Notes under the pieces: model-generated
Database searches by the model: none
What the model saw: only the letters and a program-made list of their open reading frames with translations
What the model was told of the DNA's origin: nothing
Part shown: piece by piece, positions 1-24,968 of the stretch
Numbering within the stretch: the stretch's first letter is position 1
Layout of the letters: every line of letters starts with the position of its first letter
Source: a virus
Direction: 5' to 3' (one strand)
Virus record (IMG/VR): IMGVR_UViG_3300034198_007167
Location: 1-24,968 of that record
DNA length: 24,968 bases
Position numbers and translations under genes: made by a program

Positions 1-145
1 TCCGAAAATCCCAATTATCCCCGGCATGGACCCTAGTAACCGGCTTGTAATCCTTTAAAAAGTCCCAGAACGCTTTAACGCTGTTGTTATCCTGCATGTC
101 CCCGTGATTGTCTGAAACTACCACGAAGCGTTTGGGTTTTGTCAT
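1..145 (-). CDS. Calcineurin-like metallophosphoesterase, N-terminal part (cut by window edge)
   Basis: Only the first 48 codons lie in the window; the rest runs off the left edge. The start is an ATG at 145-143. The translation begins MTKPKRFVVVSDNHGD and later reads RVHAGDNWDFR. These are the first two metal-binding motifs of the calcineurin-like phosphoesterase superfamily: D-x-H-G (Asp12, His14) after a hydrophobic strand, and G-D-x-x-D (Gly42, Asp43, Asp46). Family members hydrolyse phosphomono- or diesters using two metal ions. The substrate here is unknown. It lies 53 bases downstream of the cysteine-rich 106-residue gene with no terminator seen between them, so it may be the next gene of the late operon. 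There is no clear ribosome binding site. Phage-encoded enzymes of this type exist, but their role is mostly unsettled, and a nuclease or a nucleotide phosphatase are both possible. Confidence 0.8.
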   Translation of the reverse strand, partial: MTKPKRFVVVSDNHGDMQDNNSVKAFWDFLKDYKPVTRVHAGDNWDFR

Positions 146-198
146 AATTGGTAGTGTTAAACTTTAATTTACACATGGGCATTAAATAACCATAACTC

Positions 199-519
199 TT
201 ATATTTCCGGAACGATCTTGTTTAATGCCGCACGACGTTTGGCACAACTGCCACAACTTGCTACTTTAGTACCAGCAACGGCATCTATGACACGAGCTAT
301 TGGATTAGCTACGAAATACACTAAATCACCTAAACCTCTTGATGGTATTAAAACGTTTTCCTCGGGTTTATTACCACAACCACCATACTGACCCCATCTC
401 CGAATCGGCAACGGGCATTCAGAACACCTAGATTCAACATTAGGAATGTTTTTGCATGGCGTAGGACAAGATGAACAAATCAAACGACGTACTTCTATTT
501 CTTGATATGGAATAATCAT
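199..519 (-). CDS. Small cysteine-rich protein with CxxC pairs (zinc-binding candidate)
   Basis: This is a 106-residue protein starting at the ATG at 519, which overlaps the stop of the upstream gene as ATGA; an upstream ATG at 537 is less likely. It has eight cysteines. One cluster, at residues 15, 18, 22, 32, 35 and 48, contains CSSC and CSEC. A separate C-terminal CGSC pair (89, 92) is followed by the basic run AKRRAALNK. Paired CxxC motifs suggest one or two zinc sites or disulphides. No signal peptide is visible; residues 62-83 are mildly hydrophobic (GDLVYFVANPIARVIDAVAG) and could form an amphipathic helix. I do not recognise a named family, though short phage proteins ending in a Cys-x-x-Cys-basic-ALNK pattern seem familiar. 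It follows another cysteine-rich gene at the end of the structural and lysis block. The function is unknown. Confidence 0.8.
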   Translation of the reverse strand: MIIPYQEIEVRRLICSSCPTPCKNIPNVESRCSECPLPIRRWGQYGGCGNKPEENVLIPSRGLGDLVYFVANPIARVIDAVAGTKVASCGSCAKRRAALNKIVPEI

Positions 520-1472
520 GGAGGAGTGCATGAACAAATTGCCGTAACATTAACAATCGTGATATAACCCGGACCACCAATTCCGCCAAAATAAGTATTG
601 GAAAATTTACACGGTTCATATTCGTAATCGGTATATCCATAACCGAAAACAGGTGATTCCGTAGAATAACCATCCCATATCCAATAATTAGAATCAAAAT
701 CAACCGTAGCAGAATCCGAGCTTCGCGTGTATCTGTAAACCCACCTTATTTGGTAGCAACTATAACCAGTTAAATCAGGAAGAATAAACTTAAACTTGCG
801 CCTTCTTATGGTATAAGTCCATTCGTCGGACGATAAACTACAATACGATGATACTAATGAACCATTTGAAAAGACACCTGAGTAATTAGGCAATATGGAT
901 TGCACATCAACAATAAGTTCAGGGGTTGTGTATTCATCAGATAATGTACCGCAAATTGACCCCGTAACCTTTCCATCTGTACTATACGCATTGCCGCAAT
1001 CAGTAGTAGGTACTGACGTACCACCACACAAATTTAATCCAGTTATGCATTGAGTTGTTTGAGTTACAACATATGAAGCGCCGTCATTATACCCGATGCC
1101 GTAAGTTGGAATACCCCAAGGTACGTTTGCAGAAATATATGGCCCTCGTTCACATCTAAATGTTTGATTATTTGTAACCGCGCATGTTACCCGAGCACTT
1201 GTGTATGAACCATCATAATTAAAATAATCGTTTTCATAAAATGCACCGTTGGTGCAATCTAAAATAGCAAACCTTTGAAATCCACTTAATGTTGAAGTCC
1301 GATATTTTTTAGGTGGGGTACTTGGAGAAACAAACTCGTCAAATCCACATTTTGTAAGAGTTGAAGCTATATATTCGTGTTGCAACGTAGGCAATGGAAC
1401 TGAAGGAGGAGTGCAAGGATCAGAAGAACACCCCGGACAACAACCAGCCGTCATTGAAATGTATGTGGACAT
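516..1472 (-). CDS. Cysteine-rich protein of unknown function, 318 aa
   Basis: The start chosen is the ATG at 1472, which shares a base with the stop of the upstream small holin gene (TAATG); a longer frame to 1502 would overlap that gene. The protein holds 17 cysteines, four of them in the N-terminal motif CCPGCSSDPC (residues 11-20), and two at the extreme C-terminus (CSC near the end). The body is rich in Tyr, Ser, Thr, Gly and Asn and looks all-beta, like a virion surface or adhesin protein rather than an enzyme. There is no classical signal peptide and no transmembrane segment. It lies after the holins and before another cysteine-rich gene. It might be a virion component, a host-directed secreted or surface protein, or a metal-binding protein. 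I do not recognise a family. Confidence 0.8.
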   Translation of the reverse strand: MSTYISMTAGCCPGCSSDPCTPPSVPLPTLQHEYIASTLTKCGFDEFVSPSTPPKKYRTSTLSGFQRFAILDCTNGAFYENDYFNYDGSYTSARVTCAVTNNQTFRCERGPYISANVPWGIPTYGIGYNDGASYVVTQTTQCITGLNLCGGTSVPTTDCGNAYSTDGKVTGSICGTLSDEYTTPELIVDVQSILPNYSGVFSNGSLVSSYCSLSSDEWTYTIRRRKFKFILPDLTGYSCYQIRWVYRYTRSSDSATVDFDSNYWIWDGYSTESPVFGYGYTDYEYEPCKFSNTYFGGIGGPGYITIVNVTAICSCTPP

Positions 1473-1624
1473 TACTTCTGCGCTTCTTTGCGCCACTTCC
1501 ACACTAAATACGCAATACCGATTAGACCACCGATGATGCCCACCACATTATTGATCTGAGAAAGCGTGAGTGAGGCAGCAGTTGGCACGGCAGCGGTCAG
1601 AATGTCTTTCTCTTGCGAGTTCAT
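1472..1624 (-). CDS. Small single-pass membrane protein, holin candidate (50 aa)
   Basis: The start chosen is the ATG at 1624, which overlaps the stop of the upstream gene as ATGA; the frame stays open to 1660 but would then cut into that gene. The 50 residues consist of a polar N-terminus, one hydrophobic segment at about residues 26-43 (VVGIIGGLIGIAYLVWKW), and a basic tail RKEAQK. A short protein with a single membrane helix and charged C-terminus next to another membrane protein is a common form of phage holin or holin partner. Holins oligomerise in the inner membrane and permeabilise it at the end of infection. No catalytic or family-specific residues can be cited, so the call rests on topology and position. 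Confidence 0.7.
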   Translation of the reverse strand: MNSQEKDILTAAVPTAASLTLSQINNVVGIIGGLIGIAYLVWKWRKEAQK

Positions 1625-2037
1625 TTGGAAGTCCTCGCGTAACGTGCGCCGAAATACCAAAACACCGCCGTGAAGCTACCAAATAGAATCTCGCTTTGCA
1701 TGGCCGCTTGCTGCGCTTCAGTTCCAGAGAAATACGCGCCGCCGATAATTGCCATGGCAATCCACGCCAGCAGTGGGCGGGTAAGCTGTTTAATGCCGTC
1801 AACGATTAGATAAAAATCAGTAACCCACGGCGACGCGTTGGCTGGGATGGCAATCGGTCCATCGGATTTCTGCGACTCTGTAAAAGCGTTCCATGCGCCG
1901 GTTTTTTCGGCTGCATCAATGTTAGCCATTAAAAGTGCTATTTTGTTTTTAGTATCGAAATGTGCTGTCACGCAATGGAGCGCGCTACCAAGCACCCCTC
2001 CCGATGCGGCGTTAAAAAGCATTTCGGCGATGTTCAT
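1621..2037 (-). CDS. Membrane protein, putative holin (three hydrophobic segments)
   Basis: This is a 138-residue protein starting with an ATG that overlaps the stop of the preceding gene (ATGA). Hydrophobic segments lie at about residues 5-22 (weak), 88-104 (RPLLAWIAMAIIGGAYF) and 117-131 (ILFGSFTAVFWYFGARY), with a soluble stretch in between. The motif of a polar helix running into R-P-L-L-x-W, followed by two membrane segments and a short basic tail, resembles the three-transmembrane holins known from phages and gene transfer agents. Together with the overlapping 50-residue membrane protein downstream it makes a plausible holin pair. No endolysin is found within the window, so the lysis enzyme should be sought beyond the left edge. 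Confidence 0.65.
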   Translation of the reverse strand: MNIAEMLFNAASGGVLGSALHCVTAHFDTKNKIALLMANIDAAEKTGAWNAFTESQKSDGPIAIPANASPWVTDFYLIVDGIKQLTRPLLAWIAMAIIGGAYFSGTEAQQAAMQSEILFGSFTAVFWYFGARYARTSK

Positions 2038-2567
2038 ACGGCTTTAGAATTAGTGAATCGTCTAAAAAGGAAATAGGGAAGCCATATCCATTTCGGTATG
2101 CGCGTGATTTTCACGTTGGTGTTTTCGATGTTTGGCATCTCTGCATCCCACAATTTTACGCGTATCGGTTTTCCGTCCGGTGACTCGCAATCAAGCAGCG
2201 ACACGTTACGAGTTGGGGCACGGCCACGAGTCCAATAGTTGTCGTATTGCCCCAGCTCCACGGTGCCCGAAACAACGCAATTTAAGAGGCTGAAACCGTC
2301 GATGCTACCCTTGACCGTCGTGGAGCCTTGGATCGCGCAGGAATCAAAGCAATAGCCACTGCCACGCACGCAATCTACCGAGTCCTCTGTGCTACCGGCT
2401 GGGATGAATAGATCACGCGCGGTCAGGCCGTCCACATGAGAGCACTTGAACAAGTCTGCGTAGTCCTCGGGATTGTCCGGCTCCTGCCATTCCGCCGACG
2501 TAATCACACGCCCGTTGTCCTCGGGGCCAACGAAGCTGTGCCAGTTGTTGTCTGTGGTGCCGCTCAT
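2034..2567 (-). CDS. Predicted beta-solenoid protein downstream of the fibre
   Basis: The ATG at 2567 follows the fibre stop by two bases and gives 177 residues; a slightly longer frame from 2588 overlaps the fibre gene. The sequence opens MSGTTDNNWHSFVGPEDNG. Its middle, residues about 40-130, alternates short strands with D/N/G turns (DGLTARDLFIP, SVDCVRGSGYCFDSCAIQGS, VSGTVELGQYDNYW), the pattern of a small right-handed beta-helix. The C-terminus is aromatic and basic (IPKWIWLPYFLFRRF) and could be an amphipathic or membrane-associated helix. The fibre lies upstream and the holins downstream. Possible roles are fibre assembly, a short tail spike, or a membrane-linked lysis or exclusion factor. 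No family name or active site can be given. Confidence 0.75.
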   Translation of the reverse strand: MSGTTDNNWHSFVGPEDNGRVITSAEWQEPDNPEDYADLFKCSHVDGLTARDLFIPAGSTEDSVDCVRGSGYCFDSCAIQGSTTVKGSIDGFSLLNCVVSGTVELGQYDNYWTRGRAPTRNVSLLDCESPDGKPIRVKLWDAEMPNIENTNVKITRIPKWIWLPYFLFRRFTNSKAV

Positions 2568-2569
2568 GA

Positions 2570-5500
2570 TTAAAAGGCAGTGTCGCAATACCAGTTAAAT
2601 AAAGCACGACAGTTTGCTGATACATCTATTGTTGAGCCAGAACTGTTTGTAATAGCAAATCCAGATGTTGTTGTATGGTCCGCATAACCAGAATTAGCCG
2701 CAAGATCGGTTCCAGCCGCACTATTCGATACACAATTTGTAGTTGATGTATTAGTATATGGATAAACAACAGGAGTTACTACACTTGCTTTTTCTACTTT
2801 GTATTTAATAACACAGTAAGTTACAGTATTTGCAACAGTTCCGTTAGGTACAATACACCCACCAGTATCTCTGCTAGCAGTAAGAATTGCTGTCCCTTGG
2901 GTTTCAGATTTTTCAAAATACCGCTGGCACCGTGCCAACTCCACCTGATACGGCATTTGCTCGTAGGCGGTGGCGGCTGAACCTACCTCCCATTGCACTC
3001 CGGTAAATTGGAATGTGGCACCAGTTGTGGCGCAAAGTTTTACATTGGTTGAAATACGACTAATGTTTCCAGCCTGCCAAGTGTTTGCAGTCCCTTCATA
3101 AGTTGTACCGCTTCCTATATCAATTTGTAAATAGGTTCCTATTGTACCTATTCCATTAAGCCAAGTACCACTCGTATCTCCCGTAAAAGTAACTGTTTTT
3201 TGCTCCCAAGTGTTTGCAGAATTTACGGTAATTTGCGCTGGATAAGAACGATTTGCAGAACTGTTTAAGAATGAAACTGAGTAAGTACCAGTGACACTTG
3301 ATTTAACCCAAAATGAAAACGTTGATGTAATAGCGTTTGCAGTTCCAAAAGCAAAATCTTGAAGTTCTGATCCTTCTACCTTTTGATAAATTACGTTGCC
3401 ATTTCCTGATGCTGGAGAAGCTCCTGTTCCGATAGTTATTTTGTGTGAATAAATAAATCCAGTGGGCGCATCCGAAACTTGTTGAATTACCGTTCCAGCG
3501 CACGATGTATTCAAAACTGTTTTCCATCTATCAAGAGCATATATGTTGCTAAACGTACTAGCAGTAATGCTTGCTCCAACATTTCGCTGGTCAATTCGCA
3601 TTGAACCGTTGCCAATGCGATTACGGAATCCAAACGCTCCCGGCACGCTAGGAGCCGATGTGGTAAACGATGATGTAGAGCTGACCGCTAGCGTCGTAGC
3701 GGCTACCGTGCTCGGGGTAGTGGCGCCCAGCGTGCCGTTAAATGCTCCGTTATTTATGCCGTTAAGCGTCGTCGTGCTAGTTCCAGTCGTACTTCCGATA
3801 GATATATCCGTCGTGCTACCAGCTAACCCACCCGTTCCAATAGCCAGCGTCTTCGTGCTGCCGCTAGCCGTCGCTCCAGCGTCGATATTGATAGTATTGC
3901 TCGCCGTAGATTGACCTAATGTAATGGTGCCCGTCGTTGCCGTGCCGCCAACAGTCAGCGTGCCTGTGGTCAGAGCTGTCCCCAAACTGTGCGTGGAAGT
4001 CGCGGCGCCACCCATCACGCAACTTCCCGTACATGCAAAAGAGGTTAATGATGGATTTCCGTTTAGCACTACCGCTCCCGTTCCGCTATTCGTGGAAAAC
4101 TCCGTGATGTTCGCTTCCCAATCAGTAACTGCCGTCGAACCAGTCGCGATACATTTGCACATGGTAGTGCATCCAACCGGGCCGGTGAATAGGGCTGTTC
4201 CCGCGCTTGTCTGAATAGTAAGCGGTGCAGTAGAATTATTACAGAGTGAAAATTGCCACCCGGTTTCTAGCGTAGAAGTAACTGGAAGAATTACGGTCTG
4301 TCCTGTTGAACCAGTAAAAACCTGATAATTCGCAGACGTATTTGTGAGCGTTACGGCTGTCGCGCTCGTTACGGTCGTGGCGATGGATGTGAGTTTAGCT
4401 AACGCTTGTTGAGCTGATGTGGAATTGGTGCCACCGTTCGCGAATGGCAATGTACCAGTGACGCCGGTGGTGAGCGGGAGACCGGTCGCATTGGTAAGCA
4501 CACCACTTGCAGGAGTGCCAAGTGCCGGAGTGGTAAGCGTCGGGCTACTAAATGAACCGCCAGTAACCGTCTTGCCGGTGAATGTTAGCGCCGTGGGCAA
4601 TGACAAAACAACAGCCCCGGTTGTCGGAGATGACGTGATTTCGTTAGCCGTACCGCTTACCGAGCTAACTGCGCCGCTGCTTGTTGATGCGATGGTGATC
4701 GAACCGTTACCGTTGGTAATTGTAATGTTAGCTCCAGCCGTAAGACTTGCTTTCGTGAGCGTGTTGCCGGTGCTATTGCCGATAAGCAACTGACCATCGG
4801 TGTAGGTTGTGTTGTTTGTGCCACCATTAGCAATTGGCAATGCACCTGTGACGCCTGTGGTAAGAGGCAATCCCGTGGCATTTGAGAGCGTTCCGCTGCT
4901 TGGTGTACCCAATGCACCGCCATTAACTACAAATGCCCCAGATGTGCCTACGTTGGTCGCTAATGCCGTAGCTACGTTAGTACCCAAACCAGAAATACCA
5001 GTATTTACAGGAAGACCAGTAGCATTGGTCAATGTACCACTAGACGGGGTGCCTAAAGCACCACCGTCGTAAAGCAACGTAGCGTTCGCATTAGGTAAAG
5101 TAAACGTTTTCTCAGCCGTAGTTGGACCCGAAAACTTGGAATACCCATTACCCGTTCCACCATAAGTGCTGGCAATAACCTGAGTAAGAGCAGCAGAACC
5201 ATCAAAGTTGTTTCCGTAAATCGCCCGAGGAGTTGCAAGCGTAGCTGCATTCCCAGTGGTATTTTGATTCAATGTAGGAACATCAGCCGCTTGAATCGCA
5301 GCCATCACTACGTTGCTACCATTGCCACGAAGGTAATATCCAGAAGTGGTAGCACCAGCCAAATTGTTTATAGCGCCTTGAGCAGTGGCTGCATTGGTAC
5401 CACCACGGTTAATGGCTACAGCATTTCCGTTCCAAACGCCGCTAGTAAAAGAGCCAGCGTAGTCAAATGTGTTAGTGCTCCACGATACATTGCTTGGAGC

Positions 5501-7213
5501 TTGATTATGTACGTCCCAGCTACCCGCAGCCGTGGAGTTGGACAATAAAATGACTTCGACGTAACCACCCGATTGAATGGTAGCAATGGTGGTAGAAGAA
5601 TTGTTTTTAACGACAATAGTGCCGGACGATTGATTGTTGTTAAAACGATAAAGCGAACCATTGCGAAGCGTCGTGGCGTCTGGAAGTTGATACGTTTGAC
5701 CACTGCTACCAGTGACAACCCAATCGCGCACGGAAGACACCGTAAGAACGGTCGTGCCTCCAGCGGAAGCCACGTTGGTAAAACCATTTGAAATTGTAGT
5801 GGCATAGGCATCAGTAAATGCTGCCGTGTTAGCTACGTTAGACCCAATTGCAGGTGGGCTAGATAAATCAAGTGTACCACCCAAAGTAAGATTACCTGAT
5901 GTGGTGACATTGCCTGACAATGATATGCCGCTAACCGTACCTGTTCCACTTACGCTAGTAACTGTACCGCCACCGCCGCTGCTAACTAAAGCCCAAGATG
6001 TGTTGCTTCCATCCGTGGTGAGGTATTTTCCGTTGCTACCCGTTTGGCTAGGAGCCAAAGCATTGAAAGCTGGATTAGCCGCAGTCTGTCCAGTACCGCC
6101 GTTGGCAATAGGCAGAGTACCTGTAACACCAGTAGTAAGTGGCAAACCTGTTCCATTACTTAACACAATGGATGCTGGTGTACCAAGGATGGGTGCAATA
6201 AACGTAGCTGCGTTATTAAAAACTAAACTTCCCGTTCCGGTTTCATCAGTTACCGCAAATCTCAAATTAGTGGAATTAGGCGTAACCAAGAATGTAGCTA
6301 CATTGGTTCCTAACCCAGATACGCCCGTCGATATGGGCAAAGAAACGCAATTAGTAAGCGTACCGCTCAAAGGCGTGCCCAATGCCACATTGTTCATCGT
6401 ACCACCCGTAACAGAAATGCTACTTGAGTTCTGCGTACTCATCGTACCCAAACCTGTGATGTCAGTGTTAGGTATCGTGGCGGATGCCGTTAAAGCTGCC
6501 GTTCCGTTGCCTTTAACGTAACCTGTCAACGTAGAGGCACCCGTACCACCATCTGTAACCGCAAGGTCTGTAATGCCCGTTATATTACCACCAGTGATGG
6601 CTACCGTGTTTGAGTTTTGCACGCTCATCGTGCCTAGTCCAGTAATGTCACTATTCGGTATCGTACCTACCGCAGTAAATGCCAAAGTGCCATTACCTTT
6701 GACGTACCCAGTCAACGTAGATGCGCCCGTGCCTCCGTCCGCTACGGCCAGATCGGTTATGCCAGTGATATTACCACCCGTAATTGATACCGCGTTGGAG
6801 TTCTGCGTAGCAATGGTACCAAGTCCTAAATTAGTCCGGGCATTAGGTGCGTTAGAAGCACCCGTACCACCATCTGCAATAGCAAGGTCAGTAATGCCCG
6901 TAATGTTACCGCCAGTGATGGCTACATTGCTAGCATTCTGAGTGCTCATCGTACCCAATCCCGTAATGTCTGAGCTAGGCACCGTAGCTGACGCCGTAAA
7001 GGTTGCCGTACCGTTACCTTTTACATACCCAGTAAGACTAACCGCATTAGTTCCACCTTTGCTAACTGGCAATGTACCATTAACAAAACCAACACCATTT
7101 GAAATGGTATTAAGATTCTCCGTGTTGGTTAAGAAATTGGTAGGCGCAACAAGTGAACCATTGCTCGTGATAGCCGTAACGGATTGATTAAGAGGAGTAG
7201 ATGGTATGCTCAT
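2570..7213 (-). CDS. Long repetitive tail fibre with C-terminal lectin-like module (1547 aa)
   Basis: The start is the ATG at 7213 ([10 protein letters not shown]), one base after the upstream stop; a frame open to 7285 would overlap that gene. The first 1190 or so residues are low-complexity Gly/Thr/Ser/Asn/Ala-rich repeats with motifs such as [31 protein letters not shown] and [20 protein letters not shown], with almost no charged residues. This is typical of long phage side-fibre shafts. From about residue 1192 the composition changes: [25 protein letters not shown] and [16 protein letters not shown] mark a globular beta-sandwich module seen at the ends of many phage fibres and thought to bind sugars. 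A further 110 residues, with several cysteines, close the protein. The likely job is host recognition at the tail tip. Two plus-strand frames that look long here are antisense shadows. Confidence 0.9.
4425..6385 (-). repeat. Dispersed LGTP-type repeats in the fibre shaft (middle part)
   Basis: Five coding copies of a roughly 33-residue unit ([20 protein letters not shown] followed by [12 protein letters not shown]) lie in two groups, near 4425-5065 and 6085-6385, separated by non-repeated fibre sequence. Two variant forms occur: one ends in [11 protein letters not shown], the other in [11 protein letters not shown]. Codon choice differs between copies, as in the N-terminal repeat set. Confidence 0.8.
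6400..7060 (-). repeat. Tandem 60-66 residue repeats in the fibre shaft (N-terminal part)
   Basis: About four coding repeats, the last one partial, carry the sequence [11 protein letters not shown], then [13 protein letters not shown], then [18 protein letters not shown]. One copy instead has [17 protein letters not shown] in place of the KGNGT/ITGLGTM segment. The protein motif is nearly invariant but codons differ between copies: ITDLA is encoded as ATTACAGACCTTGC in one and ATAACCGATCTGGC in another. The copies are therefore old, or kept alike by selection on the protein, rather than fresh DNA duplications. Confidence 0.85.
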
Positions 7214-7214
7214 A

Positions 7215-8381
7215 TTAAGAAGGCAGAGAGAAACCGGTTTGGTCAGAAGCAACAGAGATAGCATTAACGTTACCCACTGTGACAATGTAAGTCCAAGAAC
7301 CCGTTGTGGTATCGTAGGTGGCGGGTACGCCCTGTTTGGTCACAGTATCCAATATCCATTGATATGGATTGCTACTAGAATTGTAATCGTAAGGACGAAC
7401 CACAAACGGCACATTCTGTGAAACCGTAGATGACTTACGAATGAAGTTAGCCACAACGTCATTACTAAACTGACATTGAACGGTACAACCCAAAGGATAT
7501 ATGTCCGTGCTGGTAGTAAGTCCACCAAGCAAGGTTGTGCTTACTGCGTTCGATGCCAAACCAATAATTGTAGGACGAGCGAAAAAGTATTGAACAATCG
7601 AACTTGATGGAGGAATTGGAGTAAGACTTTCCAAAGCATAATTTGATGCACGCAGTAACACGGGAGATTGGTAATAAGTCGTAATGTTGCCATTACCATC
7701 AATTGTTTCTACGGTAATTACAGTTTCGCATTCTATAAAATTATTGCGTTTTACACCATTGATTCTAATCAATTCCGAGGAAGAAGCCGAATTAAGGCTA
7801 ATATAACCTTGGTATCCAGCGTAAGGACTACTAATTGCTGTAAACGTGGTAGTTTGCAATGGTACAACTCGTGCAATAGTAGCCATCACAAATTGCCGTG
7901 CCGTAGCTGAACCTTCTTTCAAAACCAAAGATGTGATTGTGCAATCAGGCACCAACAAAGCCCCATTAAATAGGATTGTTGAAACAACGCCAAGAGCACG
8001 GTACGAAATCAAGAATTGCCCGTCACTATGCTTGCTAACATCTACACCACCTTCAGTAATGATCTGAGAATTGGAATTAAGGGCATTTTGCAGTCCCGGT
8101 GCATCAATGTTCCAATTAAGCGTGATCGGGTCTGTATTGCCAACGGTTAGGCTAAAGACGCCGTTTCTCTGGGCAGATGCAACATCACCAATTGTAACCC
8201 GCAACGTATTAACCGTGGGATCAACATTTGTATCAATGATTCCATCAGAAGTAAAAAAGAAACTATTCTGAGTCCTTGACCCAACCATCAATACCGGAAA
8301 CGGCGCGGGCAAAGTATTCAACAAACTTACCGTGCGAGCACGGGAAAGATCATTCGCAGATGTGTTGATGAAATGGTTCAT
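7215..8381 (-). CDS. Tail-tip or baseplate protein of unknown family (388 aa)
   Basis: An ATG at 8381 begins [20 protein letters not shown]. The protein ends one base before the fibre start codon. It is rich in Ser, Thr, Asn and Val, with few charged residues and regular beta-strand-like hydrophobic alternation, and looks like an all-beta virion protein. No signal peptide, transmembrane segment, coiled coil or catalytic motif is evident. Its place just before the long fibre suggests a structural part of the tail tip, perhaps the adaptor that holds the fibre. I do not recognise a family and cannot exclude a second receptor-binding protein. Confidence 0.8.
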
Positions 8382-8403
8382 GGGTTTTCAGATAAGGGTA
8401 TTG

Positions 8404-8431
8404 GCTATATTTTTTACAATTAAACCATCAA
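8404..8431 (-). promoter_or_regulatory. Weak sigma70-like promoter candidate
   Basis: In the 53-base gap before the 388-residue tail gene, the minus strand reads TTGATG, a 16-base AT-rich spacer, then TATAGC, ending 22 bases before the ATG. Each hexamer matches four of six consensus bases. In a sequence this AT-rich, such a match may be chance. It is listed because this is one of the larger gaps inside the tail genes. Confidence 0.2.
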
Positions 8432-8434
8432 TCA

Positions 8435-9091
8435 TTAAAAAGGATCACTTGCGATTATTAACATGGATTTTGAAACTCCAGCCACGCAAACATCAATTGT
8501 TTTAATGGACATATCATGGGTAACGTTTTTTGCATCAATGCTAAGTAAGTTAGTGCCAGTAATGTTAAATAATTGAATCTTCGTAGTAGCATTAGTTCTT
8601 ACTACCGCAAAAAAATCAAAGTTAATGGCATCTTGCAATGTTAAGCCTGTTTCGTTAAGAGTATAATTAGTCTTAATTGATGTAGATGGATCATACATCA
8701 CACCAGTGTACCCATTTGGCTTAACGCTCTGGGTACTGTTATTTGATGCATCGGTCCAAACTGAACCGTTTGTATTATCTACATCATATGACCTAGTTAA
8801 AACGTTAGCATTATTAAAATAACGAAAATGAAGTTCGTTAATAGATGCCGTTAATCCTGTTGGTTGAGCCGATTGAATACCTATCCGTATTCTTCCTCTT
8901 GGTTTTTTTGAAAAAATGGTGCTAGTACCGGGCACCTTTAATTTCTTAGCAGGGCCACTAACCATCTTTATGTTTATGCCAGATGCCGCTTCAATTGAAC
9001 CAATCAATGCCACCAATTCATTGTGCTTCTCTGCAAATTCCGCAAAAGCAGAAGGCACTTTACCTATCGTAAGATGGCTTAGATCAGGCAT
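8435..9091 (-). CDS. Tail-tip protein of unknown family (218 aa)
   Basis: An ATG at 9091 follows the upstream stop by three bases. Residues about 10-35 (GKVPSAFAEFAEKHNELVAL) form a predicted amphipathic helix of the kind that trimerises small baseplate or fibre-base proteins. The rest is beta-rich, with an internal basic patch (IFSKKPRGRIRIG). The C-terminus is hydrophobic (SKSMLIIASDPF). There is no membrane segment or enzyme motif. It sits between two other unrecognised tail-tip genes and is most likely a structural component. The assignment is from context only. Confidence 0.75.
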   Translation of the reverse strand: MPDLSHLTIGKVPSAFAEFAEKHNELVALIGSIEAASGINIKMVSGPAKKLKVPGTSTIFSKKPRGRIRIGIQSAQPTGLTASINELHFRYFNNANVLTRSYDVDNTNGSVWTDASNNSTQSVKPNGYTGVMYDPSTSIKTNYTLNETGLTLQDAINFDFFAVVRTNATTKIQLFNITGTNLLSIDAKNVTHDMSIKTIDVCVAGVSKSMLIIASDPF

Positions 9092-9094
9092 AAA

Positions 9095-10372
9095 TTAAAT
9101 GGCTTTAACAAATTTACGTTGGCGTTCCCAAATTCCGCCATACCAAAGACTCAATGTAGAATCCTGAGATTCAATAGAATAAGAACTAATGTTACCTGAA
9201 TCAAGTGTGACATAATTTTTGTAAGCAGACAAAGTAGGTGAAGTGGCTATCAATGTGAATCCACCATCGCTAAGGTATTCAGAAACAAATTGCCCGGACG
9301 TAGTAGAACCACCATATCCCCAAGGAGTTTGATAAAGATAACGTGTGCCAAATTTAACAGGAATTTGGTCAACTTGAGTAATTGGATAACTGGTAGTCCC
9401 ATCACCAGCAATGGTAGGAGGTACAGTTGCGTAAGGAACCGTGTTTCCTGCCACTAATTGAGCACGCCACGCATAAATGCTAGTAGATGTACCTGTGTAA
9501 CTAGGATTGCCCGTAGAGCTAAGCAAACGCACTTGTAATTGATTTGGTGACGATACCGCATTGCCGGTAACATTGATACGCCACCAACCTTCGCCAATGC
9601 TAGATATGCCCCACCCATTGCCATAAATGTATTGATCGGATAATGGCTGTCCAATGCTTAGGTCAACCGACACATTGGCAAATGTGCCTTGACCGGAATT
9701 ATAAATACCAACGTCAACCCGATTGTTGTCATTTGCTTTTACAAATACACTACCAGTAATAAGACCAACATTTGTAGCAGCATTTTGTGTTATGTAATGC
9801 TGACTATTAGCCGTTGTTTCCGTAATGCGCGTTGCTGTTTGAGTAGCCCCGGCGCATACTGGAATCGTAGCATAATTTGCAGTTGAAGTAGCTCCTGCTA
9901 AAACCCACGGGGAAACATTCAAATTATCATAACTAGTAAGAAAATTAGAAAACGCTACGGTGTTTCCCACCATATAATAATCTTTAATCTCTTTGGTAGT
10001 AACTATGTGGCTGTAAGGATTGCGGCCTAACAGAGACAATGTACCCTGATAACCGGGGTAATTGTAAATGTCAGATGAATAATCATTCCATGACGTAGGC
10101 AACGTGGTGTAAACCCTCGTCCATTCTACCAATCCACCCAAACGATCTTGGAAATCCACATCATCAGCAAAGTAAACTTGTGGTAAATTGGGATGCGGAG
10201 TGTTTGCGTCGGGACGTGCGTAATATGCCCGCAATTGCATGAACTTAGTGCGATACACAATAATCTGACTATTCTGTGGGTACGGACGGGTTTGCTCAAA
10301 CGAGCGCGTAGGAGTCTCAACCGAAAACGCTGGTTGGTCTGCCGCTGTCTTGAATCCAAAGATGGTAGCCAT
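9095..10372 (-). CDS. Tail-tip protein with inserted carbohydrate-binding-like domain (425 aa)
   Basis: An ATG at 10372 lies one base after the tape-measure stop. Two parts are visible. The flanks (residues about 1-135 and 325-425) are aromatic-rich: EWTRVYTTLPTSWNDYSS and YNYPGYQG early, LSLWYGGIWERQRKFVKAI at the end. The centre (about 140-320) follows the pattern of the beta-sandwich sugar-binding modules of phage tail proteins: TGSVFVKAND near the start, GEGWWRINVTG in the middle and SIYAWRAQLVAGNTVPYAT at the end. The first gene after the tape measure usually encodes a distal-tail or tip protein, but nothing here matches the lambda proteins M, L, K or J. A role in tip structure plus surface binding is inferred. 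Confidence 0.8.
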   Translation of the reverse strand: MATIFGFKTAADQPAFSVETPTRSFEQTRPYPQNSQIIVYRTKFMQLRAYYARPDANTPHPNLPQVYFADDVDFQDRLGGLVEWTRVYTTLPTSWNDYSSDIYNYPGYQGTLSLLGRNPYSHIVTTKEIKDYYMVGNTVAFSNFLTSYDNLNVSPWVLAGATSTANYATIPVCAGATQTATRITETTANSQHYITQNAATNVGLITGSVFVKANDNNRVDVGIYNSGQGTFANVSVDLSIGQPLSDQYIYGNGWGISSIGEGWWRINVTGNAVSSPNQLQVRLLSSTGNPSYTGTSTSIYAWRAQLVAGNTVPYATVPPTIAGDGTTSYPITQVDQIPVKFGTRYLYQTPWGYGGSTTSGQFVSEYLSDGGFTLIATSPTLSAYKNYVTLDSGNISSYSIESQDSTLSLWYGGIWERQRKFVKAI

Positions 10373-10373
10373 G

Positions 10374-11876
10374 TTAGTTTACGGTAGGTGTTAGACTATT
10401 CTTAATTGCCTCAAGCAATTGATTGGAAGTGGTGATTTCAGCAGCAATTGCACTAGAATCAGGCGTAATGCGTTTTTGCATTTCTGAACTGCCAAAGGAC
10501 AAGCGAGTACCTACGTTTAATTCCATTCCTAGCGCCCTTTGCTGTTGATACGATGCTTCACCCGGAGCACCCGTTAAAACCGCGTTAGTGGCCTTCTGAC
10601 GGGCTTGCATGGCCTGTCTAGCCAATCGTTCAGTTTCAGACAAAGGACGTGGGCGACCATTGGCAAAAGTACGGTTTGACCCCGCCGCTTGCTCACTGAG
10701 AGTTTGCGATACATCTATCTGACGTTGCTGCATAGCCATTTCTGCTGCACGCAAAGAATTTTGAGCTTCTGAACGAGCTATTTTAGCAGCCTTAATTTCT
10801 TCAGGGGTACCTGTTGGGCGAGATTTAGCCATTTCCTGACCTTCTGCATTCAAAAGATGCATTCCGGTATTTCCAGTAAGCGTATTAACAACGTCTTTTG
10901 CTTTTTGTAATTTAATTTGAGCCACTTCTACGGCACTAAGACTATTTTCATTCTGAGCATTAGTAAGCAATTCTACTGCTCTTTTTTCGGAATCAAGCAT
11001 TCCAGATGTTCTATCACTCGCACGATTTGCTGCCTCAGCGGAATAAGCGTATTCATCTTGAGATATTTTTAACTTCAATAATTTACTTTGTTTATCTTCG
11101 TATATGGCTTTATAATCGCTATTTAATGCCATTTTACCTTCGAATCCAAATTCGGATTCCATGTCTGAAATTTCTTTTTGAAGTATTGAAATATCTTCTT
11201 TTCCCCTACGAAGCCTAGCGTAAGCAACTTTTACCATTGCTGAATTTCCGCCGGTTGCGATACGCGCTTCTTCTTGATTTGAGATTTGAGCCTCGGATAA
11301 TTGCAACCCTTCTTGTTCGCGTTTTACTTGTCTGCCAAAATAAGCTGGGACCGCTTGCATTGCACCAGCCATGATTGCACCTGCTCCCATGAAAATGAGA
11401 CGCTTAAACATGCCTCCAGCAATCATACCTGCTAACGTTCCGCCTGCGGCACCACCACTTTCTCCACTTGTCCCACCACCACCGCCACCACCACCACCGG
11501 CTCCTCCTCCACCAGATTCAATCCCAAGCTCCTTGGTTTGCTTGATAGAAAGAGATTTAAGCTGATTCTGTTTTTGAAGTATCGCGTACTGAACTTGAAG
11601 ATTTTTAGTGCTTCCTTCTTCCAATGCATTCTTGGTTCTCGATAAAGTCGTAATGTCGTTAGTAACACTTTTAATTTTTTCAGAAGTGTTCATTTCATTA
11701 AACAACGATTGCGACTTCAAATCATTCAGTTTTCTAGCTGCTGAGATATTACCAAACATAGCCGCATCCATCTTCTGACCGGCTTGTTGAGCCATATTAG
11801 TCAACTTCTGAAAACCTGCCGCCGCTTGCGAACTATCAATCGCAACCTTGAATTGAATTTCTTGGGAGAATGACAT
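10374..11876 (-). CDS. Short tape measure protein candidate (500 aa)
   Basis: An ATG at 11876 is preceded by a modest AAAGG-type ribosome binding site. The N-terminal 120 residues are polar and helical (SQEIQFKVAIDSSQAAAGFQ, then Lys/Gln-rich helices). Next come a glycine tract at residues 122-146, a hydrophobic segment at 147-179 (MIAGGMFKRLIFMGAGAIMAG and on), and a long charged coiled-coil region from about 180 to 450. Helical rod, membrane-like segment and position before the tip genes are the hallmarks of a tape measure, which sets tail length and helps DNA enter the cell. At 500 residues, the usual 1.5 angstrom per residue would predict a tail of about 75 nm. Confidence 0.75.
   Translation of the reverse strand: MSFSQEIQFKVAIDSSQAAAGFQKLTNMAQQAGQKMDAAMFGNISAARKLNDLKSQSLFNEMNTSEKIKSVTNDITTLSRTKNALEEGSTKNLQVQYAILQKQNQLKSLSIKQTKELGIESGGGGAGGGGGGGGGTSGESGGAAGGTLAGMIAGGMFKRLIFMGAGAIMAGAMQAVPAYFGRQVKREQEGLQLSEAQISNQEEARIATGGNSAMVKVAYARLRRGKEDISILQKEISDMESEFGFEGKMALNSDYKAIYEDKQSKLLKLKISQDEYAYSAEAANRASDRTSGMLDSEKRAVELLTNAQNENSLSAVEVAQIKLQKAKDVVNTLTGNTGMHLLNAEGQEMAKSRPTGTPEEIKAAKIARSEAQNSLRAAEMAMQQRQIDVSQTLSEQAAGSNRTFANGRPRPLSETERLARQAMQARQKATNAVLTGAPGEASYQQQRALGMELNVGTRLSFGSSEMQKRITPDSSAIAAEITTSNQLLEAIKNSLTPTVN
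11470..11513 (-). repeat. Triplet-rich tract encoding polyglycine
   Basis: The plus strand shows a run of CCA/CCG/CCT triplets (minus strand GGN), encoding a glycine-rich linker inside the tape-measure candidate. Tracts of this kind can change length by replication slippage. A plus-strand polyproline frame across it is an antisense shadow. Confidence 0.8.
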
Positions 11877-11881
11877 GGGTT

Positions 11882-12637
11882 TTACCTTTCTTTAGATTCT
11901 GCCATGATTCGGTTCATTTCTTCAATACATTGTGAACGCATTGAATCAAAATTACCGTAATTATCTTTACCTGAGGTGCGACGATCTATCGACCTTTGAT
12001 ACTGAATTAAGCGTGGAATTGGGGTTTCCCCTAGCAATTTACCACTCATAGGGTCAAATGGCCCCAAACTAGCCGCAACAGCCACTAGAAGAGGTGCCAC
12101 GGCATGTACCGTAGGTGGTTTACCGATAATCTTTTTTTCTTCAGGAGTAGGTTGTCCACCGCAAGGTAGGTCTATAAATACCCTATCCATGAATGAAAAT
12201 ATCTCTCCAATTGATTCATCAAATCCGTTTTTTAGAACGTAATTAAAAATTCGGCTTTTGAACTTACCAAACCTGTAAGCATTACGAATGGGTTGAGTAG
12301 GATTATTACGGCGATTCAATTGCCACATGAAAAACTCCACATCTTTCATGCAAGGTTCCGTTTTCCAAACCACGAAAGAATTGTCCATGCCATCAAGATA
12401 CAACAAGTCTTTGGGAGTAATTAACCTAATTTCTTCACCGCATACTGTAAATGTCACATCATCGGCAAATGCATCAGCACGGCGCGATGCTTCTTGATTT
12501 AAAGAATCATTCAATGATGGAACATATTTAGTGTTCCACAAATACTCATAAAGAGCTTCAGGCCCACCATCAATGGCTGCTTTAAGTTGCTCCTCTAGGG
12601 TTGGAGCGGGTATTTGTGCTGAATTGTGTTGTTCCAT
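11882..12637 (-). CDS. Tail assembly chaperone candidate (251 aa)
   Basis: An ATG at 12637 lies only 14 bases after the stem of an intrinsic terminator. The protein is soluble, acidic in its N-terminal half (LEEQLKAAIDGGPEALYEYL) and basic later (RFGKFKSRIFNYVLK), and ends with a helical tail (RSQCIEEMNRIMAESKER). It lies between the tube candidate and the tape measure, the place of tail assembly chaperones (lambda G and GT), which bind tape measure and tube protein during assembly. There is no second overlapping frame or obvious slippery site near its end, so a programmed frameshift is not supported. The identity rests on position alone. Confidence 0.6.
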   Translation of the reverse strand: MEQHNSAQIPAPTLEEQLKAAIDGGPEALYEYLWNTKYVPSLNDSLNQEASRRADAFADDVTFTVCGEEIRLITPKDLLYLDGMDNSFVVWKTEPCMKDVEFFMWQLNRRNNPTQPIRNAYRFGKFKSRIFNYVLKNGFDESIGEIFSFMDRVFIDLPCGGQPTPEEKKIIGKPPTVHAVAPLLVAVAASLGPFDPMSGKLLGETPIPRLIQYQRSIDRRTSGKDNYGNFDSMRSQCIEEMNRIMAESKER

Positions 12638-12651
12638 GATTAGTAAATAGA

Positions 12652-12683
12652 AAAGCCCGCCCGTGCATGACGGTGCGGGCTTT
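12652..12683 (-). terminator. Intrinsic terminator between tube and chaperone candidates
   Basis: The minus-strand hairpin has arms AAAGCCCGC-A-CCG and CGG-GCGGGCTTT: twelve base pairs with one bulged base and a seven-base loop, followed by TCTATTT. It lies 24 bases after the tube-candidate stop and just before the start of the next gene. With a moderate T tract it probably gives partial termination, reducing expression of the downstream tail genes relative to the tube. Confidence 0.8.
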
Positions 12684-12706
12684 CATGTGCCGTATGTGGT
12701 TAGGCT

Positions 12707-13087
12707 TTAGATTTTCTGCATAGCCTGAATATCGCATACCCAGAAATCACGAGGACGTTCTGGCAATCCGATTTCAGACACAACGTAAGTAATGTTTGTG
12801 CTATTAGCGTTGGTGGTACGGCGGGTCACAATAAACTCATCGGAGTTGTTTGGGACGTTGGTTGCGTTGGTTGCGAATTGAAGCTGACCACGCAGCGTGG
12901 AACGCTCTTGAAACAACACAAAACCGTTAGGAGCACCAAGTTCAGTGGTACGACTGGTAGATGCCGTTGGTTCAGTGGGGCTATATTCGTTGCAGATAAA
13001 GCTCGTACCATTAGCATTGCCAGTGGTGAAAGTGAGGATGCGCGAGCCATAGCCTACGCCAGTGGTGGATGAATATGGAAGTGCCAT
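12707..13087 (-). CDS. Major tail (tube) protein candidate (126 aa)
   Basis: An ATG at 13087 begins MALPYSSTTGVGYGSRILTF. The protein is Thr/Asn/Ser-rich and beta-rich, without membrane or coiled-coil segments. It lies between the tail-terminator candidate and the chaperone candidate, exactly where siphophages place the tube protein, and is directly followed by an intrinsic terminator, as expected for a very highly expressed product. At 126 residues it is shorter than many lambda-like tube proteins. The repeated region NATNVPNNSDEF and TRRTTNANSTNITYVV may form the beta-hairpin that contacts the next ring. The sequence is not diagnostic. Confidence 0.6.
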   Translation of the reverse strand: MALPYSSTTGVGYGSRILTFTTGNANGTSFICNEYSPTEPTASTSRTTELGAPNGFVLFQERSTLRGQLQFATNATNVPNNSDEFIVTRRTTNANSTNITYVVSEIGLPERPRDFWVCDIQAMQKI

Positions 13088-13105
13088 AAAATAAGGTTGG
13101 GTTGT

Positions 13106-13609
13106 TTAACTATCCAAGTAGTTAGCGGGTGGAATTACTAAATCAATCTGAAAACGCAATTCTGTGCGATCTGTTTCTGAAGTTTCATCAGCACGGTAAT
13201 TATCTCCTTGGTCGATAATGTCCAACATACCGTAGCCACCTATGACATTAGGGATCATTTTCTGTGCTCCACGAGATAAAAGGTAACGCACTCGGCCAAC
13301 CATAATACCATGTTGTGAACTTACACCCACTCCATTTTGGCTATGACGTTGAGTTACAACAGTAACGGACAATATACCGCGACGATAATTGTAATATGCC
13401 GTACCCGTTGCCGTAAAATTCATCACATCGTTGACTCTAGCAAACCCACCAGAACGCACTTCAATGCGGTTTCTCGGCATTTCTAGGGGCAATCTAGGCC
13501 CAAACGCTGCCAAGGTAGTGCCAACGGTGTCTTGGGTTAAAACGGTCACAAAACCAGCGGCAATGTTGTCACCGATGTTTTCAGATTGGCTGGCAGTTGG
13601 AACACTCAT
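13106..13609 (-). CDS. Tail terminator or head-tail joining protein candidate (167 aa)
   Basis: The start codon overlaps the stop of the preceding gene (ATGA). The 167 residues are soluble and mixed alpha/beta, with NFTATGTAYYNYRRGILSVT (strand-rich) followed by GIMVGRVRYLLSRG (helix) and a closing strand ELRFQIDLVIPP. Early regions (ENIGDNIAAGFVTVLT) contain an amphipathic helix. This strand-helix-strand plan and the location just before the tube candidate fit the tail terminator (lambda gpU-like), which caps the tube and binds the head. No family signature is certain. Confidence 0.6.
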   Translation of the reverse strand: MSVPTASQSENIGDNIAAGFVTVLTQDTVGTTLAAFGPRLPLEMPRNRIEVRSGGFARVNDVMNFTATGTAYYNYRRGILSVTVVTQRHSQNGVGVSSQHGIMVGRVRYLLSRGAQKMIPNVIGGYGMLDIIDQGDNYRADETSETDRTELRFQIDLVIPPANYLDS

Positions 13610-14400
13610 TTAATTGAAAGATATGGATATGCTTGTTGCAACTTTTTCAAATCATTTTGCATCAGCAAACCAAAAGTGGTTTCTTGATATGCTATTCGTT
13701 GATTAACTACTTCTTCTAATGCGACATCAATTCTTGATTCTTGTATTTTAGAGTAACGATTAACCAACGTTAAGGCAAAATTATCATTAGATTTAGATTT
13801 TAATGAATAACCATTTAAATAAAAATTCCCATTGGATGCCTTGGCATTGCGAATCTTTGCCAAATCTTCATTGCTAAAACTGCTTCCTCCTCCACCAGAC
13901 GATTGCACGTTCATGCCCAAAGAATCGGAAATTTGAAGTATAGATTGACGAGCTAAACCAATAGCATTTTGAGCAGCTTTGATGATACCGGGCAAAATGC
14001 TGGCATATTCATTAGCGTGCTTATCTATGGCATTCCATGTCCTCGTTTTGTAATGCTTATTTTCAGGAGTAAATGAACCTGAATCATTAACATTACCGAC
14101 TATTTGAAACTTACCATTCTCATTTTTGCGCCAAATGCGTCCAATTGTACCACCCTTACGACCAGTATTGGCCGTCATGTTAAATGCCGTCAGGGTCGAT
14201 ATGCGGGCTTGTTTGGTCGCTCGGCTACGACTGCCCAATAACACTTTTGAAGGGCTGGCAATAGGCGTATGTGCCATCCATTGTTTACAAATGATGGATG
14301 CCTCACCCATAGCCCAATTTTCAAACGTATTTCCAGTGCTAGTTGCAATGGCGCTTCCAGCATAAAAAAATTTGTTTAATTCGGCAGAGTCAAAAGGCAT
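13606..14400 (-). CDS. Tail completion or minor tail protein candidate (264 aa)
   Basis: The start chosen is the ATG at 14400, which shares a base with the stop of the preceding gene (TGATG); the frame stays open to 14469 but would overlap that gene. The N-terminal region has a helix WAMGEASIICKQWMAHTPIAS followed by PSKVLLGSRSR. A helix ending in T-P-x-x-S/T-G/P is common in the HK97 gp10/lambda gpZ type of tail-completion proteins. The middle is Lys/Asn-rich with a short serine-glycine linker (QSSGGGGSSFS). The C-terminal third is helical, with a predicted coiled coil (YSKIQESRIDVALEEVVNQR). A joining role is inferred from position. Confidence 0.6.
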   Translation of the reverse strand: MPFDSAELNKFFYAGSAIATSTGNTFENWAMGEASIICKQWMAHTPIASPSKVLLGSRSRATKQARISTLTAFNMTANTGRKGGTIGRIWRKNENGKFQIVGNVNDSGSFTPENKHYKTRTWNAIDKHANEYASILPGIIKAAQNAIGLARQSILQISDSLGMNVQSSGGGGSSFSNEDLAKIRNAKASNGNFYLNGYSLKSKSNDNFALTLVNRYSKIQESRIDVALEEVVNQRIAYQETTFGLLMQNDLKKLQQAYPYLSIK

Positions 14401-14726
14401 CAGAGATCGCTTGGGCGACAAGTAAAAATGTAGTGCGCCAAATCGGTGTTTACAGATTGCACAACCCATTGACCTTGCTGTGGGCCAGCATCTACCTGAA
14501 GGATTTCCCTAACGTAATCCGATGGATCGTTAGAAAATTGAATACGAGGAGAGTAAACTAAGATTTCATTCTCACCTTCGTAACCGGGTTCCCTTAAATG
14601 CATAAAGGATGCCGTGGATTGCACGACACCCATGTAGTTCTCGTTCGTTAAACGGAATGGTATTGGCATCCCGGTGGTGGATACCTCTAAGAACGCTTCA
14701 GATACTTCTTTTTCAAATCCGTCCAT
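14400..14726 (-). CDS. Head-tail connector candidate (108 aa)
   Basis: The start at the ATG at 14726 is preferred because AAGGTG lies five bases upstream, one of few good ribosome binding sites here. A TTG at 14744 would add six residues. The protein is small and beta-rich (GMPIPFRLTNENYMGVVQST, ILVYSPRIQFSNDPSDYVRE, VQSVNTDLAHYIFTCRPSDL), with no cysteine cluster or membrane segment. It stands at the start of the tail-joining genes, where head-closure proteins such as lambda FII are found. The identity is by position only. Confidence 0.6.
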   Translation of the reverse strand: MDGFEKEVSEAFLEVSTTGMPIPFRLTNENYMGVVQSTASFMHLREPGYEGENEILVYSPRIQFSNDPSDYVREILQVDAGPQQGQWVVQSVNTDLAHYIFTCRPSDL

Positions 14727-14756
14727 AGAGGCACCTTGCGACAACTAAAAGGCAGG

Positions 14757-16166
14757 TCAATCCTGCTTTTCAGCGGCTAATTTAGGAATCAAACGACGAT
14801 TTATGAATTTCATCATGCCTTGTCCCGGCTTTTGTTTGTCACCATAGTATCTTTGATGGCAATGCAGGTAATGTGTTTCCGATAACAATGTGTTCAAAAA
14901 GAACACATCCATATCGTCGTGGTAACGCACCATAATGGCATCCAAATTTTCAAGTAAGTTGTGAGCTTGAAACGATGTAATAATGTCACGCTCGTTACCA
15001 CCAGAATCCAATTTCAGGATTTGAGCTTTTGGAAGCTCGGCTACGTCGTTAGGAGTAATTTCTTTCTCATAAGCCACAAGTTTTTGGTCATCATTACTTG
15101 GTACAATTGCTTTTAATGTGTCCTCAAGGTATTTGATAACCTGTGGGTCTCCATCGTAGCAATGCACGGAAGCTCCATTCCATCGCTTTACAGCCCATCT
15201 TGCGAAGGCACCCATACCAGCCCCTATGTCTATGATGGAAAGTGGCTCATTTTTGTCGTAATGGAACAATGGCACGTCAAACGAGCCATTTAGCACATCC
15301 CCGTCATGCAAATCATCAATAGGATAGTCTTTGGGCCACAAACGGATGAATTTCTCACGATGCCCACCCATTAGTCCCGGAATGCGTGGCCCTGAAGCCA
15401 TAAAGGTACGAATATGGTCATGAGGCATACCGTAACGTTGGGCCATCATATCTACCATTTCATCGTCTGTTACCGTGAATTGCAGCGGGTACACAATCTT
15501 ACCAACATGGCGTAGTTGGCAGCTTGTATCTGCATAAATCTCGCCACCATCTTCGATTACTCGCGTACAGAATGCCCAATCTTCCGACAAATAGGTGCCA
15601 TTTACTGCACGCATAGGGAAGAAGTCGTACCGAATGCTGGTCTGGTCAGGATCACCCCGATAAACCATCTCGGGATGCTTTGAAATCATATCCTCAAGGG
15701 CTTTTCGGCTGATAAGCAAAGCACCAGTACCAGCGTGCTTAATTTTAAGCAGACCGTTGCTATCCACTTTTTCACCGGGAATGTAATTAACCACCCAATC
15801 CAATGAAGGCTGCTTTTTGGGGTACAATCCGCACACAATGTCCTTATTCGCATCCAGCAAGCGTTGGAACTGACGAGGTTCAATAATGATGTCTGAATCA
15901 AGGAAGAATAAATGAGTGCAATCCGACTGAAGAAATGAATATGCCAGATTATTACGAGCCCGAGCAATACCATCGTTCATCATGTACCTAATCTGCGTTT
16001 CGCATTTACATGATGCCGCAATAATACGGATGGATTCAGATGTATGAAGTTCCAATTTCCAATCGCTTGTAGCAACGGCAATAAATACCTTTGGAAGTTT
16101 AGGCACCTCAACCAATGCGGTCTCGGATGGAGCGGGAAATTCTAGTGATGGAGGATTGTTTGACAT
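14757..16166 (-). CDS. Bifunctional GT-A glycosyltransferase / class I methyltransferase fusion (469 aa)
   Basis: The start chosen is the ATG at 16166, four bases after the upstream stop; a longer frame to 16241 overlaps that gene. The N-terminal domain has KVFIAVATSD, RARNNLAYSFL, the metal-binding D-x-D in HLFFLDSDII (Asp90, Asp92), a conserved HAGTGALLISRKAL segment and the later SEDWAFC and RHVG motifs; all fit a family 2-like glycosyltransferase fold. After a linker, residues about 310-420 form a methyltransferase-like domain: LSIIDIGAGMGAFARW (SAM-binding loop), VHCYDGDP, then LKLDSGGNERDI, as in FkbM-type sugar O-methyltransferases. It probably transfers a nucleotide-activated sugar and methylates a product. 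It lies in an accessory block inside the head-tail genes, and the target is unknown. Confidence 0.85.
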   Translation of the reverse strand: MSNNPPSLEFPAPSETALVEVPKLPKVFIAVATSDWKLELHTSESIRIIAASCKCETQIRYMMNDGIARARNNLAYSFLQSDCTHLFFLDSDIIIEPRQFQRLLDANKDIVCGLYPKKQPSLDWVVNYIPGEKVDSNGLLKIKHAGTGALLISRKALEDMISKHPEMVYRGDPDQTSIRYDFFPMRAVNGTYLSEDWAFCTRVIEDGGEIYADTSCQLRHVGKIVYPLQFTVTDDEMVDMMAQRYGMPHDHIRTFMASGPRIPGLMGGHREKFIRLWPKDYPIDDLHDGDVLNGSFDVPLFHYDKNEPLSIIDIGAGMGAFARWAVKRWNGASVHCYDGDPQVIKYLEDTLKAIVPSNDDQKLVAYEKEITPNDVAELPKAQILKLDSGGNERDIITSFQAHNLLENLDAIMVRYHDDMDVFFLNTLLSETHYLHCHQRYYGDKQKPGQGMMKFINRRLIPKLAAEKQD

Positions 16167-16170
16167 AAAA

Positions 16171-16902
16171 TTATTTGGAATAGGTTTTGGAATAACGAGC
16201 GATTTCACCGGGAATGACTTCCATGTGCTGAAGTTCTCCATTCATTCGTAAAATACCAAATTCAGCGGTGAGATTGTCTTCAATTGGAAAGCCGCCTTTT
16301 TCTAAGGAAGCTGCTACCAAACTTTCAGGATGAAATGAACATCCAGATTTGAGCAATGCAGGTACGTTTTCGTAAGTTTCAAAATACGACTTAGCTGCAT
16401 TTACACCAAGTATAGCAAAACGGTCGTTTATCCCACCATATGTGCCCCACCAAGGCGTATAAACGTCATCTTCGCAAATACCTGCATTAAATTGGAACTT
16501 ATGGAAATGCAGGTCAGGTCGGCAACGGATTACAGTTTCAAATCCCTTCATTTCATTTGTGATTTCATTAGCAAACTTCCATGCACGGCTTAAATGCCAA
16601 AGCTGGCGCATAATACCCTGCAATGGAGATACACCCGGAGTTTTAGTTGGAGTAATGCTATAAGGTGCATGATCGCTAAATGATTTATCAGGCAACGGCA
16701 TATCAGGTGGAGTAACTTTCTCGATATGTACGTTGTCCCATTCCTTTTTGAGCAATTCGGCTGATTCAGATTGTTCATCATCAGCGCATGACACAAAGAA
16801 ATGAGGATTATCTAATTTACGATACACTGCCCATTTTTGCGATGGGTAGCAGCGTGCAAAAGAACGCATTTGCCCGGATATAATAATAGCGGTTTTATTC
16901 AT
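16171..16902 (-). CDS. WavE-like putative glycosyltransferase (243 aa)
   Basis: The ATG overlaps the stop of the upstream methyltransferase gene (ATGA). The protein opens MNKTAIIISGQMRSFARC, the conserved opening of a group of putative sugar transferases that includes the lipopolysaccharide-synthesis protein WavE. It continues with VIRCRPDLHF (residues 124-133), where the Arg-x-Arg-x-Asp motif is expected, then GGINDRFAILG, and FHPESLVAASLEKGG. There is no membrane segment. Function is not proven for most of the family; the genomic setting, beside a glycosyltransferase-methyltransferase fusion, supports a sugar-transfer role. Confidence 0.7.
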   Translation of the reverse strand: MNKTAIIISGQMRSFARCYPSQKWAVYRKLDNPHFFVSCADDEQSESAELLKKEWDNVHIEKVTPPDMPLPDKSFSDHAPYSITPTKTPGVSPLQGIMRQLWHLSRAWKFANEITNEMKGFETVIRCRPDLHFHKFQFNAGICEDDVYTPWWGTYGGINDRFAILGVNAAKSYFETYENVPALLKSGCSFHPESLVAASLEKGGFPIEDNLTAEFGILRMNGELQHMEVIPGEIARYSKTYSK

Positions 16903-17483
16903 GTTTGGTTGTTATTTGGCTGGAAAATGTTGTCGGAGTGAAATCTTACGAGACCAAGCAATCCATTATTGTTAGACCAATGCTGCATCACTCTCCATTC
17001 AGTGTTGTCAGCCAAAAACTCATAAATGGCACGAGTGATGCCATCTTGACCGTTTTCGCCTTTATCACCAAAGGTCACGGTATCGTGCAAAAATATGTAT
17101 TTGTTGCATTTATATGCAAATTTCAATTCAGCACGCACTTGGTCAGCCGTATGTAATGTGTCGATAAATAACATGTCACAAATCGGAATGTCTTCCAACA
17201 AACTTGTGTCAGCTTTCGTAAACTTCCAAATCGCATTGAGGTCAGACGGTGGCTTGTAAGGTGTATCGTTGATGTCGAACGAGTGTAGAATGCCGTTTCC
17301 TTGCGATTCTAGGCCATGTAACAGCGCAACCGTACTGTTGCCAGTCCTAGTGCCAAATTCTACGATAGAACGGCATTTGCTGGCGTACACAGATAAAGTT
17401 TCAAGATGTTCGTTAATGTCCAAATGGCTACCGCTACGACCTGCCATGCGCTCTTTGTAATCGTTTTCAATATCTTGGTTCAT
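16899..17483 (-). CDS. Class I SAM-dependent methyltransferase (194 aa)
   Basis: The start chosen is the ATG at 17483, seven bases after the small basic gene; a frame open to 17516 would overlap it. Residues 42-51 (EFGTRTGNST) are the glycine-rich SAM-binding motif. They are followed by ILHSFDIND (acidic residue at the end of strand two) and CDMLFIDTLHTADQVRAEL, then KYIFLHDT, the pattern of the Methyltransf_24/cephalosporin-hydroxylase-like group. These enzymes often methylate sugars or small molecules. It is translationally coupled to the WavE-like gene, so the two probably work on the same substrate. Confidence 0.85.
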   Translation of the reverse strand: MNQDIENDYKERMAGRSGSHLDINEHLETLSVYASKCRSIVEFGTRTGNSTVALLHGLESQGNGILHSFDINDTPYKPPSDLNAIWKFTKADTSLLEDIPICDMLFIDTLHTADQVRAELKFAYKCNKYIFLHDTVTFGDKGENGQDGITRAIYEFLADNTEWRVMQHWSNNNGLLGLVRFHSDNIFQPNNNQT

Positions 17484-17490
17484 TGGATTG

Positions 17491-17613
17491 TTACCGCCAT
17501 TTAGGAGGACGACCACCCAACATACCGTTTTTACGGGCTGCTGCTGTCTTGGCCCGTGATTTCACTTTGCCAGCTTTGGCAAAGCGAGATGACACAGTTT
17601 TCTTCTTTTTCAT
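17491..17613 (-). CDS. Small basic peptide with NGxxGGRPPK motif (40 aa)
   Basis: The start at the ATG at 17613 gives 40 residues, MKKKKTVSSRFAKAGKVK and so on to the end GMLGGRPPKWR. A longer frame from 17769 would read through the terminator hairpin and the end of the upstream gene and is rejected. About a third of the residues are Lys or Arg. The ending AARKNGMLGGRPPK resembles short basic proteins found in many bacteria and phages and recalls the AT-hook core G-R-P, suggesting nucleic-acid binding. The gene is first after the strong terminator and precedes the sugar/methyl cassette. The function is unknown. Confidence 0.6.
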   Translation of the reverse strand: MKKKKTVSSRFAKAGKVKSRAKTAAARKNGMLGGRPPKWR

Positions 17614-17674
17614 GCGGGATTCATTACCGATGAATAACCCAACAACGACGTGCAAGCATAAACCCAACAAAACA

Positions 17675-17706
17675 AAAACCCCACCCGAATTACCGGGTGG
17701 GGTTTT
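17675..17706 (-). terminator. Strong intrinsic terminator after the head genes
   Basis: The minus strand has a perfect 13-bp hairpin, AAAACCCCACCCG with a six-base loop and CGGGTGGGGTTTT, followed by TGTTTTGTT. It lies 25 bases past the stop of the decoration candidate. The plus strand also has a short T run, so it might act in both directions. No clear promoter was found between it and the next gene, so downstream genes would rely on read-through or on phage antitermination. Confidence 0.9.
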
Positions 17707-17731
17707 AACTATAAACAGACCTAAGGCTAAA

Positions 17732-18112
17732 TTAGGCTGGGTTGTATTGTTTCTGGCTGAATCCAACAACGCTCACAGGGAACGAAGGCGAGGAAGTACC
17801 ACCGATAATGCGGTCAAGACGCCCATAACGGGCAACTGAACGCGTATCAATGGAAACAACCTGCGACGTAGCAGCCGTAATCTGCGTGAACGCCACGTTC
17901 GCATTGCTCCAATTGGAGTTGTCGGACGATTGACGAAACACGAGATCGAGGGTTGGGTTAGTTCCGGCAGTAGCATTGGCGGCATCTACGCGAAACAGAA
18001 CCTTTCCGATAAAATTGTTCATATCGTATGGAGTACCGTTCGCTGTGGTGGAGATCGCAGCCACAGGAAGGGCAGCAATCGGCGTAATGTAATTTGGGAT
18101 GTCGTAAATCAT
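17732..18112 (-). CDS. Head decoration or stabilisation protein candidate (126 aa)
   Basis: An ATG at 18112 is preceded by AAAGGA, one of the better ribosome binding sites of the window. The protein is beta-rich and soluble, with FIGKVLFRVDAANATAGTNP, TLDLVFRQSSDNSNWSN and a final SFPVSVVGFSQKQYNPA. This alternating pattern is common in small phage virion proteins that lie directly after the major capsid gene and decorate or stabilise the shell. It is followed by a strong terminator, which fits a high-copy product. It could instead be a minor head protein. No decisive motif is present. Confidence 0.65.
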   Translation of the reverse strand: MIYDIPNYITPIAALPVAAISTTANGTPYDMNNFIGKVLFRVDAANATAGTNPTLDLVFRQSSDNSNWSNANVAFTQITAATSQVVSIDTRSVARYGRLDRIIGGTSSPSFPVSVVGFSQKQYNPA

Positions 18113-18151
18113 GGTAATTTATTCCTTTAATTAAGAGTTGGTTGGTTCGTA

Positions 18152-20119
18152 TTACTGAGCAGCCGAGTCCGACGAAATACAGAACGAGGGCCAATGACGA
18201 ACGCCGAAATCGGTGAACAGATTGACGGTAACGACAACTTGGTTGTTCGCCGCTTGGGTATATGGGTCAACAACGACATCATAACCGGCCCAGTCAAAGA
18301 ACATGGCCTGACCCCACGCACCAAAGATCGCTTTGTTGGCGTTGGTACCAGTGGTCGCAATCTGATTCGTGATATTAACCGGATAACCATTGGTCATGTT
18401 GTCATCACCCGACAAGAACACTGGGTAATTTGGAACTTTGACCGTGGTTTTCCATTTGGCGCGAACCGTTGGATTGGTGAGCCACTGCATCGTGCCAAGG
18501 TCAGCATTCGCAGACTGAATCTGCTGCTCAAACTTGACGACGTTTGCCCACGTTGGCGTAGTACCAAACGTGACGCTCGTGACGTTGTTACCACCGCCGG
18601 TAGAATCCGTGGTAGGCCCATTAAGAATGCCGGTTGGCTGCGAGCCACCGGTTCCTTGAATGCCCGCCAAATCTTTGGCGATAGCGATAATGCGAACATG
18701 GTCATCACGCACAAGTGCTTCAGCATCCAGCGACGCTTGAGCCAGCAATTGCTTGCTGTACGAGGTGCGAGCAGCCAAACGGCGGGGAGTGGCCGCAAGC
18801 TGAGCAAACGATTGTTTAGCCTCACTAACCGAATCACCTTCAGCTAGCCAGTAAGCGGTAGCCGCACCAGACTGACGGGGAATGGCGATATTGCCAACCA
18901 GACCGCTCATCGTACCAACGCCAAGCTGCGTCAACAGGGTGCGATTACGGAGCAGTTCGATAAACGAACCACCGAGGAAATCCGTCGCCACAAGAGCGCC
19001 AGCTTGCGTGAAGCTGTTCGTCTGAAGTTGGCGCTGGAGATTCTGACCGTACCGGCTATTAGCAAGGCTAGGCGAAACACGCAGCATCGCCGCCGTCATC
19101 TCAGGATCAGCGTATTCCGACATATCATGCGGCATGATAAATCCGCCAGCATGGGGTTCACGACGATACTGCTTAGCAGCTGCGTCGGACGCTTCTTTTT
19201 CAAGACCATCAAGCGGACGATTCTGAGAAAGCAGGTTGATAGCACGGGTAAGGCTATAACGACGCTTTTCCTTTTGGTTCATACCGATGATAGCGGGTTG
19301 GCTAACAGCGGTTGCTTTGAGGTGATCTTCCACAACGAACTTGCGGAAGCTATCGAGGGTTTCGCCATTAACAATGGCATCCATAACGCGCTCGGAGGGA
19401 ACTTTGAAGTTCTCGCCAATGGCGCGGATATTGGCAACTTCATCCTTGCGGTTGGAGTTAGCGTTAGACGGAGCAGAAGCACGTTCATTCACCGTAACGG
19501 CGGGAACGATAGGAGTAATTTCAGCGGACATAGTATTTTTTGGTTTCTCTAAAGGTTGTGGTTTGGAACGACCCACGCCAACAGATGAATCGGCTGGGAT
19601 GCTGACGAGGCTAATTTCATACGGTTCCCACGAATCAACACGGTAGCTGTCCCCAGCATCGTCGTTTTTTTCCGAGAGTACCATATTCTTCACACGGTAT
19701 CCTACGCTGACCAAGCTACGGATACCGTCTTGCACGTCCTGAAAGATGTCTAGGCCATGCTTGGAGCGATTCTTGGAGAACCGTACAACAGCACGCGCTT
19801 TACCGCCTTTGATTTGGCAGTTTTCCACGACCCCGATTTGGTCTTCCGGGTCATGGTTAAGTAGCAAAGGAGCTTGTTGGCGAAGACGTGAAAGATCGCA
19901 CGCCTTATCGGTACACTCCAAAATTTCATTACCGAAAAAGCGTTCAACGGGAGCTTCGGATGCAAACGATAACTCAACCGTGCGTTTTTCAACATCCATT
20001 GCCCCACGTTCAACGGAGAACTCGCGGGACATGGCTTTTAGGCGACTGTCGCCTAGATCAATTGGTTTTTTGTCCATATAGGGGAATTGCTTAGGTGATA
20101 TTTCCGTATTTTTTAACAT
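18152..20119 (-). CDS. Prohead protease fused to HK97-type major capsid protein (655 aa)
   Basis: One frame encodes two parts. Residues about 30-190 are an HK97-family (U35-type) prohead protease: LLLNHDPEDQIG with the catalytic His89, RSLVSVGYRV with the candidate Ser138, and YEISLVSIPADSSVGVGR with Glu168 following a strand. Residues about 197-330 form a charged, helical scaffold-like delta domain, and the remainder (from about 335) is the capsid fold, including TDFLGGSFIELLRNRTLLTQ, AYWLAEGDSVSEAKQSF and FTDFGVRHWPSFCISSD. In most phages these are separate genes; the fusion gives a fixed one-to-one ratio unless capsid is also made from an internal start. A possible one is the ATG at 19531 (MSAEITPI). 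An in-frame Met at residue 15 is an alternative N-terminus. Confidence 0.92.
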   Translation of the reverse strand: MLKNTEISPKQFPYMDKKPIDLGDSRLKAMSREFSVERGAMDVEKRTVELSFASEAPVERFFGNEILECTDKACDLSRLRQQAPLLLNHDPEDQIGVVENCQIKGGKARAVVRFSKNRSKHGLDIFQDVQDGIRSLVSVGYRVKNMVLSEKNDDAGDSYRVDSWEPYEISLVSIPADSSVGVGRSKPQPLEKPKNTMSAEITPIVPAVTVNERASAPSNANSNRKDEVANIRAIGENFKVPSERVMDAIVNGETLDSFRKFVVEDHLKATAVSQPAIIGMNQKEKRRYSLTRAINLLSQNRPLDGLEKEASDAAAKQYRREPHAGGFIMPHDMSEYADPEMTAAMLRVSPSLANSRYGQNLQRQLQTNSFTQAGALVATDFLGGSFIELLRNRTLLTQLGVGTMSGLVGNIAIPRQSGAATAYWLAEGDSVSEAKQSFAQLAATPRRLAARTSYSKQLLAQASLDAEALVRDDHVRIIAIAKDLAGIQGTGGSQPTGILNGPTTDSTGGGNNVTSVTFGTTPTWANVVKFEQQIQSANADLGTMQWLTNPTVRAKWKTTVKVPNYPVFLSGDDNMTNGYPVNITNQIATTGTNANKAIFGAWGQAMFFDWAGYDVVVDPYTQAANNQVVVTVNLFTDFGVRHWPSFCISSDSAAQ

Positions 20120-20132
20120 ACGGTCAAGATAG

Positions 20133-20138
20133 ATTATA
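20133..20138 (-). promoter_or_regulatory. TATAAT hexamer just before the protease-capsid gene
   Basis: In the gap between portal and protease-capsid genes, the minus strand holds an exact TATAAT beginning 19 bases before the ATG. No TTGACA-like box lies 16-18 bases upstream. If used, it would give a nearly leaderless transcript. This may be chance. Confidence 0.2.
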
Positions 20139-20143
20139 AAGCC

Positions 20144-21757
20144 TTACTTGTCTTCCTCTTTGGGTTTTTTGGAAGGCGCTTTATCTTCACCGGGTCTTGG
20201 CGAAGGGAAGTTAGGATTAGGATCAGGCAAAACAACACCCGCTTGGGTAGCGAGTTTTTGCTCCATAGCCTGTTCTTGCATGATGTCTTCAAAAGTTTCT
20301 TGGCTAGTTTCTTCAACCACCGACGTGCGCGATTTAATGCGGTTGTTGATTGCATCAATAGACGCAGCCACATCCTTTTGAGGATCAACCCACGACCAAC
20401 GACGAGGACGGAATTTGTGGTTTTGGAATTTCTCAAGTTTGGTAAATGGCAATGCCTTGCCAGTAAATGGGTCTTTAATGGTTCCATTGAGTAATCCAAT
20501 TTCCAGCCATTTCAAAAAGATAGGTGATTCAAATTTATCAATCCACCAAGTTTGCAACGCTTTGAAATGCTCCCGATCTTCAAGTAACCCAGCACGAATA
20601 GAGCTAAAATTAACGTCACTTAGATCATTGGCGATAGCGTAGTAACTCATGTCTAAACCTGCACCAATTCGACGTAGGCGCGTTTTAACGAACTCCCCGT
20701 ACTGTTCATGGGGGTAAGCAGGATCATAGGTCTTAAAATCCAAGCCGGGGGTTTGGCTCAAATCTTCAATTAGACCCGGTTCCGCGTCCATGCTCTTATC
20801 GCCCTCATTGATTTCCTGACCTTCGTAACCCGGACCCGGATCATTATACGCACGAGTGATAAACCCCATCTTGGCAGCACCTGTACGAGCCGCTACAATA
20901 GCAGCTTCATCATAACCATCCAACATCTTCAGGTCTCGCATGATACCACACAACCAAGTCGTGTCACGAACTTGTGTAATACGGGTGCGCCTGAAAGGAT
21001 GAAGAAAGCCAGATGCCTCCATGCGTTCGGACCAATACCCTTCTGCGTGCCACCATTGCTGATCTCCGGGGTATTCTTTTAGGATGTAGTAAGCCGTGGA
21101 TTTGAAGTACCTATCGACTTCGACACCCATACGCACCTGAACATCTACCTGACCACCGGGCTGACGCGTAAGTTCATTACGGTAATCGTCAATGATGTCG
21201 CCTTCAAATAGTTGAAGCGCAAAACCGAATTTGTTGATACTTGGATCAACAACCCATTTTACTAGCGTATCTCCATCACGAGCAGTGGATCGCAATGCGA
21301 GACGCCCACCTTCATTGAGAGTCATATCACCAGTAACAAATGGATTCTTTTTCCACTCTATGTACGCATTTTCGATGATTTTAGCATCGTTTGCATCAAC
21401 TTGAAATTCCAACTTCTTCAAAACATTCATGCGCCATTCACCGGCCATTGAATTAAAGATGATACCGTGGTGGTCGTAAATGTTGTCCTCCAGCCGAGAG
21501 AGGAATCGGCGTGTGTAGGGTTCATTTCTTTCCAACTCACGGGCACGTCCACGAAGGGTGCGTAAGCGTGTCTTTAATTCTGCATCACCAGTGGTGAGAG
21601 GAGCTAAGAAGTCTTCAGTAAGACGATTCCATTCAGCTCCCGCATAAGAGCGTTTACCGATGATCTTGTGCATCGGTTTTTGTTGTCCGTTAAAAGCATT
21701 TTTGCCTGCTTTCAATCCAGCCGTAATACGGTTAAGAAACGAAATGTTTGCAGCCAT
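20144..21757 (-). CDS. Portal protein, lambda type (537 aa)
   Basis: An ATG at 21757 gives MAANISFLNRITAGLKAGKN. The region RTLRGRARELERNEPYTRRF (residues about 66-85) is the conserved N-terminal signature of lambda gpB-type portals, followed by GDTLVKWVVD (stem/wing strand), HPFRRTRITQVRD, LKMLDGYDEAAIVAARTGAAK (helix of the clip/stem) and the later SSIRAGLLEDREHFKALQTWWIDKF. The length is typical. The C-terminal tail is very polar and charged (GEDKAPSKKPKEEDK). The dodecameric portal forms the DNA channel and the terminase docking point. The gene lies nine bases after the connector candidate and before the protease-capsid fusion. Confidence 0.92.
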   Translation of the reverse strand: MAANISFLNRITAGLKAGKNAFNGQQKPMHKIIGKRSYAGAEWNRLTEDFLAPLTTGDAELKTRLRTLRGRARELERNEPYTRRFLSRLEDNIYDHHGIIFNSMAGEWRMNVLKKLEFQVDANDAKIIENAYIEWKKNPFVTGDMTLNEGGRLALRSTARDGDTLVKWVVDPSINKFGFALQLFEGDIIDDYRNELTRQPGGQVDVQVRMGVEVDRYFKSTAYYILKEYPGDQQWWHAEGYWSERMEASGFLHPFRRTRITQVRDTTWLCGIMRDLKMLDGYDEAAIVAARTGAAKMGFITRAYNDPGPGYEGQEINEGDKSMDAEPGLIEDLSQTPGLDFKTYDPAYPHEQYGEFVKTRLRRIGAGLDMSYYAIANDLSDVNFSSIRAGLLEDREHFKALQTWWIDKFESPIFLKWLEIGLLNGTIKDPFTGKALPFTKLEKFQNHKFRPRRWSWVDPQKDVAASIDAINNRIKSRTSVVEETSQETFEDIMQEQAMEQKLATQAGVVLPDPNPNFPSPRPGEDKAPSKKPKEEDK

Positions 21758-21766
21758 AATTCAAAG

Positions 21767-22393
21767 TTACTGCCACGGTACACGCTGCTGCCAAGGGTAG
21801 GCACGAATGTTAAGGGGACGGAAACGTATTCCGATTTTATTGGAGCCACCTAGACCCGCATTCAATCTAGCTCTGGCTTCCTCACGGCGAACCTCAGATG
21901 CGAAGCGTTCACGCATTTTCCAAAGTTCAGACAAATTTGCCAGAGTGTAAGCCTGACCATTAACTTGCGCGGTCGTTACACTCTTGGTGGTAAGTTTTGC
22001 AATGGTTGTCTCAATCTCCACTAGCATCTTGCTAGCAAACGAACGAGGGTCCGAACCATTTGGGGTTACAGCAAGATTAGGGGCAATCTCTATTTGCTCA
22101 AAAAAAGTGTGAATCTGAAACTGTTGTGTACCGCTTGTAACGTATGCTCCGATGGAATAAAGATCGGGCACCCATGCAGCAGTAGTAGCAGTTGATAATG
22201 TAACCTGAAATAAAACATCACTAGCTGATGCTTGCACGGCATCAAACTTGTAAATGTTTTTGGTAGAACGAATGACATAATGCAGTGTCCAAATTGTCGC
22301 CGGGTAATCATCAATCTGCCTAATCCATGAAATGTTATCACCCGCTGCAATAGTCTGTGGTTCGCGTAATAGAGTTGGTATTGTTGCGCTCAA
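21767..22393 (-). CDS. gpW-like connector with extra N-terminal beta domain (208 aa)
   Basis: The frame opens with a TTG at 22393; an in-frame TGA lies four codons upstream, and no ATG is available before the middle of the protein. Residues about 1-110 are beta-rich (SWIRQIDDYPATIWTLHYVI, VLFQVTLSTATTAAWVPDLY), like small Ig-type or head-surface domains. The C-terminal half (about 125-180) is helical, with YTLANLSELWKMRERFASE, resembling the single helix-turn-helix unit of lambda gpW. gpW seals the head before tail joining and usually lies between large terminase and portal, as here. Typical gpW has about 70 residues, so this is a longer, two-part variant. The fold assignment is inferred. Confidence 0.65.
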   Translation of the reverse strand: MSATIPTLLREPQTIAAGDNISWIRQIDDYPATIWTLHYVIRSTKNIYKFDAVQASASDVLFQVTLSTATTAAWVPDLYSIGAYVTSGTQQFQIHTFFEQIEIAPNLAVTPNGSDPRSFASKMLVEIETTIAKLTTKSVTTAQVNGQAYTLANLSELWKMRERFASEVRREEARARLNAGLGGSNKIGIRFRPLNIRAYPWQQRVPWQ

Positions 22394-22443
22394 TTTGGTA
22401 TTTCACGGCATCTTCTGTAATATAATAAAGAAATCAAGCTACA

Positions 22444-24456
22444 TTACATACGCCATTTTCCAACGAATCCACTTCTTCCTGTCCTTCTGGCAACCTTTGC
22501 TTGTTGGCTACGTTCAATCGCAGCGAAGTCTCGTGTTGGATTTTCGGGTAATGTCACCAAAGGTTCAATAGGTTGATTTCCGTCCAATTTGAGCTGTTTT
22601 GCTTCCTCGGGGGTATGCTGGGGTGCAACAAAGTCTTTCGGAGCTTGTTTCTTCAAATTATCTGCCAATCTGTTCCAACTAATTGGGAACAAGCTATGCA
22701 AAGCAGCAATTGCGTACACGTTCAAATCCAAAGCTTCGTTGCGTACACTATTGTTTTCCTTTTCAAAAATATAATAGGGCTGACCATAACTGTATTTCAG
22801 AAAGCGTTTTTCTGCTGCAAATTGAATAAAGTAGTCAGCATCATATCCATATTCAGGTGCCGCAAAATGCATTGAACGCGCTCCGGGAGTTGGCAGAGCA
22901 ATTCTATCATGCAATGTGGATTTAGCCACGGTAACGCCTACATTCCAATGCGGTATGCGTGCGCGATTGTTGCGGCTAGGTTTAGCTGGCAATATAGGCG
23001 GTGTATTTGTTCCCACTCTGTTAATGCCTTTGCATGGATATACACCGCGCCCAATGCGAGGAGCACAAAATGACAGCACCCGTTTGTCTTTATACCCCAT
23101 ATCAATAAACGCGCGTTGTATCTTTAATGGCACGCCATCTTCCCGCTTAAAATCTTCTAACAACAATATATCCAATCTGTTCCAAACATCATCCATTTCT
23201 GTGTCCCCATCCAAAACAACGCGTTTAATGCCCCACGATTCTTCATCTTTGCCAAAACCCTTAACTTCACATTCTACGCGATTTCTCTGCACATCAACCG
23301 ATGCCACTAACATAAGAACGTTTTCAGGAATTGTTTCAGGTGTATATTCCTCGCCACGGTTTTCTAATAGTTTCGCATCAATCTTAGTGGCGTCCTCTTC
23401 AAATGTTTCGGCAAGGAAAGTGTTTATCCAAACTCGCATCGTTTGACCCCCACCATCCTTCGCTTTCAAAAACTCCATTGCGAACTCATGGATGCGATTT
23501 TTGTACCCCTTGTGCTGCCTGAACAGGGTATTCATCCCATTTAACCAAAATCCTTTAACTCCATTAAACGGGTGCGTAGCTACCCAGCGACCCTTCTTTA
23601 CCATGCTAATGCGGTTGGCGTCGTCTAAATGTGCTTTGCAGGCTGGGCATTCAATATATGCCTTGTCCGGTTCATTCTCCGGCCATTTTACCTGACTCCA
23701 CAACAACGTGTGCTCGAATTTACACATTGGGCATTTTACCATCCAATGTCGTTTATCTGAATTGTCGTACAGTTTTTCGATCTTACTAACGCCCTTAACC
23801 GTAGGCGTGCTGGTTTTAATCTTTATGGCGTTAGGAAAGCTCTCAGCACGTTTATCAGCCAACGCACAGGGATCACCCTCGCTTCCAGCACTAGCTGGGT
23901 AGCGGTCGATCTCATCTTGCATAACAACACGTCTAGGACGCCCAGCAAGGCCCGCAGGAGCGTTTGCTCCCGTCATAGCTATGCTACCACCCGGAAACTG
24001 CTTAAAGGCCGTAGTATTGCCGCTATTGCGGCTTCTAGCATCCTTCACCAATCGCCTCAACACTGGCGTATCACGAATCATAGGCGCAATACGTTCTTTA
24101 GAATATGCTTCGTACAACTCAACCGTAGGCTGCACCAACAACATAGGCGATGGATCAGCGTGCGTGAAAAACCCAATAAGGCAGTTAAGTGTTTCACTCT
24201 TACCAGTTTGCGCCGCTAGCATCATTACTGTTTCCGATACATCTGGCTCCAACGGAGCATCCATCAATTCCTTCTGATACGGCAAACACCGGAATTTGCC
24301 AGATTCAGCGGCAGCATCACGCGACAGCACACGATACTGATTAGCCCATTCGCTTGGCCTTTGCTTAGGTAATGGCGGGATAGCATCAAAGATTGCCCGC
24401 CACAACCGTTCAACTGGCGGCAGTTGGAGTTTCGGTAATTGGGTCTTCTTCGTCAT
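22444..24456 (-). CDS. Terminase large subunit, lambda gpA (GpA/PF05876) type (670 aa)
   Basis: An ATG at 24456 lies inside the small-terminase gene, overlapping by 47 bases. The packaging ATPase domain shows the Walker A-like loop AAQTGKSETL (residues 81-90) and Walker B VVMQDEIDRYP (177-187), with LAGRPRRVVM just before it. A zinc-ribbon-like pair, CPMC (242-245) and CPAC (270-273), sits in the linker. The nuclease domain begins at LVASVDVQRNRVE with Asp388, and a second acidic site is IDMGYKDKRV (Asp452). The length matches the family. It cuts concatemers and drives DNA into the prohead. Confidence 0.95.
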   Translation of the reverse strand: MTKKTQLPKLQLPPVERLWRAIFDAIPPLPKQRPSEWANQYRVLSRDAAAESGKFRCLPYQKELMDAPLEPDVSETVMMLAAQTGKSETLNCLIGFFTHADPSPMLLVQPTVELYEAYSKERIAPMIRDTPVLRRLVKDARSRNSGNTTAFKQFPGGSIAMTGANAPAGLAGRPRRVVMQDEIDRYPASAGSEGDPCALADKRAESFPNAIKIKTSTPTVKGVSKIEKLYDNSDKRHWMVKCPMCKFEHTLLWSQVKWPENEPDKAYIECPACKAHLDDANRISMVKKGRWVATHPFNGVKGFWLNGMNTLFRQHKGYKNRIHEFAMEFLKAKDGGGQTMRVWINTFLAETFEEDATKIDAKLLENRGEEYTPETIPENVLMLVASVDVQRNRVECEVKGFGKDEESWGIKRVVLDGDTEMDDVWNRLDILLLEDFKREDGVPLKIQRAFIDMGYKDKRVLSFCAPRIGRGVYPCKGINRVGTNTPPILPAKPSRNNRARIPHWNVGVTVAKSTLHDRIALPTPGARSMHFAAPEYGYDADYFIQFAAEKRFLKYSYGQPYYIFEKENNSVRNEALDLNVYAIAALHSLFPISWNRLADNLKKQAPKDFVAPQHTPEEAKQLKLDGNQPIEPLVTLPENPTRDFAAIERSQQAKVARRTGRSGFVGKWRM

Positions 24457-24904
24457 CCGTAAATTCTGCGTCCTTAATGTCTTCCATGCGTATGTTGCCT
24501 AGCGCATGAATCTCCTCAAGTAGCTTTGATTTGTCATCCACACTCAAAGGTGAGTTTACGATCTTCTGTCGTATTGCCACCGCAGCCTTTTGCACAGCCG
24601 TAATTACCAAATCCAACGGCAACAAGTTGCCTTTGCGCTCTTCGTTTTTCAATCGTGCGTTCTCTGCCTGCTCACGAGCCAAGTTAGCTCGCTCATCGCT
24701 AAGGTTAAAAGACCCCGCCGCAGCTTGCTCACGCTTAATCATCCATCGAATTACTTCCGCCGTGTTGTATTCATTTGATTTACCGTTCTCAGCTATCTTG
24801 AAGGGCAGACCTTCGCCTTGCCAAATTACAATAGATTTTGGCCCTACCCCTAAAATACCCGATAGCTCGGATTTGCCTACAATTTTACCACCTGTTGGAC
24901 GCAT
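24410..24904 (-). CDS. Terminase small subunit, Nu1-like (164 aa)
   Basis: An ATG at 24904 begins MRPTGGKIVGKSELSGILGV. The first 55 residues form a winged-helix DNA-binding domain of the lambda Nu1 type: VGKSELSGILGVGPKSIVIW, then QGEGLPF and NTAEVIRWMIKRE. The middle is a long charged helix (ANLAREQAENARLKNEERKG) for oligomerisation. The acidic C-terminus (DAEFTDDEEDPITETP) is the part that contacts the large subunit. It recognises the packaging start site. Upstream, only 64 bases remain in the window, with no clear ribosome binding site and no recognisable cos site. Confidence 0.9.
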   Translation of the reverse strand: MRPTGGKIVGKSELSGILGVGPKSIVIWQGEGLPFKIAENGKSNEYNTAEVIRWMIKREQAAAGSFNLSDERANLAREQAENARLKNEERKGNLLPLDLVITAVQKAAVAIRQKIVNSPLSVDDKSKLLEEIHALGNIRMEDIKDAEFTDDEEDPITETPTAAS

Positions 24905-24968
24905 AAGTTCGCATGATCTGCTGGATTTACCTGTTATGGCATATAGGAAAACTTATGGCTAGCTTTAA

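Follow-up and report, generated by a model that had tools for sequence, protein, structure and literature searches.

The stretch of DNA analysed here (the window) spans 24,968 bases and is the record of an uncultured virus that infects bacteria, with all its main genes on the − strand. The head part runs from a small terminase-like gene through TerL, a head-tail joining protein and the portal to a protease-capsid fusion. After the capsid come a putative decoration protein, a block of enzyme genes, the neck and tail genes, and the gene for a long fibre rich in Ser and Thr. The block, at 14757–17613, is a real feature (Table 1); its reading frames are not there by chance, given amino acid conservation of 43–52% to a distant relative and dN/dS values of 0.05–0.11 against a closer one. 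It was described in an earlier note as a coupled run, co-directional with the structural genes and lodged between the post-capsid terminator and the connector genes. Each of these points was borne out: the ATG of the middle gene and the stop of the methyltransferase share a 4-nt overlap, the fusion begins 4 nt past the middle-gene stop, terminase, portal and capsid share its strand, and the first neck gene follows within ~30 nt. A family search with the product of that neck gene gave no match.

Table 1. Features at the block and its borders, in order of transcription (window positions).
Feature	Position	Strand	Basis
Protease-major capsid protein fusion (phrog_617)	18152..20119	−	Family match
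Putative capsid decoration gene, directly before the terminator	17732..18112	−	phrog_5707; role judged by position
Intrinsic terminator separating the block from the putative decoration gene (stem of 14 bp, T-run)	17675..17706	−	
Conserved noncoding stretch with TTGTTGGGTT present twice; possible promoter or regulatory leader	17624..17672	−	
ORF40, 40-aa very basic ORF (pI 12), kept in relatives	17491..17613	−	
Class I methyltransferase (Methyltransf_24)	16899..17483	−	Pfam
Middle gene, putative GT-A-fold glycosyltransferase, DUF7796/phrog_13607-like	16171..16902	−	
Fusion: phrog_1574 glycosyltransferase (~aa 30–230) + FkbM-like methyltransferase (~aa 305–450)	14757..16166	−	
Probable head-tail completion gene, judged by its position directly after the block; ATG at 14726	14400..14726	−	

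Enzyme assignments were made from profile searches and structure models. The stand-alone methyltransferase passed Pfam Methyltransf_24 (PF13578; 37.8 bits against a gathering cut-off of 26.3), as expected from the earlier note. The glycosyltransferase-methyltransferase fusion also proposed there was recovered. Its N-terminal half matched the phrog_1574 profile (E = 2.8e-21) and carries a DxD motif (D90-x-D92) that is invariant as far as relative L029, down to 51% identity; a PDB profile search placed STIV A197 (PDB 2c0n) at the top with a non-significant E of 0.12. The structure model of the fusion was poor (pLDDT 48 overall, low in the glycosyltransferase half), so only its methyltransferase half was usable. 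The C-terminal half gave class I methyltransferase matches in PDB and reached 28.5 bits with TIGR01444 (FkbM), below the 37.7 cut-off (E = 1.7e-6). It was assigned as a class I methyltransferase that only resembles FkbM. A start at 16166 is more likely than one at 16241, since the more diverged relatives align from 16166 only.

The glycosyltransferase half also matched phrog_842, a beta-glucosyl-HMC-alpha-glucosyltransferase, though weakly (E = 0.036), as would be the case if the enzyme glycosylated modified bases in the phage DNA. Such DNA hypermodification is very improbable: phrog_1574 is by far the better match, none of six related records contained a thymidylate synthase/hydroxymethylase homologue (partial records, positive controls), and there was none among ten early-region proteins scanned in a 39-kb relative.

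The middle gene had been labelled WavE-like, and this label was dropped. No WavE match was returned by Pfam hmmscan at E 0.1, and a direct search with PF07507 was empty, as were its search controls. Pfam gave DUF7796 below cut-off only, and phrog_13607 was also matched. The structure model, of low confidence (pLDDT 63), retrieved nothing but glycosyltransferases among the PDB matches listed (glycogenin, GT6 and ColGalT1; TM ~0.4, best E = 8.9e-4). A homologue in cyanophage S-CAM9 (22% identity) is annotated as glycosyltransferase family 6. These matches suggest that the middle gene probably encodes a GT-A glycosyltransferase. Taken together, the block encodes two methyltransferase domains, one clear glycosyltransferase domain and a second, probable one. 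The sugar and methyl chemistry attributed to these families holds, as does the late-gene placement. The block thus has glycosyltransferase and methyltransferase genes in tandem, as expected of a virion-glycosylating phage cassette. Defence-system models produced weak generic methyltransferase matches and nothing more.

The hairpin of the terminator ahead of the block has a fold z of −3.2 for the surrounding stretch, and equivalent hairpins are present in relatives L002, L006 and L029. The adjoining stretch, 17672–17624, is identical to L006 at 43 of 48 positions, against a late-region mean of 72%; 3.8% of windows were this high. No reading frame stays intact across it in L006, which differs there by a 1-nt indel. 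The stretch is therefore likely to be a DNA or RNA signal, and an in-frame upstream extension of ORF40 across it was ruled out by the same indel. No sigma-70 consensus site was found in the stretch. Together, the terminator and the conserved noncoding stretch suggest that the block is controlled separately, and could delimit a unit under its own regulation, at a junction tolerant of insertions.

ORF40 itself had no match in family-profile searches. In its place L029 has a small ORF (~5510–5706, +) whose product, on visual inspection, looks like a ribbon-helix-helix DNA-binding protein. In both lineages the block opens with a small protein that may bind nucleic acid.

Conservation was assessed in five IMG/VR records long enough to show the site, plus L029. 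Capsid identity to the window was ~93% in four of the five, 87% in L006 and 65% in L029. The same block occupied the same site in all five relatives reaching far enough, and L029 carries the methyltransferase, middle gene and fusion there at 43–52% identity, behind its equivalent terminator. Against L002, dN/dS was 0.05 for the fusion, 0.07 for the middle gene and 0.11 for the methyltransferase, within the range of the structural genes; by this measure the three enzymes are under purifying selection. The GC content of the block follows that of the genome from 43% to 60%, which marks it as an old resident.

Whether the block is variable at this site had been raised as a question. It was instead fixed there in all relatives, and its sole variable part was an internal slot between the methyltransferase and the middle gene. 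Close relatives hold a 109-aa gene in the slot, and L029 an 82-aa ORF and a radical SAM protein (6483–7817, +) resembling B12-dependent types (HpnJ, PhpK P-methyltransferase). In the window, the slot (16899–16960, −) is occupied by the final codons of the methyltransferase, which match the tail of the 109-aa gene (L002 7014–7343). The last ~13 methyltransferase codons appear to derive from that lost gene, as a deletion scar.

No such block was present in the wider relatives of the head module (capsid 31–42%), whether isolates or genome contigs. It was absent by annotation from CRP-811, VP882 and Alexa, and by tblastn from the viral contigs and genome contigs. A search of genome contigs with the fusion as query found no relative. 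The same search with the capsid found only distant relatives (31–40%), mostly in proteobacterial genomes and without the block; a proteobacterial host is a weak guess. The simplest reading of these comparisons is that the block was gained in the ancestor of this group and then retained. Absence from the wider relatives, gene content that varies within the block, and the terminator and conserved noncoding stretch upstream would all be in keeping with a late-expressed, moron-like passenger, which would sit here only by virtue of a junction, behind the capsid terminator, that accepts insertions, and would serve neither virion nor host surface. We consider this improbable, as strong purifying selection has maintained all three enzymes in each relative sampled.

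To place the block more widely, relatives of the phrog_1574 glycosyltransferase were traced in public phage records and viral contigs. In MW202691 the glycosyltransferase is fused to a methyltransferase-like domain and lies between a P22-type coat gene and a tail accessory factor. In MW202573 a methyltransferase gene overlaps the glycosyltransferase gene, between coat and tail adaptor. The glycosyltransferase lay 1.5–2.3 kb past the capsid gene in L052 (phrog_371 head), L053 (phrog_3437 head) and MW202476 (phrog_9953 head), and that of vir323 is probably capsid-adjacent as well. Separately, L052 carries a second methyltransferase-like protein (474 aa; 14284–15708) in its late region.

Two scans, for which the L052 and MW202573 glycosyltransferases served as seeds, yielded 160 loci, those with no detected capsid being too short upstream. 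Every detected capsid gene was on the same strand as its glycosyltransferase and upstream of it. For phrog_371 heads the capsid-to-glycosyltransferase distance was 0.9–2.2 kb in 60 of 62 loci and 5.6–5.7 kb in two; for P22-type heads it was 0.4–1.1 kb in all 70 loci with a detectable capsid gene. A MW202573-like methyltransferase was directly adjacent or ~0.7 kb off in 43 of the 80 loci of the P22-type set. Because both seeds were themselves capsid-adjacent and the 62 and 70 loci are their relatives, these loci count as few lineages, and the independent count for capsid-adjacent glycosyltransferases is about five or six head lineages. Across unrelated head lineages (HK97-type, P22-type), the gene lies mostly 0.3–2.3 kb downstream of the major capsid gene.

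The family also occurs among replication and recombination genes (Cr30, DLP_6, OC, LS06, HTVC027P, MW202825 and MW202753), so the capsid-adjacent placement is suggestive rather than proof. The glycosyltransferase tree had long, weak deep branches, on which one origin and several origins of the capsid-adjacent members are not separable. A literature search, incomplete in coverage, returned no paper describing a capsid-adjacent glycosyltransferase block in aquatic phages. We tentatively propose that phrog_1574 glycosyltransferases beside capsid genes, which frequently have a methyltransferase coupled or fused to them, could form a widespread system for decorating capsids, one that several unrelated head lineages of aquatic phages have acquired at the capsid-to-connector junction; glycosylated, methylated capsids would then be common among uncultured phages.

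The main rival to virion decoration is modification of the host surface, which the earlier note had offered as its alternative. LPS, O-antigen or capsule would be altered late in infection, keeping released virions from re-adsorbing or shutting out rival phages. FkbM-like methyltransferase domains are typical of surface polysaccharide loci, and the block has one. In large phages, relatives of the glycosyltransferase and of the middle gene stand beside sugar genes: that of ACG-2014f is near tail-fibre genes and next to sugar genes, and the S-CAM9 homologue is of this kind too. However, no membrane segments were found in the block proteins, and the block had no match to a GtrA flippase or membrane glycosyltransferase family. 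Lacking membrane segments, the block is not a Gtr-type serotype converter, and a GtrA/GtrB-type membrane partner is missing from it. The enzymes are instead soluble and sit at one fixed site beside the capsid in every relative, and similar enzymes recur next to capsid genes in other head lineages. Host-surface modification is accordingly retained as a rival, though an unlikely one.

The block is best explained, with moderate confidence, as a putative virion-glycan decoration module of soluble enzymes using host nucleotide-sugars. The block enzymes would be made together with the late genes. In the cytoplasm, the phrog_1574 and middle-gene glycosyltransferases would use host nucleotide-sugars to build a short glycan on a virion protein, the candidate acceptors being the capsid, the decoration protein, the tail tube and the fibre rich in Ser and Thr. 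O-methylation by Methyltransf_24 and by the FkbM-like half of the fusion would then cap or diversify this glycan, and the variable slot gene (the 109-aa gene, or radical SAM in L029) may adjust the sugar. The phage could gain in virion stability or adsorption, or be concealed from surface binders.

This explanation is supported by the fixed position between the capsid and decoration genes and the neck genes in all relatives, L029 included. Counting against it, no nucleotide-sugar synthesis gene was recognised among the scanned proteins, and the capsid and decoration protein had no obvious glycan acceptor tail. The earlier note had argued for virion modification from placement within the late operon. 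The comparative survey favours that conclusion, while the argument itself is weakened by the occurrence of the family in replication regions and by the suggested separate control. Capsid-side recurrence of similar enzymes in several unrelated aquatic phages suggests, short of proof, that such phages put sugars on their own particles. Glycosylated virions are established for few phages only (mycobacteriophages in the literature consulted). If capsid-adjacent glycosyltransferase-methyltransferase blocks do decorate virions, self-glycosylation would be far commoner in aquatic phages than recognised, and the phrog_1574 family would be a genome-level marker for it.

By analogy, the closest precedents may be the cluster O mycobacteriophages and PBCV-1 A064R. 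In cluster O, as cited from Freeman et al. 2023 in PMC11600133, an O-methyltransferase precedes three tandem glycosyltransferases, and capsid and tail tube are modified; capsid glycosylation also has precedent in mycobacteriophages Che8 and Rita (PMC11256854). On that cited account, the putative cassette in the window resembles cluster O in that a methyltransferase precedes glycosyltransferases and the phage is of ordinary size, but it belongs to other phages and hosts, includes a glycosyltransferase-methyltransferase fusion and sits at the capsid-to-neck junction. PBCV-1 A064R/A061L build a methylated capsid glycan (PMC9614988). The likeness, drawn from descriptions, is that a soluble viral glycosyltransferase, of GT-A type there and putatively so here, is joined to a class I methyltransferase and accompanied by a second, stand-alone methyltransferase; PBCV-1, however, is a eukaryotic virus, with three domains and a proven target. 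STIV A197 is an essential GT-A enzyme that possibly acts on coat protein (PMC10551542). It is a small, soluble viral GT-A enzyme with a proposed role in major-capsid-protein glycosylation, the fusion's match to it being non-significant as noted above, but it comes from an archaeal virus and has no methyltransferase domain. MW202573 and MW202691 share the glycosyltransferase family, the capsid-to-connector site and a paired or fused methyltransferase, whereas their head module is unrelated and their methyltransferases belong to other families.

Further observations were made outside the block. The putative tape measure gene of L003/L004 (12368–14260) is a mosaic, with 36% identity in its N-terminal part and 75% in its C-terminal part; in L002 identity is 71% overall. 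The early region of the 39-kb relative (L057) encodes a protein with a DnaA C-terminal domain and an FtsK/SpoIIIE-type ATPase (10057–10491 and 2320–3693). At the far end of the window lies a Cys-rich putative tail or fibre gene (516–1502, −). Distant copies of it (28–33%) are found between tail genes in the relatives (L002 15836–16639), indicating that this gene has moved.
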